Shown here: positions 1-64,000 of the stretch, in pieces
Position numbering within the stretch: the stretch's first letter is position 1
Layout of the letters: every line of letters starts with the position of its first letter
Assembly (NCBI RefSeq): GCF_900069005.2
Contig: NZ_LN831279.1
Span: 758,130 to 822,129 of the forward strand
DNA from: Paenibacillus sp. GM2
Lineage (GTDB): Bacteria; Bacillota; Bacilli; Paenibacillales; Paenibacillaceae
Direction: 5' to 3'
DNA length: 64,000 nt
Program-made: the position numbers and the translations under genes
Notes under the pieces: generated by a model
Seen by the model: only the letters and a program-made list of their open reading frames with translations
What the model was told of the DNA's origin: nothing
Database searches by the model: none

Positions 1-610
1 TGTAGATCGCGAGCCCGTTTTCGTCAACCAATAGATGCAAAATCGATCTCGTATGCCGCTCGGATAGCCGTAAATGAGCTGCAAGTTCTCTAGGAGTGAA
101 CGGTCGCGGTGTTCGACGAGCGAATCGTATTATTTCTGCTTCCACCCAGTCAAGCTGTGGTGAGACCTCCAATGAAAGAAATTTGCCTACGAAAGAAAGC
201 ACCAGTTGCTTGCAGACGCCGGGATCGTCACGGATAGACAGATAAGCAATCGGAAGGAAGTACCAATCATCAAGGACAAGCAATGCCTGTTTCATGCAGA
301 GATCCTTAAACCGGGCAACCTCCACATCTCTGGCATGGGATCGATAACCATGAATCTCGATGCAGCCCTTAACTCCTCCACCGGGCATGTACGCAAGATC
401 CAAATAGCGATACCCGTTATTGAAGTCGCGTAGTTCATATTCAGGGTACAGGTGATCCAGATTGCCGATAGCAGGAAACCAGATCGAGCGTAAAAATTCA
501 ACAGTTCCATGTCCTAGCCCATTTTGCAATAGTTCTCTTCTTCTCGCCCCCTTCTCCTCGTGAATCTGCTGTTGTAGCCACGCCTCATAAACTGGTTCAA
601 ATAAACTCAT
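1..610 (-). CDS. Putative DNA-binding regulator with PD-(D/E)XK-like core and winged HTH (3' end outside window)
   Basis: An open frame starts at ATG 610 behind GAGGTGAGGGGAAAG and runs off the left edge, giving about 203 residues without a stop. The middle of the protein (residues ~67-105) reads as a DUF559/Vsr-like nuclease fold: Asp71 in YLDLAY, then Glu85-x-His87 in KGCIEIHGY, on the pattern D...E-x-K but with His replacing Lys. Residues ~165-200 (TPRELAAHLRLSERHTRSI) look like a helix-turn-helix. Proteins of this build are usually annotated as transcriptional regulators in Bacilli; whether the nuclease-like core is active cannot be told, and the His in the last catalytic position argues against it. 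A factor-independent terminator lies just upstream of the ribosome binding site, which could act as an attenuator. I infer a regulator; the exact function is unknown. Confidence 0.75.
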   Translation of the reverse strand, partial: MSLFEPVYEAWLQQQIHEEKGARRRELLQNGLGHGTVEFLRSIWFPAIGNLDHLYPEYELRDFNNGYRYLDLAYMPGGGVKGCIEIHGYRSHARDVEVARFKDLCMKQALLVLDDWYFLPIAYLSIRDDPGVCKQLVLSFVGKFLSLEVSPQLDWVEAEIIRFARRTPRPFTPRELAAHLRLSERHTRSILHLLVDENGLAIY

Positions 611-637
611 CTTCTTTCCCCTCACCTCAAAAGTAAT

Positions 638-687
638 AAAAAAACCGCCTTAACACATGGGCTCCTAAGAGCTTTGTGTCAAAGCGG
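638..687 (-). terminator. Factor-independent terminator upstream of the left-edge gene
   Basis: Reading the minus strand, a stem CCGC..TTAACACA / TGTGTCAA.GCGG with an inner GGCTC/GAGC stem is followed by seven T residues. It ends about 28 bases before the start codon of the left-edge gene, so it either ends a transcript from the right or attenuates that gene. No coding gene on the minus strand between here and pstS was recognised. Confidence 0.7.
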
Positions 688-1037
688 CATGTGCTTCATG
701 TCCGACACGTATAAATTACCCTATTTTTACAGATGAATCAAGAACCTTAAGGAGCGGAAAGAAGCAGCTGGAAGAGGAACGCTCATGAGACCTGTCAAGT
801 CCAGCGCGGTCTCTCCTTAGTCCACAATAGGCCGTGAATTGATACCAAATTATCGGCAGATTATTACGAGGCGATATCTCACTGTGCAATAACATGAATC
901 TATCCTACAGAGAAATGGGAGGGGCTGAGCTAAGAATGCAGGACCGAATTCCGGAAGTATACCGATTAGTGGAGTTCGAGTGGCTATAATCCACCATATT
1001 TATTAATGATAAGCGAATAAAGATATCAGTTATGCAA
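688..1037. other. Intergenic region without a recognised gene
   Basis: About 350 bases between the two terminators carry no convincing gene on either strand. A short plus-strand frame (894-989, 31 codons, beginning MNLSYREMGGAEL) is open but has no ribosome binding site and resembles nothing I know. The stretch may hold an untranslated RNA: it is bounded by a minus-strand terminator on the left and a plus-strand terminator on the right. Confidence 0.3.
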
Positions 1038-1070
1038 ATAATGCAGCCAGAGGGCTGTATTATTTTTTTT
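1038..1070 (+). terminator. Factor-independent terminator before the pst promoter
   Basis: The stem ATAATGCAGCC / GGCTGTATTAT (11 pairs, one G-U) is followed by eight T residues. It would insulate pstS from any plus-strand transcript upstream. Confidence 0.85.
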
Positions 1071-1115
1071 GCGGCAGGATGACCGCGTCTAAAGATCTAG
1101 TATAGATCCATAATT

Positions 1116-1169
1116 TTTACACTCCGTTTACAAAACGAAAACATGGCTTTGATAATAGGCTTCTATAAT
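1116..1169 (+). promoter_or_regulatory. PhoP-type box and -10 element of the pst operon
   Basis: Two perfect direct repeats TTTACA start at 1116 and 1127, an 11-base period, which is the layout of Bacillus PhoP binding sites (TT(A/C/T)ACA with 5-base spacers); a weaker third copy AAAACA follows at 1138. A TATAAT at 1164-1169 lies downstream with no good -35, as expected for an activated promoter. It implies induction of pstSCAB under phosphate limitation. Confidence 0.8.
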
Positions 1170-1205
1170 CAGAGTATACAAACAAATGAGGGGGAAACCT
1201 GAATC

Positions 1206-2144
1206 ATGAAAAAGAGTATGTTACTGGTTTTAACGATGATATTGACTTTAACGCTGGCTGCTTGTGGTCAAGGAAGCAGTTCTAATAATAAGACAGCGAA
1301 TTCTTCGGACAACTCGTCTACAGGAAATACCACGAACAGCGGCAACAAGACGGAGCTCTCCGGTTCTATCCTGGCAGTAGGCTCATCGGCATTGCAGCCA
1401 CTTGTTGAACAAGCTAGCCAAAGCTTCATGGATCTGAATCCGAAGGTATCGATTCAAGTGCAAGGCGGGGGTAGTGGAACAGGGTTGACGCAAGTATCCG
1501 GAGGACAAGCGGATATCGGGAACTCCGACGTATTTGCTGCTGAGAAGTTGGAAGCAGGTCCTGCGGCAGAACTGGTTGACCATCAAGTCGCTGTAGTGGG
1601 CATGGCAACTGTAGTTAATCCGGATATTACAGTAGATAATCTGACTAAAGATCAGTTGGTTAAAATCTTCAAAGGCGAAATTACAAACTGGAAGGACCTT
1701 GGCGGCGCAGACCAAAAAATCCAAATCATCAACCGTCCATCCAGCTCCGGTACACGGGCAACCTTCGAGAAATATGCATTAGGCACGAAGACAGAAGATT
1801 TGGCTGGCGCGATTCAAGAGGATTCCTCGGGTACAGTTAAGAAGCTGGTTAAAGAAACACCAGGAGCGATCGGCTACCTTGCGCTTTCCTATCTTGACGA
1901 TTCCATCAAAGCTGTGAAATACGAAGGTGTAGATCCGACTGAAGATAATGTTGCAAATGGGACTTATCCGGTATGGGCTTACGAGCACATGTACACAAAG
2001 GGTGAGCCAAATGAAATCGTGAAGGCTTTCCTGGACTACATGACTTCCGATGAAATACAAAATAAAGATGTTGTCGAGCTTGGATATATCCCGGCCAGCA
2101 AAATGCAAGTAACACGCGATATCGATGGCAACATCACTAAGTAA
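1206..2144 (+). CDS. pstS: Phosphate ABC transporter substrate-binding lipoprotein PstS
   Basis: This is the extracellular phosphate-binding component of the PstSCAB importer. The N-terminus is a lipoprotein signal peptide with lipobox LAAC (Cys20), followed by a Ser/Asn-rich linker to about residue 50. The PBP-like domain shows family motifs: GSSALQPL near residue 58, GGGSGTG near 88, the SDVF loop, and RPSSSGTR near 178, which contact phosphate in characterised PstS proteins. The length of 312 residues is normal. The start is ATG 1206 behind GAGGGGGAAA. It is the first gene of a four-gene operon, and the 76-base gap to pstC allows higher expression of the binding protein than of the membrane parts. 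Confidence 0.96.
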   Translation: MKKSMLLVLTMILTLTLAACGQGSSSNNKTANSSDNSSTGNTTNSGNKTELSGSILAVGSSALQPLVEQASQSFMDLNPKVSIQVQGGGSGTGLTQVSGGQADIGNSDVFAAEKLEAGPAAELVDHQVAVVGMATVVNPDITVDNLTKDQLVKIFKGEITNWKDLGGADQKIQIINRPSSSGTRATFEKYALGTKTEDLAGAIQEDSSGTVKKLVKETPGAIGYLALSYLDDSIKAVKYEGVDPTEDNVANGTYPVWAYEHMYTKGEPNEIVKAFLDYMTSDEIQNKDVVELGYIPASKMQVTRDIDGNITK

Positions 2145-2220
2145 TAATTGACAACATAATTAAAGTACTTAAGGAGGCGGATATCCTGCCTCTTTAAGTG
2201 CTGTGTAAAGGGAGAGGTCT

Positions 2221-3120
2221 ATGAGTCAGTCCGGTGGAAAACAAAAAGTCAAACAGCATGTTATCGAAGAATGGACCGGAAAAATATTAACCTCCTTTTG
2301 TATCGTCCTGCTCGTTGTAATTATTTTCTCCATGGTATACTTTGTGGCGACAAAAGGATTAAGTGCATTTTTTCAAAATGGAATTAAAATCAGCGAAATA
2401 TTCGGAACGACCTGGAAACCGGATGGAGAGCCACCTCTTTTCGGTGCTTTGCCGTTTATCATAGGCTCATTCAGCACTTCCCTGCTGGCTGCTGTCATCG
2501 CTGCTCCGCTTGGCGTCAGCGCGGCATTATTTATGGTCGAAATTATGCCTAATATCGGGAGAAAATATTTGCAGCCCGTAATCGAGCTGTTGGCTGGAAT
2601 TCCTTCGGTAGTATACGGCTTCGTCGGCCTTAGCGTTATCGTCCCGTTCTACCGTACTATTTTCCCGGGTCAGGGCCTTGGCATTGCTGCGGGTGCAACG
2701 GTTTTGTCAATTATGATACTGCCTACCATTACGTCGATCGCGACCGATGCGCTCGCTTCTCTTCCGGCCGGACTGAAGGAGGGCTCTTATGCGCTTGGAG
2801 CAACCAGATGGCAGACGCTGTCGCGTACGGTCATTCCAACGACGATGCCTGCGCTTATGACAGGGATCGTGCTTGGAATGGCGCGTGCCTTCGGTGAGGC
2901 TTTGGCCGTCCAGATGGTTATCGGCAACGCACCGCATATCCCTAAATCCCTATTTGAATCGACCTCGACATTAACGAGTGTTATCACGCTCAGTATGGGC
3001 AATACAGTAATGGGCTCAATGCAAAATAATGTACTGTGGACGCTGGCGTTGATTCTGATGCTGATGACCTTCGTCTTCGTCTTTATTGTCCGTCGGCTTG
3101 AAAGGAGAGCACAGCGATGA
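2221..3120 (+). CDS. pstC: Phosphate ABC transporter permease PstC
   Basis: The 299-residue protein is one of the two membrane subunits of the high-affinity phosphate importer. It has an N-terminal membrane segment (about 25-48), a periplasmic-side loop, and five further hydrophobic segments. The ABC-permease EAA-type loop is recognisable as GLKEGSYALGATRWQTLSRTV near residue 185. The family motif GIPSVVYGFVGL is near residue 127. The start ATG has an RBS AGGGAGAGG. Its stop overlaps the pstA start (ATGA), so the two subunits are translationally coupled. Confidence 0.95.
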   Translation: MSQSGGKQKVKQHVIEEWTGKILTSFCIVLLVVIIFSMVYFVATKGLSAFFQNGIKISEIFGTTWKPDGEPPLFGALPFIIGSFSTSLLAAVIAAPLGVSAALFMVEIMPNIGRKYLQPVIELLAGIPSVVYGFVGLSVIVPFYRTIFPGQGLGIAAGATVLSIMILPTITSIATDALASLPAGLKEGSYALGATRWQTLSRTVIPTTMPALMTGIVLGMARAFGEALAVQMVIGNAPHIPKSLFESTSTLTSVITLSMGNTVMGSMQNNVLWTLALILMLMTFVFVFIVRRLERRAQR

Positions 3121-4004
3121 GTGCAAGAACAAAAGATAAAGTAGCTACCGCCGTAATCGTCACTCTGGCTGGGGTTATCGTCCTTGTCATGGCCGGTTTG
3201 CTCGGCTTCATTCTGGTCCGGGGACTCGGACATGTCAGCTTCCACTTCTTGACCTCTGCACCGCAGACGATCAAGGAGGGCGGGGGGATCGGGCCGCAAT
3301 TGTTCAATTCCTTATTCCTGCTTGTATTAACTATGATCATTACAGTTCCTTTAGGTCTTGGCGCAGGTATCTATATGAGTGAATACGCCAAGCCGGGGAA
3401 AATTACAGATACGATTCGTCTGATTGTTGAGGTGCTGTCTTCTTTCCCTTCGATCGTAGTTGGTTTGTTCGGTTTGCTCGTCATTGTAAATACATTTGGA
3501 CTCGGCTTCTCGCTGTTCTCCGGCGCGCTGGCTCTAACCGTCTTCAATTTGCCGCTGATGGTTCGGATTACGGAACAGGGCATGTCCGGTGTCCCTGCTG
3601 CACAGAAGGAAGCAAGCCTTGCGCTTGGGGTTTCCAAATGGAAGACGATTAAATCCATTATGATGCCGATTTCGATGCCCGTGATACTGACCGGAACGAT
3701 CCTTGCAGCTGGCCGGGTATTTGGCGAAGCCGCAGCTTTGTTATTTACGGCGGGAATGAGTAGTCCAAGACTGGATTTCACCAATTGGAATCCGCTGAGC
3801 CCCACTTCGCCGCTGAATCCATTCCGTCCGGCGGAGACGCTGGCTGTACACATCTGGAAGATCAATTCCGAGGGACTGGCTCCGGATGCTCCACAGATTG
3901 CTGCCGGCGCTTCCGCGGTGCTGATATTAACCGTGCTGATCTTCAACTTGCTGGCACGCTGGGTTGGTCGTCTCATGCTGAAGAAATTTACGGCTGCGAA
4001 ATAG
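3117..4004 (+). CDS. pstA: Phosphate ABC transporter permease PstA
   Basis: PstA pairs with PstC to form the phosphate channel. The 295 residues hold about six hydrophobic segments; the coupling loop [20 protein letters not shown] lies near residue 160-180, and [13 protein letters not shown] near 108 is the PstA version of the motif also seen in PstC. The start overlaps the pstC stop by four bases, with GAAAGGAGAGC upstream as RBS. It is followed ten bases later by pstB. Nothing in the sequence is unusual for the family. Confidence 0.95.
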
Positions 4005-4014
4005 GAGGGCTTCC

Positions 4015-4773
4015 ATGCAAAATATTGAATTGTCCACAAAAGATCTGAATGTATTCTATGGTGAGAAACATGCGGTTAAGCAAATCTCGCTCGACTTTGC
4101 CTCCAAGCAGGTTACGGCTCTGATCGGCCCTTCCGGTTGCGGTAAATCGACTTTTCTGCGCAGTCTGAACCGAATGAACGATCTGATCGAAGGATCGCGC
4201 ATCACCGGCGAAATCTGGATCGGCGATGAGAATATCAATGATCCGAAGACCGACGTGGTACTGCTGCGGCAGAGGATCGGGATGGTCTGGCAGCGCCCGA
4301 ATCCGTTCCACAAATCGATCTATGAGAATATCGCTTTTGGTCCGCGCTATCATGGCATTCGCGACCGCAAGAAGCTGGATCAGATTGTGGAGGAATCATT
4401 GGTTAAGGCAGCGCTGTGGGAGGAGACCAAGGATCGTCTGCATCAGTCGGCCTTGTCCTTGTCAGGCGGCCAGCAGCAGCGTCTGTGCATCGCCAGATCG
4501 ATAGCGGTGAGTCCCAGCATCATCCTGATGGATGAGCCTTCCTCTGCCCTGGACCCGGTATCTTCGGCCAAGATCGAAGAATTGATCGCGGAGCTGAAGG
4601 AGGAATACTGCATTATCATCGTTACCCATAATATGCAGCAGGCCGCTCGTGTATCGGATAAGACCGCATTTTTTCTGATGGGAGAGCTCGTGGAGTATGA
4701 TGAGACAAGTATGATCTTTACGAATCCATCGGACCAGCGGACGGATGATTATATATCTGGTAGATTCGGCTAA
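4015..4773 (+). CDS. pstB: Phosphate ABC transporter ATPase PstB
   Basis: This cytoplasmic ATPase powers PstCA. Walker A is GPSGCGKST (from about residue 38), followed by the PstB hallmark [11 protein letters not shown]; the Q-loop region reads [10 protein letters not shown], the signature [16 protein letters not shown] and Walker [14 protein letters not shown]. The 252-residue length is typical. RBS AGGAGGG precedes ATG 4015. It closes the operon and is followed by a strong terminator. No phoU follows, unlike in many pst operons. Confidence 0.96.
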
Positions 4774-4787
4774 TTTCGAGAACGGAT

Positions 4788-4833
4788 AAAAGAACCCTTA
4801 TTCCCGCTTAATAGCGTGGATAAGGGTTCTTTT
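4788..4833 (+). terminator. Terminator of the pst operon
   Basis: The 14-base arms AAAAGAACCCTTAT and ATAAGGGTTCTTTT flank an 18-base loop and end in a T-rich tail. The A-run on the other side makes it potentially bidirectional. Confidence 0.9.
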
Positions 4834-4895
4834 ACGGATGTGGCCTCTTTTTTGTTTTAAATGGTTAGAGTACAATAGTGATTAGGCTCTGAATG

Positions 4896-5312
4896 CTAGA
4901 GCAGAGAAATAACCAACAATTCATATAAGACTAATGGGAGAATAACATTGTTGTAATAGGGGCCTCCGTAAAGTCCACGCGGCTGCGGATACCCATAGTT
5001 AGCCCCGTGTCCATCCCAGTTCCAAGGATGCCCATCATGATGCCCTTGGCCTTGGCCAAGCTCATGTCCCGACCATGGATTATTGCCTTGCCATTGTCCG
5101 TCACCTGGAGAGCCGGGAAGGCTGAGGAACAATAATCCGCCATCAAGGTGGATTAGTTGGCCTTCATATGTTACGCCGTCGATCGTTTGTACCCGTACGT
5201 TGTGATTGACATATTTTTGGCCGACGCGATGCATCTGGTCTCTGAAATCTTTGACGGATTTGACAGTGTTGGGATGAGCCTCATAAATCACTTGATTTTG
5301 CCCTAATGCCAT
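4896..5312 (-). CDS. Hypothetical protein with small beta-barrel (Sm-like) N-terminal half and Gly/His-rich tail
   Basis: This 138-residue protein of unknown function starts at ATG 5312 behind GGAGGTTATTAGTT. Residues ~35-68 (NVRVQTIDGVTYEGQLIHLDGGLLFLSL) have the alternating pattern of a small barrel of the DUF2642/Sm-like type seen in some spore-coat proteins. Residues ~70-118 are rich in Gly, His, Asn, Trp and Pro, and the C-terminus ends in a hydrophobic segment (NNVILPLVLYELLVISLL). The composition suggests a surface or spore-associated protein, but this is inference only. It stands alone, convergent with the pst operon and divergent from the DedA gene. Confidence 0.75.
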   Translation of the reverse strand: MALGQNQVIYEAHPNTVKSVKDFRDQMHRVGQKYVNHNVRVQTIDGVTYEGQLIHLDGGLLFLSLPGSPGDGQWQGNNPWSGHELGQGQGHHDGHPWNWDGHGANYGYPQPRGLYGGPYYNNVILPLVLYELLVISLL

Positions 5313-5497
5313 AACTAATAACCTCCACTTGGTCGTATTTCCTTCTGGCTCATCATATGTGGGAAGGACTAGGGAGGTGCCTATACATTTTAGACTATGG
5401 TCCAGTATATATTTACGACCTGAGACTGTTTAGAATAGCCGCATTTAAGTTCATACTAAGGTCTAACTCTATTGAACGAGCAGGAGATTGGATTCAC

Positions 5498-6127
5498 ATG
5501 AATGTATTGAATTGGATAGAACGAATGTTTGAACAATATGGATATTTTGTGTTATTGCTTGGGTTGCCGGTTGATTTCATCGCCTTACCGTTGCCGCCCG
5601 GTCAGACGACGTTAACGTATACAGGATACCTGGTCTACAAAGGGGTACTGGACCTGCTGCCTGCCATATTTATGGCCTATGCGGGCTCTGTCATTGGGAT
5701 TACAGTGACCTATGTGCTTGGGCATCAGATTGGGGCTCCGATTATAGAACGATTCGGGAAGTGGGTGCTGGTTAAGCCAGCTCATTTGGAGAGAACGAGA
5801 AGAATCTACGAGAAATACGGCAATAAAATGCTGTTCATTAGCTTTTTTGTCCCTGGGGTCAGACAATTTTTTGGCTATTTTGTAGGCATCATTCGTATTC
5901 CGTTCCGAACCTTTGCTCTGTTTGCCTACCCTGGAGCGGCGATATGGGTGCTTGCGTTTATTGGCATCGGCAACCTGTTTGGCGAGCAGTGGCAGCGGAT
6001 TTTTATGCTGGTTCAGCGCTATCTGGGCTTTTTCTTCGCCGCTCTTGGCATTATTGTGCTGACGATCCTGATCGTCCGCTGGCGTAAATGGTGGCTGAAG
6101 AAGCCTGATAATAAACCGATGCAATGA
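5498..6127 (+). CDS. DedA family membrane protein
   Basis: DedA/SNARE-associated proteins are polytopic membrane proteins; recent work on the family links members to undecaprenyl phosphate or phospholipid flipping. The 209-residue protein has about five hydrophobic segments and the family signatures PVDFIALPLPPGQ near residue 26 and FFVPGVRQFFGYFVGI near 122, the latter being the conserved F.PgvR motif. I place the start at ATG 5498 (MNVLNWIERMFEQ), with CAGGAG 11 bases upstream; the frame is open further upstream to 5357 but that part reads as noncoding. A terminator follows 20 bases after the stop. Confidence 0.9.
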   Translation: MNVLNWIERMFEQYGYFVLLLGLPVDFIALPLPPGQTTLTYTGYLVYKGVLDLLPAIFMAYAGSVIGITVTYVLGHQIGAPIIERFGKWVLVKPAHLERTRRIYEKYGNKMLFISFFVPGVRQFFGYFVGIIRIPFRTFALFAYPGAAIWVLAFIGIGNLFGEQWQRIFMLVQRYLGFFFAALGIIVLTILIVRWRKWWLKKPDNKPMQ

Positions 6128-6148
6128 TTAGCTCCGCACTAAAAATTG

Positions 6149-6177
6149 AAGCGTCAGACATTGTCTGGCGCTTTTTT
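6149..6177 (+). terminator. Terminator of the DedA gene
   Basis: Stem AAGCGTCAGAC / GTCTGGCGCTT with loop ATT is followed by a T run. It overlaps the 3' end of a small minus-strand frame, as convergent genes often do. Confidence 0.88.
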
Positions 6178-6384
6178 GCGTGAGCTTGCTGTTCCCTTGG
6201 TTGGACCTGATCCCTCTTCCTTGGCTTTCACGAGTGCCAGAAATGCGAAAAGACTTGCCAAGGTTTCAAATCCTGCTCCAATAATTTCTAAATCATCAGA
6301 CGTGAGCTCTTCTTCATTCATTATATTTTGCAGTCCAATCTGATTAAGAAGTTGTGTCTGCCTCCTTCTTGGCAAGCCTATCAC
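6154..6384 (-). CDS. Small hypothetical protein (uncertain start)
   Basis: This frame codes for up to 76 residues from GTG 6384, or 55 residues from an internal ATG (MNEEELTSDDLEIIGAGFE). The shorter form has an acidic N-terminal stretch, a hydrophobic centre (FETLASLFAFLALVKA) and a basic tail (SSRKKAPD). An AAGGAGG lies between the two starts but no ATG sits at the right distance from it, so the start is unresolved. Amino-acid usage is protein-like and there is no competing gene. It could be a real small protein; I do not recognise a family. Confidence 0.4.
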   Translation of the reverse strand: MIGLPRRRQTQLLNQIGLQNIMNEEELTSDDLEIIGAGFETLASLFAFLALVKAKEEGSGPTKGTASSRKKAPDNV

Positions 6385-6555
6385 CTGCTTTAATGGTTTT
6401 ACTGTATGTTATGCAGCAGAAGCCAGGTTTGAATAGGCGGGTCAGCAAGCCATCGATCGTCTAAAGTCAAAAATATACATAAACATTTAAGTAGCCCGTT
6501 CGTTTAAGCTCATCGCTTCATAAGATGTTCTATACTCGAAAAGGGAGGTATAGAC

Positions 6556-6672
6556 ATGTCAGGTTGTGGAGAGGTTGGCGGTATCGGCGGTGTAGGCCTG
6601 TGGGGATCTACAGGCGCTATTCTGGTTTTGTTTATTCTGCTCGTCATTATTACTAGAACTTTCTTATACTAA
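6556..6672 (+). CDS. YjcZ-type sporulation micropeptide
   Basis: This 38-residue peptide has a Gly-rich N-terminus (SGCGEVGGIGGVGLWG) and a hydrophobic helix (AILVLFILLVIITRTFLY), the typical form of the YjcZ family found in spore formers. The start ATG 6556 is preceded by GGGAGG at a good distance. It would sit in a membrane, most likely during sporulation. Its own terminator follows 24 bases after the stop, so it is a monocistronic unit. Confidence 0.85.
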   Translation: MSGCGEVGGIGGVGLWGSTGAILVLFILLVIITRTFLY

Positions 6673-6695
6673 ACCTTAGCCTGGAAAACTGGTAA

Positions 6696-6729
6696 AGCAG
6701 GTCCTGTTGAGACAGGGCCTGCTTTTTTT
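6696..6729 (+). terminator. Terminator of the YjcZ-type gene
   Basis: Stem AGCAGGTCCTGT / ACAGGGCCTGCT with loop TGAG is followed by a run of T residues. It lies convergent with the 3' end of the radical SAM gene. Confidence 0.9.
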
Positions 6730-6754
6730 AGAAATTGGACTATGGGAGTGCAGA

Positions 6755-7702
6755 TTAGCCGTGTGAAGGGAAAATGGCTTCTAAAGCCGGACAAGGTTGT
6801 CTTTCCAAGAAGTCGGCAAGTTGATCCGGCATGTTCTTATAAATATCTTTTAGTACGGTGCCCTTATAAATATTACCGATGATCACCGGGTAGCATAGCT
6901 CTGAGATCAGTACATCGCCGTTGCCGTGCAAATGCAGTTGCTTCTTTCCTTCAATGCAGTTGGAGAAGTATACTCCGGGTTGTTCCTCAAAGCCGAGCTT
7001 CTGAGCGAAGCGGTCCATGCAAGTAAAATAAATGGTGCTGTCCTCTCTCCGATGGGCAATAAGCTCCTGAACCGCCTTCTTCAAATCTTCGCGGGCTGCA
7101 ATCGCTGACCAGCCGCTATGACCCATGCTAATGCTGTTCTGGATTTCATGCGTACGAATACCAAGTGCGTATACATGGTCCGCTATCTCCGTCAGATGGT
7201 GAGTCGTCTCTTCAAACAGTAGTGTCTCCAGTACTGTATCGAAGGAAGCTTGAGCGCACAGAGCGATATTTTCTCTTATTTTCGTATATACGCTTGGATG
7301 CAGCTTGTAATAGCGAGAGAACTCTTCGGCAGTTGTGAAGTTGAAGGAGATATGGATCGTGGTTACTCCAGCCTCCTCTAATTGCTGCACACGCGTGGCG
7401 TTAAGCAGGCTGGCATTGGTGTTAAGCTGGGTCTCGATGCCATGTGCCGAGCAATAGGTGACGATGTCCAGACAGTCCTGATATTTCAAAGTTACTTCAC
7501 CGCCGGACAGTCGCACTCTACGAATCGTAGGGATATCCCGGAGAATGGAGATAACCTCCTTGGCGCCAATGCATTGATTGTCATCCCGGCTATATGCGCA
7601 GCAGTAGCTGCACTTAAAATTGCAGTTGGATGTGACGCCAACCTCAAGGGCTTCCAGATCATAATGGTGCGGATTTTCTAATTCAAGGAATTTATATTTC
7701 AC
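6755..7702 (-). CDS. Radical SAM protein with twitch/SPASM-like C-terminal cysteines
   Basis: The 315-residue enzyme binds a [4Fe-4S] cluster through C27-x3-C31-x2-C34 (CNFKCSYC) and has the SAM-binding GGE at 67-69. The C-terminus has Cys249, Cys270 (in SELC after HGNGDVLI) and Cys304, with the IGNIYKGTVLKDIY element that in SPASM/twitch proteins precedes the auxiliary cluster. Such proteins modify peptides or other substrates, but no partner is adjacent in an operon. The start is GTG 7702 with AGGAG nine bases upstream. It is transcribed alone and is convergent with the YjcZ-type gene. The substrate is unknown; sactipeptide-type or anSME-like chemistry is possible but unproven. Confidence 0.85.
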   Translation of the reverse strand: MKYKFLELENPHHYDLEALEVGVTSNCNFKCSYCCAYSRDDNQCIGAKEVISILRDIPTIRRVRLSGGEVTLKYQDCLDIVTYCSAHGIETQLNTNASLLNATRVQQLEEAGVTTIHISFNFTTAEEFSRYYKLHPSVYTKIRENIALCAQASFDTVLETLLFEETTHHLTEIADHVYALGIRTHEIQNSISMGHSGWSAIAAREDLKKAVQELIAHRREDSTIYFTCMDRFAQKLGFEEQPGVYFSNCIEGKKQLHLHGNGDVLISELCYPVIIGNIYKGTVLKDIYKNMPDQLADFLERQPCPALEAIFPSHG

Positions 7703-8273
7703 TCTTACCGGCTCCTAAATAGATAGATTTGGTGTCGTTAGTATAACTAACCAACCTAAGTGATTATATAGCTTATGGAGCGGATATATGTATGAGGTTT
7801 TTAATAGGGGGGACTGGGTGAAAACCCCATCTTTCAACCTATTGCGACAGGGCTAGATAAGTATAACGGATGGAGAAATATAGTTCAAATATATTATTTT
7901 TCAAAAAAATAACACATTTTCCCTGAAATCAGCTATAATAAACATGTCATCAAAATTAAAAACATTATAACCTAATACTCGTTACTGTCTTCTTTTTCCC
8001 TCTTTTTTTTCATTTAATGTCTTTTCTTCGGTTTTTTTGCGTGTTTTATTCCTATCATCTCTCTATTTATGGTTTTAGTAGGTTTAAGGGGTATATAAAT
8101 CCGTATTTCGGGTTTATATAGAATTTTTGTGTCTGTGAAGAGCCGAGTTGCAAGCATCAGGAATGCAGGCATTTATTAACTATGCGCAAAAGGAGGGATC
8201 GAGCTCTTTTTAGCAAGCGAGGCAGTATGTCGGTTCGAGTCATGATTTATCCAATTTAAAAGGAGGTATTAGA
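7703..8273 (+). promoter_or_regulatory. Long leader region of the LPMO gene
   Basis: This 570-base gap has no clear gene. It holds a T-rich stretch (about 7980-8060), a 29-base palindrome at 8092-8120 (TATATAAA.CCG / CGG.TTTATATA) followed by AATTTTT, and a second stem AAGAGC 8138-8143 / GCTCTT 8203-8208 followed by T residues. A 16-codon frame at 8163-8213 (MQAFINYAQKEGSSSF) lies inside the second structure and could be a leader peptide. I could not match the region to a known riboswitch class. Transcription attenuation of the LPMO gene is a reasonable inference. Confidence 0.4.
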
Positions 8274-9626
8274 ATGATCAGTTCAATTCGTTTATCTCGC
8301 TCTATGACAATGAAGGCGCTTACAACACTAGGGGTTATGCTGCTCACACTAATCGTTGTATTTCTGATTGCAGACAAGGCTTCTGCCCACGGTTATATCG
8401 ATGGTCCGGCGAGCCGGGGATATCTGTGTAAGACAGGACAAAATACGAATTGCGGAGCGATTCAGTATGAGCCGCAAAGTCTTGAAGCTCCAAAAGGCTT
8501 TCCGGCAGCCGGCCCAGCCGACGGGAAAATCGCCAGTGCGAATGGCGCCTTCCCTGAACTGGACCAGCAATCCGCTACACGTTGGACAAAAGTAAATATG
8601 TCTGCCGGAACAAACACTTTCCATTGGACACTGACTGCAGCCCATGCTACAACCAGTTGGAAGTATTATATCACAAAGGAGAACTGGAATCCGAATGCGG
8701 CGCTCACACGTGATTCATTCGATCTGACTCCATTCTGCTCCGTGAGTTATAATGGCACACAGCCACCGAATAGTTATTCCGACACTTGTAATGTTCCGCA
8801 ACGTTCGGGATATCATGTCATCCTCGCTGTTTGGGAGATCGCCGATACGCCTAATGCATTCTATAACGTGATCGATGTTAATTTCAGCGGAACAAACCCT
8901 GGCGACAGCCAGCCGCCAACCGCTCCGGCATCTCTCACAGCTGGTAACGTTACAGCCAACACAGTAACGCTCTCCTGGGGAGCCTCCTCCGATAATGTCG
9001 GTGTAACTGGCTATAATGTATATAACGGAAACACGCTGGTAGGCTCGGTGCCTGCTTCGACGCTGAGTTATACGGTAACTGGATTGACCGCGAACACGTC
9101 CTATACGTTTAATGTGAAGGCGGTTGATGCCGCAGGCAACCAGTCGAGCGCCAGCTCCGTTACTGTGAAGACGGGTCAGGCTGCAGCCGATAAAGAAGCG
9201 CCTACTGCGCCGGGCAATTTGCACGTAATGGGGACGCCCACTGCATCCAGCGTAGATCTGATGTGGAGTGCGTCCACGGACAATGTGGGTGTTACAGGCT
9301 ATCGTGTATACCAAGGGTCGAACCTGGTTGCTACCGTCTCTGGTTCGACAACTGATTATAAAGTGACCGGTCTGAATGCTAATACGTCTTATACATTCAC
9401 CGTATATGCTGTAGATGCCGCAGGCAATGTATCCGCGGCCAGCAATTCGGTTCAGGCAACTACAGCAGCAGCACCTGCCGCTCAGCCGTGGGCTGCAGGT
9501 GTCTCTTATGCAACAGGAGATCTGGTAAGCTATAACGGTTCGGTCTATGAATGCCGCCAACCGCATACTTCATTGGTTGGTTGGGAGCCTACCAACGTTC
9601 CTGCTCTCTGGCTGCTGAAGGCCTAA
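8274..9626 (+). CDS. Secreted AA10 lytic polysaccharide monooxygenase with two FnIII domains and a chitin-binding module
   Basis: This copper enzyme oxidatively cleaves crystalline chitin (or cellulose) outside the cell. A signal peptide ends at ASA, leaving His39 as the mature N-terminus ([14 protein letters not shown]), which with His124 ([16 protein letters not shown]) forms the copper histidine brace; Phe196 in NAFYNVID is the usual axial residue. Two fibronectin type III repeats follow (about 212-300 and 308-397, both with [13 protein letters not shown]), then a CBM5/12 module from about 405 ([22 protein letters not shown]). The 450-residue architecture is typical of Bacilli. The start ATG 8274 follows AAAGGAGG. 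A terminator lies after the stop. No chitinase gene is adjacent. Confidence 0.95.
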
Positions 9627-9659
9627 TTTCATAGATTCATATCGCATTTTGGGTTTTGG

Positions 9660-9703
9660 GCTGTCTTCCTTTGAGGAATCTCATAAGGAAGGCAGCTTTT
9701 TTT
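9660..9703 (+). terminator. Terminator of the LPMO gene
   Basis: Stem GCTGTCTTCCTT / AAGGAAGGCAGC with a 13-base loop is followed by seven T residues. Confidence 0.9.
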
Positions 9704-9830
9704 AGGTTGCCGAAAAATGAATGATTCAAAATTGAATATTTCAATTGTTCATAATCCGTTGTATGATGTAAAAGTTGAATTTAGGAATGGTTCAATAAAG
9801 AGCCATTTTATCATCAAAGGGGTGAGCATC

Positions 9831-10724
9831 ATGTCGTCATTATCGCGCTCTCGTACGATTTCATATCTGATCTTTCTCGTAATTATGTGGGGGGTTAACT
9901 GGCCGTTATCCAAATTTGCCCTGGAGTACACGCCACCGCTGCTATTCGCCGGTCTTCGGACCTTAATCGGGGGTGTTCTGCTTATACTGGTAGCTATTCC
10001 TAACTACAAGAAGCTGAATCTGCGCAGGAATTGGCCGCTGTATCTGCTCTCCTCGGTGCTGAACATCGTGCTGTACTATGGATTGCAGACGATCGGGCTG
10101 CAATATTTACCGGCTGGATTATTTTCCGCCATCGTATTTCTGCAGCCTGTATTGCTTGGTGTCTTCTCGTGGTTCTGGCTGGGAGAGTCTATGTATGGGA
10201 TGAAAATGGCTGGGCTGTTCCTTGGCTTCCTCGGTGTGTTCGAGATCAGCGCCGGCGGATTGGCCGGACATCCGTCGATCACCGGTGTACTGCTTGCACT
10301 GGGCAGTGCATTAAGCTGGGCTTTTGGCACCGTGTATATGAAGAAAACGACAGAACGGGTGGATATGGTCTGGATGGTGGCCTCGCAACTAACGCTGGGA
10401 GGACTGCTGCTGCTCGGAACGGGCAGTTATTTGGAGAAATGGAGCGATATTACGTGGAACATTCCTTTTATCAGCGTAATGCTCTTTATCGCTGTCTTCG
10501 TCATAGCTCTGGGCTGGCTCGTTTACTTTAAACTAATTGGTTCTGGGGAAGCGGGGAAGGTTGGTGCATTTACGTTCCTGATTCCGGTCATAGCCATTAT
10601 TTGCAGTGTTATTTTCCTAGGAGAGAATGTAACTTGGAACCTGGTCGCGGGATTAGGCATGATTGTCGTCAGCATCCTGCTGGTTAATATCAGGCCCGGT
10701 GCGCTTCGGCGGACAAGCGAATAA
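9831..10724 (+). CDS. EamA/DMT family exporter
   Basis: This 297-residue integral membrane protein has ten hydrophobic segments arranged as two EamA repeats (about 8-140 and 153-290). Members export small metabolites, often amino acids or purines; the substrate cannot be inferred here. The start is taken as ATG 9831 (MSSLSRSRTISYL) behind AAAGGGGTG. An open stretch upstream to 9717 is AT-rich, carries a small palindrome (TTGAATATTTCAA) and is likely promoter DNA. It is followed by 168 bases and then the Rrf2 gene, which has its own promoter-operator. Confidence 0.88.
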   Translation: MSSLSRSRTISYLIFLVIMWGVNWPLSKFALEYTPPLLFAGLRTLIGGVLLILVAIPNYKKLNLRRNWPLYLLSSVLNIVLYYGLQTIGLQYLPAGLFSAIVFLQPVLLGVFSWFWLGESMYGMKMAGLFLGFLGVFEISAGGLAGHPSITGVLLALGSALSWAFGTVYMKKTTERVDMVWMVASQLTLGGLLLLGTGSYLEKWSDITWNIPFISVMLFIAVFVIALGWLVYFKLIGSGEAGKVGAFTFLIPVIAIICSVIFLGENVTWNLVAGLGMIVVSILLVNIRPGALRRTSE

Positions 10725-10842
10725 TCTCTATCCTTTGGACATTACTGGGGTTGTGGCCGATTCCAGTAGTGCCCTCCCGGTCATTCGGGGCTATATGGGG
10801 GAAGAACCTGACACAAAAGTCGGGATTGCTTTGAGGCTTGAA

Positions 10843-10863
10843 ATTGTGCTAGAATATGCACAT
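10843..10863 (+). promoter_or_regulatory. Palindromic operator upstream of the Rrf2-type gene
   Basis: The palindrome GTGCTAGAATATGCAC (10846-10861) lies in the context AAATT...AT and overlaps a likely -10 (TAGAAT). It matches the site at 11313-11333 in 19 of 23 bases. Location ahead of the regulator gene suggests autoregulation. Confidence 0.65.
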
Positions 10864-10892
10864 TAAGATGCAGGCAAGGGCAGGAGGAAGCA

Positions 10893-11297
10893 ATGGCACA
10901 GTTAAAACGGTTTGGCTTCGGGTTGCAAGCGCTGATTGTACTTGCTGCAAACAATTCGGAACAATGCTCCAGCGCAGAGATCGCCGAACAGATTCAATGC
11001 GAACCAACTGTACTACGCAAAATTTTGGCTCAATTGGCTGAGCAGGGTATTGTAGAGGCCAGGCAGGGGCGTTCCGGAGGTTATCAATTAACGCGCAGTC
11101 CGGAACAAATTACGCTGGCTGAAGTCTATAAATCGCTCCATGAGAAGGAGCCGCAATGGGACCGGATGCTGGATACGACCGGGAACCATCTGTTTGGACA
11201 GAAGATGCATGAATCGTTCTCGAAAATTATGACCGATATCAATACACAAGTGAACCAGGTGCTGGGAACGTATACGGTAGGGGATTTCTTAGACTAA
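10893..11297 (+). CDS. Rrf2 family transcriptional regulator
   Basis: The 134-residue protein has the Rrf2 winged helix-turn-helix at residues ~8-75 (SAEIAEQIQCEPTVLRKILAQLAEQGIVEARQGRSGGYQLTRSP), including the RSGGY wing motif. The three closely spaced cysteines that hold an Fe-S cluster in IscR and NsrR are absent; only Cys25 and Cys35 are present, so it is more like the CymR/YwnA-type apo-regulators. RBS AGGAGG precedes ATG 10893. A palindrome lies upstream, and a near-identical one lies before the next gene, so it probably represses itself and the downstream AbrB/YecD pair. The ligand is unknown. Confidence 0.9.
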   Translation: MAQLKRFGFGLQALIVLAANNSEQCSSAEIAEQIQCEPTVLRKILAQLAEQGIVEARQGRSGGYQLTRSPEQITLAEVYKSLHEKEPQWDRMLDTTGNHLFGQKMHESFSKIMTDINTQVNQVLGTYTVGDFLD

Positions 11298-11312
11298 ATT
11301 TTTTTGGACTAA

Positions 11313-11333
11313 ATTGTGCTATAAATAGCACAT
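11313..11333 (+). promoter_or_regulatory. Palindromic operator upstream of the AbrB-type gene
   Basis: The perfect palindrome arms GTGCTAT/ATAGCAC (11316-11331) sit in the same flanks (AAATT before, AT after) as the site upstream of the Rrf2 gene. The shared sequence is the natural candidate binding site for the Rrf2 protein encoded between them. Confidence 0.7.
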
Positions 11334-11404
11334 ATAGTATTCTCCTCCGGTTCTGGATGCTTTTGATATAGAGAGACTAGAAGAATTGAGATGGAGGTGA
11401 GTGC

Positions 11405-12520
11405 ATGATGAAACTTGTCGGCCGGAGCCGTTATGCCCGTATTATAGCATCGCTGGTCACAGCGCTAATCGGAGGGATTTTGTTCAAGCTGCTGCATCTG
11501 CCTGTGCCTTGGCTGCTGGGTCCGATGCTGGCGGTGTTAGTCGGTTCTAATCTCATGGAGGACCGCTATGAATGGCCACAGCAGTTCAGAAGTATAGGCA
11601 TGGTCATCGTCGGCTACACGATCGGTCTGTCTATGACGCTGACCGCGCTAAGACAGATGTCCCACCAGCTTCCCTATATGCTGCTCATGACAGTCCTGTT
11701 GCTGCTGTTATGCTCAGGTATTGCTTATATAAATTCCAGATTATCAGGCATCGACTACAATTCTGCGCTGCTTGGAAGCATTCCCGGGGGGCTTACTCAA
11801 GTGATCTCTCTCGCCGAGGAGACGGAGGGAATTAATCTTCTTGCGGTTATGATAACGCAGGTGATTCGTCTAATTATGATTATCGTCATTATTCCGCTGC
11901 TCGTGTTCAGTCCCTTCTTCGCTCACGGACATGGGGATACGACCGCTGCAATTCCTTCAACAATAGCGACAGCGACCCATAGCAGCAATCCGCTTATTAT
12001 GCTCTTGTTTGCTGTTGTCTGTATTGCGGGAGCATTTTTGGGCAAGAGGATTCATTTGCCGACTCCGCTATTACTGGGGCCCGTTATTGCAACAGCCACC
12101 TTGCAGCTGCTCGGTATAACCGGTATGGCTCTGCCGGGCTGGATCATTAACACCGCACAGCTGCTAATTGGCGTAAATGTCGGTTTGATGCTGAAACCGG
12201 GCCGCATGGAGCATAAGTTCAGAACCATATCCATCGCCATAGGCTGCGGGCTCTTGCTGGTAGTTGGAGCCTGGGGCCTCAGCTTGCTGCTTGTCTATGT
12301 TCAATCCGTCTCCGGAGCGACGGCTCTCTTAAGCCTGGCTCCAGGGGGAATGGACCAGATGGGGATTATAGCTCATGAGATTGGTGCAGATTTGGCTATA
12401 GTTGCCGGATATCAATTATTTAGAACATTCTTTATTATGTTTGCCATACCGCCTTTAGTTCGTCTATTGTTCCGGATTCAGAAGAAGAAAAAAACGATTA
12501 AACAAGGAGAGATTGTATGA
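11405..12520 (+). CDS. AbrB family (PF05145, AmoA-like) membrane protein
   Basis: Despite the family name, this 371-residue protein is an integral membrane protein, not the transition-state regulator AbrB. It has two homologous halves rich in hydrophobic segments, with the family motif PWLLGPMLAVLVGSN near residue 36 and its counterpart PTPLLLGPVIATATLQLLG near 220, plus SLAPGGMDQMG near 312. Function in the family is poorly known; transport is suspected. RBS ATGGAGGTGAG precedes ATG 11405 (a second ATG follows at once). Its stop overlaps the next start (ATGA), so it is co-translated with the hydrolase. Likely control is by the Rrf2 protein. Confidence 0.85.
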   Translation: MMKLVGRSRYARIIASLVTALIGGILFKLLHLPVPWLLGPMLAVLVGSNLMEDRYEWPQQFRSIGMVIVGYTIGLSMTLTALRQMSHQLPYMLLMTVLLLLLCSGIAYINSRLSGIDYNSALLGSIPGGLTQVISLAEETEGINLLAVMITQVIRLIMIIVIIPLLVFSPFFAHGHGDTTAAIPSTIATATHSSNPLIMLLFAVVCIAGAFLGKRIHLPTPLLLGPVIATATLQLLGITGMALPGWIINTAQLLIGVNVGLMLKPGRMEHKFRTISIAIGCGLLLVVGAWGLSLLLVYVQSVSGATALLSLAPGGMDQMGIIAHEIGADLAIVAGYQLFRTFFIMFAIPPLVRLLFRIQKKKKTIKQGEIV

Positions 12521-13092
12521 GCGCGTTAAACGTTGATTTCAGTAAAACGGCATTGGTTCTGATCGACTTGCAGAAGGGGATCACGAAGATGTTTGACGGT
12601 ACCCAAGAGGTCGTGGATCAGGCGGCGAGACTGGTCGAGCTGTTCCGCCAAAAGGGCGGCTTTATCGCATTTGTAAAGGTGGCGTTCCATGACGGCCGCG
12701 ACGCCTTGAAGCCGACGACCGATATGCCGCCGGCTCCTGCCAGGCCTATTCCGGCGGATTGGGCAGAACTTGCTCCTGAATTGGGCGTAAGCGGACAGGA
12801 CTATGTCGTCACCAAACGCCAATGGGGAGCCTTTTTTGGTACAGACCTGGATCTGCAGCTTCGTCGCCGGGGTGTCGACACAATTGTCCTGTGCGGAGTA
12901 TCCACAAACATCGGTGTCGAAGGAACAGCAAGAGAAGCATACCAGCATGGGTATAACCAAATCTTGATTACTGATGCGATGGCCGCTGCTTCCGAGGAAG
13001 AACATCAATTGAGCTGTAAATATATTTTCCCAAGAATCGGCAAATTGAGAACGACAGAGGAATTTATTGCGGAAGCCGGGCGTGGGGATTAA
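12517..13092 (+). CDS. YecD-like isochorismatase-superfamily hydrolase without catalytic Cys
   Basis: The 191-residue cytoplasmic protein has the superfamily Asp17 (LVLIDLQKGI) and Lys100 (VVTKRQWGAFFGTDLD), but at the nucleophile position reads STNIGVEGTAR, with Gly133 where cysteine hydrolases have Cys. The same GVSTNIGVE pattern is found in E. coli YecD, and siderophore isochorismatases also lack the Cys, so the reaction is probably not nicotinamidase-like amide hydrolysis. The natural substrate is unknown. It overlaps the AbrB-type gene by four bases and closes that operon before a long hairpin terminator. Confidence 0.88.
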   Translation: MSALNVDFSKTALVLIDLQKGITKMFDGTQEVVDQAARLVELFRQKGGFIAFVKVAFHDGRDALKPTTDMPPAPARPIPADWAELAPELGVSGQDYVVTKRQWGAFFGTDLDLQLRRRGVDTIVLCGVSTNIGVEGTAREAYQHGYNQILITDAMAAASEEEHQLSCKYIFPRIGKLRTTEEFIAEAGRGD

Positions 13093-13105
13093 TTAGTGGG
13101 TAAAG

Positions 13106-13151
13106 AAAATCACCGCGGATATGGAAAATGCATATCCGCGTAAGTGATTTT
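13106..13151. terminator. Bidirectional terminator between convergent genes
   Basis: Arms AAAATCAC / GTGATTTT enclose a second stem GCGGATAT / ATATCCGC. The T and A runs on both sides suit termination of both the YecD-like gene and the minus-strand gene that ends at 13173. Confidence 0.8.
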
Positions 13152-13172
13152 AATGTAAGATTTCCGGGGAAA

Positions 13173-13430
13173 TTATTGCGCTCCAAGTAGAGCGGATTTC
13201 ACAGAGCTGCCATCTGAAGTTAAGCGATACATGCCTATTACAACGGGATTAACCTGAACCAACCCTTTGCTTGCCAAATCTTTAAGGGGCTGATTTACCG
13301 AAGAAGTATCCTCACTTGCATTTGATAGTTGGGCAGCAAGCTGTATCGGAGTCTGCCACTCCGTGGTTAAGACGAGCAACACTTCCTGTTGCAGGGGAGT
13401 TAAATTCACACTGATAACCTCCTCGATCAA
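13173..13430 (-). CDS. Small winged-helix-like protein
   Basis: This 85-residue protein has a pattern like a MarR/HTH fold: LTPLQQEVLLVLTTEWQTPIQLAAQLSNASEDTSSVNQPLKDLASKGLVQV followed by a wing-like MYRLTSDG. The start ATG 13430 has GGAGG upstream (TCGAGGAGGTTATC reading in the gene direction overlaps the first codons). It may be a small regulator, but I know no named family. Its promoter faces the tRNA-Ala region. Confidence 0.7.
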   Translation of the reverse strand: MIEEVISVNLTPLQQEVLLVLTTEWQTPIQLAAQLSNASEDTSSVNQPLKDLASKGLVQVNPVVIGMYRLTSDGSSVKSALLGAQ

Positions 13431-13640
13431 AGTTTTTATCTTAAATGGATAATAAATAAGTTTTATTGTATCAAAAAATAGTTTGAATTTCGAAGATTAA
13501 CCGTAATCGGGCAGGATAAATCGGGTCAAAGGACTAAAACCGAAAACCGGGCAAATGACTTTATCCAGATTGAAACAAAGTATATAGTTTATGGAAGTAG
13601 AAGCAAGAGGGACAGAGGAACAATTTTTCGAAAGAAAATA

Positions 13641-13674
13641 TTGACAGAGGAAACCCTGTTTGTTATTCTATAAT
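13641..13674 (+). promoter_or_regulatory. Promoter of tRNA-Ala
   Basis: TTGACA at 13641-13646 is followed after 17 bases by TATTCT, which overlaps a perfect TATAAT at 13669-13674. This is a strong vegetative-type promoter about 20 bases before the tRNA. Confidence 0.7.
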
Positions 13675-13693
13675 AGTCTTTTACAATTATTGC

Positions 13694-13769
13694 GGGGAAT
13701 TAGCTCAGCTGGGAGAGCGCTTCGCTGGCAGCGAAGAGGTCAGGGGTTCGAGCCCCCTATTCTCCACCA
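13694..13769 (+). tRNA. tRNA-Ala (anticodon GGC)
   Basis: The 76-base cloverleaf has acceptor arms GGGGAAT/ATTCTCC, D-arm GCTCAGCTGGGAGAGC, anticodon arm CTTCG-CTGGCAG-CGAAG with anticodon GGC (reads GCC/GCU), T-arm with GGTTCGAGCC, discriminator A and an encoded CCA end. It stands alone, with its own promoter and terminator. Rearranged gene fragments follow at once, which fits tRNA genes being insertion hot spots. Confidence 0.97.
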
Positions 13770-13783
13770 AACATCTAACACAA

Positions 13784-13808
13784 GCGGCGGGTAGTGCCGC
13801 CTTTTTTT
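13784..13808 (+). terminator. Terminator of tRNA-Ala
   Basis: Stem GCGGC / GCCGC followed by C and seven T residues, 15 bases after the CCA end. Confidence 0.85.
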
Positions 13809-13827
13809 ATCCAATAAATATGATTCC

Positions 13828-13864
13828 AGAAGAAGATGTCGATCATTCGGCATCTTCTTTTTTT
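13828..13864 (+). terminator. Second plus-strand terminator after tRNA-Ala
   Basis: Arms AAGAAGATG / CATCTTCTT are followed by a T run. It overlaps the end of the minus-strand AraC remnant and probably was the shared terminator of an older gene pair. Confidence 0.7.
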
Positions 13865-13941
13865 GTCTCTCTTAGAAAGTTGGCAGACCGGGCGACCTTT
13901 TTATCCCGAAATTGCTTAGGCGTCACGCCGGTTCTCGCATC
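13843..13941 (-). pseudogene. Remnant: C-terminal tail of an AraC family regulator
   Basis: Reading the minus strand, about 32 codons ([19 protein letters not shown]... ending at TGA 13843-13845) match the end of AraC-type HTH domains, where (t)GVTPKQFR is the hallmark after the second helix-turn-helix. The rest of the gene is missing; the reading breaks at about 13941, where GH3-like sequence begins in another frame. Confidence 0.55.
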
Positions 13942-14105
13942 TTCGAGCTGGAAAGTACTAGATCCGAGTAAGCAAAGGTTGTATAGCTTAGGCCATATCC
14001 GAATGGAAACAGCGGGGCAATCTCTTTTGTATCATAATAACGGTCTGATTCGTTGGCTGATGGATCAAGCGGTATCCGCAGCGCGAAATCCTTCCCATCC
14101 CAACT
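13938..14105 (-). pseudogene. Inverted internal fragment of a GH3 beta-glucosidase
   Basis: On the minus strand the frame reads [17 protein letters not shown], then [20 protein letters not shown], a segment found in all bacterial GH3 beta-glucosidases just before their C-terminal FnIII-like domain (consensus [21 protein letters not shown]). In an intact gene this would precede VRDTESSV on the same strand; here it points the other way. The clear homology spans about 13938-14057, and the region to 14105 is of uncertain origin. Confidence 0.75.
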
Positions 14106-14584
14106 TTGTTCGGGATACGGAGAGTTCCGTGATACGTCCGGAGAAAGAGTTGAAAGGGTTCGATAAGGTAGCACTGCAGCCTGGCGAGAGTCAAACGGTA
14201 CATTTTGAGCTCGATAAACGAGCCTTTGCATATTACAATGTTGAATTGCAGGACTGGTATGTGGAGACGGGCCGATTTGAGATTCTGGTCGGCAAATCGT
14301 CACGCGAAGTGATGCTCCAGGAATCGGTCCATATCACTTCAACCTCGGTCTGGAAACGGACTTACACTCGGGACACAACGATAGGGGATTTGCTCGAGGC
14401 CCCCAAAGGGAAGGAATTACTCGCAAAGCTTCTGCATAGTAACCCGTTAGCAGAGGGCAGAGATGCTGAATATGCGTTAAGTCTTCTCAAAGCCGCGCCG
14501 GTTCGTGGATTGATCTGGTTCAGCAATGGCGCATTCTCTGAGCGGGATCTGGAAGATTTGCTGAGGAAGCTGAATGGGAATTGA
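14105..14584 (+). pseudogene. C-terminal fragment of a GH3 beta-glucosidase
   Basis: From TTT 14105 the plus frame reads [20 protein letters not shown] and [20 protein letters not shown], the FnIII-like domain of GH3 beta-glucosidases, and continues to a normal-looking C-terminus at 14584. The catalytic domains are absent and there is no start or RBS at the fragment edge; the open frame upstream (to 13820) is formed by chance across the inverted piece and a terminator. This is a dead 3' end of a gene about five times longer. A terminator still follows. Confidence 0.85.
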
Positions 14585-14622
14585 TACCTGAGCATTGAAC
14601 CCGAATTTACTAATATTATATA

Positions 14623-14667
14623 AAGGTTGCTCCTGTAACTAAACTGGTTATAGGGGCAGCTTTTTTG
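14623..14667 (+). terminator. Terminator after the GH3 remnant
   Basis: Arms AAGGTTGCTCCTGTAAC / GTTATAGGGGCAGCTT, pairing through with G-U pairs, are followed by six T residues. It probably belonged to the intact GH3 gene. Confidence 0.88.
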
Positions 14668-14816
14668 CCGTGGTGCATATGATCAATGTTGTTGGCAAGT
14701 TGACATGTTTTTGAGAAGAGTGTAAGAAACTTTATATCGTAAAATCCCGGGTTGTAAGAAATTAATGATTAAATATACAATAGAACATAATTTGATACTC
14801 GAAAGGATAGAAGACG

Positions 14817-15086
14817 ATGAGAGCTGTTATTACGGTTACTGGAAAAGATACGGTAGGAATTCTAGCGCGCGTAAGCACGATGTGCGCCAAGTACAATGCG
14901 AATGTCATTGAAGTGAGCCAGACCGTGCTTCAAGATATGTTCGCCATGATAATGATGGTGGATATTGATCAAATTAATTGCGAATTGCATGAGCTGGTGG
15001 ATATTATGCGCACTGAAGGTGAGCGACACGGTCTCGTCATCCAGTTGATGCATGAGGACCTGTTCAACTCCATGCACCGCATTTAG
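14817..15086 (+). CDS. ACT domain protein (UPF0237 family)
   Basis: This 89-residue protein is a single ACT domain (AVITVTGKDTVGILARVSTMCAKYNANVIEVSQTVLQDMFAMIMMVDI), the amino-acid-binding fold seen in GcvR-like regulators. ATG 14817 is preceded by GAAAGGATAG. A promoter such as TTGTAA-N18-TACAAT lies about 40 bases upstream. It is followed by the UPF0210 gene 103 bases downstream; this pair is conserved side by side across Firmicutes, so the two probably act together, possibly with the ACT domain sensing a ligand. The ligand is unknown. Confidence 0.9.
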   Translation: MRAVITVTGKDTVGILARVSTMCAKYNANVIEVSQTVLQDMFAMIMMVDIDQINCELHELVDIMRTEGERHGLVIQLMHEDLFNSMHRI

Positions 15087-15189
15087 AGGAAATTCGAAAA
15101 GTCAACCGGACCTTTTGAACATGAGCTAATCCGAACTTGGAACTTAGCAGTTAGCGATATTCTAATCAAGGCTGAAGGGAATGTACCTG

Positions 15190-16548
15190 ATGATAAACTC
15201 GAAAGAAGTATTAGAGACGATTCATATGATCCAGGATCAGCATCTGGATATCCGCACGATTACGATGGGAATTTCCCTGCTGGATTGCGCGGACCCGGAT
15301 ATTGAGAAGAGCTGTGACAAAGTGTATGCCAAAATAACACGACTGGCCCGCGATCTGGTCAAGACGGGGGAGGATATTGAGAAGGAATACGGGATTCCGA
15401 TTATTAACAAACGCATCTCGGTAACGCCGATTTCCGTTCTGGTTGCAGCAAGCGGCGGTGATCCGGTGCTGTACGCGAAGACGCTGGACCGTGCGGCGAA
15501 GACCGTTGGCGTCAACTTTATCGGCGGATATTCGGCCCTGGTACAGAAGGGCTTTGCAGCGGGTGACCGCGCTCTGATCGAATCTATTCCACGGGCCCTG
15601 AAAGAGACGGAGCATGTATGCTCCTCTGTGAATGTCGGTTCGACCAAAGCGGGGATTAATATGGATGCGGTGGCTCTCATGGGCGATATTGTCCGGCAGT
15701 GTGCCGAACTGACCGCAGACCAGGACTGCTTCGGAGCCGCGAAGCTGGTTGTGTTTTGCAACGCGGTTGATGATAATCCGTTCATGGCGGGGGCATTCCA
15801 CGGCGTCGGCGAGGGTGATGTCGTGCTTAACGTCGGCGTATCCGGCCCGGGTGTTGTACGAGCTGCGGTAGCTAATGCACCCGACGATTTCGATTTGACC
15901 CAAATCGCCGAGATTATTAAGAAGACGGCGTTCAAGATTACGCGGATGGGTCAGCTTGTAGGTACCGTGGCAAGTGAACGGCTGGGCGTTCCGTTTGGCA
16001 TCGTGGATCTCTCCTTGGCTCCGACGCCGGCGATCGGTGATTCGGTGGCCCATATTCTTGAAGAGATCGGCCTGGAGTCCTGCGGCGCTTACGGAACGAC
16101 AGCAGCGTTGGCGCTGCTGAACGATGCCGTGAAGAAAGGCGGCGTTATGGCTTCCTCTCGGGTCGGCGGCTTGTCGGGCGCATTTATCCCGGTGTCCGAG
16201 GATGCAGGGATGATCTCGGCGGTGCGCGAGGGGGCGCTTGGTCTGGAGAAGCTGGAGGCGATGACTGCGGTATGTTCGGTCGGACTGGATATGATCGTAA
16301 TTCCTGGCGATACGCCAAGTGAAGTCATTGCTGCGCTGATTGCCGACGAAGCGGCGATTGGCATGGTCAACTCGAAGACGACGGCAGTGCGGGTAATCCC
16401 GGCGATCGGCAAAAAAGAGGGAGAAGATCTGGAATTCGGCGGACTGTTCGGAACCGGTCCGGTGATGAAGGTGAATACCTTCTCACCCTTCAAGTTCATC
16501 AAGCGCGGAGGTCAAATTCCGGCACCGCTGCAAAGCTTGAAGAATTAA
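15190..16548 (+). CDS. UPF0210/PFL family protein (DUF711)
   Basis: The 452-residue cytoplasmic protein belongs to the DUF711 family, whose structure is related to pyruvate-formate-lyase-like barrels but which has no proven reaction. Family motifs visible include [15 protein letters not shown] near residue 70, [12 protein letters not shown] near 112, [17 protein letters not shown] near 140 and [10 protein letters not shown] near 212. I choose ATG 15190 ([13 protein letters not shown]) because AAGGGA sits nine bases before it; an in-frame ATG nine bases upstream has no spacing to that site. It forms an operon with the ACT-domain gene. Confidence 0.9.
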
Positions 16549-16581
16549 ACGGGTTCAGCAGACGATTTACGGATATAAAGA

Positions 16582-16624
16582 AGCAGGACAGGAGCAAATT
16601 TCGCTCTTGTCCTGCTATTTTTTT
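16582..16624 (+). terminator. Terminator of the ACT-UPF0210 operon
   Basis: Stem AGCAGGACAGGAGC / GCTCTTGTCCTGCT followed by a T-rich run. Confidence 0.9.
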
Positions 16625-16635
16625 ACTCTGATGAA

Positions 16636-16959
16636 TCATGATCCTCCACTCTCGTACGAGACGCTAATAATTTTGGAGGTTGGAATAAGAATGCGCCGCT
16701 GCTGGTCATCTTCAATCTCTAGCAAGTCGTCAGCGACAGCAATCAAAGTGCCGCGCACAAGGGTATCATGAAGACGGATCGTCATATACTGCCCGATGAC
16801 ATCGTTCAACCGGTTTCTAGTATCCTGATTCGGGAAGGTAGCGAAAGCCAGGGCCTGCTCCAGGTGATCGATTCTAACGCTCAGAAGGGATAGTGAAGCT
16901 TCCAATATCTGAATGCGTTTTCGGTCCGGTAAATTGAACAATAAGCGTAGAATCCCCAT
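16636..16959 (-). CDS. Hypothetical protein with Sm-like (DUF2642-like) C-terminal half
   Basis: This 107-residue protein starts at ATG 16959 with GGGGGTG upstream. Residues ~16-55 form an amphipathic helix (ILEASLSLLSVRIDHLEQALAFA), and residues ~58-100 (GQYMTIRLHDTLVRGTLIAVADDLLEIEDDQQRRILIPTSKIISV) have the beta pattern of small-barrel proteins, similar in outline to the protein at 4896-5312. Proteins of this type are often spore-coat related in Bacilli; that is inference here. It is convergent with the UPF0210 gene. Confidence 0.7.
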   Translation of the reverse strand: MGILRLLFNLPDRKRIQILEASLSLLSVRIDHLEQALAFATFPNQDTRNRLNDVIGQYMTIRLHDTLVRGTLIAVADDLLEIEDDQQRRILIPTSKIISVSYESGGS

Positions 16960-17188
16960 CGTATATTCACCCCCTTGTCCAGAAGTATCTCTTTAATAGG
17001 AGACAAAATATCATATGTTCATAGTTTGATAGAGTTCGAACAAGCGTATATGAAAAATAAATAATTGCTGATTATACTCAGGGATTATTGTGCTTGACAG
17101 ATAGATATGATTCAATCAAGTAAAGAGTTCTACTTGACCGGATGAGTGTATAAGAAATCTATTAAGCTTTCAAAAGGAGGGATATTCA

Positions 17189-18073
17189 ATGAAACCGACA
17201 TCCTCGCTCTCTATTAAACCTGATGAGATCGTCTTGCCTGCGCGTCTGCCGCTTTCCGTCTCGACCTCGCTTGGGGTTTCTCCATCATTTCAACGGCTGC
17301 ATTGGCACCGGGCTTTGGAGATCAACTGGATTACAAAGGGCAGCGGCACCTATATCATAAATGGGCAGGATTATCCTTTTATTGAAGGGGATCTATTCCT
17401 GATTGATTCTCATGACCTGCACCGGGCGTATGAAGGGACCGATCTGGAGATGGTGATCATCATGTTTGAGCCTGTATTTCTCGGTTCGGAATACAAATAC
17501 GATCATGATATCCTCCTTCCTTTCCGCCAAATGGGCAACCCGCTCTCCAATCATATCTCCCAGGAACACCCGGCTGCGCAGCAGCTTGGACAATATGTGA
17601 TGAGAATGTATCAGGAGTACGAGGGGAAGAAGCGTTCCTATGCCTCGGCGATCCGCGGCTGGCTGCTGCTCTTCCTGACAGAGATGAATCGTTCCATCCA
17701 TACCGGACAAGGCGAACAGAGCCGGGCGGTCGTGAAGCATCTGGAACAGATCAGACATGTTGTTCAGGTGATGGAAGCGAAATTGGCTCACCCATGGACC
17801 TTGAAGGAATTGGCGGATGAGGCGCATTTAAGCCCCTCGCGGTTCAGTGCCCTATTTTGCCAAATCGTAGGTACGTCGCCGATGAAATACCTGGTGCAAC
17901 TGCGGATTGATCACGCCGTGGGTTTGCTGGAGCAGGATGATCTTAGCATTCTCGAAATTGCTGAAGCTAGCGGGTTCCGCAACCTTTCCAACTTCAATCG
18001 CCTGTTCCTGGGACAGACAGGAACGACGCCTTCGGTGCTGAAGCGACGGCTGCATGGCGAGGAAGGGGAATAA
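17189..18073 (+). CDS. AraC family regulator with cupin sensor domain
   Basis: The 294-residue regulator has an N-terminal cupin-like domain (residues ~30-110: HWHRALEINWITKGSGTYIINGQDYPFIEGDLFLIDSHDLH) that binds a sugar in relatives, and a C-terminal pair of helix-turn-helix motifs (~190-290: WTLKELADEAHLSPSRFSALFCQIVGTSPMKYL, and ILEIAEASGFRNLSNFNRLF). RBS AAAGGAGGG precedes ATG 17189. It is separated by a hairpin from the kinase-GH4 pair on the same strand, which it most likely activates in response to a beta-glucoside or amino sugar. Confidence 0.9.
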   Translation: MKPTSSLSIKPDEIVLPARLPLSVSTSLGVSPSFQRLHWHRALEINWITKGSGTYIINGQDYPFIEGDLFLIDSHDLHRAYEGTDLEMVIIMFEPVFLGSEYKYDHDILLPFRQMGNPLSNHISQEHPAAQQLGQYVMRMYQEYEGKKRSYASAIRGWLLLFLTEMNRSIHTGQGEQSRAVVKHLEQIRHVVQVMEAKLAHPWTLKELADEAHLSPSRFSALFCQIVGTSPMKYLVQLRIDHAVGLLEQDDLSILEIAEASGFRNLSNFNRLFLGQTGTTPSVLKRRLHGEEGE

Positions 18074-18120
18074 GCTTTTATCGCATGAGTTTATGTTTTA
18101 GTAAGATAGTATTAAAAATG

Positions 18121-18154
18121 AGGACTATTGCAGAAGAATGCGACAGTCCTTTTT
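18121..18154 (+). terminator. Terminator or attenuator between the AraC gene and the kinase gene
   Basis: Stem AGGACT.TTGC / GCGA.AGTCCT followed by five T residues, 30 bases before the kinase start. Partial read-through would couple the three genes. Confidence 0.65.
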
Positions 18155-18184
18155 AGTATGCTTAAGAGGAAGGAGAGATGCCAG

Positions 18185-19174
18185 ATGAACTACTACTTGG
18201 GCGTTGACGCCGGGGGCAGCAAGACGCATGGCCTGCTCGTCAATGCGAAGGGGGAGACCCTTGGCAGAGGAGCAAGCGGGAATGGCAACCATCAGACCAA
18301 TCCCCGGAATGCGGGCCGTAACATCGCATCTGCCTGCAACCAGGCGCTGCGTGAAGCAGGATTATCTGTTCACGACATTACTCATGCTTTTTTTGGATTG
18401 GCAGGAGCGGATCGGGAGGCGGATTATCGCATTCTTCGTCCCATGATCGCCGAATTGAATTTTCCCGATTACTCTATCGCGTGCGATACGATGATTGCCA
18501 TGCGTGCGGGGAGTGAGCATCCCTACGGAGCGGTTATTATTAGCGGTACAGGCTTTAATGCAGCGGCCAGGAACCGCGCCGGTGAAGAATTGCAGTACGG
18601 AGGGTTTGGCTTCCTGTTCGGAGACGGACAAGGCTCCGGGCGGGATCTGGCTAACTTCGCGTTCCGTTCAGCCATCCGCGCCTGGGATCGCCGCGGCAAA
18701 TCAACGCTGTTAACGGAGCTGGTATTACAGGCGAGCGGGTTTGCCAGCGTGCCGCAAATGCTGGATGCGGTTCTGGATGGGGAGTATACTCCTCCATTAG
18801 AGCTTGCCAAGCTGATGTTCGAGGCGGCGGAGCAGGGAGATGATATAGCGGCTTCTATTCTCGTGGAACAGGGTGTTGAGCTCGGCAATGCTGCGGCCGC
18901 TCTGATTGTCAGACTGGGAATGGAGCAAGAGGAATTTAATGTTGTGCTGGGAGGGAGCATCCTCTCTAAAGTGCGCACGGATATTATGCGTGATGCGATC
19001 AAGCGGCGAATCACCCTTACCGCGCCGCGGGCGACGATCACACGGATTACGATGGATCCGGTCGCCGGCGCTGTGCTTAGTGCCATGGATCGGGATGGGC
19101 AAGAGATCAGCCCGCAGGTGAAGCATAATTTAAGCCTGGTTTCTTTTTCTGATATGAAAGGAGAGGTACAGTGA
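18185..19174 (+). CDS. BadF/BadG-type sugar kinase (N-acetylglucosamine kinase-like)
   Basis: The 329-residue protein belongs to the ASKHA-fold ATPases related to N-acetylglucosamine kinase. The phosphate-1 loop reads GVDAGGSKTHGLLV at residues ~5-18; the central GTGFNAAARN and YGGFGFLFGDGQGSGRDL motifs near 115-150 fit a GlcNAc or glucosamine kinase. The start is ATG 18185, eight bases after AAGGAGAG; the frame is open further upstream but lies over the terminator. Its stop overlaps the GH4 start by one base. It probably phosphorylates the sugar released or handled by the neighbouring GH4 enzyme. Confidence 0.88.
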   Translation: MNYYLGVDAGGSKTHGLLVNAKGETLGRGASGNGNHQTNPRNAGRNIASACNQALREAGLSVHDITHAFFGLAGADREADYRILRPMIAELNFPDYSIACDTMIAMRAGSEHPYGAVIISGTGFNAAARNRAGEELQYGGFGFLFGDGQGSGRDLANFAFRSAIRAWDRRGKSTLLTELVLQASGFASVPQMLDAVLDGEYTPPLELAKLMFEAAEQGDDIAASILVEQGVELGNAAAALIVRLGMEQEEFNVVLGGSILSKVRTDIMRDAIKRRITLTAPRATITRITMDPVAGAVLSAMDRDGQEISPQVKHNLSLVSFSDMKGEVQ

Positions 19175-20478
19175 TGAAGACACAACATGGAATTAAGGTG
19201 GCAGTCATTGGCGGAGGTTCGTCCTATACACCTGAATTGGTGGAGGGACTGCTGAAGAGCTACGAGGAAATGCCGATTGCTGAGCTATGGCTCGTTGATA
19301 TTGAGGAAGGCAAGCATAAATTAGAGATTGTTGGTAATTTGGCCAAACGGATGGTTAAGAAATCGGGCCTGCCGATTGAGGTGCATTTGACGCTGGATCG
19401 GCGTGCGGCAATTAAAGATGCTGATTTCGTCTCAACTCAGATCCGCGTAGGGTTGCTGGAAGCTAGAAAGCTTGATGAGCATATTCCGATTTCACACGGG
19501 GTGATCGGCCAGGAGACGACCGGCCCGGGAGGCATGTTCAAAGCGCTGCGTACGGTACCGGTTATTCTCGATATTTGCCGTGATATTGAAGAGCTCGCAC
19601 CGAATGCCTGGATGCTCAATTTTACGAATCCGGCGGGCATGATTACGGAGGCCGTTACTAAATATTCGCGAGTGCGCTCCGTAGGTTTATGTAATTCTCC
19701 GATCAATTTCAAGAAATTTCTGGCGGAAGCCTATCAAGTGGATGAGAATCAGGTGCTGCCTGAATTCGTTGGCATTAATCATCTGCACTGGGTAACCTCG
19801 GCATTGGTTAACGGCAAGGAACGGATGCCGGAATTGTTGGCAGGCAAGGACGAGTACTCGGCTAAGAACGTGCCAACGCTGGGCTGGGATCCGGAGTTCC
19901 TGCAATCGTTGGGTGCGGTCCCAACCTACTACCTCAAGTATTATTACATGATGAATGAAATGTTCGATGAGATGAAGGAATCACTGGAGAAGAACGGAAC
20001 CCGGGCCGATGTGGTCAGCCGTGTAGAGAAAGAATTGTTCGAGCTGTATGCTAACGAAGAATTGGAAGAGAAGCCGAAGCAACTGGAGCAAAGAGGCGGG
20101 GCATTCTACTCGGAAGCCGCTGTACATCTCATGAGATCACTCTATACAGGCCGCAATGATATTCAGACTTTGAACGTGGCGAACCATGGAATATTTGACT
20201 TCTTGCCGGATAACGCCAGCATTGAAGTGAACTGCGTCGTAACCTCTGAGGGACCGATTCCGCTTGTGCCGCAGAATATTCCAGAACATGTCAAAGGGCT
20301 ACTGCATGCGGTGAAGACCTACGAAAGCCTGGCGATCGACGCGGCGGTCAGCGGGGATCGCGGTCTGGCTTTGCAGGCGCTGGTTCATCATCCGTTGGTA
20401 CCGTCCGTCTCCGTAGCCAAGGTGCTGCTTGATGAAATGCTGGAGGCGCATCGCCGATATCTACCGAATTTCTTCTGA
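19174..20478 (+). CDS. GH4 family glycosidase (6-phospho-beta-glucosidase type)
   Basis: GH4 enzymes hydrolyse 6-phosphoglycosides by an NAD- and divalent-metal-dependent redox mechanism. The NAD-binding loop is GGGSSYTPELVEGL near residue 11; metal-binding Cys is in VGLCNSPINF (about residue 170) and His in GINHLHWV (about residue 200). The 434 residues and the HGVIGQETTGPGGMFKALRT motif match the 6-phospho-beta-glucosidase (LicH/CelF) branch. The start at ATG 19174 is seven bases after GGAGAGG; a GTG just before it is also possible. No PTS or ABC importer is adjacent, so uptake must be encoded elsewhere. Confidence 0.93.
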   Translation: MKTQHGIKVAVIGGGSSYTPELVEGLLKSYEEMPIAELWLVDIEEGKHKLEIVGNLAKRMVKKSGLPIEVHLTLDRRAAIKDADFVSTQIRVGLLEARKLDEHIPISHGVIGQETTGPGGMFKALRTVPVILDICRDIEELAPNAWMLNFTNPAGMITEAVTKYSRVRSVGLCNSPINFKKFLAEAYQVDENQVLPEFVGINHLHWVTSALVNGKERMPELLAGKDEYSAKNVPTLGWDPEFLQSLGAVPTYYLKYYYMMNEMFDEMKESLEKNGTRADVVSRVEKELFELYANEELEEKPKQLEQRGGAFYSEAAVHLMRSLYTGRNDIQTLNVANHGIFDFLPDNASIEVNCVVTSEGPIPLVPQNIPEHVKGLLHAVKTYESLAIDAAVSGDRGLALQALVHHPLVPSVSVAKVLLDEMLEAHRRYLPNFF

Positions 20479-20580
20479 TCCGAAAAATAAGAGAAACTGG
20501 TTTGGTTCATGGGAAGAGCCTTTTGCAGAAATTCCGCTTCAGGTATGAAGCGGTAATTAAATAAATATAGGTCGGCATCA

Positions 20581-20612
20581 AAAACCTGGTTGCATGATAA
20601 AGACCAGGTTTT
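20581..20612 (+). terminator. Terminator of the kinase-GH4 operon
   Basis: Arms AAACCTGGT / ACCAGGTTT followed by T residues. A second stem without a T tail (CCGCTTC/GAAGCGG) lies at 20534-20553. Confidence 0.85.
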
Positions 20613-20658
20613 TTCCTATTCGAAAGATACATCGACGTGAAACTTTCCCAGGAGGGAA

Positions 20659-20727
20659 TTGACAAAAGAAGGAGGAAAAGATTATTATGAGTTAAAAGTC
20701 AATGAGTGGTGAGTCAATGAAATGACT
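20659..20727 (+). promoter_or_regulatory. Promoter and likely operator of the TetR gene
   Basis: TTGACA (20659) and TATTAT (20683) are 18 bases apart. Downstream there is a direct repeat GTCAATGA (from 20698 and 20713) and an inverted repeat AGTCA/TGACT (20712-20727) that spans the start codon, a plausible site for autorepression. Confidence 0.5.
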
Positions 20728-21312
20728 AAGACGCGTCGCCAGCTCCAAAAGGAGCAAACGAGAAAACATTTAATAGAGACTGCCTTCAGGCAATTTGCAC
20801 AGCGCGGCTTCATGACGGTCAGAACTGCCGATATTGCCCAAGCTGCGCGAGTATCCCATGGCACCGTTTTTGCCCATTTTGCAACACAGGAAGCGTTGTT
20901 TAATGCTGTCATTGAAGAATTTGGTCTGCGGATTTCAAGAAGACTTCATGAACTGGCAGTAGGCAACCATGGATTGCGGGAGGTGCTGGAAGCCCATCTC
21001 AAGGGCTTAAGGGAATTTGAAGCCCTTTATACCCGATGGGTGGTTGAGAGCCGGGTGCTTCCCGATAGCACAAGGGACACCTTTACCATGGTTCAATCGA
21101 CTATCTCCTTCCACATCAGCCAGGCGGCTGAGCGGGAAATGGATACGGGCGAGCAGATCCGGTTCCCTGTACACCTGCTGTTTAATACCTGGATCGGATT
21201 GCTTCACTACTATCTGGCAAACGACGATCTTTTTGCTCCCGGAGGATCTGTATTGGATCGGTACGGCCAGGAACTGCTGGAACATTTTATGCGTTTAATC
21301 AAAGCCTGTTAG
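20722..21312 (+). CDS. TetR family transcriptional regulator
   Basis: The 196-residue protein has a TetR N-terminal DNA-binding domain (residues ~14-58: LIETAFRQFAQRGFMTVRTADIAQAARVSHGTVFAHFATQEALFNAV) and a divergent C-terminal ligand-binding domain. The start ATG 20722 lies very near the predicted promoter, and no strong RBS is visible, so translation may be weak. The next gene on the same strand is a zinc-ribbon protein 131 bases on; whether it is a target is unclear. Confidence 0.88.
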   Translation: MTKTRRQLQKEQTRKHLIETAFRQFAQRGFMTVRTADIAQAARVSHGTVFAHFATQEALFNAVIEEFGLRISRRLHELAVGNHGLREVLEAHLKGLREFEALYTRWVVESRVLPDSTRDTFTMVQSTISFHISQAAEREMDTGEQIRFPVHLLFNTWIGLLHYYLANDDLFAPGGSVLDRYGQELLEHFMRLIKAC

Positions 21313-21443
21313 CTGGAGAAAAAGCAAGAAACCATTCAAAAGAATTCAACCCGTTTGCTTCCTTGCAGAGCAAGGCAATATTCATGGTCGTTAACAATAA
21401 GGTCTAATCCCATCTCTGACGGATGGGTGAGAGGGTGGACAGA

Positions 21444-21704
21444 ATGAAAATCTGTGTTGCTTGCGGTATGCCAATGACAGAAGTTGCTGATTTTGCATTG
21501 AGGGATGTCGAAAAAGATTATTGCGTGCATTGTATGAGGCCCGATGGAACTATGCAGTCTTATGAAGAAAAGCTGGATTCCTTGTCCGCTTTCATCGTTA
21601 AAACTCAGGGGCTGGATCAAGGGGTCGCCCGCAATACGGCCAGAAATATGATGGCCCGGCTGCCCGCATGGAAGGTGGACGAAGCTGATGAAGGAACGGA
21701 CTGA
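21444..21704 (+). CDS. Small zinc-ribbon protein (PF12674-like)
   Basis: This 86-residue protein carries CxxC pairs at Cys4/Cys7 (ICVACGMPM) and Cys27/Cys30 (YCVHCMRPDG), the pattern of the putative zinc-ribbon family whose members begin CxxCGMPM. The remainder is helical. I use ATG 21444, five bases after GAGGGTGG; an upstream in-frame ATG at 21423 lacks an RBS. It overlaps the next gene by 17 bases, so the two are translationally linked. Confidence 0.8.
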   Translation: MKICVACGMPMTEVADFALRDVEKDYCVHCMRPDGTMQSYEEKLDSLSAFIVKTQGLDQGVARNTARNMMARLPAWKVDEADEGTD

Positions 21705-22512
21705 TATCCTTGAAGAAATAATCCCTATGCTGGACATTGAGACGAAATTTAGAGAAATTGAGGAGTTGCTGTGTGCGAATTCCAATTTGCCGGGTCCGCG
21801 GGGAAATCTGACGCTGGCCTATAAATTTGCCGCCTGTTTTCAAAGGGAAAATCTCTCAGATGATTTACTGGACTTGCTCATGCGCTGGGTGAATATCCCG
21901 GCAGCGGAAGCTCCGGCTAATCATCCGCGGGAATATCTGCCTTTCTGCGGTATTCTGTCGCTGGGTGCCCATTACTGTTATGCCGATAAGGAGACCCAAC
22001 GGCTGATCCTGCACCAGTTCAAGACCGCTATGAATGACGGGCGGTGGAGGACCAGGGAGGGGGCGGCAATGGGGCTTCAGCTTATTGCGGAGAATAATTT
22101 TCCTGCCGTAAAAGAGTACTTTATACGGTGTTATCCCGATGCAAGCGACCTTGAGAAAAGGGCGTTTGTTGCCGCTTTGGCGCATCCTCCCATTCTTCAT
22201 CATCAAGAAATCGCCCGCTTCAGCTTAAAGATGAGCAGCGATATTCTGGCCGATTTTGCTGCTTCAGATCGGTTAGATCGTCGCTCAGAGCAGTTCGCTG
22301 TGTTGTCCAAAGGACTTCAGTATGCACTCAGCGTATTCGTCGCGGCGTTGCCGGAGGAAGGTTTTGCTTTATTGAAAGAGTATGCCGTCGTAAAGCATCC
22401 GGAAGTGGATAAAATTCTCCGCACCAATTTGAGCAAATCCCGGTTAACCAAAAAATACGCCCCACAGGTGGCGGAGGTTCTGGCGATCATGGAATCGCGG
22501 GGGCGTTGTTGA
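21688..22512 (+). CDS. HEAT-repeat-like helical protein
   Basis: The 274-residue protein is predicted to be all helical with repeats like DNA-alkylation-repair or HEAT proteins (for example WRTREGAAMGLQLIAENNFPAVKEY and SDLEKRAFVAALAHPPIL). Its function is unknown. It starts inside the zinc-ribbon gene (17-base overlap), which suggests that both proteins are made together and may interact. No membrane segment or signal peptide is present. Confidence 0.78.
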   Translation: MKERTDILEEIIPMLDIETKFREIEELLCANSNLPGPRGNLTLAYKFAACFQRENLSDDLLDLLMRWVNIPAAEAPANHPREYLPFCGILSLGAHYCYADKETQRLILHQFKTAMNDGRWRTREGAAMGLQLIAENNFPAVKEYFIRCYPDASDLEKRAFVAALAHPPILHHQEIARFSLKMSSDILADFAASDRLDRRSEQFAVLSKGLQYALSVFVAALPEEGFALLKEYAVVKHPEVDKILRTNLSKSRLTKKYAPQVAEVLAIMESRGRC

Positions 22513-22761
22513 TTTCCGTGCGATGAGCTTCCTTCATATTTCTTGATATGACGAGTAGCCTTTCATGTAGCTGGGGGTTATGTTATATTTTGTGAAGAAG
22601 TGTTTCTATCACGAACAAGGGAATTCACTAGATTTTACATTTATAAATGGGCTAGTAGGATTCGTTTGTTCAACTTATAGCACGGGTTCAGGAAGGGCGG
22701 TTGTTTCATCAAAGCGAACTTTTTGAATGACCTCTGATAGAGCAGGCAAAGGAGGGTTTAC

Positions 22762-23049
22762 ATGATCAAGCATATTGTTCTGTTCAAATTGAAAGACTCT
22801 TCACCGGAGAGCATTCGGGTGACGGAAGGAGTGCTGCGTGGATTGGAAGGAAAGGTAGAGCAATTAAGGTCGCTGGAAGTGGGAGTGGACGTTGTGAAGT
22901 CGCCTCGTTCTTACGATATTGCGTTGATTGCAACCTTTGATTCACTGGAGGATTTGCAGGGCTATCAGGTGCATCCGGAGCATAAAAAGGTGATCGAGCA
23001 TATGAACGAAGTCCGCGAGAGCCAGGTAGCTGTAGATTTTGAATTCTAA
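22762..23049 (+). CDS. Dabb family (stress-responsive alpha/beta barrel) protein
   Basis: The 95-residue protein begins with the Dabb hallmark MIKHIVLFKLKDSS and has the matching SLEVGVDVV, YDIALIATFDSLEDLQGYQVHPEHKKV elements of this dimeric ferredoxin-like barrel. Some family members act in polyketide cyclisation or stress response; no specific role can be given here. RBS AAAGGAGGG precedes ATG 22762. It is followed by the YutE-like gene after 28 bases. Confidence 0.9.
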   Translation: MIKHIVLFKLKDSSPESIRVTEGVLRGLEGKVEQLRSLEVGVDVVKSPRSYDIALIATFDSLEDLQGYQVHPEHKKVIEHMNEVRESQVAVDFEF

Positions 23050-23077
23050 CAAATCGATAAGGCATGGAGGTTAGCGC

Positions 23078-23506
23078 ATGTATTATGTGAACCGGGAGCA
23101 AATCGAACGGAGATTGGATGTTATCCCTGAGATTTTACAGGTCTGCACACTAGCGAATACGAATTCGGGAGAGCACTTGCTGGCCCGTTATGCGGAGGAG
23201 AGGGCCATTCATTTGGCCATTGAGGTTGTGACGGATGTCGGCAGTTATTTGATCGACGGCTTTATCATGAGGGATGCAAGCAGCTATGAAGATATCGTTG
23301 ATATTATGATGGACGAGCAGGTCGTTGACAAGGAACTGGGCAGCATCCTGACGAAGCTGGTACGCTTGCGCCGTCCTCTCGTACAGAGTTATTTCGATTG
23401 GGACAGATCTGGCGGTCATGAGCTGGTTCAATACCTTGATGAAGCATTAACTTCATTTGCGGATAAGGTTCGCAGTTATCTGGATCGGGAAGCGATTCCT
23501 TCTTGA
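23078..23506 (+). CDS. YutE/HepT-like DUF86 protein
   Basis: This 142-residue helical protein matches B. subtilis YutE (MYFVDR...HLLIE...DGFIMRDPGSYDDIMDIL). It belongs to the DUF86/HepT fold. The toxin signature R-x4-H-x-Y of HepT RNases is replaced here by RRPLVQSY (Gln instead of His), as in YutE, so it is unlikely to be an active HepT-type toxin. No MNT nucleotidyltransferase gene is adjacent. It follows the Dabb gene in a likely two-gene operon. Confidence 0.88.
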   Translation: MYYVNREQIERRLDVIPEILQVCTLANTNSGEHLLARYAEERAIHLAIEVVTDVGSYLIDGFIMRDASSYEDIVDIMMDEQVVDKELGSILTKLVRLRRPLVQSYFDWDRSGGHELVQYLDEALTSFADKVRSYLDREAIPS

Positions 23507-23676
23507 CAGGTCGGCAAAAAAATAGGCAGTAAATTGTGACAGGCCAAGCTGCATCTGCTTATAATGACATTAATTATATAGGCATTCGCCCTTATAGCTG
23601 AAAGGAGGCTGCCTTCTGCGGGAGGAAAACGCCATATCGGTTGTTAGTGCGGGTGTACGATAAGGAGAGATGGACT

Positions 23677-24138
23677 ATGAGTAAAGGGAACAAAGGCTGG
23701 ATTTGGGGCGCTGCTATCGGTACGATCGTAGGTTCAGTTGCAGCACTGCTGTTTGCTCCGAAGGCAGGACGGGAAATGCGCAAGGATATCGCGGACGGCG
23801 CGCGTCAAGTTGGCGAGAAGACGCAAGAGGTGGCCAGCAAGGTGTCCGAGCAAGGGGCTCAATTGGTTGATAAGGTGAAGAAAACAACGGGCGATCTCAT
23901 CGAAGATTTCCAGGAATGGCGTGGGAGCAAATCTGACGGGACCGTTGAAGTGCGTGTGTCATCTGTAGCGGATGACGAAGATCCTCTGCTGCTGGAGACC
24001 GCTGTAATCGGCGTGGCCGAGGATGCAGAGCAAGCGTCAGCCGCTGTAGAAGAGATTGCCGAATCCGTTGCTGAAGAAGCAGGAGATGCGGTTGAGGAAG
24101 TTGTTCAAGCAGTCAAAGATGAAGTTGAGGAAGCCTAA
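23677..24138 (+). CDS. YtxH family protein
   Basis: The 153-residue protein has the YtxH feature: an N-terminal membrane-like segment (GWIWGAAIGTIVGSVAALLFAPKAGREMRKDI) followed by a long amphipathic, acidic coiled segment (~40-153) rich in Glu, Val and Ala. YtxH proteins are general-stress proteins of unknown function, probably membrane-anchored. The start is ATG 23677, six bases after AAGGAGAGA. It stands alone, with a terminator shared with the ara operon. Confidence 0.9.
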   Translation: MSKGNKGWIWGAAIGTIVGSVAALLFAPKAGREMRKDIADGARQVGEKTQEVASKVSEQGAQLVDKVKKTTGDLIEDFQEWRGSKSDGTVEVRVSSVADDEDPLLLETAVIGVAEDAEQASAAVEEIAESVAEEAGDAVEEVVQAVKDEVEEA

Positions 24139-24187
24139 TTTATAGCAAGCTTGAATCGAAAGTGCTTAGCGAGGATGATTGATACTT

Positions 24188-24238
24188 AGAAGAAGGCCTT
24201 ATCACCCGACTTTGGGCAAGAGGCCTTCTTCTTTATTT
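24188..24238. terminator. Terminator between the YtxH gene and araA
   Basis: Arms AGAAGAAGGCCT / AGGCCTTCTTCT form a long perfect stem. It lies between convergent genes and has T-rich flank on the plus side. Confidence 0.85.
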
Positions 24239-24268
24239 TATGAAAAGGCTGTGTTGTTGATAATTCAT

Positions 24269-25696
24269 TTACTTAATCACTACATATTCCAAATCAACCA
24301 GTCTCGCATAAGTAACAACTTGATCTGTTGTTAAGTGAAGTGATACAACGGTATGATGACCGCCACCGTTCTCGATCCAGGCCTTAACCCCATCCTGGAA
24401 GTTAGGCTTAACGTTCCAAAGAACACGGGCTACGGGAAGTTTCGGTGCCGGAATCGTCGGTTCAAATGCAGAAACCTCATTGATCAACAGTTTAAAGTGA
24501 GTGCCAAAATCAGCCATGGATACGACTACTCCGTCTCCGCTTCTACCGTCAAACACCAAACGTGCCGGAGCTTCGCGATCGCCAATGGCTAATGGAGACA
24601 CGATAATTTTGGGTCTGTTGCTGGCCAGAGTCGGATCTACTTCAAGCATATGTGATTGGAGGATGGATTCTTGACCTGCCATTAATTCATAAGTGTAATC
24701 TTCCATAAAGCCGGTAGCCTTATTGTGACTCATCACTTTGAGCAGGCGATCGAGCGCTGCCGTCTTCCAATCTCCTTCACCAGCAAAGCCGTATCCGCTC
24801 GCCATCAAGCGTTGAACCGCCAGTCCGGGAAGCTGCTTCATACCATGCAGATCTTCGAAGTTTGTTGTGAAAGCATTGTAGCCGCCATGATCTAGAAATC
24901 GCTTGATAGCTATTTCATAGCTCGCCTGTACTTTGACACTTGCTTCCCAAGCATCCCTGCTGTAAGGACCGTAATCAAATTCATATAGCGCTGCATATTC
25001 CGCAAACAAAGCATCGACTTCTTCATCCGTAACTTCATTTATGTATTGCACAAGGTCGCCAATCCCATAGTAGTCGACGGTCCAACCCAATTGGATTTGC
25101 GCCTCAATCTTATCCCCTTCGGTAACGCCAACATTGCGCATGTTGTCACCAAAGCGAGCGACTTTTATGTTGAAGCTTTCGTTGAAAGCCACAGCGACGT
25201 CCATCCAATCGGCAATTTGCCGTTGTACTTCCGGGCGTTCCCAGTAACCCACTACTATTTTGTTCTGTTTCTTTAAGCGAGCATTTATAAAACCGTATTC
25301 ACGATCCCCATGAGCTGCTTGGTTTAGATTCATGAAGTCCATATCCATCGTTGCCCAAGGGATGCTTTCATTATATTGCGTGGCTAAATGAAGCAGAGGC
25401 TTTTGCAAGAGCTTTGTTCCACGGATCCACATTTTAGCAGGCGAAAAGGTATGCATCCAAGTGATGACTCCGGCCACCTCGTCCCGATAATTGACTTCTT
25501 TCATGAGGCTTGTAATTTTATCCGCGCTGACAGCCAAATCCTGCAATATAAGCGGATAGGGCAGCATTCCGCTTTTATTCAAAATATCCGTCATAGTTTG
25601 AGCGTGAGTTTTAACCTCGGATAATGCTGCTTCTCCATATAAATGCTGTGATCCGACAACAAACCAGAACTGTTTTTTTGCTGCAACTGTTGACAT
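24269..25696 (-). CDS. araA: L-arabinose isomerase
   Basis: AraA converts L-arabinose to L-ribulose, the first step of arabinose use. The 475-residue length is normal. Family segments include FVVGSQHLYGEAAL at the N-terminus, WMHTFSPAKMWIRGTKLLQKPLLHLATQ near 95-120, and GEGDWKTAALDRLLKVM near 300 with Glu residues that bind manganese. I choose ATG 25696 (MSTVAAKKQFWF), six bases after AGAGG; the frame extends upstream into araD's end. It is last in the minus-strand operon araK-araD-araA. Confidence 0.95.
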   Translation of the reverse strand: MSTVAAKKQFWFVVGSQHLYGEAALSEVKTHAQTMTDILNKSGMLPYPLILQDLAVSADKITSLMKEVNYRDEVAGVITWMHTFSPAKMWIRGTKLLQKPLLHLATQYNESIPWATMDMDFMNLNQAAHGDREYGFINARLKKQNKIVVGYWERPEVQRQIADWMDVAVAFNESFNIKVARFGDNMRNVGVTEGDKIEAQIQLGWTVDYYGIGDLVQYINEVTDEEVDALFAEYAALYEFDYGPYSRDAWEASVKVQASYEIAIKRFLDHGGYNAFTTNFEDLHGMKQLPGLAVQRLMASGYGFAGEGDWKTAALDRLLKVMSHNKATGFMEDYTYELMAGQESILQSHMLEVDPTLASNRPKIIVSPLAIGDREAPARLVFDGRSGDGVVVSMADFGTHFKLLINEVSAFEPTIPAPKLPVARVLWNVKPNFQDGVKAWIENGGGHHTVVSLHLTTDQVVTYARLVDLEYVVIK

Positions 25697-25730
25697 ACTC
25701 ATCCTCTTTTCTAATAAATAGATGGATTCA

Positions 25731-26426
25731 TTACTTCTGTCCGTAGTAAGCGTTTTGGCCATGTTTGCGTAAATAATGCTTATCCAGAATAGGCTGCGGC
25801 AATTCCTCCGCATATTGGTTTAGCTCTCTGGCAAATAAGTTCATTTTCGAAACCTCTTCCAACACAACACTGTTCATCAGCGCTGATTTTGCATCTTTTC
25901 CCCAGGTGAACGGGCCATGTCCCTTGAGTAAAATGCCGGGAACCGCTAAAATATCCAAGCCCCGCTGCTCGAAGGTTTCGATGATAACGCGACCTGTCTC
26001 CGCCTCGTAATCGCGTTGTATTTCCTCTTGTGTGAGGTAACGGGCACAGGGGATGGTGCCATAAAAGGTATCGGCATGTGTCGTTCCCATTACAGGAATA
26101 TCAAGTCCTGCCTGAGCCCAAACCGTTGCCCAAGTGGAATGCGTGTGCACGATCGCTCCGATCTCCGGGTAATTTTTATATAATACGGCGTGAGTGGGGG
26201 TATCGGATGAAGGTCTTAAATCTCCCTCAATCACACGGCCATCCAAATCGACAACGACCATATCGCTGGCTTTCATCGTGTCATAGCTTATACCGCTGGG
26301 TTTAATCACGAACAAACCGCGCGCCCGATCGATAGCGCTTACATTTCCCCATGTATATTTAATAAGTCCATGCTTCGGCAATTCCAGATTGGCTTGAAAA
26401 ACTTCCTCTTTAAGTTGCTCTAACAC
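25731..26426 (-). CDS. araD: L-ribulose-5-phosphate 4-epimerase
   Basis: AraD, a class II aldolase fold enzyme, converts L-ribulose 5-phosphate to D-xylulose 5-phosphate. The 231-residue protein shows the zinc-binding motif [16 protein letters not shown] (His95 and His97 region) and [14 protein letters not shown]. The start is GTG 26426 behind GGAGGGAGCGAC. It is separated from the kinase gene by 17 bases and from araA by 34 bases, so the three are one operon under AraR control. Confidence 0.95.
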
Positions 26427-26443
26427 GTCGCTCCCTCCATTTC

Positions 26444-28054
26444 CTAAAATAAGCTGTCGACCGCGGCCCGCTCAATGACCAGACCTTTTTTGTATCTATC
26501 CATAAAGGTTTCGAACCCTTTTACATCGACTGGATCAGGAGGAATCTCTTGTCCATGAATCTCTTTGAACACCTTGTGATCGAGAAAATCCTCCAATCTT
26601 TCTCCATGCGCCTTGTTCACCATGTAAGAGGCCAGAATAGCCATCCCCCAAGCCCCGCCTTCACCCGCTGTCGATAAGACGGAGACAGGGACATTCATGG
26701 CGGCGGCCATTATTTTTTGGACGACTACCGGGGTCTTAAACAAGCCGCCATGACCATAAATCCGCTCAATGACCACATTTTCTTCCTTCGTCATCAGATC
26801 CATTCCGATTTTTAGGGCTCCAAAGGAAGTGAACAGTTGAATTCGCATAAAATTAGCCAAATTAAATTTGCTCTCCGGTGTGCGGACAAATAGCGGGCGG
26901 CCCTGCTCCAATCCTGTAATATGTTCTCCCGAGAAATAACCGTAGCTGAGCAAGCCGCCGCCATCCGGATCTGCTTCCAGCGCTTGATTCAGCATCAGGC
27001 TGTACAATTGGTTGGTCTCTACCTTTTGCCCGATGAGATCGGAGAACTCGCGGAATAATCCGAGCCAGGCGTTAATATCACTGGAACAGTTATTAGCATG
27101 AACCATGCCAACGGGATATCCGTTCGGAGTGGTGACTATATCGATTTCCGGGTATACCTTTGACAGCTGGTTCTCCAGTACGATCATTGCAAAAACAGAT
27201 GTTCCTACAGATACATTCCCTGTGCGCTTCTTCACGCTATTCGTAGCAACCATTCCTGTTCCGGCATCCCCTTCCGGGGGACATAGCGGAATGCCTGCTT
27301 GCAGCTGGTTTGATGGGTCGATCATTTTCGCTCCCGCTGCGGATAAGACCCCAGCCTTTTCACCAGCCGTATAAACCTGGGGCAGCAGGTTTCTGAGCTT
27401 CCAAGCGTATCCCTGGCCAGCTACCAGTTCATCAAATTGTTTGATCATGGATTCCTGATAGTCGCCTATAGACTTGTCAATCGGAAACATACCCGAAGCG
27501 TCTCCGACACCCAGAGCTTTGTTTCCGGTCAACAGCCAGTGAATATATCCTGCTAACGTCGTAACAAACCGGATTTGTGCCACATGCTCTTCCTGGTTTA
27601 ATATCGCCTGATAAAGATGAGCAATACTCCAGCGTTCAGGGATATTGAATTGGAACAGTTCGGTCAATTGTCTGGCTGCCCTGCCTGTTGTTGTATTACG
27701 CCAAGTCCGGAACGGAACGAGCAATTCGTGCTTGTCGTTCATAGCCATATATCCGTGCATCATGGCAGAAAAACCGATTGAACCGATGGTTCGGAGCGGG
27801 ATGCCGTAGATGTGTTCGACTTGGTGCTTCATTTCGGCGTACGCCTGTTGCAGACCTGTGATAATATCCTCCAAGCTATACGTCCAATAGCCGTCCTGCA
27901 GCCGATTTTCCCATTCATAGCTTCCTGAAGCGATCGTCTGAAAGCGATGATCAATCAGTACTGCTTTGATACGTGTGGATCCGAATTCAATACCAAGCGA
28001 GGTGTCTCCTTTATCGATCGCTTGGGTAATACTGCTCCATCGATTTGAAATCAA
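26444..28054 (-). CDS. FGGY family ribulokinase, non-classical type
   Basis: The protein (536 residues from TTG 28054) is an FGGY kinase: phosphate-1 loop [16 protein letters not shown] near residue 20, then the ATP-site [25 protein letters not shown] near 265-290. In this operon it should phosphorylate L-ribulose. It differs clearly from B. subtilis AraB in N-terminal sequence and looks like the alternative ribulokinase described in clostridial arabinose regulons (sometimes called AraK). RBS GAGAGGTG lies six bases before TTG 28054; a GTG nine bases upstream overlaps this RBS and is less likely. Confidence 0.88.
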
Positions 28055-28116
28055 TTGGTTCACCTCTCTGACAGCGTTTTATTAAATGAATAAACGGTCC
28101 TTGTTAATTTACAGTT

Positions 28117-28173
28117 ATAGTATGTTTTTGTACGTACATTTGTCAATATAATAATTGATATGTACATACAAGT
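28117..28173 (-). promoter_or_regulatory. ara operon promoter with two AraR-type operators
   Basis: On the minus strand, TTGACA (28146-28141) and TACTAT (28122-28117) are 18 bases apart. A palindromic site TTTTGTACGTACATTT (28126-28141) sits inside the spacer, and a second one ATATGTACATACAAGT (28158-28173) lies just upstream of the -35. Both match AraR-type boxes (ATTTGTACRTACAAAT-like). Binding within the spacer would block RNA polymerase directly. Confidence 0.8.
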
Positions 28174-28263
28174 TAAAAGATCAGATGGTCTTTATACTGC
28201 AAGTCATAGGTTTGTTGAAGGCTGGAAATACGTTTGGCTTTTTATATATTTCATAGATCATGC

Positions 28264-28283
28264 TATAATTTGTACATACAAAT
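28264..28283 (+). promoter_or_regulatory. araR -10 element and third AraR-type operator
   Basis: The near-perfect palindrome ATTTGTACATACAAAT (28268-28283) overlaps the -10 TATAAT (28264-28269) of araR, with a weak -35 TTTATA 17 bases upstream. It is the best of the three sites and predicts autorepression of araR. Confidence 0.82.
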
Positions 28284-28336
28284 AGACCCTAGTTTTAGAA
28301 ACGAAATAGCGAGCTAATGAGGAAAAAGGAGTTCAT

Positions 28337-29416
28337 ATGAAACCGAAATATCAAGCGATCATTGATGATATAAAGAGTAGAATCCTCTCAGGGGATTTCA
28401 ACGTAGGTGAGCAAATTCCGACAGAGTCTGCCCTGCAGTCGATGTATTCTGTTAGCAGGCAGACGGTCCGGAAAGCTATTCTGGAGCTGACAAACGAAGG
28501 ATTTTTACGCAGTGAGAAGGGATCTGGCACATATGTCAGCAGCCAATATAGATCAAAAACAGGCGGAAGCAGCAAGAAAACCATCGGTGTCATTACGACT
28601 TATATTTCCGATTACATATTTCCCTCCATCATTAGGGGGATAGAAAGCAGGATTAATGAGGATGATTATTCATTGCTCCTGGCGAGTACCAATAACAACC
28701 TTGATCGGGAGAAAAAGGCCCTGGAAATGATGCTGTCCTACGGTGTGGACGGCTTAATTGTCGAGCCCACGAAGAGTAATCTGTACAACCCCAATATTGC
28801 CTACTATTTATCGTTCAAGGAATTAGATATCCCCTACCTGATGATCAATGCTTATTATGAAGAATTGGAGGCGCCTTTTCTTTGTCTCGATGACGTGCAG
28901 TCCAGCTATCTGGCAACTAAAGAGTTAATTGCCAAGGGACATACTCAAATTGGGATTATCGCCAAGATGGATGATTTGCAAGGGAAGCATCGGATGAAGG
29001 GATATATAAAAGCGCTTGGCGAGGCTAAATTGCGTTTTGAGCCGGAGCGGGTTTTGTCGTTTGACACGGAAACGAAGCAGGGGCTCTCCATGAATCTGAA
29101 ACAATATTTAATGAATAATAGAGGTGTACTTACAGCCCTTGTTTGCTATAACGACGAGGTGGGCCTGGAGGTACTCCATGTTTGCCGAGAGTTGGGGATT
29201 TCGATCCCGGAGGAGTATTCGATTATTGGTCAAGATAATTCCTATATCGCCAAAAATGCAAATATCAAGCTAACTACGTTGACCCATCCCCAAGAACAAA
29301 TGGGACGTGATGCAGCTGATTGGATTATAAGCAAGCTGCAAGGGAAGAAAGAATTGCCAGACCATATTTACTATCAACCTTTGTTAATCGAAGGTGAAAC
29401 CGTCTTAGAGAGATAG
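28337..29416 (+). CDS. araR: Arabinose-responsive repressor AraR (GntR-LacI chimera)
   Basis: The 359-residue repressor has a GntR-type winged helix at residues 1-70 (YQAIIDDIKSRILSGDFNVGEQIPTESALQSMYSVSRQTVRKAILELTNEGFLRSEKGSGTYVS) and a LacI/GalR-type periplasmic-binding-fold effector domain from about residue 80 (TIGVITTYISDYIFPSIIRGIE). This is the architecture of B. subtilis AraR. RBS AAAAAGGAG precedes ATG 28337. Divergent orientation from the ara operon, with operators in between, supports repression of ara genes until arabinose binds. Confidence 0.93.
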   Translation: MKPKYQAIIDDIKSRILSGDFNVGEQIPTESALQSMYSVSRQTVRKAILELTNEGFLRSEKGSGTYVSSQYRSKTGGSSKKTIGVITTYISDYIFPSIIRGIESRINEDDYSLLLASTNNNLDREKKALEMMLSYGVDGLIVEPTKSNLYNPNIAYYLSFKELDIPYLMINAYYEELEAPFLCLDDVQSSYLATKELIAKGHTQIGIIAKMDDLQGKHRMKGYIKALGEAKLRFEPERVLSFDTETKQGLSMNLKQYLMNNRGVLTALVCYNDEVGLEVLHVCRELGISIPEEYSIIGQDNSYIAKNANIKLTTLTHPQEQMGRDAADWIISKLQGKKELPDHIYYQPLLIEGETVLER

Positions 29417-29587
29417 TACTCCATAATCCTGCTTCATCGGCTCTTTTTCTTGTGTAGAGGTGCTTTAATGCGGTCATTTGCATCCTTGTACCATCCTTGA
29501 AATTACGCTAATATTTAGGTACGCTTTATGCAAGGCAGTCATAAAGTAACGAGTAGAGAAATAATACTAATAAACAAAGGAAGCGGT

Positions 29588-30403
29588 ATGTTCGTGCAGC
29601 AAGCCATCGCAATATTAGACTCGGGCGTCGGAGGACTCACCGTCGTCAAGGAAGTCATGAGACAGCTTCCTAGAGAAAAAATTATCTATTTTGGGGACAC
29701 CGAGCGTGCTCCCTATGGTCCGCGTACACCTGAAGAAGTAAGCTCCTTCACGGAGCAGATTGTTGATTTTCTAATTCAATTTGATCCTAAAATGATTGTT
29801 ATCGCCTGTAATACCGCTACTGCGGCGGCTCTGGAATATATCAAGGGAAAGGTGAATATTCCTGTAATCGGTGTAATTCATCCTGGAGCCCGCGCCGCTA
29901 TCAGCGCCACCAAGACAGGGCAGATTGGAGTCATTGGTACAATAGGTACGATTCGAAGCGGAGCCTATATAACGGCTCTTAAGGAATTAAATCCAGGTGT
30001 AGAAATCGTAAGCAAGGCGTGTCCAACGCTGGCGCCTCTGGTTGAGCAGGGACGGTATAATACGCCAGAAGCCCTCGAGCTAGTGCAGGACTCTCTTACG
30101 GAGATCAGACATTATTCACTGGATTGTCTCATCCTCGGCTGTACCCATTACCCGTTCCTCAAGAAGGAGATCAGACAGGTGATGGGGCCGAGCGTCAAGC
30201 TGATCAGTTCCGCCGATGAGACGGCGCGGGAGATCAGTACTATTCTGTATCAAAAAGACAGCCTGGCGAAAGGGAATGAAATCCCGATTCATCAGTTCTT
30301 TTGCAGCGGAGACCCGGGAATTTTCCGTAAAATAGCTTTACAATGGTTGGGAGAACAAATTGAGTTAACGCCGATTGTATGGCAAGTATCGAATCCTTCT
30401 TAA
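29588..30403 (+). CDS. murI: Glutamate racemase
   Basis: This 271-residue enzyme makes D-glutamate for peptidoglycan by a two-base mechanism. The two catalytic cysteines are in IVIACNTATAAALE (Cys74 region) and LILGCTHYPFL (Cys185 region), and the N-terminal AILDSGVGGLTV is the family substrate loop. I use ATG 29588 behind AAAGGAAG; the frame is open upstream to 29528 but without an RBS there. It is monocistronic with a perfect bidirectional terminator shared with the convergent lipid kinase gene. Confidence 0.95.
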   Translation: MFVQQAIAILDSGVGGLTVVKEVMRQLPREKIIYFGDTERAPYGPRTPEEVSSFTEQIVDFLIQFDPKMIVIACNTATAAALEYIKGKVNIPVIGVIHPGARAAISATKTGQIGVIGTIGTIRSGAYITALKELNPGVEIVSKACPTLAPLVEQGRYNTPEALELVQDSLTEIRHYSLDCLILGCTHYPFLKKEIRQVMGPSVKLISSADETAREISTILYQKDSLAKGNEIPIHQFFCSGDPGIFRKIALQWLGEQIELTPIVWQVSNPS

Positions 30404-30410
30404 ACTAACA

Positions 30411-30450
30411 AAAAAACCTTTGGGTGGTTATAGCCATCCAAAGGTTTTTT
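30411..30450. terminator. Bidirectional terminator between murI and the lipid kinase gene
   Basis: Arms AAAAAACCTTTGG / CCAAAGGTTTTTT have an inner TGG/CCA stem. T runs on both strands serve both convergent genes. Confidence 0.93.
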
Positions 30451-30480
30451 GCTCAAAGCACCTTCAAAATCCTCAAAAAG

Positions 30481-31386
30481 CTATTTTGGGAGTGGGCACA
30501 TTACCATCAGGGCTCCGGGATCAGCCGAGACGGAGAGGGGAGTAGAAGCAATCTGCTCTCCATCTCCAAGCGCCAGCCGGGAAAGCGAGCTGTGGACCGA
30601 AATATGCCTGCCGCGCATCATCGTCACGAAGGGAAGCCGTGTATGCTTGCCGAACAGCAGCGTTGGAAACAGCATCAGAAGCTTCAGCTTAGAGCAGTCA
30701 TGAACGATGCAAATGTCCAGCATGCCGTCATCGGGTTTCGCTTCCGGGCAGATCGTCAGCCCTCCGCCATAGCTGATTACATTGTTGACCGCGGTCAGCC
30801 AGGCCGAAGAATAGTGATGAATAACCCCGTCACATTCCACAGTCAGGTCGGCTGGGCGGAAGGTGAGCAGGGTATGAAATACACCAATGACATAGGCCAA
30901 TCTTCCAAAGCCTATAGCGTTGCATATCTTTTTATAACGGCTCTTATTGACATTGTCGGCCACCTCGGCATCAAAGCCGACGGCCAGTGCAGTTAATGTG
31001 CTGCGGCCCGTCGTTGAGATAAGGTCGGCAATTCTTGGCAAGCCCTGCAGCATGGTATCAACAGCAGCCGGTATCTTCTTGGGAATACCGAATCCTCGGG
31101 CGGTATCATTGCCGGAACCAGCCGGGAAGACAGCGAGCGGAATTCCGGTTGCGCGCAGCGCAGGCAAGAGACTGTGAATGGTACCGTCTCCACCCACAAC
31201 ACCAACTGCTTTCCATTCTACCGGAGCAGCCAGCTGCTCCTTAAGATAAGCTTGGGCTCCTTCAGCACTCTCGGTAAATTGATATTCGTAAGCTATTCCT
31301 TTATGATCAAGAATCTGACTGATTTCTCGCCAGACCCGTCTTCCTCCCCCATTGCCTGAGCGTTGATTCACGATAAATAAGTACAT
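30481..31386 (-). CDS. Diacylglycerol/lipid kinase family protein (YegS/DagK-like)
   Basis: This 301-residue protein contains the diacylglycerol-kinase catalytic core: the N-terminal FIVNQRSGNGGGRRVW nucleotide loop, the GGDGTIHSLLPALRATGIPLAVFPAGSGNDTARGF signature at about 65-100, and the C-terminal PDDGMLDICIV motif. Relatives phosphorylate diacylglycerol or other membrane lipids. The start is ATG 31386 with GGAGG upstream (ATGGAGGAACTATC). It is a single gene, divergent from the TraX gene. Confidence 0.9.
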   Translation of the reverse strand: MYLFIVNQRSGNGGGRRVWREISQILDHKGIAYEYQFTESAEGAQAYLKEQLAAPVEWKAVGVVGGDGTIHSLLPALRATGIPLAVFPAGSGNDTARGFGIPKKIPAAVDTMLQGLPRIADLISTTGRSTLTALAVGFDAEVADNVNKSRYKKICNAIGFGRLAYVIGVFHTLLTFRPADLTVECDGVIHHYSSAWLTAVNNVISYGGGLTICPEAKPDDGMLDICIVHDCSKLKLLMLFPTLLFGKHTRLPFVTMMRGRHISVHSSLSRLALGDGEQIASTPLSVSADPGALMVMCPLPK

Positions 31387-31588
31387 GATAGTTCCTCCAT
31401 ACGCAGGTCGTTCGATTCAGGTAGTTTCGGTTTCCCACTAGAATAGATGCGTTCCCCAAAGTTCTTATGCATTCTATGAATAATTGGCACTCGGACTTTT
31501 GAATGCGGATACATTTCATAAGTTTAAGTAGTTTAAGTGTAACAAATTAAGATTAAAAAGGAACCATTAAATTTTGAGGAGAGAGCCT

Positions 31589-32215
31589 ATGCAATGGATC
31601 GCGATCATCACGATGCTGCTCGATCATATCGGAGCGGCGTTCTTTCCCGGAGAATTAATATGGCGTATAATTGGCCGCATCGCTTTCCCGATCTATGCCT
31701 ATGCATTGGTGCAAGGCTTCCGGTATACGAAGAGCTACGGAAAGTATATGCTGCGGCTCACGATCATTGCGGTCCTGTCCCAGCTCCCTTATCAGATCGC
31801 CCTAAGCCGAAGTGGAATAAATGTCGTAGCGACGCTCCTAGTGGCTGCTTTGCTGCTGCGCTTGCTAGATCGTACGCGCCCGGGGATACGATCGATCCTG
31901 CTAATTGCAGGCTGCAGCTTGCTGGTAGAGGTTCTCCCGTTTGATTATGGGGCATATGGACTGCTTCTGGTGCTTATATTCAGATATGCGGAGAAATATC
32001 AACTGCTGTTCATGCATGTATTGCTGAACGTGATTTATTTGCTGGCATATGGCTGGGTTGTGCAAATGACGAGTATTATACCAACGCTATTCATCGTGCT
32101 TGGTCCTGCTTTATGGCACAGGCTGGAGTCGATTCGAATGCCGCGCTGGCTGTGGCGCTCTTATTATCCGCTCCATCTTCTAGTGCTGGCGGCAATTAGC
32201 TACTGGCATGTTTAA
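31589..32215 (+). CDS. TraX family membrane protein
   Basis: The 208-residue protein has about eight hydrophobic segments and the TraX start MQWIAIITMLLDHIGAAFFPGE. TraX of plasmid F acetylates pilin; chromosomal Firmicute homologues are of unknown function. No conjugation genes are near. The start ATG 31589 is eight bases after GAGGAG. The next gene begins 34 bases later and may be co-transcribed. Confidence 0.88.
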   Translation: MQWIAIITMLLDHIGAAFFPGELIWRIIGRIAFPIYAYALVQGFRYTKSYGKYMLRLTIIAVLSQLPYQIALSRSGINVVATLLVAALLLRLLDRTRPGIRSILLIAGCSLLVEVLPFDYGAYGLLLVLIFRYAEKYQLLFMHVLLNVIYLLAYGWVVQMTSIIPTLFIVLGPALWHRLESIRMPRWLWRSYYPLHLLVLAAISYWHV

Positions 32216-32249
32216 CATCGGAATAGAAACGGAAAGGGGAGGAGAAAAC

Positions 32250-33170
32250 ATGGATTTATGGTCATTCGCGGATCGGATTGAACCCGCGATTGTAGAGGTG
32301 TGTGGCGGTTATCGCTATGCCGATTTCCAAGCTCAAAGCATGGAATTGATGCGGAAATATCCGCAGCTATGCCGACGAAGCATTGGCAGAAGTGTTCTTG
32401 GGCGATCGATCGACTGTTTTATCATCGGCAATGGTTCGGAACACCTGCATATGAACGGGGCGGTGCACGCGAATGAATGGATTACTACTCCGCTCCTGCT
32501 GCGATTTATGGAGGAGCTGCTGGAACACGCTGGTTCGCAGCGCTCAGAGGCGATTGCCTGTTTACTGGAGCGGGCGACGTTGTGGATCGTACCGATGGTT
32601 AATCCGGACGGGGTTGATCTGGCCCAGGACGGTGCTGCCATGGCCGACGATAGCTGGAGAAGCTGTTTGCTTGCATGGAATGAGGGCAGCGATGATTTTA
32701 CAGCATGGAAGGCAAATATTCGTGGGGTCGACCTGAATGATCAGTTCCCGGCTTGCTGGGAGATAGAGCGTGAGCGCCGTCAGGTTTGCGGGCCAGCTTC
32801 CCAGGATTACAGCGGTCCTTGCCCGCTAAGTGAGCCAGAAGCCCAGGCTTTGGCGGAGCTGACGGAGACTGTGGAGTTCAGCCGTGTTCTCTCGCTCCAT
32901 ACTCAAGGCCGAGAGATATACTGGAACTACCGGAATCAGGAGCCGCCGGAGGCGGAGGTCTTGGCAGAGAAATTGGCAGCGGTGAGCGGTTACCGTGCTG
33001 TGAAGCTAAGTGGAAGTGATGCGGGGTATAAGGACTGGTTCATTATGCAATTCCGTCGCCCGGGCTACACAGTGGAGGCGGGAGAGGGTAAAAATCCATT
33101 GCCGCCGGAACAATTCGATTCCATCTATAAAGACCTGGCGCCACTGCTGTTTGAGTTTATCCGGGGATAG
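32250..33170 (+). CDS. M14 family zinc carboxypeptidase (gamma-D-glutamyl-diamino acid peptidase-like)
   Basis: The 306-residue enzyme has the M14 zinc ligands His73 and Glu76 (NGAVHANEW), the third ligand His217 (LSLHTQGRE), and the catalytic Glu276 (YTVEAGEG). The lack of a propeptide and the overall sequence resemble gamma-D-glutamyl-L-diamino acid endopeptidase I, which cleaves peptidoglycan stem peptides. No signal peptide is visible, so it would recycle muropeptides in the cytoplasm. The start ATG 32250 follows GGGGAGGAG. A stem ATCCGGGGA/TCCCCGGAT overlaps its stop codon. Confidence 0.9.
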   Translation: MDLWSFADRIEPAIVEVCGGYRYADFQAQSMELMRKYPQLCRRSIGRSVLGRSIDCFIIGNGSEHLHMNGAVHANEWITTPLLLRFMEELLEHAGSQRSEAIACLLERATLWIVPMVNPDGVDLAQDGAAMADDSWRSCLLAWNEGSDDFTAWKANIRGVDLNDQFPACWEIERERRQVCGPASQDYSGPCPLSEPEAQALAELTETVEFSRVLSLHTQGREIYWNYRNQEPPEAEVLAEKLAAVSGYRAVKLSGSDAGYKDWFIMQFRRPGYTVEAGEGKNPLPPEQFDSIYKDLAPLLFEFIRG

Positions 33171-33306
33171 AATTCTCCCCGGATGGCCGTCAGGCCTGAT
33201 TTGCATTTGTTCCTGCCAAGGCAATAAACTGGTGTAGAAGAGAGCAAACAGGGTATTCTACATAGAGGTGGTAGTCCCTGAATCCGCAGGCTAAGGAGAG
33301 CTCGCA

Positions 33307-33546
33307 ATGAAATGGTCGAAATTGTGGTCGCTGCGGCATTGGACACATATTTTTCGGCGGGTGCCCAGGCTGCTTCAATCCCCGCAGATTCCATTGCTGG
33401 ACAAGCTTCTGCTTACTGTTCCGGCACTGCTGTATTGGGTGCTGCCGGATTTTCTCCCATTTATTCCGATTGATGATCTGGCGGTCACAATGTTGTTGAT
33501 GAACTGGTTCGTAGCCCGGGCAGAACGTAAATACCCATCTGTTTAA
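33307..33546 (+). CDS. YkvA/DUF1232-like small membrane protein
   Basis: The 79-residue protein has the DUF1232 core: PQIPLLDKLLLTVPALLYWVLPDFLPFIPIDDLAVTMLLMNWFVARAERKYP, which forms a hairpin of two hydrophobic helices with the (D)xPDxLPxIPxDD motif. Its function is unknown. RBS AAGGAG precedes ATG 33307. It follows the M14 gene by 136 bases. Confidence 0.85.
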   Translation: MKWSKLWSLRHWTHIFRRVPRLLQSPQIPLLDKLLLTVPALLYWVLPDFLPFIPIDDLAVTMLLMNWFVARAERKYPSV

Positions 33547-33684
33547 GATAAGCTCGTATCTGGCCAGAGGGTGCCCAATTACAGAAGATATATGCAGGAC
33601 CCTTGCATCCAGGCCAAGGTTTCTTTACAATAGGAATATTGGCAGTATAGATAGAACATATTTGCTGAACAGGAGATGTCCCAT

Positions 33685-33987
33685 ATGAAAGTGAAAATTA
33701 CCCGCAACGCGGCCAAAGTGATAAAGAAAGAAATGGACAAGGAAGAGAATAAGGATTTGGTCTTGAAGGTATTCATTACCCATGCTCATGGAGACCATGC
33801 TCATTATGGCCTCGATTTGGTCAAGCCTGACGATAAACTGACATTAGTATCGACCGATAAAGAAATTGATGTTCTTGTCGATGCGAACGAGCCGATGCTT
33901 GATGGCGTAAAGATCGACTACTTGTACCTGCCTGAAGAAGGATTCGTGATTACGAACCCGTCCATGGGCAACCACGGGGATCATTAA
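33685..33987 (+). CDS. HesB/IscA-fold protein lacking the Fe-S cysteines
   Basis: The 100-residue protein follows the HesB/IscA layout: an N-terminal VKITRNAAKVIKKEM, central LVLKVFITHAHGDHAHYGLDLV, the DANEPMLDGVKIDYL segment and the C-terminal GFVITNPSMGNHGDH. In A-type Fe-S carriers the three ligands are Cys in GGCSGF and CgCG; here these places hold His (33, 35, 38, 40 and 97, 100) and there is no Cys. It could bind another metal or have lost metal binding. ATG 33685 lies nine bases after AGGAG. The DUF1450 gene follows 91 bases later. Confidence 0.85.
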   Translation: MKVKITRNAAKVIKKEMDKEENKDLVLKVFITHAHGDHAHYGLDLVKPDDKLTLVSTDKEIDVLVDANEPMLDGVKIDYLYLPEEGFVITNPSMGNHGDH

Positions 33988-34081
33988 ACCGAGTTGCTTC
34001 ATGGATTCACTCTGTGATCCAAAGTGAGCTTTTTGAACTTTCTCTAAGCCATAGTTATTGAAGAAAAGAAGGGAATACATG

Positions 34082-34315
34082 ATGGCGAATGACATTCGCA
34101 TTTGCGATAAATGCAATCATATCCGCATGAAGACATTTCTGCCGAAGCTGAATAAGATGGCACCTGATGCCGACATCAAGGTCGGCTGCAAGTCTTACTG
34201 CGGGCCATGCGGCAAAAGAGCCTTCATTTACATTAACGGCCGTTATGTCAGCGGTTCGACGGAGGATGAAGTGCTGGAGAAGGCGGCACCTTTTGTGAAG
34301 AAGCCGAAAAATTAA
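34082..34315 (+). CDS. DUF1450 family protein
   Basis: This 77-residue protein has Cys pairs CDKC near the N-terminus and CKSYCGPC in the middle, fitting the DUF1450 (YuzB-like) family with a thioredoxin-like fold whose function is not established. Another in-frame ATG directly upstream at 34079 could also be the start; AAGGGA is 5-8 bases upstream. A strong terminator follows. Confidence 0.88.
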   Translation: MANDIRICDKCNHIRMKTFLPKLNKMAPDADIKVGCKSYCGPCGKRAFIYINGRYVSGSTEDEVLEKAAPFVKKPKN

Positions 34316-34350
34316 AAGATGCTATTATTAATCTAATATGAATTTTGAAG

Positions 34351-34381
34351 GAGCGTCCATGGTATGATGGGCGCTCTTTTT
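34351..34381 (+). terminator. Terminator of the DUF1450 gene
   Basis: Stem GAGCGTCCAT / ATGGGCGCTC with a GGTATG-type loop, followed by T residues. Confidence 0.9.
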
Positions 34382-34462
34382 TGCGTATCGGTAGGGGGTA
34401 TCTTGCTTGTAATCAACAGAATTATCAAGTAATTTGACAGCAGTGGAGGTTGGTAGTATATT

Positions 34463-34512
34463 ATCTTTAAATAAAGATTCTTTATTATGAGACAAATTAA
34501 ATCGTACGATTT
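34463..34512 (+). promoter_or_regulatory. Two palindromes upstream of the VOC dioxygenase gene
   Basis: ATCTTTAAATAAAGAT (34463-34478) has the outer ATCT/AGAT bases of MhqR-type sites from Bacillus, and AAATCGTACGATTT (34499-34512) is a perfect 14-base palindrome. They lie 50-100 bases before the start. Either may bind a quinone- or stress-responsive repressor; the assignment is inferred. Confidence 0.5.
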
Positions 34513-34560
34513 GAGTTTGTATAACAAGAATAGAAGGATTACACAACAGGAGGTTATCGC

Positions 34561-35538
34561 ATGAACCATTTAAAAGGAATCCACCACGTTACAGCGATTA
34601 CGAGCAGTGCGGAGAAGAATTATGAATTTTTCACTTATATTTTAGGGATGCGTCTCGTGAAGAAGACGGTGAACCAGGATGATATTCAGACCTACCACTT
34701 GTTCTTTGCCGATGATAAAGGAAGCGCGGGCACCGATATGACGTTCTTTGACTTCCCGGGGATCGGGCAAGGGGTGCATGGTACCGAAGAGATCTGGAAG
34801 ACATCCTTCCGCGTACCGGATGACGCTGCGTTGAATTATTGGGAGCAACGGTTCAACCGCTTGCAGGTTGAGCATAGCGGCATTGAGGAGTTATTTGGCA
34901 AGAAGACTTTGTCATTCGTGGATTTTGACGATCAGAAGTATATGCTTATCTCGGATGAACATAACGTTGGGATCGGGTCCGGAACTCCTTGGCAGAAAGG
35001 GCCAATTCCGCTTGAGCATGCGATTACCGGCCTTGGGCCGATCTTCGTGCGCGTCAGTGACTTCAAATTTTTCAAAGAAGTGATGGAGAAGGTGTTATTG
35101 TTCAAAGAGATTGCAGAGGAAAATAAACTTCACTTGTTCGAAGTGGGGGAGGGCGGCAATGGCGCCCAAGTTATCGTAGAGCCTAATGATACGCTCCCTC
35201 GTTCCATCCAAGGCTATGGCACGGTTCACCACGCTGCGTTCCGCGTGGAAGACCGTGCGGTGCTGGAAGAATGGATTGAGCGTATGGCCAGCTTCAACTT
35301 CCCGACATCCGGTTACGTTAACCGCCATTTCTTTGAATCGTTGTACGCGCGAGTCGCGCCGCAAATCTTGTTCGAATTCGCTACGGACGGTCCTGGATTC
35401 ATGGGTGACGAGCCATATGAGACATTAGGGGAAATTCTGTCGCTTCCGCCGTTTTTGGAGGGACGCCGCGCACAAATTGAACAACGGGTTCGACCGATTG
35501 ATACGATGCGCAGCGATAAGGAATTTGTAAAGGAATAA
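34561..35538 (+). CDS. Ring-cleaving dioxygenase of the MhqO/MhqE (VOC) family
   Basis: This 325-residue protein has two vicinal-oxygen-chelate repeats (about 5-150 and 155-290). The beginning, HLKGIHHVTAITSSAEKNYEFFTYILGMRLVKKTVNQDD, gives metal-ligand His7/8 region, with a second His in HHAAFRVED near 225 and Glu in FEFATDGPGF near 275. B. subtilis MhqO and MhqE are hydroquinone-specific dioxygenases induced by quinones under MhqR control. RBS AGGAGG precedes ATG 34561. It is a single gene. Confidence 0.9.
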   Translation: MNHLKGIHHVTAITSSAEKNYEFFTYILGMRLVKKTVNQDDIQTYHLFFADDKGSAGTDMTFFDFPGIGQGVHGTEEIWKTSFRVPDDAALNYWEQRFNRLQVEHSGIEELFGKKTLSFVDFDDQKYMLISDEHNVGIGSGTPWQKGPIPLEHAITGLGPIFVRVSDFKFFKEVMEKVLLFKEIAEENKLHLFEVGEGGNGAQVIVEPNDTLPRSIQGYGTVHHAAFRVEDRAVLEEWIERMASFNFPTSGYVNRHFFESLYARVAPQILFEFATDGPGFMGDEPYETLGEILSLPPFLEGRRAQIEQRVRPIDTMRSDKEFVKE

Positions 35539-35561
35539 TCGCATGACGCCCTGAAAATTAA

Positions 35562-35604
35562 AACAAGCGGCAGCTTTGAGTAAATCAGAGCCGCCGCTTG
35601 TTGT
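35562..35604. terminator. Terminator between the dioxygenase and LTA synthase-like genes
   Basis: Arms ACAAGCGGC / GCCGCTTGT flank an inner GCT.TGA/TCA.AGC stem. It lies between convergent genes; the minus side has a T-rich tail (TTTTAATTTTC). Confidence 0.85.
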
Positions 35605-35610
35605 TATAAT

Positions 35611-37620
35611 TCAATCCTTTGTTCGCAGCCATTTGATTAAATCCTCCGTAATCACCCGGTCAGATATAGATAGGCGCTTATTTGCTTCTTCATATGGAAT
35701 CCTGCACTTCTCTACGTCGGCAAGCTTGCGCGTTGCAAGATCATAGCAGGAGCCGTTATCGAAGCGGCTATCGGGGGACGGAATGTAATATAGCTTGCCA
35801 TCTGTGAAAGCGCCGGAGCGAAGCACGACAAAGCGTTCCTGACCGGACAATAGGTTGTTGCCCATCATATAGTAATTTTTGGTCGTGATACCGAGTAAAT
35901 GCAATAATGAAGGCGCCATATCGAGCTGACCCGCAGGCTCGTCGTAAACCGCGGCATGTTGTCCATCAGGCAGATGAATCAATAGCGGAACCTGGTTCAT
36001 GATTTGACTCATATCAAGACCGGTTAAGGATTTGCCGAGAAATTGCTCATAAGGTTCCTTGTCCTGGAGCGAGTTGTCATGATCTCCATAGAAAACAAGG
36101 ATCGTATCGTCCCAAATTCCTTGCTGCTTCATTCCTTCTACCAGCTCGCCCAGCGCTGCATCCACGTAATGGACAGACTGCAGATAGTCGCCAAATATTG
36201 TGCCCTTGAAATCACCGGTATCCAGCTCTTGTATGTTGGCGGGAAGCGTGTAGGGATGATGACTTGATAAAGTAATCAGGAACGAATAGAAGGGATGCGT
36301 TTCCTTGGACATCAGCTCCAGGGATTGGCGGAAGAAGGACTTGTCGCCAAGCGACCAGCCAATGGCCTCATCCATTTTGTAATCCGCTTGGCTGTAGAAA
36401 TGATCATAATTCATCGCTTTATACATATTCAGACGGTTCCAAAAACTGCTTTCATAGGCGTGAAAGGCTCCGGTTTCATAGCCGTAATCCTTCAGAATAC
36501 TGGGCAGTACATCATATTTATGGTCTGGAAAGCGAACAAATACCGATCCAGTAGGCAGCGGGTGCAGAGAGCTTTGCGATGAGAAATCGGCATCCGAGGT
36601 TCTGCCCTGTCCGGTTTGATGATAGAAATTGGAGTAGTACATGCTCTCCTGCATCAGACGATTGAAATTCGGCGTAATCTCCTGATCGCCGATCTTCTTG
36701 CCGATCATGAAATTCATGAAGGCCTCGGCCTGAACGACAATGATATTGCTGTCCCGGTAGGCACCGAAGGTCTCATTTGAAACAACGCGTCCTAATTTTG
36801 CCTGCTCGAACCACTGCTGTAATTCCTGCTGATCTTCAGCGCTAAGCTCCGGCTTGCCGCCAAGATGCTCCTTGGCATAGCGATAGACATCATAGTAATG
36901 GAATCCTAGCAGACCGGTAACATTATAGAGGGAAATATTCCACCAGCCGCCCTCAAATAAACCTGCGGCCCATGTCTTGGTATAATGACGGATGGGGCCG
37001 AGCGTCATAGCGAAACCCAGGATGAATATAATGAGCCCGCTGGCCAATCGGCGGACCAACACGCGTCCCCAAGACGGCTTCTTCGAATATGAATAGGTTC
37101 GAGGCTGAGTATAGAGGGAACCCGATCGCAACGGATTGCGCAGTGTATGTCGCAGTCGCCATCGGCGTATCCCGAAGAATATCCCGGCAATCAACCCCAG
37201 CAGCAGATCAGCGCACAACCAAAGATCGGATGGATGGATAAGCGAGCGGATGCTGTCCCCAAGCTCGCCGACTTGACCCGCCTGCAGCAGAACCGGGATC
37301 GTAATGAAATCACCGAAGTAACGGTAATAGATCAGATCGGCAAAGATGAGGAAGCTAAGGATAAGGTCGAGGATCCAAAGGGCGGCCAAGCGTCCGCGCC
37401 GCGGCAGCCAGAATACCCAGAACGAGATCAGCATGACCGAGCCGATAGCAATCACGTCATCCAGCCGGCTCATATCGATATATCTGGCGTGCAGGTTATT
37501 ATGAAGCAGAACTAGCTTATAGAAGATTAGAAATAAAAAGACGATATAGGCAAAAAAACGGGCACGATACAAGCGTGTTAACAGGGCGCGTGGCCCCCTG
37601 TCCCGTGAATGACTCGGCAT
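35611..37620 (-). CDS. LTA synthase family sulfatase-fold membrane protein
   Basis: The 669-residue protein has five N-terminal membrane segments (about 23-40, 55-72, 80-97, 131-149 and 190-208) and an extracellular sulfatase-fold domain. Motifs: NIIVVQAEAFMNF near 295 with a metal-binding Glu, the nucleophile Thr in GQGRTSDADF near 340, and FYGDHDNSL near 515. LtaS enzymes polymerise glycerophosphate; close relatives (YqgS, YfnI, YvgJ) prime or modify the polymer. Some transmembrane features suggest an LTA synthase or primase, which cannot be told apart here. RBS AAAGGAGG precedes ATG 37620. Confidence 0.9.
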   Translation of the reverse strand: MPSHSRDRGPRALLTRLYRARFFAYIVFLFLIFYKLVLLHNNLHARYIDMSRLDDVIAIGSVMLISFWVFWLPRRGRLAALWILDLILSFLIFADLIYYRYFGDFITIPVLLQAGQVGELGDSIRSLIHPSDLWLCADLLLGLIAGIFFGIRRWRLRHTLRNPLRSGSLYTQPRTYSYSKKPSWGRVLVRRLASGLIIFILGFAMTLGPIRHYTKTWAAGLFEGGWWNISLYNVTGLLGFHYYDVYRYAKEHLGGKPELSAEDQQELQQWFEQAKLGRVVSNETFGAYRDSNIIVVQAEAFMNFMIGKKIGDQEITPNFNRLMQESMYYSNFYHQTGQGRTSDADFSSQSSLHPLPTGSVFVRFPDHKYDVLPSILKDYGYETGAFHAYESSFWNRLNMYKAMNYDHFYSQADYKMDEAIGWSLGDKSFFRQSLELMSKETHPFYSFLITLSSHHPYTLPANIQELDTGDFKGTIFGDYLQSVHYVDAALGELVEGMKQQGIWDDTILVFYGDHDNSLQDKEPYEQFLGKSLTGLDMSQIMNQVPLLIHLPDGQHAAVYDEPAGQLDMAPSLLHLLGITTKNYYMMGNNLLSGQERFVVLRSGAFTDGKLYYIPSPDSRFDNGSCYDLATRKLADVEKCRIPYEEANKRLSISDRVITEDLIKWLRTKD

Positions 37621-37690
37621 GAAATGCCAGCCTCCTTTCTAAATCGAACAAGCGGCCGCAGCAGCGTTGTCCGATCCATATTTAACAAGG

Positions 37691-37727
37691 AAAACCCTTC
37701 CCCCAGATTAATGTCTGGGTGGAAGGG
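37691..37727 (-). terminator. Terminator of the RNA methyltransferase gene
   Basis: Reading the minus strand, CCCTTCCACCCAGA / TCTGGGGGAAGGG is followed by TTTT. The stop codon of the methyltransferase gene (37708) lies inside the hairpin. Confidence 0.8.
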
Positions 37728-38853
37728 GGCCGAGGTATTGCAGGTATTGGCACTCGATCCGACCGTTGAACAGCTTGCGGCGCTTGTCCGCCTTGCGGCC
37801 AAACTCATGCTCGAATTGCTTGGTCGGGGTAATCGCGAAGAAGGACCATGTCGGATGTTCCGCGCAAATTCGGCCGAGCTGGGAAATCAAGCGGCGGATT
37901 TCTTTCTCCTCCCCAATCCGTTCGCCGTAAGGAGGGTTCGTGATCATACATCCATAGTCGCCTTGAAGCTCGATCCTCGCCGCGGGAAGCCCCTGGAAAG
38001 TGACCTCTTTGGCAAGTCCAGCACTTTTGGCCGCCGCTTGGGCTACTTCAATCGCTTTCGGATCGATATCACTGCCGCTGATATTCAGCGGAATGTCATC
38101 GCGTACCAAGTCGATCGCTTCGTCCCGGGCGTCCTGCCACAGCTCCTGCGGAATGGCCGGCCAATTCTCTGAATTGAACGAGCGACGTAGTCCGGGAGCG
38201 ATATTCCAGGCGATCATTGCCGCTTCAATCGGCAGCGTTCCTGATCCGCAGCAAGGATCATAGAAGGGGCGAGCCGGATTCTGATTCCAACGGCTGAGCA
38301 GAATAAGAGCTGCCGCCATCGTCTCCTTGAGGGGAGCTTCTGTAATCAGCTTGCGGTAACCGCGTTTATGCAGCGCAGGTCCCGTCGTGTCCAATGTCAA
38401 CAGTGCAATATCATTTAGCAGGTTAACCTCAATCACATAACGGGGTCCATTCTCCTGGAACCATTCCGTGTGGTAGGATTGCTTCAGCTTCTCGACGATC
38501 GCTTTCTTGACGATGCCTTGGCTGGCAGGGACGCTGCTCAGCTGCGATTTATGGGATCTGCCCTCTACCGGGAATTCTCCATGCGCGGGAATCCAGTCCT
38601 GCCAAGGCAATGCCTTCGTGCCTTCGAACAATTCGTCAAAGGTGCGGGCCGGAAATTCTCCCATCTTGATGAGTACGCGGTCCGAGGTGCGCAGCCAGAG
38701 GTTGCAGCGGCAGATATCGATCAGGTCGCCTTTAAAAGTGACGCGCCCGTTCTCTACCTTCGTATCGGTGTAGCCCAAGTCTTTTAACTCGCGTGCCACG
38801 ACGGCTTCCAGTCCCATCGGTGCAGTTGCGATCAATTCTAATTGTCTCGACAT
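37708..38853 (-). CDS. THUMP-domain class I RNA methyltransferase (RlmL/YpsC-like)
   Basis: The 381-residue protein has an N-terminal THUMP domain (residues ~45-155) and a Rossmann methyltransferase domain. The motifs DPCCGSGTLPIEAAMIAWNIAPG (about 192) and TNPPYGERIGEEKE (about 303, the N(D)PPY motif for amino-N methylation) are clear. B. subtilis YpsC/E. coli RlmL N-terminal half methylate guanine-N2 of 23S rRNA, and the same is expected here. ATG 38853. It is single, divergent from the O-methyltransferase gene. Confidence 0.92.
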   Translation of the reverse strand: MSRQLELIATAPMGLEAVVARELKDLGYTDTKVENGRVTFKGDLIDICRCNLWLRTSDRVLIKMGEFPARTFDELFEGTKALPWQDWIPAHGEFPVEGRSHKSQLSSVPASQGIVKKAIVEKLKQSYHTEWFQENGPRYVIEVNLLNDIALLTLDTTGPALHKRGYRKLITEAPLKETMAAALILLSRWNQNPARPFYDPCCGSGTLPIEAAMIAWNIAPGLRRSFNSENWPAIPQELWQDARDEAIDLVRDDIPLNISGSDIDPKAIEVAQAAAKSAGLAKEVTFQGLPAARIELQGDYGCMITNPPYGERIGEEKEIRRLISQLGRICAEHPTWSFFAITPTKQFEHEFGRKADKRRKLFNGRIECQYLQYLGPLPPRH

Positions 38854-39019
38854 TCTCGTTAATCAACTCCGTATAAAGCTTGTAATTCCTGAACTATTTC
38901 TTGTAGGAAATGTGCAAAAACCATACAATTCAGTATAGGACAATGTCTCTCAAGTTACAAACTATTGTTGTCTGATAACAGCAATTTAACCTAGTTCGTT
39001 CAGAAGGGAGTGTGGATAT

Positions 39020-39649
39020 ATGATTACGCCTGAGCAGTACGGCGATGAATTGTATGCGGAAGACGAGGTATTAAGCAGAGTCACGCGTTCGCTTGAGGAA
39101 CACGGAATTCAGGATGTCTCGATTGCGCCTGGCTATGGCAGGTTGCTGACTTTGCTGGCGAAGCTGGGCGGTGCGAAGCATGCGTTGGAGATCGGTGCCC
39201 TTGGCGGTTATAGCGGAATATGTCTGGCGAGAGGGCTTGGAGCAGATGGGCGTCTGGTGTCGCTGGAGATTAGCGAGGAGAATGCCAAGCTGGCTGGAAG
39301 CAATATGGAGATAGCCGGATATCGTCAAATAGCGGAATATATGGTTGGGCCCGCACTGGACAGTTTGGAGGTTCTGAAGCAGCGTGGAGAGAAGTTCGAT
39401 TTTTTCCTGATCGATGCGGACAAAGGGAATTACCCGGCTTATCTCGAGTATGCAATTTCGCTGGCGTCACCGGGAGCGCTCATTGCCGGAGACAATACCC
39501 TGCTTAGAGGGAGAACGCTAAATACCGACAAGAACGGACCTTCGGTGATGGCCATGCGGAAATTTAATGAGCTGATCGCAACGGATGAACGCTTGATCAG
39601 CACGATGCTGCCGGCCTATGACGGCCTGGCGCTGGCGCTGGTGAAATAA
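39020..39649 (+). CDS. SAM-dependent O-methyltransferase (family 3)
   Basis: The 209-residue protein matches the CCoAOMT/COMT-like family: LEIGALGGYSGICLARGLGADGRLVSLEISEENAKLA (SAM-binding glycine loop and acidic residue) near residues 55-92, FDFFLIDADKGNYPAYLEYA near 125 with the metal-binding Asp, and GDNTLLRG near 155. Natural substrate is unknown; catechol-like compounds are typical. The stop is only three bases from the stop of the convergent MFS gene. Confidence 0.9.
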   Translation: MITPEQYGDELYAEDEVLSRVTRSLEEHGIQDVSIAPGYGRLLTLLAKLGGAKHALEIGALGGYSGICLARGLGADGRLVSLEISEENAKLAGSNMEIAGYRQIAEYMVGPALDSLEVLKQRGEKFDFFLIDADKGNYPAYLEYAISLASPGALIAGDNTLLRGRTLNTDKNGPSVMAMRKFNELIATDERLISTMLPAYDGLALALVK

Positions 39650-39652
39650 TCT

Positions 39653-40906
39653 CTATGCATGAGCCTTCGGCTTGGAATACAGCTTGGTTCTCACCCAGAG
39701 GGTATTCAACAGCAATAAAATACCGGAAATAATAAATAGCCCTTCAATGCCAATGAAGCCGGACAAAGTACCTCCGATCAGAGCGCCGAACATGTTGCCC
39801 AGAGCCAACGTACTGCTGTTGAAGCCAAAGGCCCGGCTCTCCATTCCGTCGGGGGTATAGAACCGGATCAGAGCGTTTACGCTCGGCAGAAGTCCTCCCA
39901 TGAAGATACCCATCAGGAAGCGTACGATGACCAACTGCCAGACGCTCTGCACAAAGGCTTGAGGAATCAGCATCGCCGCGGCGCCAATCAGACAGAACGT
40001 CAATATGCGGTGTGCCCCGATCTTATCGCTGACCCGACCGAGTATCGGCGAGGTGATCATATTGGACATCCCGGTTACCGCGCTGACGAAGCCCGCCCAG
40101 AACGAGGCGTTCACCACGGTTCCATGTAGTTTCTCTACATATAGCGGCAGTAAAGTCATCGGGCTGATCATGGCGAACTGCAGCAGAAATGTTACAGCAA
40201 ATAGAGCGGTTAGCTGCTGTGTCTTCGTTAATTCGCGCAGGCCTGCAAGCACGGAAATTTGCGGTGCTTGGGCCGCAGCTTCTTTATTGAAATTTTCGCG
40301 CACGAACAGCAGGCAAGCCAGAGAGGCAAGGAATAACAAGCTGCCGGTAATATAGAAAATCGGGCGGAATCCCACCCAATCGGCCAAAAGTCCGCCAATC
40401 AGCGGGCCAAGAATCGTACCTGCTACATTGCCGGACTGGATCGTTCCCATTGCGAAGCCCATTCTCTCCTTTGGCGCCGTTCCGGATATGAGCGATACCG
40501 CAGCCGGATTGAAGCCGGAGATCGTGCCGTTGAGCAGCCGGAGCAGGAGCAGATGCCAGGGCTGAGTAGCCAAGCCCATAAGGGCAATAACGATGGACAT
40601 GCCGAATCCGGAGCGAAGGAGCATGACTTTTCTTCCATATTTATCAGCCAGCTTGCCCCACACCGGCTGAAAGATGAAGGAGGTCGCAAAGTTGGCTGCA
40701 AAGATGCTTCCGGCCCATAAGCCGATCGCATGCTCTCCGTGAACATTCAGATCTCTGGATAGGTAGAGAGACAGAAACGGAGTGATCATGGTCATTCCGG
40801 CATTAACGAGGAATGATCCAACCCAAAGCACAATGAGGTTTAATTTCCAGGTTTTCAGTTGTGCTTCACTTCCTTTCTGACTGTATTCTGGGTGTAATAA
40901 GATCAT
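39653..40906 (-). CDS. MFS multidrug-type exporter
   Basis: The membrane protein (417 residues from ATG 40906) has about 12 hydrophobic segments. The inter-helix motif GKLADKYGRKVMLLRS (near 80) is the MFS motif A, and the sequence resembles the multidrug/DHA1 exporters of Bacilli. The start is uncertain: AAAGGAAG (40869-40876) lies ten bases upstream of an in-frame CTG at 40858 (LKTWKLNLIVLWVGSFLV), which is where family members usually begin, whereas the ATG at 40906 lacks an RBS. Drug substrates are not predictable. It is convergent with the O-methyltransferase gene. Confidence 0.88.
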   Translation of the reverse strand: MILLHPEYSQKGSEAQLKTWKLNLIVLWVGSFLVNAGMTMITPFLSLYLSRDLNVHGEHAIGLWAGSIFAANFATSFIFQPVWGKLADKYGRKVMLLRSGFGMSIVIALMGLATQPWHLLLLRLLNGTISGFNPAAVSLISGTAPKERMGFAMGTIQSGNVAGTILGPLIGGLLADWVGFRPIFYITGSLLFLASLACLLFVRENFNKEAAAQAPQISVLAGLRELTKTQQLTALFAVTFLLQFAMISPMTLLPLYVEKLHGTVVNASFWAGFVSAVTGMSNMITSPILGRVSDKIGAHRILTFCLIGAAAMLIPQAFVQSVWQLVIVRFLMGIFMGGLLPSVNALIRFYTPDGMESRAFGFNSSTLALGNMFGALIGGTLSGFIGIEGLFIISGILLLLNTLWVRTKLYSKPKAHA

Positions 40907-41068
40907 GAGCCCCAAAAGATTGTTTATCTAGTATACCACAATTGTCCAAAATCATCGGAGCAGTTGTCATATGATTGTCATGAGTTTTCCGAGTGTGATA
41001 GTTGTTACATCTAGGGAAAGAAGTCATAATGTATAATATAGAATTTTGATAATAGGAGGAGAAGTTGG

Positions 41069-42118
41069 TTGGCATATAACGATCGGTTTATTCGCGCATG
41101 CCGCAGGCAGGAGATCGATACGCTTCCCGTCTGGTACATGCGACAAGCAGGCAGGTATGACCCGGAATATCGCAAGATCAAAGAGAAGTACAGCTTGCTG
41201 GAGATTTGCCGTCAACCGGAGCTTGCCGCGGAGGTAACGATGATGCCAGTGCGCAAGCTTGGCGTGGATGCGGCTATTTTGTATTCGGATATTATGAACC
41301 CGGTTGCATCGTTGGGTATCGATTTTGATATCGTCAAGAATATTGGGCCGGTCATTGACAATCCGATTCGTTCAGAAGCGGATATCGACCGTCTGACTCC
41401 GATTGATGTCGAGCGTGATCTATCCCATATTTTAGAGACAATACGGATCCTTGACCGGGAGCTGGAGGTCCCGCTTATTACTTTTGCCGGGGCTCCATTT
41501 ACGATTGCCAGCTACTTGATTGAAGGGCGTCCGTCCAAGAGCTACATACGTACCAAAAGTATGATGTATGGCGAGCCTGAGCTATGGGACAAGCTGATGT
41601 ATAAGCTTGGAGATATGGTCATCGCCTATTTGAGAGCACATATTAATAATGGCGGCAAAGCGTTCCAGTTGTTTGATAGCTGGGTTGGCGCGCTGGCCAG
41701 ACGGGATTTTGAACGATATGTATTGCCTACTATCACTCGTATTTTTGCCGAACTGTCCGATCTGGAGGTTCCAAAGATTTATTTTCCGGGCGTAAGTTCG
41801 GGGGAATTGCTGCCGGCTCTGACCGAGCTTCAGGCGGATGTAATTGGTCTTGACTGGCGCATATCAATTGAAGAGGGAAGACGCAGAACCGGAAGGAATT
41901 TTGCTGTACAAGGCAATTTGGATCCGTATGTTCTTACTGCGCCTATGCCTGTGATCAAGCAGTATGCCAAGGATATTATCGACCAGGGCATTCAGCAGCC
42001 GGGGTTTGTATTCAATCTCGGACACGGACTATTTCCTGAGGCATCGTTGGATAAGCTGCGGGAATTGACGGAATATGTACATGAATACTCACACCAGGCT
42101 ATTGCCCAGCAAGAATAG
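41069..42118 (+). CDS. hemE: Uroporphyrinogen decarboxylase
   Basis: HemE decarboxylates the four acetate side chains of uroporphyrinogen III in haem synthesis. The 349-residue protein shows the N-terminal motif PVWYMRQAGRYDPEYR (with catalytic Arg) and the LYSDIMNP and GAPFTIASYLIEG motifs. The start is TTG 41069, eight bases after AGGAGG. It is followed by hemH 41 bases later. This is the usual hemEH order. Confidence 0.96.
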   Translation: MAYNDRFIRACRRQEIDTLPVWYMRQAGRYDPEYRKIKEKYSLLEICRQPELAAEVTMMPVRKLGVDAAILYSDIMNPVASLGIDFDIVKNIGPVIDNPIRSEADIDRLTPIDVERDLSHILETIRILDRELEVPLITFAGAPFTIASYLIEGRPSKSYIRTKSMMYGEPELWDKLMYKLGDMVIAYLRAHINNGGKAFQLFDSWVGALARRDFERYVLPTITRIFAELSDLEVPKIYFPGVSSGELLPALTELQADVIGLDWRISIEEGRRRTGRNFAVQGNLDPYVLTAPMPVIKQYAKDIIDQGIQQPGFVFNLGHGLFPEASLDKLRELTEYVHEYSHQAIAQQE

Positions 42119-42159
42119 ATATTGGCTGTCTCAATTTAATGGATGAGGTGAACAAAAGC

Positions 42160-43104
42160 GTGAGTACAAAAATCGGCGTATTGGTGATGTCTTATGGCAC
42201 ACCGGAAAGTATGGATCAAGTAGAGACTTATTACACACATATACGGCGCGGGCATCCCCCGACTCCGGAGCAGCTTCAGGAACTGACAGAACGTTATGAG
42301 GCAATTGTTGGCGGCGTGTTCCCCCTGCGTGCGAATACAGATAAGCAGGTAGCCGCCTTGCAGGAGACGCTGGCTCAGCTGAACCAAGGTTCGGATCAGC
42401 AATTTGTCTGTTATCAGGGATTGAAGCATGCCCGTCCTTTTATCGAGGATGGCGTAGAGCAAATGGCTCGCGATGGTATTAAGCAGGCGGTCGGCATTGT
42501 ACTCGCTCCGCATTATTCGGTGATGAGCATTGGCGGGTATATTAAGCGGGCTGAGGAGAAGGCGGCTGAGCTGGGCGTAAAGATGAGTTTCGTACATAGT
42601 TATCATCTGCATCCGAAGCTGATTAAGGCGTTCGCAGACCGGGTGTGTGCCAAGCTGGATCAGTTCAAAGAAGGCGGCGCTGACCGGGATCAGGTTAAAG
42701 TATTGTTCAGCGCGCATAGTCTGCCTGAACGCATCCTGAAGATGGGAGATCCGTATCAGGATCAACTGTTGGAGACAGCGGGGGCCGTAGCAGCGGAAGC
42801 CGGCGTGAATAACTGGCAATTCACATGGCAGAGTGCGGGTCGTACAGCCGATCCATGGCTGGGGCCTGACATTCTCGATACGCTTCGCAGCTTAAGCCAA
42901 GAACAGGTAGAGGATATTCTTGTGGCTCCGGTAGGATTCGTATCGGATCACCTGGAAGTGTTATATGATCTTGATATTGAAGCGAAGACGATTGCCAAGG
43001 AGTTGGATATGCGCCTCGAGCGTATCGAATCTTTGGGAACCGATCCGCTTTATATGGAGACGTTGGCTGAGTGCGTGATGAAACAAGCAACAGATTTGAA
43101 ATAG
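42160..43104 (+). CDS. hemH: Ferrochelatase (coproporphyrin ferrochelatase type)
   Basis: HemH inserts iron into the porphyrin. The 314-residue protein starts with IGVLVMSYGTPESMDQVETYYTHIRRGHPP and has HSLPERILKMGDPYQDQL near 175 with the metal-site His and GFVSDHLEVLYDLDIEA with catalytic Glu near 265. In Bacillota this enzyme usually acts on coproporphyrin III. I choose GTG 42160, which has GAGGTGA eight bases before it; the ATG at 42139 has no RBS. No hemY follows, unlike the common hemEHY operon. Confidence 0.95.
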   Translation: MSTKIGVLVMSYGTPESMDQVETYYTHIRRGHPPTPEQLQELTERYEAIVGGVFPLRANTDKQVAALQETLAQLNQGSDQQFVCYQGLKHARPFIEDGVEQMARDGIKQAVGIVLAPHYSVMSIGGYIKRAEEKAAELGVKMSFVHSYHLHPKLIKAFADRVCAKLDQFKEGGADRDQVKVLFSAHSLPERILKMGDPYQDQLLETAGAVAAEAGVNNWQFTWQSAGRTADPWLGPDILDTLRSLSQEQVEDILVAPVGFVSDHLEVLYDLDIEAKTIAKELDMRLERIESLGTDPLYMETLAECVMKQATDLK

Positions 43105-43158
43105 ATTCCTAAATCTATTGCCAAAGTAGTTTCATTAATGTAACAAACGTGAAATTAT

Positions 43159-43200
43159 GAACCCTTCCCTGTAAAATAGGCGAAGGGTTCTATTTATTTG
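43159..43200 (+). terminator. Terminator of the hemEH operon
   Basis: Arms GAACCCTTC / GAAGGGTTC with a 14-base loop and a T-rich tail. Confidence 0.85.
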
Positions 43201-43266
43201 TAGTGCCCTGATATAATAAAATCAATGATGTCTTGAACAAATCATGTTTTCAAAGGAGTCTCATGG

Positions 43267-44622
43267 ATGTATCCACCAAGATCTGAAAAAAATAAAAAAC
43301 GAAAACAAGAGCAGGAACGCCGCTTAAGCCGTTTTTGGCTGGCGGTGAACGGCCTTCTGATCTTTATTATTATTGTGCTAGGGACTTATTACTATCTTGA
43401 TTATCGTACGGTCCAGGGAAATAGCAGGAATGTAGAGCAGCAGGAGCAGACCGATCCGGGTCTGTATGAGATGCCGGATGTTTCCCAGCATGAGAATGAG
43501 CCGTCAAATGAAGGCGAGGATAGTTCCGCTCAGGCTGATTCCGCTTTGAATGCGGATGGGCAGAATGACTCATCCACGGACGGATTGCTGGACGATACGG
43601 AGCAGGGATCCGGCAACACAGTCGATGCTGATCTGAACGGCGATCTGGAGCCGACACCAGAGGAGACGGTCTCTGGCGATCAGGTATTGATCCATTTTGC
43701 CGGAGACACGATCTTCTCCGGAAATGTGGCCAAAGTCCTAGAGAAGCAGGGGTATGATTATCCTTATCAGTATGTTAAGGAGCTGTTCCAGAGTGACGAC
43801 CTCACCGTGCTCAACCTGGAGACGCCAGTGACGTATGGAGGAACCGCTGCTGAAGACAAGACATTCGTATTTAAGTCCTCGCCGAAGGCGCTTGAAGAGA
43901 TGGTCAAGGCCGGTGTTGATGCGGTTAATCTGGCCAACAACCATACCCTTGATCAAGGGGTGGAAGGGCTGCTGGATACGATTCAGCATTTGAAGGACAA
44001 TAAGATCCGATATGTCGGTGCGGGCAGAAATAGCGATGAGGCATATGCGCCGATCTACTTCGAACGCAAAGGGATGAAGATTGCGCTTTGCGGATTTAGC
44101 CGTGTGATCCCGCAGGCAGACTGGGCTGCTACTAAGAAGAACGCCGGAGTTGCAGCCGTATATGATTCCACTCTCGCGGTGAAAGCCATTAAGGAGGCTC
44201 GCAAGAAGGCGGATCTGGTGCTAGTCGTCACTCATTGGGGCAAGGAGAGGGTGACCAAGCTGGAGGAACATCAGACGAATCTGTCCCACACCTTCATCGA
44301 TGCCGGCGCTGATCTGGTCATCGGCGGTCATCCCCATGTAATGCAAGGAATTGAGAATTATAAGGGCAAATGGGTAGTGTACAGCACGGGGAATTTTATT
44401 TTTACGAAATCGAATGATCCGAAGACCTGGGAAACAGCGGTATTCTCGGCGAAATGCAGCAAGAATGGAGACTGCAAATTAAAGCTGACCCCTTATCTCA
44501 CGGAGATTGGCCAGCCGGTTCCGATGAATGAGCAGGATGGGGCCAAAATGCTGAAGGACATAGAGGTTTTATCGCCGGGAATTAAGATCGATGCTTCCGG
44601 GGAAGTAAGAAAGAAATCTTGA
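43267..44622 (+). CDS. CapA family membrane-anchored protein
   Basis: The 451-residue protein has a short cytoplasmic, basic N-terminus, a membrane anchor (FWLAVNGLLIFIIIVLGTYYYLDY at about 21-45), a low-complexity acidic linker (~55-140) and a CapA (PgsA-like) phosphoesterase-fold domain from about 145. Motifs: FAGDTIFSGNV, VLNLETPVT, NLANNHTLDQG, VVTHWGKE and GGHPHVMQG. CapA proteins function in poly-gamma-glutamate synthesis, but solitary homologues such as this one, with no capB/capC nearby, have unknown roles. AAAGGAG lies upstream of ATG 43267. Confidence 0.9.
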   Translation: MYPPRSEKNKKRKQEQERRLSRFWLAVNGLLIFIIIVLGTYYYLDYRTVQGNSRNVEQQEQTDPGLYEMPDVSQHENEPSNEGEDSSAQADSALNADGQNDSSTDGLLDDTEQGSGNTVDADLNGDLEPTPEETVSGDQVLIHFAGDTIFSGNVAKVLEKQGYDYPYQYVKELFQSDDLTVLNLETPVTYGGTAAEDKTFVFKSSPKALEEMVKAGVDAVNLANNHTLDQGVEGLLDTIQHLKDNKIRYVGAGRNSDEAYAPIYFERKGMKIALCGFSRVIPQADWAATKKNAGVAAVYDSTLAVKAIKEARKKADLVLVVTHWGKERVTKLEEHQTNLSHTFIDAGADLVIGGHPHVMQGIENYKGKWVVYSTGNFIFTKSNDPKTWETAVFSAKCSKNGDCKLKLTPYLTEIGQPVPMNEQDGAKMLKDIEVLSPGIKIDASGEVRKKS

Positions 44623-44657
44623 TGAGTGAACGAACATAGTGCTTATTGAAATTATCC

Positions 44658-44685
44658 GCCGATCTGTTTATGGGTCGGCATTTTT
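44658..44685 (+). terminator. Terminator of the CapA gene
   Basis: Stem GCCGATC / GGTCGGC with loop TGTTTATG, followed by T residues. Confidence 0.75.
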
Positions 44686-44727
44686 AATTGGAGATTTCTA
44701 GGGCTTGTAAACGGAGCGTTGACATAA

Positions 44728-45177
44728 GTCACAGATACTTGCAAAAAGGTAGGTTTCTATGTCACAATCGACATAGGTACGCTGAATTCCGCTCTGGATA
44801 TTCGTGCGAAAGATGACAACGGGTACGAAAAGGGGCTGACAACCATTTCCTCAGGGTACAGGCCGCCTGGCGCTCGTTGTTTTTTGCTTATTTTCTGCAA
44901 ATATATTTGTACATAGATTTAACCATATCAACAAATGAAAGTTCAACGGAAACGGTTTTCAGCACCGAAGCTTACGGTTCCAAGGTGCGTTTTTGCAAAA
45001 TACTTTTGTGAAATGAAGCTGGAGCGAAGAGCTGAGCTGCTAAAATTCCATATTGCAAGAAAATCTTCCTTTTGATTCACGGACTCGGGGCTGCTCTTTA
45101 ATTGAACGGCTGCGATCGGTTTTCTTATCAAAAGTGGACTTCCTGAACTACCTCTTAATCTAAAGGAGAAATCTATA
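44728..45177 (+). other. Intergenic region with a possible decayed gene fragment and a hairpin set
   Basis: The gap before the FAH gene contains a perfect stem CTATGTC/GACATAG (44757-44776) and a larger element at about 44816-44885 in which ACAACG and CGTTGT enclose two small stems and are followed by six T residues, like a terminator with side stems. One plus-strand frame across this part (about 44728-44880) reads as protein-like text ending TTISSGYRPPG, without start or RBS, so it may be a broken gene. I recognise no riboswitch class. The part from 44890 to 45165 shows nothing else. Confidence 0.3.
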
Positions 45178-45828
45178 GTGAATAAAACAATCGCTAATGT
45201 ATATTGCGTAGGACGCAACTATCAACTGCATGCTGAGGAATTAGGCAATGCTGTGCCCAAGGAACCGATGATATTTATGAAGCCGTCCCATGCGGTCGTG
45301 CCAATGACGGGTGCTCGGCTTGATCTGCCACCAGATCAGGGGGAGGTTCATTATGAGACAGAACTCGTATTGCGCATCGCACGGGAATATAAGCCGGGGA
45401 TGTCCGTCGATGAACTCGTTGATGTGATGGCGCTCGGCATTGATTTCACATTGCGTGATGTCCAGACTGAGCTGAAGGCCAAAGGACATCCCTGGACGGC
45501 GGCTAAGGCATTCCGCGGCTCCGCTCCGATGACCCCTTACATCGCCTTTCCGGGTACGGAAGAGACGGCGAAGGAGGACTTTATTCTGCGCAAGAATGGT
45601 GAGATTGTTCAGCGCGGCAATATCGCTAATATGATCTTTCCGCTGCAGCGAATTATCGATTTCGTGGCTGAACGTTATGGTCTGGGCGAAGGTGACCATA
45701 TCTTTACGGGGACTCCGGAGGGAGTTGGCCCGGTATATCAGGGTGACCAACTTGAAATCTCCTATGGCTCCCAAGTACTTGGCAGCTGTGTGATCGGGAG
45801 CGGGCCGACAGCTTCGGGACGGTCGTAA
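45178..45828 (+). CDS. Fumarylacetoacetate hydrolase (FAH) family protein
   Basis: The 216-residue protein has the FAH fold with motif VYCVGRNYQLHAEELGN at the start, FMKPSHAV, VHYETELVLRI (metal-binding Glu pair) and IFTGTPEGVGPVYQGD at the C-terminus. Such enzymes cleave acylpyruvates or decarboxylate oxaloacetate-like acids; the exact substrate is open. GTG 45178 has AAAGGAG upstream. Its stop overlaps the next start (TAATG). Confidence 0.92.
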   Translation: MNKTIANVYCVGRNYQLHAEELGNAVPKEPMIFMKPSHAVVPMTGARLDLPPDQGEVHYETELVLRIAREYKPGMSVDELVDVMALGIDFTLRDVQTELKAKGHPWTAAKAFRGSAPMTPYIAFPGTEETAKEDFILRKNGEIVQRGNIANMIFPLQRIIDFVAERYGLGEGDHIFTGTPEGVGPVYQGDQLEISYGSQVLGSCVIGSGPTASGRS

Positions 45829-46661
45829 TGATAGATTGGATTATTGGGGCATTATGCGCCCTATTGATTGCCGGAGCTGCTTATTGGAAGAAGTCCTTAT
45901 CTCTATCAGGGGCTGTGGCTGCTGTCATGATGGGCACGGTATATTATGCAGCCGGTAATTTATTTTGGTTCGGGATATTGATCCTCTTCTTCGTGACCTC
46001 CTCCATATTCTCCAAGCTTCGCGGCGATCGCAAGGCTGAGCTGGAGAAATCCTATGCCAAGAGCGGACGGCGTGACGCTGGCCAAGTCTTGGCAAATGGC
46101 GGGCTTGGGATGGCTGCTTGCATATTAAATGCGCTGTGGCCGAATCCGGTCTGGGGATACTTTTTTATCGGTACGATGGCTGCTGTAACAGCGGATACAT
46201 GGGCTACAGAGTGGGGTGGACTAAGCAAAAGACCTCCTCGTTCCGTAGTGAACTGGAGGGTTGTTCCACCGGGAACATCCGGCGGGGTCTCTTCATTAGG
46301 CAGTATGGCAGCGCTGATTGGCGCCGGGGTTATTGGGGGGGCCGCTTGGGTGCTGCTGAGATGGACCGGAGGTATGCAGGGCGCGATGCAAGGCTTAATA
46401 TCGATCGGGTTATGGAAATGGATTGTTATCGGCGGAGCGTCGGGATTTGCCGGCGCGATGGCGGATTCATTGCTGGGGGCAACGGTACAGAAGATGTTCC
46501 GCTGTGAAGTATGCGGCAAGATCGTCGAGGTTGGTGAGCATTGCGGGCGACCGACCGCAGCGGCGCGTGGATGGAGCTGGATGAATAATGATGCGGTAAA
46601 TCTGATCAGCTCAGTGGCAGCTGGATTCATTGCCTGGGGATTGGGAGCTTTTTTGGCCTAG
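45828..46661 (+). CDS. DUF92 family membrane protein
   Basis: The 277-residue protein has about six hydrophobic segments and the DUF92 motifs NGGLGMAACILNALWPNP near 90, GTMAAVTADTWATEWGGLSKRPPRSV near 118, and GTSGGVSSLGSMAALIGA near 150. A CEVCGKIVEVGEHCGR motif near 225 could bind a metal. The family includes plant phytyl-phosphate kinases (VTE6), but bacterial functions are not established. It overlaps the FAH gene by one base, so they are co-expressed. Confidence 0.88.
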   Translation: MIDWIIGALCALLIAGAAYWKKSLSLSGAVAAVMMGTVYYAAGNLFWFGILILFFVTSSIFSKLRGDRKAELEKSYAKSGRRDAGQVLANGGLGMAACILNALWPNPVWGYFFIGTMAAVTADTWATEWGGLSKRPPRSVVNWRVVPPGTSGGVSSLGSMAALIGAGVIGGAAWVLLRWTGGMQGAMQGLISIGLWKWIVIGGASGFAGAMADSLLGATVQKMFRCEVCGKIVEVGEHCGRPTAAARGWSWMNNDAVNLISSVAAGFIAWGLGAFLA

Positions 46662-46721
46662 CTAGGCGTTTACCTATCAGTAATCTCGAATTAATCGAAC
46701 AGAAAAGTAGGGAAATCACTT

Positions 46722-48734
46722 ATGAATATCATGACAGTAGAGCATTTGACGAAAACCTATGGCGAGAAGGTCCTGTTCCAGGACGCTTCCTTCGGAATGG
46801 ATGAGCACGATAAAATCGGTGTAATCGGGGTAAATGGGACGGGGAAATCAACATTCCTGCGCATCATTGCCGGACTTGATCAGGCCGATGAGGGCAAGGT
46901 TGCTATCAATCGGGATGTCCGGGTTGCCTATCTGGCCCAGAACCCGGAATTTGACCCTGAGCTTACGGTGCTTAGAGCGGTATTTCAGGGGGAGGATGCG
47001 CAGCTGCAGGTCGTATCAGAATATATGGAGGCCATGGAGCTGCTGGAAATGCTGCCAGGTGACCAGGGGCTTGCGGAGCGTGTAACCCGATTAACGCAGG
47101 AGATGGATCGGACCTCGGCTTGGAATCTGGAGAATGAGGCCAAGACAGTTCTATCCAAGCTTGGGATTACCGATTTCAGCCAGAAGATCGGTAGTATGTC
47201 CGGCGGCCAGCGGAAGCGGGTAGCCTTAGCGTCCGCGTTAATCATTCCTTCGGAGCTGCTGATTATGGATGAGCCTACGAACCATCTCGATAATGATACG
47301 GTCGGCTGGCTAGAATCCTTCTTGCAGAAGCGCCGCGGTGCTCTTTTGCTGATTACGCATGATCGGTATTTCCTTGATCGGGTCTGCAATGTCATGCTGG
47401 AGCTGGATCATGGGCGTCTGTTCCGTTATGAAGCGAACTACAGCCGTTTTCTGGAGCTGAAGAGCGAACGGGAGGAGCGGGAGGCAGCATCGGAGCAGAA
47501 GCGGCAAAATCTGCTGCGCACCGAGCTGGCCTGGATTCGCCGCGGTGCGAAGGCACGCTCCACGAAGCAGCGGGCGAGAATTGAGCGCTTTGAGAAGCTG
47601 CAGTCGCAGGTGACGGAATATAAGAGTGACTCTGTAGATATTTCCGTCGCTTCCACCCGGCTGGGGCGCAAAATTCTCGAGATCAGCGATTTGAGCAAAT
47701 CCTTCGGGGAGCGCCAGTTAATCTACGGCTTGAATTATACGGCAGTGCCCGGAGACCGTGTCGGGATTATCGGTCTGAACGGAAGCGGCAAATCGACGCT
47801 GCTCAACATGATTGCCGGGCGTATTCAGCCTGATGCGGGTGAGATTGAGCTTGGTACGACGGTCAAGCTGGGCTACTATACACAGGAGCATCAGGAAATG
47901 GACGGTAAGATGCGTGTCCTTGATTATATTAAGGAAGAAGCAGAGCTTGTAACTACGGCGGATGGTTCGCGCATTAGCGCCAGCCAAATGCTGGAGCGCT
48001 TCCTATTCACGGGCGCGATGCAATGGACGCCGATCGAGAAGCTGTCCGGCGGAGAGAGAAGGCGGCTCTATCTGCTACGCGTGCTGATGAGCGCGCCAAA
48101 CGTTCTGCTGCTGGACGAACCCACCAATGATTTGGATATTCAGACCTTGACTGTATTGGAAGCCTATCTGGATGAATTCCCGGGTGCTGTATTCACAGTA
48201 TCTCATGACCGTTATTTCCTTGACCGTACCGTAGATAAGATTATGGCCTTTGAAGGCGATGGAAAAGTAGCTGTTCACGTTGGGGATTATAGTGACTATC
48301 AGGAGCGTGTACAGCGTGGTGACCTTGGCGGCGGCCACGATGCGGAGCCGGAGCGTGGCGGATCAGGCAAAGGCGGCAATCAAGGCAGCGGCAGCGGTGG
48401 GAATGTGAGCCGGAATGGCAGCGGCAGCCTAAACGGAGCGGCTGCTCAGGATGAGGCTGCTGGAACCGATGGCCGTGCTGCGCGCACGGAGCGGCTCAAG
48501 TTCAGCTACAACGAACAGCGCGAGTATGAAGCGATCGATGGGAAGATCGAGGCGACAGAAGCGCGGCTGACTGAGATTAGCGTGGAAATGGAGCAAGCCG
48601 CTAGTGATGCAGCAAGGCTTCAGGAACTGATGCAGGAGCAACAGACGGCAGAAGCAGAGCTGGAGCATTTGATCGAGCGTTGGACCTATCTGAACGAGCT
48701 TGCTGAGAAGATCGAGAGCCAGCGTAATCAATAG
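46722..48734 (+). CDS. ABC-F family ATPase (Uup/YfmR-like)
   Basis: The 670-residue soluble protein has two nucleotide-binding domains: Walker A GVNGTGKST (about 36) and GLNGSGKST (about 351), signatures MSGGQRKR and LSGGERRRLYLLR, and Walker B LLIMDEPTNHLD and LLDEPTNDLD. Between them lies the ABC-F linker with basic helical text. After about residue 545 a Gly/Ser-rich hinge leads to a C-terminal coiled coil (REYEAIDGKIEATEARLTEISVEMEQ). ABC-F proteins act on the ribosome E-site as translation factors; Uup/YfmR resolve stalled translation. Start ATG 46722. Confidence 0.93.
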   Translation: MNIMTVEHLTKTYGEKVLFQDASFGMDEHDKIGVIGVNGTGKSTFLRIIAGLDQADEGKVAINRDVRVAYLAQNPEFDPELTVLRAVFQGEDAQLQVVSEYMEAMELLEMLPGDQGLAERVTRLTQEMDRTSAWNLENEAKTVLSKLGITDFSQKIGSMSGGQRKRVALASALIIPSELLIMDEPTNHLDNDTVGWLESFLQKRRGALLLITHDRYFLDRVCNVMLELDHGRLFRYEANYSRFLELKSEREEREAASEQKRQNLLRTELAWIRRGAKARSTKQRARIERFEKLQSQVTEYKSDSVDISVASTRLGRKILEISDLSKSFGERQLIYGLNYTAVPGDRVGIIGLNGSGKSTLLNMIAGRIQPDAGEIELGTTVKLGYYTQEHQEMDGKMRVLDYIKEEAELVTTADGSRISASQMLERFLFTGAMQWTPIEKLSGGERRRLYLLRVLMSAPNVLLLDEPTNDLDIQTLTVLEAYLDEFPGAVFTVSHDRYFLDRTVDKIMAFEGDGKVAVHVGDYSDYQERVQRGDLGGGHDAEPERGGSGKGGNQGSGSGGNVSRNGSGSLNGAAAQDEAAGTDGRAARTERLKFSYNEQREYEAIDGKIEATEARLTEISVEMEQAASDAARLQELMQEQQTAEAELEHLIERWTYLNELAEKIESQRNQ

Positions 48735-48854
48735 ATTAAGCCTGGCGTTGCTTGGCTTGTAACCTAGGCCCTGTAAACCGCGCAATTCGTAGTAAAAAAT
48801 ATAACTTCGCGATTGTGATGGTGGGTTGCTGTCCAGCGAGGGCATTGCCTTTAC

Positions 48855-48895
48855 CAGCTCAAAACTTGCATTTTTGCAGGTTTTGAGCTGTTTTG
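48855..48895 (+). terminator. Terminator downstream of the ABC-F gene
   Basis: Long arms CAGCTCAAAAC / GTTTTGAGCTG with an inner GCA/TGC stem, followed by TTTTG. Confidence 0.8.
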
Positions 48896-48918
48896 CTATG
48901 GATGAATACGCACCGGGT

Positions 48919-48964
48919 AAAAAGACGCCCCTGTCCCATTTATACTGGGGTTAGAGGCGTCTTA
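48919..48964 (-). terminator. Terminator of the M42 peptidase gene
   Basis: Reading the minus strand, AAGACGCCTCT..CCCC / GGGACAGGGGCGTCTT is followed by TTTTT. It lies 38 bases after the M42 stop codon. Confidence 0.85.
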
Positions 48965-49001
48965 TTTATATCTATCGCTATAGATCGCGGCGCAATCACG
49001 C

Positions 49002-50039
49002 TTACTCTGTAACGTAGGCAGCGAGCAGTTTGGCTGTATTAATAACCGCTTGTTTATGCGTCCGTTCCATGGCATGGGAGGCATGAACGCCCGGCCCGAT
49101 CAGAGCGGCGCGGATGTTATTGCCGGCGCGCAGGGCAGCGGAAGCGTCCGAGCCGTAATGCGGATAAATATCAACCGCGTACGGGATTTCAAGCTGCTTG
49201 GCCAGCTCGATCAATCGGCCAGTCATATCGTAATCATAAGGGCCGCTGGAATCCTTGGCGCAGATCGACACATCGGTCTCCTTGCAGCTGAGATCATCGC
49301 CCATTGCCCCCATATCAACGGCAACCATCTCATTGATGCCCTCCGGCAGCCAAGCTGCACCATGACCGACTTCTTCATAATTGGAGAGGAGGAATACGAG
49401 GTCGTGCTTTGGCATCCAGCCTTCGCGCCTGCTCGATTCGATCAGTCCAAACAGAGCGGCAACGCTGGCTTTGTCATCCAGATGACGGGATTTTACATAT
49501 CCGCTTGGCGTAATGACGGCCCGGGAATCGAAGGAGATGAAGTCTCCCACGGAAATCCCAAGCTTCAAAACATCCTCTTTATTCTCCACCCGTTCATCGA
49601 TGCGAACCTCCATATTGGCTTCTTCCCGCTTGTAGGTACGGGCATCATCGTATACATGTACGGAAGGGTGCTGGGATAGAATCGTTCCGGTATATTTCTT
49701 GCCATCACGAGTATGAATGATACAGTATTCGTTCTCGATGCTGTTCATCAAGAAGCCGCCAACCGAGGTTAGCTTCAGCGTTCCGGTCGAGGTAATCGAG
49801 CGGACCATTGCTCCAAGCGTGTCAATATGCGCGCTCAGCGCGATGCGGCGGGACGAATCGCTGCCCTTCAAGGTGAGCAAAGCGCCGCCTTTCTCATTCA
49901 GGGAGAAAGGGACACCTAACGATTCGGCTTCAGCGCGGACAAGCCCGATGGCTTCATGTGTATACCCGGTCGGGCTTGGCGTATCTAGCAATCTTTTTAA
50001 GAGATCCAAAATATAAGCTTCATTGGGCTTTATATTCAT
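49002..50039 (-). CDS. M42 family metallopeptidase (aminopeptidase/endoglucanase-like)
   Basis: The 345-residue protein carries the M42 zinc site: SAHIDTLGAMV (His), HLDDKASVAALF (Asp), NYEEVGHGAAW (catalytic and metal Glu), AVDMGAMG and VHASHAMERTH (His). Family members are dodecameric aminopeptidases of the cytoplasm. I take ATG 50039 (MNIKPNEAYILDL), nine bases after TGGAGG; an upstream frame to 50066 has no RBS. Confidence 0.9.
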   Translation of the reverse strand: MNIKPNEAYILDLLKRLLDTPSPTGYTHEAIGLVRAEAESLGVPFSLNEKGGALLTLKGSDSSRRIALSAHIDTLGAMVRSITSTGTLKLTSVGGFLMNSIENEYCIIHTRDGKKYTGTILSQHPSVHVYDDARTYKREEANMEVRIDERVENKEDVLKLGISVGDFISFDSRAVITPSGYVKSRHLDDKASVAALFGLIESSRREGWMPKHDLVFLLSNYEEVGHGAAWLPEGINEMVAVDMGAMGDDLSCKETDVSICAKDSSGPYDYDMTGRLIELAKQLEIPYAVDIYPHYGSDASAALRAGNNIRAALIGPGVHASHAMERTHKQAVINTAKLLAAYVTE

Positions 50040-50144
50040 ATTTACAATCCTCCATCGTTCAATCAAGTGCTGTCAGCTTGAGACTGTGCGATTCAGTTCG
50101 CAAGTCTACTTATGGTTCATTTCCCAGATGAGAGAAATGGCCGA

Positions 50145-50468
50145 TTAGCTGTTGGTTGTAGGCTGTTCTTCAGCAGGCAATTCTTCCGGCTTTGCTTCCG
50201 GAAAAACATAGCCTGTAGCTTCCTGAATATGTACAAGCTTGGCATTCAGTGTTTTGACTTGCTTCTGCAGGCGGTAGCCGCGGAAAATGCCGAAGGAACC
50301 AACGATTATGCCGCCGAGCAGCGTACAACCAAGGATAAGCAGAATTTTCGGCAGGCTTACCGTTCCAAACAGTAGGTTCACATCGACCATGTCCACATTA
50401 ATTACAGCAAAGACAGCAGTAATCAACGCAAATATCAAAGCGAGAATAAGAGACCATTGGATTTTCAT
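50145..50468 (-). CDS. LapA-domain (DUF1049) small membrane protein
   Basis: The 107-residue protein has two hydrophobic segments (WSLILALIFALITAVFAVINVDMVDVNLLFG and LPKILLILGCTLLGGIIVGSFGI) with the NxxxVxVNLLFG element typical of LapA/YciS-like proteins, followed by a cytoplasmic coiled tail. In Gram-negatives this family is tied to LPS assembly; in Bacillota the role is unknown. Start ATG 50468 after AAGGAGGTG. Confidence 0.85.
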   Translation of the reverse strand: MKIQWSLILALIFALITAVFAVINVDMVDVNLLFGTVSLPKILLILGCTLLGGIIVGSFGIFRGYRLQKQVKTLNAKLVHIQEATGYVFPEAKPEELPAEEQPTTNS

Positions 50469-50566
50469 GAGGGAACACCTCCTTCTTATTGACAGTATAA
50501 AATCCCTCTCCCACAAGGGGCAAGGGATTTTTTGGCGATGTTATGTGAGGAGGGGCCAAACGGCTA

Positions 50567-52357
50567 TTATTTCGTCAGCTCTTCCATTTGTTTGATAACA
50601 TCTTCGAACACGCTCATCGCTTCGCGGATTGGCTGAGGAGACGACATGTCGACTCCGGCTTTGCTCAGAATGTTAATGGAGTAATCGCTGCCCCCGCTCT
50701 TCAGGAAGCCGAGATACTTATCGACCGCAGGCTTGCCTTCATCAAGAATTTTCTTGGAAAAGCTGGTAGCTGCGGAGAAGCCGGTCGCATATTTGTACAC
50801 ATAGAAGCTGGTGTAGAAATGCGGAATCCGTGCCCATTCCATCTCGATATCTTGATCGACCTTCATTTCATTGCCATGATATTTCACATTGAGATCGTAG
50901 TAGATGGACGACAATTCTTGCGGTGTCAATGACTCACCAGCCTCAGCACGCTCATGCACAATCTTCTCGAACTCGGCGAACATGGTCTGACGGAAGATCG
51001 TCGTACGGAACTGATCCGCATAATAGGTCAGCAGATAGAGCTTTTGCTTCGGATCGGTGGACTTCTTCAGCAAGTAATCCATCAGTAATGCTTCATTCGT
51101 CGTCGAAGCCACTTCGGCCAGGAAGATGGTGTACTGCGCATCCCGGTATTTCAGAGCTTCGTCTGAGAAATAGGAGTGTAGGGCATGACCCATCTCATGC
51201 GCCAGGGTGAACATGCTGTTCAGGTTGTCCTTGTGGTTAAGCAGAACATATGGATGTGTGCCGTAGGCGCCCCAACTATACGCGCCGGTCCGTTTGCCTT
51301 CGTTCTCATATACATCGATCCAGCGGTGCTCAAAGCCTTGGCGCAGCACTTGAAGGTATTCCTCGCCAAGCGGCTTCAACCCATCAAGAACGGTCTGCTT
51401 GGCCTCATCATAAGTGATATCCCATTTATATTCTTCGACTAGTGGAGCGAACAAATCGTACATATGCAGTTCATCCACGCCCAGCAGCTTCTTGCGCAGC
51501 TTCATGTAACGGTGCAGAAGCGGAAGGCTCTCATGGATGGTGTCGATAAGATTGGTGTAAACCTCTTTGGGAATATTGTCACCATGCAGATACATTTCCA
51601 GCACGGAAGGGTATTTGCGAACGCGGGAATAGAACATATTCTTGTTCACATTCGCACTAAGGGTAGCGGCAATCGTATTCTTTTGCTTGGCATAAGTCTC
51701 ATAGACGGCCTTAAAGGCACGGCGGCGGACATCCCGGTTCGGGTTCTCCAAATATTGAATATAGCTGCCATGGGTAAGCGGAACTTCCTTGCCGTTCTCA
51801 TCCTCGATGTTCGGGAATTTCATATCGGCGTTGTTGATCATGCCAAAAATGCTTTGCGGCGCCTGAGACAGATTGCCAACCTGAGCAAGCAGCGCTTCTT
51901 CAGTCTTGCTAAGAACATGGGCTTTCTCGCGTTTGATCTCTTGGAGCGTGAACTTATAGTCGGCCAGCTCAGGGCTATCGATTAGCGCATCTAGCTCCTT
52001 CTCAGGAAGGGACAGAATTTCAGGAGTGATGAAGGATAATGCCTCGCTCACCTCAACGCTTAATTTCTTGGCTTTTTGCAGCAGTGCCTGATATGTAGGA
52101 TTGGTAGTGTCTTCATCGTGATGAAGATGAGCATACACGTATAGACGCTCAAGCTTGAGAGAAATGTCATCCTCGAGTACGAACACTTCCTTGATGACTT
52201 GCGGAGTGTTTAATTTGCCTTCGTATTCCGACGTCTTCTTCTTTAATTCCTTTAATTCATTGTAGGATGCGTCCCAGGACTGCTGGCCTGTGAACAGGTC
52301 ATTAAGCTCCCAAGTATTGTTTGCCTCAACTGCGGATCGTTTTGGTAATGTGCTCAT
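50567..52357 (-). CDS. pepF: Oligoendopeptidase F (M3 family), possible exported isoform from an upstream TTG
   Basis: PepF cleaves peptides of roughly 7-17 residues. The 596-residue form begins at ATG 52357 (MSTLPKRSAVEANNTWELNDLF) six bases after AGAGGAGG and has the zinc site HEMGHALHSYFSDEA near residue 390, plus the NEALLMDYLL segment with the third ligand. The same frame stays open upstream to TTG 52486, which has its own AGGAGGG ten bases before it; the extra 43 residues start MNQHSILPLLLSGCLLFSGI and read like a signal peptide ending ASA. Cytosolic PepF is the standard assumption; an exported form is an inference. Confidence 0.93.
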   Translation of the reverse strand: MSTLPKRSAVEANNTWELNDLFTGQQSWDASYNELKELKKKTSEYEGKLNTPQVIKEVFVLEDDISLKLERLYVYAHLHHDEDTTNPTYQALLQKAKKLSVEVSEALSFITPEILSLPEKELDALIDSPELADYKFTLQEIKREKAHVLSKTEEALLAQVGNLSQAPQSIFGMINNADMKFPNIEDENGKEVPLTHGSYIQYLENPNRDVRRRAFKAVYETYAKQKNTIAATLSANVNKNMFYSRVRKYPSVLEMYLHGDNIPKEVYTNLIDTIHESLPLLHRYMKLRKKLLGVDELHMYDLFAPLVEEYKWDITYDEAKQTVLDGLKPLGEEYLQVLRQGFEHRWIDVYENEGKRTGAYSWGAYGTHPYVLLNHKDNLNSMFTLAHEMGHALHSYFSDEALKYRDAQYTIFLAEVASTTNEALLMDYLLKKSTDPKQKLYLLTYYADQFRTTIFRQTMFAEFEKIVHERAEAGESLTPQELSSIYYDLNVKYHGNEMKVDQDIEMEWARIPHFYTSFYVYKYATGFSAATSFSKKILDEGKPAVDKYLGFLKSGGSDYSINILSKAGVDMSSPQPIREAMSVFEDVIKQMEELTK

Positions 52358-52630
52358 TGGTATCCTCCTCTGTTTTGGATGAGATGAAGTTGCAGATGCT
52401 GGTTGTTGAAAAGCGGTGTTAGCGAAAATTCCGGAGAACAGCAGGCAGCCGGATAGCAAGAGAGGAAGTATGGAATGTTGGTTCAAGTTGGGAGTACCCT
52501 CCTATTCAGAGGTAGTTCAAAAGAGTGCTGAAAATCGGGCTTTTTGAACATACACTGTTAATTTATAGGAGTTAGTATATCCTCACTTGGTGAGTTCTAT
52601 TTGCCGGCAGCTATCCTTCGGAACTTTGAA

Positions 52631-52804
52631 TCAACCCAGATTCCAAAAACTGTAAACGATTAAAATAAAGGCTGCCACGATCATGAATATAGAGGTGATG
52701 GCAAGTCCGCGTTTCAGTTTGGGCGGGATGGAATTTTTGTTTAAAATCACTACAAGCCCAAGACAGAATGCGCAAATAATGAAGATTAGATAAGTGCTCT
52801 CCAT
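52631..52804 (-). CDS. Small two-helix membrane protein (57 residues)
   Basis: A 57-residue frame from ATG 52804 reads MESTYLIFIICAFCLGLVVI, then LNKNSIPPKLKRGL, then AITSIFMIVAAFILIVYSFW. Two hydrophobic helices joined by a basic loop suggest a small membrane protein. The composition and lack of a competing gene support it, although only a weak RBS (AAAGCGAG) is visible. I do not recognise a family. Confidence 0.6.
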   Translation of the reverse strand: MESTYLIFIICAFCLGLVVILNKNSIPPKLKRGLAITSIFMIVAAFILIVYSFWNLG

Positions 52805-52896
52805 GAAAATACTCGCTTTCTACATATTTTAGAATCGCAGCCGCCAGTTGGGGGCCGCGATTGCATACCAGTTAAAAGTGTCTTCGGACAGGCCTT

Positions 52897-53130
52897 CTAG
52901 ACGAGCTTGAAAGCGTCCATAATCTCTTTCCATTCCTCTTCCCGGTCTACGAAGTCCTCCTTCGGGAACCGGTCAGCAGCCCATTTCATGAGGGCGGGGC
53001 GGCTTAGAAATGTATGTGTTTCCTCGCCCCATTGGTCCGAAATCTCACGCAGAATAATATACTTGCCTTGCACCTCTACAGTCATCATATTCCATTTGTC
53101 GCGTTTGTATATTTGATGTTTTTTTATCAT
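52897..53130 (-). CDS. Hypothetical 77-residue protein
   Basis: The protein (MIKKHQIYKRDKWNMMTVEV...) has a basic N-terminus, a short beta pattern (WNMMTVEVQGKYIILREISDQW) and a helical C-terminus (RPALMKWAADRFPKEDFVDREEEWKEIMDAF). ATG 53130 follows CGGAGAG. It seems to be a conserved-type small soluble protein, but I do not know the family. Its promoter region is shared with the cold-shock gene in the opposite direction. Confidence 0.7.
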   Translation of the reverse strand: MIKKHQIYKRDKWNMMTVEVQGKYIILREISDQWGEETHTFLSRPALMKWAADRFPKEDFVDREEEWKEIMDAFKLV

Positions 53131-53297
53131 TATGACTCTCCGATCTGTACATCATTTGTGACGATAAATTGCTTATGATTTTTATCATCTTGAAGTGGAA
53201 CATTTTTATGAAAATGATAACGTACTATATGAAGGAAAGCAAATAAAAAAGGGGCTTGTCCGGATAGAATTAAAAGATTTTTTAGCAAAATGACACG

Positions 53298-53326
53298 TTG
53301 CATTGTTTATGGGCATAGAGTATAAT
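53298..53326 (+). promoter_or_regulatory. Promoter of the cold-shock gene
   Basis: TTGCAT (53298-53303) and TATAAT (53321-53326) are 17 bases apart. The transcript would have a short 5' leader of about 40 bases. Confidence 0.75.
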
Positions 53327-53372
53327 ATGGTTATTCGTCAATGATGGCGATTATTTTTAGGAGGTTGTTCAT

Positions 53373-53570
53373 TTGAAAGGTACAGTTAAATGGTTTAACG
53401 CAGAGAAAGGCTATGGCTTTATTCAAGTAGAAGGCGGCGAAGACGTATTCGTACATTTCTCCGCAATCCAAGGCGACGGATTCAAAACTTTGGACGAAGG
53501 CCAAGCCGTTGAGTTCGAAATCACTGAGGGCAACCGTGGTCCTCAAGCTGCTAACGTAATCAAATTATAA
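53373..53570 (+). CDS. Cold-shock protein (CspA/CspB family)
   Basis: The 65-residue protein is a single cold-shock domain with RNP1 KGYGFIQV and RNP2 VFVHFSAI, which bind single-stranded RNA or DNA. TTG 53373 is the start, nine bases after AGGAGG. Cold-shock proteins act as RNA chaperones. A strong terminator follows. Confidence 0.96.
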
Positions 53571-53628
53571 GATCTATTCCGTTTAACGGATCACTTATAA
53601 AGTTTGGTTCCAAGCGCGATAATGAAAG

Positions 53629-53659
53629 ACACAGCTCTAATTAGGGCTGTGTTTTTTTG
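53629..53659 (+). terminator. Terminator of the cold-shock gene
   Basis: Stem ACACAGCTCTAA / TTAGGGCTGTGT followed by a T run. Confidence 0.9.
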
Positions 53660-53817
53660 CGTTTGAAGCCTGGTGAAGATGCTGGCAATTTGCCTGCTTC
53701 CTTACAGCAGCAAGCGGCGCCTCGATATCGACACTTGTAACATGCCTCCGATGGCGAGGCGCCGGGTTTTGTGTATAATGCGCAGTTGCGCAGATAATCT
53801 CAAGTGGACTATGTTTC

Positions 53818-54098
53818 TAACCGAAACTACAGGGCGCTGTTGAGATGAAATCACGGGCACTTCAAGTTTAACGAAAACGTGGGCGTGATTGACTCAGACC
53901 CGGGCACTTCAAGTTTAACGAAACTACAGAGCGTTATTGGCCTAAAATCAAGGGCATTTTAAATCTAGCGAAACTACAGAACGTTATTTACTCAAAAAAC
54001 AGGCTTTTGGTCGGTTTTTAGCCCAAATAGCGATACACAGTTTCGTTACAATTTTCAGGAGCTCTTTTTAGCTCGAATAGCGATACTACGTTTCGTTA
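53818..54098. repeat. Intergenic ~50-base tandem repeats with inverted copies
   Basis: Four units beginning TAACGAAACTACAG or a close variant start at 53818, 53869, 53916 and 53966 (spacing 47-51 bases), sharing GGGCACTTCAAGT-like ends. Then two inverted copies of the core, AATAGCGATACxxxGTTTCGTTA, lie at 54026-54048 and 54076-54098. No coding potential is seen. The structure suggests a dispersed, hairpin-prone intergenic repeat family. Confidence 0.75.
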
Positions 54099-54175
54099 GA
54101 GAACGGCGGGGTACGAAGGGGAGCAGGAAAATAGCTAAGCGAGTTGAATTCCCGGAAATTACTGGGGAAAGCCCA

Positions 54176-54500
54176 ATGTCAGAAATACCAGCAGGAACAG
54201 AAGGACCGGGGATATCAGCAAGGTCGGCAGTAACGGCAGCAACGGCACATCAGCAGAACAGTAATATCGTCAAATCGGCAGTATCGGCAAGATCAGCAAA
54301 CCCCCAATATCAGCGATCGGAATTTCGGCAACATCAGTAATATCAGGTAGACCCGGAATATCAGCAGCAACGGCTCATCAACAGAACGGTAATATCGTCG
54401 AATCGGCAGTATCGGCCAAATCAGCAAGATTCCCAATATCAGCGACCGGAATATCAGCAACATCAGTAATATCAGCTAGACTCGGAATATCGACAATACA
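54176..54500. repeat. Degenerate ~128-base tandem duplication rich in CGGCAGTA/ATATCAGC units
   Basis: The segment from about 54190 to 54500 is two copies, offset by 128 bases (for example GTAATATCGT at 54261 and 54389), built from shorter units such as ATATCAGCAACAT, CGGCAGTAT and AGCAA. On the minus strand it encodes repeated Ala-Asp-Ile text (see the frame at 54378-54623); the second copy is out of frame with it. Confidence 0.7.
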
Positions 54501-54623
54501 GCAGTAACGGCAAAGTCCAGCAATACCAGCAACATAAGCAACATGGGCCAGCCCAACTGAACTGCACAAAACAATTGTTAAACCGATACAGAATAATGTA
54601 CCGGATAATGTTTTTATATACAT
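54378..54623 (-). CDS. Possible secreted repetitive peptide (uncertain)
   Basis: A frame of 81 residues starts MYIKTLSGTLFCIGLTIVLC, a credible signal peptide, and continues with repeats such as DIPSLADITDVADIPVADIG. The next 128-base unit continues the same text in shifted frames, so a longer ancestor may have decayed. No strong RBS was found. It may be a real small secreted protein or a frame created by the repeat; I lean slightly to the second. Confidence 0.3.
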   Translation of the reverse strand: MYIKTLSGTLFCIGLTIVLCSSVGLAHVAYVAGIAGLCRYCCIVDIPSLADITDVADIPVADIGNLADLADTADSTILPFC

Positions 54624-54704
54624 ACAGTAACTTTTAAAATTGGCGACAAGCTGTTGTCACCAATGGTTTGATATATTTGGATGGAACGGGGGACAGGATC
54701 AGCG

Positions 54705-55655
54705 ATGAAACGGATGGATCGAATGATGGCTATTGTGCTGGCGCTGCAGCATCAGACGGAAACGGCGCAATCGCTTGCCGATAAGCTGGAGGTGTCAAAG
54801 CGGACGATTCTGCGCGATGTACAGGCCTTGTCTGAGATCGGGGTCCCGATCTGCGCGGTGAGCGGTCCTGGCGGTGGATACCGCTTGATGGAAGGGTACA
54901 GACTGCCCCCGCTGCAGCTGGATACGGAGGAAGCGCTGGTCCTGCTGCTTGCTTTGAACGGGATGACGAAGTACAGCGACAGCTCGTTTCAACAAGCCAG
55001 ATGGACAGTGAGGGACAAGATCCGTTCCGTATTGCCGGAGCATACTTTAGGACAAATTACTCCTTTGCTGGGGCATGTAGAAATGGAGGTGCCGGATCGG
55101 CGTTATAAAACGCCATATTTAAGCGAGCTGATGAAGTATGCGGCGGAAGGGCGATGGTTATTAACGCTGTATCGTTCGCAGAATCACAGTCGGCAACTGA
55201 ATATTCGTCCGCTGCGAGTGTATGCAGCTCACGGGTTCTGGTACTGTGAAGCGTACTCTTCCCAGCATGGGGAAGTGCGTACCTTTCGGGTGGACCGCTT
55301 CGTAGAAGTGGAGGCCTCCAACATGCCGGAGTCTGAAGTGGAACAAGAGCTTGATTCGCTGAGTTCGTCTAAGGGGGCGGCAGTGCTTGAGCAGTCTGTA
55401 CATATATATGCGAAGCTCACCTATCGCGGGGCGTTGTTGGCAGAGCAAGATCCTCATATGGGGCATCTGGTCAAGCAGACTGGGGATGAGGAATGGGAGG
55501 TTGCCTTTGATTGCCCGGCATCGGAATGGAACTGGGCGGTGGATTTTTTCTATTATATCGGGCTTGATGCCGAAGTGTTGGAGCCTATACGGCTTCAGGA
55601 AGAGCTCCGTGTGAGAGCGGAGCAGCTGGTACGAAAATATTCAGGCAATGACTGA
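54705..55655 (+). CDS. HTH-WYL domain transcriptional regulator (YafY family)
   Basis: The 316-residue protein has a DeoR-like HTH at residues ~5-60 (LADKLEVSKRTILRDVQALSEIGVPICAVSGPGGGYRL) and a WYL domain from about 140 to 225 (RWLLTLYRSQNHSRQLNIRPLRVYAAHGFWYCEAY), which in relatives binds ligands or nucleic acids. I use ATG 54705 (MKRMDRMMAIVLALQ), although only a weak RBS is seen; the frame begins at 54681. The prenyltransferase-like gene follows after 48 bases and is probably in the same operon. Confidence 0.9.
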   Translation: MKRMDRMMAIVLALQHQTETAQSLADKLEVSKRTILRDVQALSEIGVPICAVSGPGGGYRLMEGYRLPPLQLDTEEALVLLLALNGMTKYSDSSFQQARWTVRDKIRSVLPEHTLGQITPLLGHVEMEVPDRRYKTPYLSELMKYAAEGRWLLTLYRSQNHSRQLNIRPLRVYAAHGFWYCEAYSSQHGEVRTFRVDRFVEVEASNMPESEVEQELDSLSSSKGAAVLEQSVHIYAKLTYRGALLAEQDPHMGHLVKQTGDEEWEVAFDCPASEWNWAVDFFYYIGLDAEVLEPIRLQEELRVRAEQLVRKYSGND

Positions 55656-55703
55656 CTGCCGGGAAATCTCAAAGGAATAAAAGAAATAGAGGAGGCTGGT
55701 AAT

Positions 55704-56609
55704 TTGAAAAATGAAAGCAGATCTGTATTGGAGCGCAGCAAGGATTTTATCTATAAAAATGCAAGATTGCTGGATCGGGTGCGGTTCGCGTATCATTTCG
55801 AAAATGGCTCCAAGGCGGATATATTGTGTGCTTTACAGGCTTATCAGAACGAGGATGGCGGCTTTGGGAACGCCCTGGAGCCGGATATGCGCTGTCCGCA
55901 TAGTCAGCCTGTGACCACGGAGACAGCTCTGCTAATCATCCAGGAGGTCGGCGGGTTTGACAGCAATGTAATGCTGGACGGTATCCTGTCCTATTTGCAG
56001 GGAATAAGCCTATCTGGAGGCGGTCTGCCGCGGGCTACAATGGCTGTGAACGATTATCCGCATGCTCCTTGGTGGACAACAGAACAAGACGATATTCCGT
56101 CGCTAAATCCTACAGGAAGCATTATGGGCCTCCTGCTCGGACAATCCGCGCGCACTGCATTTCAAACAGAACGATGGTTCCAGGAGCATGTGAGCTTTAT
56201 ATGGCGCTGTCTGGAGGAATCTTCGGCAGGCCCCGGTGATTATCATGATGCAATGCAATGGATTTCCTTCCTGGAGACGGTACCAGGAGAGCGGGAGCGG
56301 ACGGCAAAATACAAAGGAATCCTTGATGAGTGGTTAACCGGATCGAAAGGTATAGAGAAGAACGTCGATGCCGAAGGATACGTCCATAAGATTCTCGATT
56401 ACGCGAAAACGCCGGACAGTTATGCTTACCGGCTTCTCCAGCCCGCTGATATCGAGCGGCATCTGGATTGGTTAATGGCCGATCAGCAAGCTGACGGGGG
56501 CTGGAATATCAACTTTCCGGCAGTCAGTCCGGCCGGCGAGCAGGAATGGCGCGGTTCGATAACCGTAGACCGATTAATCACGTTAAAGTCGTATGGGCGA
56601 TTGGTGTAA
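55704..56609 (+). CDS. Prenyltransferase/squalene-cyclase-repeat protein
   Basis: The 301-residue protein has terpenoid-cyclase-type alpha/alpha repeats: ALQAYQNEDGGFGNALEPDMRCPHSQPVTTETALLII near residue 32 and DWLMADQQADGGWNINFPAV near 255, with two QxxDGG(F/W) motifs. Catalytic DxDD is not visible, so it is unlikely to be a cyclase; a structural or binding role is possible. Start TTG 55704 with AGAGGAGG upstream. It follows a WYL regulator, an arrangement common in Bacilli. Confidence 0.75.
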   Translation: MKNESRSVLERSKDFIYKNARLLDRVRFAYHFENGSKADILCALQAYQNEDGGFGNALEPDMRCPHSQPVTTETALLIIQEVGGFDSNVMLDGILSYLQGISLSGGGLPRATMAVNDYPHAPWWTTEQDDIPSLNPTGSIMGLLLGQSARTAFQTERWFQEHVSFIWRCLEESSAGPGDYHDAMQWISFLETVPGERERTAKYKGILDEWLTGSKGIEKNVDAEGYVHKILDYAKTPDSYAYRLLQPADIERHLDWLMADQQADGGWNINFPAVSPAGEQEWRGSITVDRLITLKSYGRLV

Positions 56610-56831
56610 AGCAATAAGACAAGGCAAGCTATCTAATAATTGTGCTGGACCGAGCATCGGGTATCGAGTATCGAGCTAAGCTGTGCTGAGGAGTAAGTAG
56701 GGAATCGACAGTTTTACATTCAGTTTTAAGCGGAAACGCTCGGTGCTTTCGTAGCCCGATGTCTGCGGTTACGGATTTTTGGGTGTCATCGGAACCGAAC
56801 ACCGGAGAGTGTAATCTCGGTAAACCGTGGA

Positions 56832-56951
56832 TTATTTACGAATCACATCGATATTAGCCCGGGTGAACCAAGCGTATTTTCCCCCTATGCCCGGCTCATC
56901 TCCCTCAGGAAGATCTATAAAGTACGGATGATCTATCCCTTCAACAATCAT
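56832..56951 (-). CDS. Small frame, possible micropeptide or gene remnant
   Basis: A 39-residue frame from ATG 56951 reads MIVEGIDHPYFIDLPEGD and ends FTRANIDVIRK. The residue use looks protein-like, but no RBS is visible and it begins just after the MFS terminator. It may be a small protein or the end of a lost gene. The rest of the 56610-57015 gap holds a terminator and nothing else I can name. Confidence 0.3.
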   Translation of the reverse strand: MIVEGIDHPYFIDLPEGDEPGIGGKYAWFTRANIDVIRK

Positions 56952-56957
56952 GAATCC

Positions 56958-57001
56958 TAAAAAGCAGTCTGTTCTCCCACAGGGAGCGCAGGCTGCTTTT
57001 T
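56958..57001. terminator. Terminator downstream of the MFS gene
   Basis: Arms AAAAGCAGTCTG.TCCC / GGGA.CAGGCTGCTTTT with T runs on both strands. It follows the stop codon of the MFS gene at 57016 on the minus strand. Confidence 0.88.
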
Positions 57002-57015
57002 TCAATGTAAAAGAG

Positions 57016-58218
57016 TTAACCCTTCTTTGAAGAGCCGATAGACTGATTTGCACGGATGGCGGCCGGATCGCGGTGAAGATAGCGGGTTGCAAATCCGACG
57101 CAAGCGATGAGAGCAAATGTCATGGCAATCAGGTAGAAGCGCTGGCGGCCGAACTGCTCAAATACGATTCCGCCCAAGGTGCCGCTGAGCAGACCGGAAG
57201 CGCTGGACCATGCAATTGTGAACAAGGCCATCCCGGTCGCCCGGTATTCATCGGGAATCAGGCGGGTAAGCATCCGAATCGCTGTAACATAGAAAATGCC
57301 AAAGGAGAAGCTATGCATGAATTGGATCGCGATAATCGCATAGGCCGATCCCGTTAGGCTGACGAGCAGGAATCGGGTTGCAAATACTAGACTGGCAAAA
57401 ATAAGCAGCGGCAGCTCCTTAAATCGGTCACCATAAATGCTTAGAAACAGAAAGATCGGTATTTCCGAGCAGGATGAAGCGAGCTGAGCCCAGCCGATTA
57501 AATTTTCTCCGGCTCCCAGATCTTTCAGCGTAATAGTTAGGAAGGCATCGTTCATACGTGCCGAGATAGCCAGGCAGAAGACGCAGCCAAAGAACCATAG
57601 CAGCTCCTTCTGGCGCAGGATAGACCAGATTCCGGACATGTTCATTTTTGCCACGGGGCTGCTCTGATCCTGAATGAACAACGTAATAAGCAGTGCAATG
57701 CCAGCTATAGCCATAGTAACCCACATCGTCCTGGAGGCGCCGATTACCGATAGCACATACCCGATGACGAGAGCAAAGCAGGCGTAGCCGATAGAGCCGA
57801 AGATGCGAACGGTAATAAAGCTCTTGCCATGCTGCTTGGCAGCATTAATCGCAATCGTATCGGACAGTGGGAAGACAGGATAGAAGAAGAAATAGAACAT
57901 CGTAATCATCAGCATAATCATAGAAAAAGAGGTTGAAATCGAAAGGATGTAAGACATGATGATTTGACCTATTAACAGAATGCACATGATTTTTTTGACG
58001 GTTCTATATTTATCACTGGCGATACTCCATAGGAGATTGGCTATGAGAGAAATCATGGGTCCCAGTGCGTACAAGACCCCGATTTGGCTGTTCGAAAATC
58101 CGAGCTTGGCATAGAAGAGCGGAAAATAGGTGCTGACCAGCACCATCGTTCCATATATGGTAAAGGAGAAAGCGCGCATCGATGACAGATTGGGCCGAGA
58201 TAATGAAGACGATTCCAT
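57016..58218 (-). CDS. MFS transporter (PPP/HcaT-like subfamily)
   Basis: The 400-residue membrane protein has about 12 hydrophobic segments, a basic loop SDKYRTVKKIMCI near 67, and N-terminal text (FTIYGTMVLVSTYFPLFYAKLGFSNSQIGVLYALGPM) like the MFS_1-like/3-phenylpropionate transporter subfamily. Its substrate cannot be predicted. ATG 58218 (MESSSLSRPNLSSMRAF) follows GAGGT. It is a single gene, divergent from the sugar importer. Confidence 0.88.
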   Translation of the reverse strand: MESSSLSRPNLSSMRAFSFTIYGTMVLVSTYFPLFYAKLGFSNSQIGVLYALGPMISLIANLLWSIASDKYRTVKKIMCILLIGQIIMSYILSISTSFSMIMLMITMFYFFFYPVFPLSDTIAINAAKQHGKSFITVRIFGSIGYACFALVIGYVLSVIGASRTMWVTMAIAGIALLITLFIQDQSSPVAKMNMSGIWSILRQKELLWFFGCVFCLAISARMNDAFLTITLKDLGAGENLIGWAQLASSCSEIPIFLFLSIYGDRFKELPLLIFASLVFATRFLLVSLTGSAYAIIAIQFMHSFSFGIFYVTAIRMLTRLIPDEYRATGMALFTIAWSSASGLLSGTLGGIVFEQFGRQRFYLIAMTFALIACVGFATRYLHRDPAAIRANQSIGSSKKG

Positions 58219-58981
58219 ATAGTGATGACGACCTCGTTTCGGTGGTGTTATACAGCAGCCTGATGATGCCAGCCAAGTCTGCAATATAGTCAACGCTAGT
58301 ATATCATAACCCGTCGGAAAAAGAGGGGAGATTATTATCTCCGTTCATTTTTAAAATAAATCGTTAACATGTAATATTAAGCAGGATATTCGGTTGGTCG
58401 GTTGGGTGCTGTCGGCTCTAAGACTGACTGAACAGAACATCGGCATATTCAGCAGAGACTGTGAAGGAGGATTGCTGCCGCTCAGGAAAGCCACGCACGT
58501 GGAAACAGCGGTCATACTTTACAGACTTATACAGCAGCCGTAACCTCATCCCGAACGAAATCACTGAATAGATAATAGGGTTCAACAGGAAGAGACGGCT
58601 TGGAGCGATCCAGCTGTCTTTTTTATGATATGTATTTTTTGAGCTTAGCTAAGAGAATGCTCAGGGGGAGCAGCTTGTACCCGCAACCGAAGTACAGGAT
58701 TGACAAACCCAAATCATTGGTTAAATTTGATATTTGGATGTAAACGCTGTCTTTTGGCGCAAAAAAAACACATTCAGGTGTTGTCACCAGTCAGTGTCGA
58801 AAAGCACCGAGGCTTATGCGGCGCGGAATGAGAAGGCTCATAAACCACATATTTACGTTTGCCTCCCTCCTCGTTATCGTTAAATTCGTAAGCGCTAGCA
58901 ATCCTGCAGGATTCGCAAACGACATCATGATGAGCAGCACTCGAAACGCATCTAAGAAATCATACTGAAAGGGGTGATCCT
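58219..58981. promoter_or_regulatory. Promoter region of the MFS and sugar ABC genes
   Basis: This 760-base gap holds the palindrome GGAGAT-TATT-ATCTCC (58327-58342), a plus-strand terminator at 58593-58624, a possible promoter TTGACA (58700) with TAAATT 16 bases on, and TGTAAACGCTGTCT (58739-58752), which matches the cre consensus in 13 of 14 positions. The cre-like site just downstream of the promoter would fit CcpA repression of the importer. No gene or known riboswitch was recognised here. Confidence 0.4.
58593..58624 (+). terminator. Terminator in the leader of the sugar ABC operon
   Basis: Stem AGACGGCTTGGA / TCCAGCTGTCT with loop GCGA followed by six T residues. No upstream plus-strand gene ends here, so it may close a small RNA or act as an attenuator for the importer. 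Confidence 0.75.
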
Positions 58982-59950
58982 ATGCAAAACACCAAAGCTG
59001 CTGTTTCAGGAGAGATTATGTTAAAGCCCGGGAAGAACGGCGCCGGCAAGAGCCTTTGGAAGAGAATCATCCAGAACTGGGAGCTGTACATCTTTATTGC
59101 GCCCGCATTTTTATACTTTCTTATTTTTTCATACGGGCCGATGTATGGCATTCAGATTGCGTTTAAAAACTTCATTCCTACCAAAGGCATTACGGGAAGT
59201 CCGTGGGTTGGATTCGATCATTTTGAACGATTCTTCCATTCATACTATTTTTGGGATTTGCTGTGGAACACACTGAGTATCAGCTTGTATGAACTGGCCG
59301 TCGGATTTCCAATCCCGATCATTTTGGCTTTAGCCTTTAATGAGATCAGAAACGGCTTTTTCAAAAAGCTGGCCCAGACGGTGACTTATGCGCCGCACTT
59401 CATTTCTGTCGTGGTAATGGCCGGGATGATTATTGCATTTCTGTCTCCGTCCACGGGGATTATCATCCATCTGATCGAAGGGCTCGGGCTGCAAGCGCCA
59501 GCTTTTCTGACGGATCCACGATGGTTCAAGACGATATATGTCCTGTCGGGCGTATGGCAGAGTACGGGCTGGGGAACAATCATTTACTTGGCAGCGCTGT
59601 CCGGCGTGGACCCCGGGCTCCATGAAGCAGCGATTATCGACGGAGCTTCGCGGTTTCAACGCATCCGTCACATTAATATACCAACATTGCTCCCAACGAT
59701 GACCATTTTGCTTATTTTGAACATGGGAAGCTTGCTGGGGGTAGGCTTCGAGAAGATCCTGCTGCTGCAAAATCCGTTGAATATGACATCTTCGGACGTA
59801 ATTTCCACCTTCGTGTACCGCTCCGGGCTCGTGGATGCGCAGTACAGCTTCTCAACAGCGATCGGCTTATTCAACTCGGTGATCAACTGCATACTGCTGA
59901 TTACTGTGAATCAGATTGTACGCCGTACCAGCGAGAACAGTTTGTGGTAG
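58982..59950 (+). CDS. Carbohydrate ABC transporter permease (LplB-like)
   Basis: The 322-residue protein is a permease subunit with six hydrophobic segments, the first starting WELYIFIAPAFLYFLIFSYGPMYG, and the EAA loop EAAIIDGASRFQRIRHINIP near 220. It is the LplB type found with lipoprotein binding proteins. RBS AAAGGGGTG precedes ATG 58982. It is separated by 14 bases from the second permease. A dedicated ATPase is absent; such systems use a shared MsmX-type ATPase encoded elsewhere. Confidence 0.93.
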   Translation: MQNTKAAVSGEIMLKPGKNGAGKSLWKRIIQNWELYIFIAPAFLYFLIFSYGPMYGIQIAFKNFIPTKGITGSPWVGFDHFERFFHSYYFWDLLWNTLSISLYELAVGFPIPIILALAFNEIRNGFFKKLAQTVTYAPHFISVVVMAGMIIAFLSPSTGIIIHLIEGLGLQAPAFLTDPRWFKTIYVLSGVWQSTGWGTIIYLAALSGVDPGLHEAAIIDGASRFQRIRHINIPTLLPTMTILLILNMGSLLGVGFEKILLLQNPLNMTSSDVISTFVYRSGLVDAQYSFSTAIGLFNSVINCILLITVNQIVRRTSENSLW

Positions 59951-59964
59951 GAGGAGGGGCATGA

Positions 59965-60873
59965 ATGCTATCAGGTGTAAGAGAGACGAAAAGAGACAAA
60001 ATATTTGTGGTCTGCAACTACTTATTTGTAATCTTTGCTTTTTTAATTGTGCTGTATCCTTTGGTCTATATGCTCAGCGCCTCAATCAGCGATCCGAAAT
60101 TTGTTGCTTCCGGGGAGATGTGGCTGTGGCCTAGAGGAATTACTTTTGACGGTTATAAACGCGTATTCCAGAATTCGAGCATCTGGATCGGCTATAAAAA
60201 TACCATCTTATATACTCTAGTGGGCACGACGATTAATCTGATTGTTACGCTGCCCGCCGCATACGCCTTAAGCCGCAAGGATTTTATCGGACGCAACTTC
60301 TTTATGGGGATGTTCATGGTCACCATGTTCTTCAGTGGAGGTTTGGTGCCTTCATACCTGCTGGTTAAACAGCTTGGCATGATCAATTCGATGTGGGCCA
60401 TCCTTATCCCGGCATCCGCATCGATCTGGAATATTATTGTCTCACGGACCTTCTTCCAGAGCTCTATTCCCAAAGAGCTGCAGGATGCGGCTCAAGTTGA
60501 CGGGTGTACGAATATGCGGCTGTTTCTGAAAATTATCCTGCCGTTATCGATGCCGATCGTAGCTGTTATGGCTCTGTTCTACGGTGTTGGTCACTGGAAC
60601 AGCTATTTCTCGGCGATGATCTATCTGAATGATTCAGCGAAATATCCGCTTCAGCTTGTCTTGCGGCAGATCCTGGTGCTCCAGGAGATGTCTGCACAGG
60701 GCGGCGGAGTGATCGACTCTTCCACAGCTACAGCGATGAATACCAAGGCGGAGATTGCCGCTCTGGTTAAATATGCAGTCATCATTGTAGCTACGCTGCC
60801 CGTAATTGTTGTCTATCCATTCTTACAGCGTTATTTCGTTCAGGGGGTTATGATTGGCTCCGTCAAGGGCTGA
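59965..60873 (+). CDS. Carbohydrate ABC transporter permease (YtcP/LplC-like)
   Basis: The 302-residue second permease has six hydrophobic segments and the coupling loop DAAQVDGCTNMRLFLKIILP near 180-200. Together with the LplB-type gene it forms the channel. A GGAGGGG lies before ATG 59965. It is followed by the binding protein gene after 42 bases. Confidence 0.93.
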   Translation: MLSGVRETKRDKIFVVCNYLFVIFAFLIVLYPLVYMLSASISDPKFVASGEMWLWPRGITFDGYKRVFQNSSIWIGYKNTILYTLVGTTINLIVTLPAAYALSRKDFIGRNFFMGMFMVTMFFSGGLVPSYLLVKQLGMINSMWAILIPASASIWNIIVSRTFFQSSIPKELQDAAQVDGCTNMRLFLKIILPLSMPIVAVMALFYGVGHWNSYFSAMIYLNDSAKYPLQLVLRQILVLQEMSAQGGGVIDSSTATAMNTKAEIAALVKYAVIIVATLPVIVVYPFLQRYFVQGVMIGSVKG

Positions 60874-60915
60874 TCTTGGTAAATGAAATAATATTATAGA
60901 AGGAGCAATGACATA

Positions 60916-62538
60916 ATGAAAAAAAATGCAAGGTTATCATCCATCATTCTTTGCCTCGCTTTATTTGCTGGTTTACTGGCGGCCTGTGGCGGTTCATCCA
61001 AAGATCCATCCAATGGCGCGTCCAATAATAAAACGGATTCGGCTAATCAAAATGCAACTGCTGCTAATGGAGTCAAAAAAGAGGGGTTCCCGATCGTGGA
61101 TGAACCGCTCACGCTCTCATTGATGTCGCAGGATGCAGGGGTGGCCGATTGGAATAACATGCCTGTCCTGCAAGAGATGGAAAAGCTGACCGGAATCAAA
61201 CTAACCTATCAGCTTGCGCCGATCGATAGCTTTGCGACCAAGAAGAATCTTGTGTTTGCCAGCGCAGACCTGCCGGATGTATTCTACGCTGCGGACCTTA
61301 AGCCAGCGGAGCAAGTCACCTATGGATCGCAAGGGGTACTTATTCCTCTGGAAAAATATATCGATGAAGGGTACGCGCCTAACATCAAGGCGATATTTGA
61401 TGAGCATCCCGAGATTCGCAGATCGTTCACCACACCGGACGGGCATATCTACGCACTCCCTTATGTTGATTTGGCCGCAGTGTGGTACCGCAGCCCGATG
61501 TGGTATAACGGTAAATTTCTGGAAGCTCTCAATGTAACCGAGTTGCCGAAGACTACGGAAGAACTATATAACTACTTGAAGCGCGTTAAGGAAGAAGATC
61601 CTAACGGCAATGGAAAGAAGGATGAAATTCCGCTGACCTCTGTTAAACTGGATGATTTGCGCATGTATTTCCTCGGTTTCTGGGGGATGTATGATGAGAA
61701 AATCTATAACGATGATAACGGCAAGGTTCACTATTCACCGCAGGAAGAAGGCTACAAGGGCTATTTAACGTTCCTGAACCGTCTCTGGAATGAAGAACTG
61801 CTGGATCATGAGACATTCTCCCAAACGCCGGATCAGAAGAAAGCCAAGGGAGTGAACAATCAGATAGCGGTGTTCAATGATTATTTCCCTTACTTTACGC
61901 TCGGCGGAGAGCCTAGCGGCGATAACCCGTTGATGACTCCGGTGAAGAGCGAGATCGAAGGTTCGCCGGTATACGGCAAGCACCCGGGGATTTCTACCAA
62001 CGGTACGTTTGCAATTACGAGCAAGAACCCGAATCCGGAAGCCACGATGCGCTGGATCGATTACCAATACAGCTATGAAGGTGCTACCTTGTTCTCTCAA
62101 GGCCCTGAGGATCTGCTGTGGAAATATACAAACAAGGATACACATGAGAAAGAATGGCTGCCTGTTCCAGGAGGCAAGGATCGCGAGGAATACCGCGGCA
62201 CGCTGACTCCAAACTTTGGCATTCTGACGCCGGGGATGAACTCAAGTGAGTTGACAAAAGGATTAAAGAGCGATTTTGATACCTGGATTGATAATGAAAA
62301 TGCCGAGAAGCTGGTTCCGATCGGCAGAGCCCCGTTCCCTAACGTATATTTGACGAATGAGGAGCAGAGCGAAGCGACCGCCTTGTTCTCTGATCTGGAT
62401 ACGTACGTACAGCAGATGGAGGCGAAGTTCGTAACAGGGCAGGAGCCGCTGTCCAACTGGGATAAGTATGTGCAACAAATCAAGAAGATGGGCGCAGACC
62501 GCATCGTTGAATTGTATCAGGCTGCCTATGACCGTTAA
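60916..62538 (+). CDS. Extracellular sugar-binding lipoprotein (LplA-like)
   Basis: The 540-residue binding protein has a lipoprotein signal with lipobox LLAAC (Cys24), a Ser/Asn-rich linker and a large cluster-type binding domain typical of LplA/YtcQ proteins. The substrate is likely an oligosaccharide or uronic-acid derivative but cannot be read from sequence. RBS AGAAGGAG precedes ATG 60916. It is the third gene of the importer operon and closes it. Confidence 0.93.
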   Translation: MKKNARLSSIILCLALFAGLLAACGGSSKDPSNGASNNKTDSANQNATAANGVKKEGFPIVDEPLTLSLMSQDAGVADWNNMPVLQEMEKLTGIKLTYQLAPIDSFATKKNLVFASADLPDVFYAADLKPAEQVTYGSQGVLIPLEKYIDEGYAPNIKAIFDEHPEIRRSFTTPDGHIYALPYVDLAAVWYRSPMWYNGKFLEALNVTELPKTTEELYNYLKRVKEEDPNGNGKKDEIPLTSVKLDDLRMYFLGFWGMYDEKIYNDDNGKVHYSPQEEGYKGYLTFLNRLWNEELLDHETFSQTPDQKKAKGVNNQIAVFNDYFPYFTLGGEPSGDNPLMTPVKSEIEGSPVYGKHPGISTNGTFAITSKNPNPEATMRWIDYQYSYEGATLFSQGPEDLLWKYTNKDTHEKEWLPVPGGKDREEYRGTLTPNFGILTPGMNSSELTKGLKSDFDTWIDNENAEKLVPIGRAPFPNVYLTNEEQSEATALFSDLDTYVQQMEAKFVTGQEPLSNWDKYVQQIKKMGADRIVELYQAAYDR

Positions 62539-62604
62539 TCGGTGCGAAAAACCGCTTAATCAATAACAAAGAGTATATGGAGCAGGACGGAATTGGCAGC
62601 TAAA

Positions 62605-62653
62605 AAACATGAAAGCCAACATATCCCGGTGTAATAACCGGATGTTGGCTTTC
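62605..62653. terminator. Bidirectional terminator between the importer and the AraC gene
   Basis: Arms GAAAGCCAACAT / ATGTTGGCTTTC with an inner CCGG/CCGG stem, with TTTTTT on the minus side. It serves both convergent transcripts. Confidence 0.88.
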
Positions 62654-62657
62654 ACCA

Positions 62658-64000
62658 TTATTTGGCGTCTAATTCGGGCTCCGGCGGAAGATCCTCAAGA
62701 TCTGAAAACAGTTTGCGGTATTGGCCCGGTGTGTAGCCTGTCTCTTTTTTAAACTTGCGGATGAAGTTCGGCGAATCAAGGTAACCGACCCTTTGAATTA
62801 TACTTTTGATCGGATCATTGGTCATCTTGAGCTGATATTTTACTTCTTCAATCCTTTTTTGCCACACATATTGGATAAAGTTGAGTCCGACCTTCTCTTT
62901 GAAGGTGCGGCTGGCATGCGAAGGTGAAATGCCGAATTCAAAGGCGACCGTCTCCAGGCTCAGGGTATTGTCCATATAATGCTGATCAATATAGGCAACG
63001 ATGCGGTCCATGATCGACTGCTCTTCCTTATGATGCTTCTGCTCGACCTGTTGGCAGATCTCTGAAGCGAGTTCCAGCAGACCGTCCTCGAGCTCGCCCA
63101 AGGAGTTGCTGTACAGCAGATTAGGTGCAAGCTCCTGCATCAGGTTGTAGTGATAACCCGGTTCAGTAGCTGTTCTAAGGATTGTATTCAGCAGATCAAA
63201 GCAGATGCAGCGGATATACAATGCCGAGAGCCCGGATGATTGCAGGCTGGCGAAGGAAGAGCGGATGATTTGCGACGCAACATCATAGCTGCCTTGCTTG
63301 AGGCTCTGCGATAGCTTGAGCAGATTGTTGCTCGGAATCCAGAACGTATGATCTGGCGTATCGGATAGTTTATCGAAATAGTTAACCGAGCCGCGATCGG
63401 TGGACACCCGCATTTCAAAGGCCGAGCAAGCTTCAATATAGGACTGATTCAGCTGGTCCGGACCGGAATAAGAGGTGCCGACCCCGATTGTTGGAACGAT
63501 ATCGAAGCTGTCCAGCAGGTTGCTGCGTACCGCCTCGCTGATCAGTCGTATATGGGCGAACTCGGCGGACTCATCGTCAAGATCGAAATTGATGATCAGA
63601 CCGATCTGATCCATCCGTGACAGTTCAACGCCATATCCGTGGGCAGCCAGTTCCGGGAATTCAATTTGTGTCAGCAGTCCGATCATTTCCTGATGCTCCT
63701 GTATGCCGTTTTGCTCGTCTTCATCCCAGCCGATCACCATTACGAAGAAATGGGAGCGGTTGAATTCAAGATCAAAAGCCTCGCGCAGCTCTGGGGTAAG
63801 GCTTTGAGCGCTTCCATATTTGAGCAGCATCGACAGAAAATGATGGCGGGCGAAAGGTTCCTGCAGATCAACTCTAGAACTGTATTCCTGCAAGGCCGTG
63901 CGGATTCGATCCAGCTCGTTGCCAAAGCTGCTGTTGCCCAAGGTGGAACTGGAATTGGCGGCGGCAAAATGGGCCAGCACTGAGATGGGCTGATACTGCA
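62658..64000 (-). CDS. Large AraC-type regulator (YesN/AraC-like), N-terminus outside window
   Basis: The C-terminal part holds two HTH motifs (about the last 100 residues: SLETVAFEFGISPSHASRTFKEKVGLNFIQYVWQKRIEEVKYQLKMTNDPIKSIIQRVGYLDSPNFIRKFKKETGYTPGQYRKLF). Before it lies a long middle region (HFFVMVIGWDEDEQN..., SDTPDHTFW) like the 700-800-residue membrane AraC proteins found beside LplABC importers in Paenibacillus. No stop or start is seen before the right edge, so the gene is partial; the N-terminal sensor is outside. It probably controls the importer genes at 59-62.5 kb. Confidence 0.88.
   Translation of the reverse strand, partial: QYQPISVLAHFAAANSSSTLGNSSFGNELDRIRTALQEYSSRVDLQEPFARHHFLSMLLKYGSAQSLTPELREAFDLEFNRSHFFVMVIGWDEDEQNGIQEHQEMIGLLTQIEFPELAAHGYGVELSRMDQIGLIINFDLDDESAEFAHIRLISEAVRSNLLDSFDIVPTIGVGTSYSGPDQLNQSYIEACSAFEMRVSTDRGSVNYFDKLSDTPDHTFWIPSNNLLKLSQSLKQGSYDVASQIIRSSFASLQSSGLSALYIRCICFDLLNTILRTATEPGYHYNLMQELAPNLLYSNSLGELEDGLLELASEICQQVEQKHHKEEQSIMDRIVAYIDQHYMDNTLSLETVAFEFGISPSHASRTFKEKVGLNFIQYVWQKRIEEVKYQLKMTNDPIKSIIQRVGYLDSPNFIRKFKKETGYTPGQYRKLFSDLEDLPPEPELDAK

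What the first reader, a model, noticed from the sequence alone, without database searches (positions are those of the whole stretch)
10843..12520. One palindrome, two promoters: likely autoregulated Rrf2 switch for an AbrB-type membrane protein and YecD-like hydrolase
GTGCTAGAATATGCAC before the Rrf2 gene and GTGCTATAAATAGCAC before the AbrB-type gene share 23-base contexts with four mismatches. They flank exactly the regulator gene. This gives a testable operator for a regulator without Fe-S cysteines, controlling two genes of unknown physiological role.
Basis: partly seen in the sequence, partly recalled or inferred. Interest (0 to 1): 0.6.

Follow-up and report, generated by a model that had tools for sequence, protein, structure and literature searches.

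The report
Self-regulating Rrf2 switch with shared operator
A small DNA-binding protein in Paenibacillus-type soil bacteria appears to switch off both its own gene and a neighbouring transporter-and-enzyme operon by binding the same short palindrome in front of each, and the same palindrome has followed one of the enzyme genes to another place in some relatives, which gives an unstudied regulator a concrete, testable set of targets.

Summary
The two palindromes are TGTGC-N8-GCACA at 10845-10862 and 11315-11332, two of only four exact matches in the 5.85-Mb genome. In 35 orthologous Paenibacillaceae loci, site 1 is kept (at least 9/10 fixed bases) in 35 of 35, over the -10 of the rrf2 promoter; site 2 in 32 of 35. 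In the three without site 2, the next gene follows rrf2 directly. Site 2 precedes the first gene of the downstream unit, whether AbrB-type or an inserted metallo-beta-lactamase-fold (MBL) gene. Where the MBL gene lies elsewhere, 4 of 5 genomes carry the operator before it. Of 20 similar AbrB-type genes in genomes lacking the close regulator, none has the site. A sister clade beside nitroreductase genes has an exact site in 8 of 18. The operator differs from the known Rrf2 box TGTAA-N9-TTACA (PMC9218516). Corrections: the AbrB-type protein models as an elevator-type transporter; the hydrolase is optional (11 of 35). The signal is unknown; electrophile or quinone sensing is inference. No binding or expression was measured.

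The parts
10826..10855 (+). promoter of the rrf2 gene: TTGCTT (10826-10831), 18-nt spacer, TAGAAT (10850-10855), with TG one base before the -10
   Evidence: sequence; TTG starts 17-19 nt before the operator in 33 of 35 orthologous loci, hexamer inside the operator is TAnnAT in 33 of 35. The generic scanner did not list it.
10845..10862 (.). operator 1, TGTGC-TAGAATAT-GCACA, covering the -10 of the rrf2 promoter
   Evidence: kept at 9/10 or better in 35 of 35 loci
10893..11297 (+). Rrf2-family regulator, 134 aa, winged helix-turn-helix plus dimerisation helix; cysteines C25 and C36 only
   Evidence: PF02082 1.4e-28; TIGR00738 above cut-off; model pLDDT 84.6
11299..11305 (+). run of seven T just upstream of operator 2; a run of 6 or more T is present in 25 of 32 loci with site 2; role unknown
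11310..11315 (+). -10-like TAAATT overlapping the first base of operator 2; TAAA at this place in 22 of 32 loci; no clear -35
11315..11332 (.). operator 2, TGTGC-TATAAATA-GCACA, before the AbrB-type gene
   Evidence: kept at 9/10 or better in 32 of 35 loci
11405..12520 (+). AbrB-type membrane protein (PF05145), 371 aa, predicted elevator-type transporter
   Evidence: PF05145 3.9e-80; TIGR03082; model matches AspT Z 24.3 and CitS Z 21.6; present in 35 of 35 loci
12517..13092 (+). YecD-like isochorismatase-superfamily hydrolase, 191 aa, overlapping the AbrB-type gene by 4 nt
   Evidence: PF00857; PRK11440 model 200.7 bits against cut-off 195; 11 of 35 loci
13114..13140 (.). inverted repeat after the hydrolase gene, listed as terminator-like on the minus strand; possible end of the unit

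Best explanation
An autoregulated, local repressor switch. An Rrf2 dimer recognises TGTGC-N8-GCACA. At site 1 it sits on the extended -10 of its own promoter, at site 2 on the -10/start region of the promoter of the AbrB-type transporter and hydrolase genes, so it represses both. An unidentified signal releases it; the transporter and the enzyme are then made, and the regulator resets itself. The operator-regulator pairing and the targets are supported by comparative genomics; dimer binding, repression and release are inferred. The signal is most likely a small reactive or aromatic compound (quinone- or electrophile-like), a guess from the company of the operator: a nitroreductase in the sister clade, an FMN reductase and NAD(P)-binding and MBL-fold enzymes in relatives.
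For: Site 1 at 9/10 or better in 35 of 35 orthologous loci (28 clusters at 95% protein identity) and site 2 in 32 of 35, with nearly invariant TGTGC/GCACA arms. The three loci without site 2 (L068, L069, L073) have the next gene starting within about 15 nt of the rrf2 stop, as expected if operator 1 then serves the whole unit. Site 2 stays with the first downstream gene whether it is AbrB-type or MBL. In genus g15, 4 of 5 distal MBL genes have the operator 26-30 nt before the start codon; in g16, 3 of 5 carriers have it 20-33 nt before an FMN reductase gene. AbrB-type genes of like similarity in genomes without a close ortholog of the regulator: 0 of 20. Twenty other off-locus exact matches that I looked at in carriers all lie inside ORFs. 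At site 2 the arms persist where the TATAAT-like core is lost, so this is not merely a shared -10. The same kind of look finds the published TGTAA-N9-TTACA box before 6 of 6 HypR genes.
Against: No binding or expression data. G316 has a distal MBL gene without the operator (L145). Site 1 of the window is an imperfect palindrome (5 of 9 pairs). No -35 is evident at site 2. The nature of the signal is unsupported by direct evidence; two orthologs (L076, L077) have no cysteine at all yet keep both operators, which speaks against an obligatory thiol switch. In the distant clade 6 of 18 loci have no site of 9/10. An activator role at site 2 is not excluded.
Confidence: 0.85

Rival explanations
1. 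The two palindromes are only similar extended -10 promoter elements (TGnTATAAT) with chance symmetry, not operators.
For: Site 1 does contain an extended -10 with a TTG starting 17-19 nt before the operator in 33 of 35 loci.
Against: The downstream GCACA arm is kept or nearly so in 35 loci and has no promoter role; at site 2 the arms persist while the TATAAT-like core is replaced (for example GCAAAAAAATGC); absent before 20 of 20 AbrB-type genes without the close regulator.
Confidence: 0.03
2. The palindrome is the site of another regulator that merely shares the neighbourhood with Rrf2.
For: No direct binding data; comparative evidence shows association only.
Against: The site tracks presence of the rrf2 gene (35 of 35 loci against 0 of 20) and its sister clade (8 of 18 with an exact site, 12 of 18 at 9/10 or better); Rrf2 proteins HypR and SifR bind TGT-type palindromes of nearly the same length (PMC9218516). 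FNR/CRP- and Rex-type boxes have a shorter N6 gap (recalled).
Confidence: 0.06
3. Rrf2 acts as an activator, or as repressor of itself and activator of the downstream unit.
For: No -35 is evident at site 2, and some Rrf2 proteins (IscR) activate (recalled).
Against: Operator 1 covers the -10 and operator 2 overlaps a -10-like element and probably the start, positions that block polymerase rather than recruit it; fused loci place the transporter gene behind site 1.
Confidence: 0.08

Closest known systems
SifR of Streptococcus pneumoniae and YwnA of Bacillus subtilis (Rrf2 monothiol quinone sensors; PMC9218516: abstract, section 4 and passages seen)
   Same: Rrf2 fold without Fe-S ligands; repressor of a small regulon with NAD(P)H-dependent and FMN-dependent reductases; short TGT-type palindrome as operator
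   Different: Operator TGTAA-N9-TTACA instead of TGTGC-N8-GCACA; SifR's cysteine is at the N-cap of helix 5 in HxxPNPxC, absent here; no AbrB-type or YecD-like target named in the parts seen
HypR of Staphylococcus aureus (Rrf2 dithiol hypochlorite sensor; known here through PMC9218516 only, the original paper is not held)
   Same: Best-scoring named NCBIfam equivalog (57.8 bits); palindrome before its own gene, seen here in 6 of 6 HypR-family genes; a cysteine next to the turn of the HTH
   Different: Far below the 180-bit cut-off; operator TGTAA-N9-TTACA; C33 aligns one residue before C36; no second cysteine in the dimerisation part
AspT aspartate:alanine antiporter and CitS citrate symporter (elevator transporters)
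   Same: Fold of the AbrB-type model: Z 24.3 over 333 residues, rmsd 3.7 (AspT) and 21.6 over 343, rmsd 4.3 (CitS)
   Different: 14% and 9% sequence identity; chain lengths 371 against 543 (AspT); substrate unknown

Membership tests
Rrf2 family (PF02082) | match above the curated family threshold | tested here: met
   100.1 bits against 30; TIGR00738 82.7 against 73.3
Rrf2 family (PF02082) | winged HTH with RGxxGG-type wing tip and long dimerisation helix | tested here: met
   model: helices 2-19, 27-34, 38-50, strands 54-57 and 63-66, helix 99-124; QGRSGGY in the sequence
Fe-S Rrf2 regulators (IscR, NsrR, RirA) | cysteine ligands in the connector / helix 5 region | tested here: not met
   only C25 and C36 in the window protein; in 35 loci no cysteine beyond position 36 except position 67 of L075
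HypR (NF041852) | curated cut-off of 180 bits | tested here: not met
   57.8 bits
HypR (NF041852) | redox pair C33/C99 | tested here: not met
   C36 aligns one residue after C33; no equivalent of C99; the pair is as given in PMC9218516
SifR/YwnA quinone sensors | single cysteine in HxxPNPxC at the N-cap of helix 5 | tested here: not met
   no cysteine after residue 36; motif taken from PMC9218516
SifR/YwnA quinone sensors | release from DNA by quinone adduct | not testable with these tools
   needs purified protein
SifR/HypR operator class | TGTAA-N9-TTACA | tested here: not met
   the conserved sites here are TGTGC-N8-GCACA; no separate scan for the TGTAA box was made in the window
AbrB membrane family (PF05145) | match above gathering score | tested here: met
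   269.6 bits against 29.2; duplicated TIGR03082 unit
AspT/CitS-type elevator transporters | shared fold | tested here: inconclusive
   Z 24.3 (AspT) and 21.6 (CitS) over most of the model; fold does not prove transport
YecD-like hydrolases (PRK11440) | curated cut-off of 195 bits | tested here: met
   200.7 bits, only just above

The most novel reading that the evidence does not exclude
This is a separate, undescribed branch of Rrf2 sensors with its own operator code (TGTGC-N8-GCACA) and a sensing cysteine placed in the turn of the helix-turn-helix (C36), at the DNA rather than in the dimerisation part. It would control detoxification and export of a reactive aromatic or organic anion by an AbrB-type elevator exporter together with interchangeable enzymes (MBL-fold, YecD-like, NAD(P)-binding, FMN reductase), with a sister branch that controls nitroreductases.
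Probability: 0.25. Interest if true: 0.65.

Novelty: new variant of a known kind. Interest (0 to 1): 0.5.

Why it matters
Several large groups of Rrf2 regulators are still uncharacterised (PMC9218516, section 4). Here one subfamily gets an operator, a -10-occluding geometry, a core target of unknown function (PF05145, which Pfam still calls 'Transition state regulatory protein AbrB') with a transporter-like fold, and optional enzyme partners that narrow what the signal could be. It turns two orphan gene families into a testable stress or transport circuit. It does not change how such regulators are thought to work in general.

Tried and rejected
Loose pattern search in the window did not separate the sites from chance; the exact core did. 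My first genome pattern was one base too long and missed the real sites; replaced. A shared extended -10 as the whole explanation was rejected. A thiol switch at C36 as a firm claim was dropped: L076 and L077 have no cysteine yet keep both operators, and 17 of 18 distant-clade proteins have serine there. A terminator role for the T run before site 2 was considered; in L018 it stays with the operator 337 nt after the rrf2 stop, so it is left unexplained. A wider regulon was looked for. In 19 carriers, 27 sites with A/T centre are at the locus and 23 elsewhere: 5 before the MBL gene in 4 genomes, 3 before the FMN reductase gene in 3 genomes, 11 inside ORFs, 1 over an ORF end (L132), and 3 single-genome sites: before a CorA-like gene (L129), at a DUF1232-like gene start (L126), and between genes (L133); names by eye, not followed up. 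Some exact matches with G/C-richer spacers recur in two or three genomes; the 20 off-locus matches, these among them, all lie in ORFs of at least 100 aa. The remaining off-locus matches were not all looked at. Rex and CRP/FNR boxes were set aside from recall (N6 gap). L024 (Geobacteraceae, 32% identity) was dropped from the counts: no GTGC..GCAC site found in it. Loci L029-L058 were re-fetched with wider flanks or duplicate named loci, and were not counted twice, which read minus-strand loci in the wrong orientation, was superseded. Paper searches: Rrf2 family with Paenibacillus and isochorismatase (none), with HypR, operator and Cys33 (none), Rrf2 with HypR (20 of 23 listed), with nitroreductase and inverted repeat, with Paenibacillus, with SaiR, with quinone, repressor or isochorismatase (15 of 51 listed), with RegPrecise; AbrB family transporter (none); YbgN with aidB (none). 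Of these only PMC9218516 was opened; the rest were seen as listings, and none is on this system by its title.

Full report
WHAT IS THERE. The window carries, on the + strand, an EamA-type transporter gene (ORF 9717-10724, start possibly 9834), an Rrf2-family gene (10893-11297), an AbrB-type (PF05145) membrane protein gene (11405-12520) and a YecD-like isochorismatase-superfamily hydrolase gene (12517-13092) that overlaps it by four bases. The two palindromes are TGTGC-N8-GCACA at 10845-10862 and 11315-11332.

MORE THAN CHANCE. A loose pattern with two mismatches does not stand out in the window (13 against 12.2 expected). The exact core does: 2 in the window against a mean of 0.05 in 300 Markov sequences and 4 in the 5.85-Mb genome, two of them these.

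CONSERVATION. A scan of named genomes gave 12 close orthologs, 66-98% identical, all Paenibacillus or Cohnella, and one distant match (L024), which I dropped. A search of 394 genomes of the family found the subfamily in 124 at E of 1e-30 or better: 30 genomes with close orthologs (194 bits or more), three intermediate (G155, G057, G075), the rest a distant clade. In a sample of 398 genomes of the class, 14 match at 1e-25 or better; only the window's own genome among them has a close ortholog, and only two of the 14 lie outside the family. I assembled 35 distinct loci (window, L012-L023, L059-L080; 28 clusters at 95% protein identity). Site 1 scores at least 9 of the 10 fixed bases in 35 of 35 (10 of 10), with its first base 44-54 nt before the start codon; site 2 does so in 32 of 35 (10 of 10). 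In site-centred alignments most arm columns have 1.6 to 2 bits (one column of site 2 has 1.2); most flanking columns have 0 to 0.3, apart from the -35 TTG, the A/T-rich flanks next to the arms, the T run before site 2 and the ribosome-binding region after site 1.

GEOMETRY. At site 1 a TTG starts 17-19 nt before the operator in 33 of 35 loci and the hexamer after TGTGC is of the form TAnnAT in 33 of 35 (TAAAAT, TATAAT, TAGAAT and the like). So the operator sits on the -10 of a sigma-A-type promoter with TG one base upstream. At site 2 the core is often no longer a -10 (for example AAAAAAAT) while the arms stay; TAAA precedes the arm in 22 of 32, which reads as a -10 about one helical turn further upstream, although TAAA may also be part of an extended operator, since A-rich bases flank site 1 too. 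No -35 is evident there. A run of six or more T lies just upstream in 25 of 32; I cannot explain it.

NATURAL EXPERIMENTS. (a) The three loci without site 2 are ones where the next gene follows rrf2 within about 15 nt (L068 and L069: the AbrB-type gene; L073: the MBL-fold gene); there operator 1 would serve the whole unit. (b) The AbrB-type gene is present in 35 of 35 loci, an MBL-fold (PF13483) gene in 21 (one of them, L064, has lost its middle), the YecD-like gene in 11 and an NAD(P)-binding epimerase-like gene in 4. When the MBL-fold gene stands between, site 2 is in front of it. (c) In genus g15 the MBL-fold gene is elsewhere in the genome; in 4 of 5 genomes (G303, G305, G308, G315) the operator lies 26-30 nt before its start codon, with a second copy 28 bp further up in G308; in G316 it does not, and G318 has no such gene. 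Over 25 MBL-fold genes found in 33 carriers, 23 have a site of 9/10 or better; the exceptions are G316 and the fused locus of G246. (d) In g16, 3 of 5 carriers (G332, G334, G351) have the operator 20-33 nt before an NADPH-dependent FMN reductase-like gene (named from its sequence, not scanned against a library); in the other two I saw no exact site of this kind and did not look for the gene. (e) Negative control: 20 AbrB-type genes of 55-62% identity in genomes without a close ortholog of the regulator (the best-scoring such genes, leaving out G177, which lies at a contig end): 0 of 20 has a site of 9/10 or better in about 3 kb upstream. At least five of those genomes carry the distant clade. 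(f) Of exact sites in 14 carrier genomes listed in full, 22 of 25 at the locus have a spacer with 7 or more A/T, 0 of 48 elsewhere; in 20 non-carriers of the genus 4 of 38 do. In 19 further carriers, searched with a pattern that demands an A/T centre, 23 sites lie off the locus: 5 before the MBL gene, 3 before the FMN reductase gene, 11 inside ORFs, 1 over an ORF end, 3 single-genome sites near or between gene starts. Twenty off-locus exact matches from both lists were checked and all lie in ORFs of at least 100 aa.

SISTER CLADE. Of the distant clade I fetched 18 loci, the best-scoring ones, not a random sample. 17 stand before a nitroreductase (PF00881) gene and one (L082) before an MBL-fold gene. 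After rrf2, 8 of 18 have an exact TGTGC-N8-GCACA and 12 of 18 a site of 9/10 or better; 6 have none. Site 1 is not kept: none of the 18 has a site of 9/10 before rrf2, and by eye several have another palindrome there, AACTGTG..CACAGTT-like. The 17 nitroreductase-linked ones form a clade with 100/100 support (the bootstrap had not fully settled, and the tree leaves the close orthologs unresolved around it).

THE PROTEINS. The regulator is a standard Rrf2 winged helix-turn-helix with a dimerisation helix (model pLDDT 84.6). It lacks the Fe-S ligands. C36 lies in the turn before the recognition helix (helix 38-50); it is present in 30 of 32 close orthologs and 3 of 3 intermediate ones, but L076 and L077 have no cysteine and keep their operators, and 17 of 18 distant proteins have serine. 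In an alignment with four HypR-family proteins, HypR's C33 falls one residue earlier. TGTAA-N9-TTACA, the box that PMC9218516 gives for HypR and SifR, lies before 6 of 6 HypR-family genes, so the same kind of look recovers a known case. The AbrB-type protein models (pLDDT 78.9) as an elevator-type transporter, closest to AspT (Z 24.3, 333 residues, rmsd 3.7) and CitS (Z 21.6); Foldseek's first matches were NapA and CitS at TM about 0.5. 'AbrB' here is thus not the DNA-binding AbrB of Bacillus (recalled).

MECHANISM. Shown by comparison: the operator belongs to this regulator's neighbourhood and targets, and occupies the rrf2 -10. Inferred: dimer binding, repression by occlusion, autoregulation, release by a signal. 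The signal is open. The company of nitroreductase, FMN reductase, NAD(P)-binding and MBL-fold enzymes resembles the quinone regulon of SifR (PMC9218516, abstract, section 4 and passages seen), hence the guess of an electrophilic or aromatic compound exported or taken up by the AbrB-type transporter.

STANDING. It is a member of the Rrf2 family by tested features, not a HypR, SifR or Fe-S regulator. The operator differs in half-site and spacing from the one described. No paper on it turned up in the listings, two of which were cut short. I rate it a new variant of a known kind: well supported, useful, not a new kind of mechanism.

Noticed in passing
L081-L098 (distant clade): A sister clade of the regulator stands before a nitroreductase gene in 17 of 18 fetched loci; by eye several have an AACTGTG..CACAGTT-like palindrome before rrf2 and TGTGC-N8-GCACA before the nitroreductase gene, that is two different palindromes in one locus.
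   Followed up: partly
11299-11305 and the same place in 25 of 32 loci: A run of six or more T just upstream of operator 2 that stays with the operator even when it lies 337 nt from the rrf2 stop (L018); role unknown.
   Followed up: partly
L124, 2486-2531 (G308): Two exact operators 28 bp apart before a distal MBL-fold gene.
   Followed up: no
L064, within about 400 nt after the rrf2 stop (G277): The MBL-fold gene between operator 2 and the AbrB-type gene has lost its middle part while the operator is kept.
   Followed up: no
L012, 4519-5633 (Paenibacillus sp. D2_2): The AbrB-type gene is split into two overlapping ORFs, a frameshift in the gene or in the sequence.
   Followed up: no
L014, L016, L021, L022 (site 2 region): A degenerate second copy of the palindrome (8 of 10) overlaps operator 2 with an offset of exactly 10 bp, as if two dimers could bind side by side.
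   Followed up: no
13173-13430 (minus strand): An 85-aa ORF without a Pfam match, convergent with the hydrolase gene.
   Followed up: no
8274-9626: A 450-aa secreted-looking protein, by eye a chitin-active LPMO-like domain with two Fn3-like repeats and a carbohydrate-binding end; not searched.
   Followed up: no
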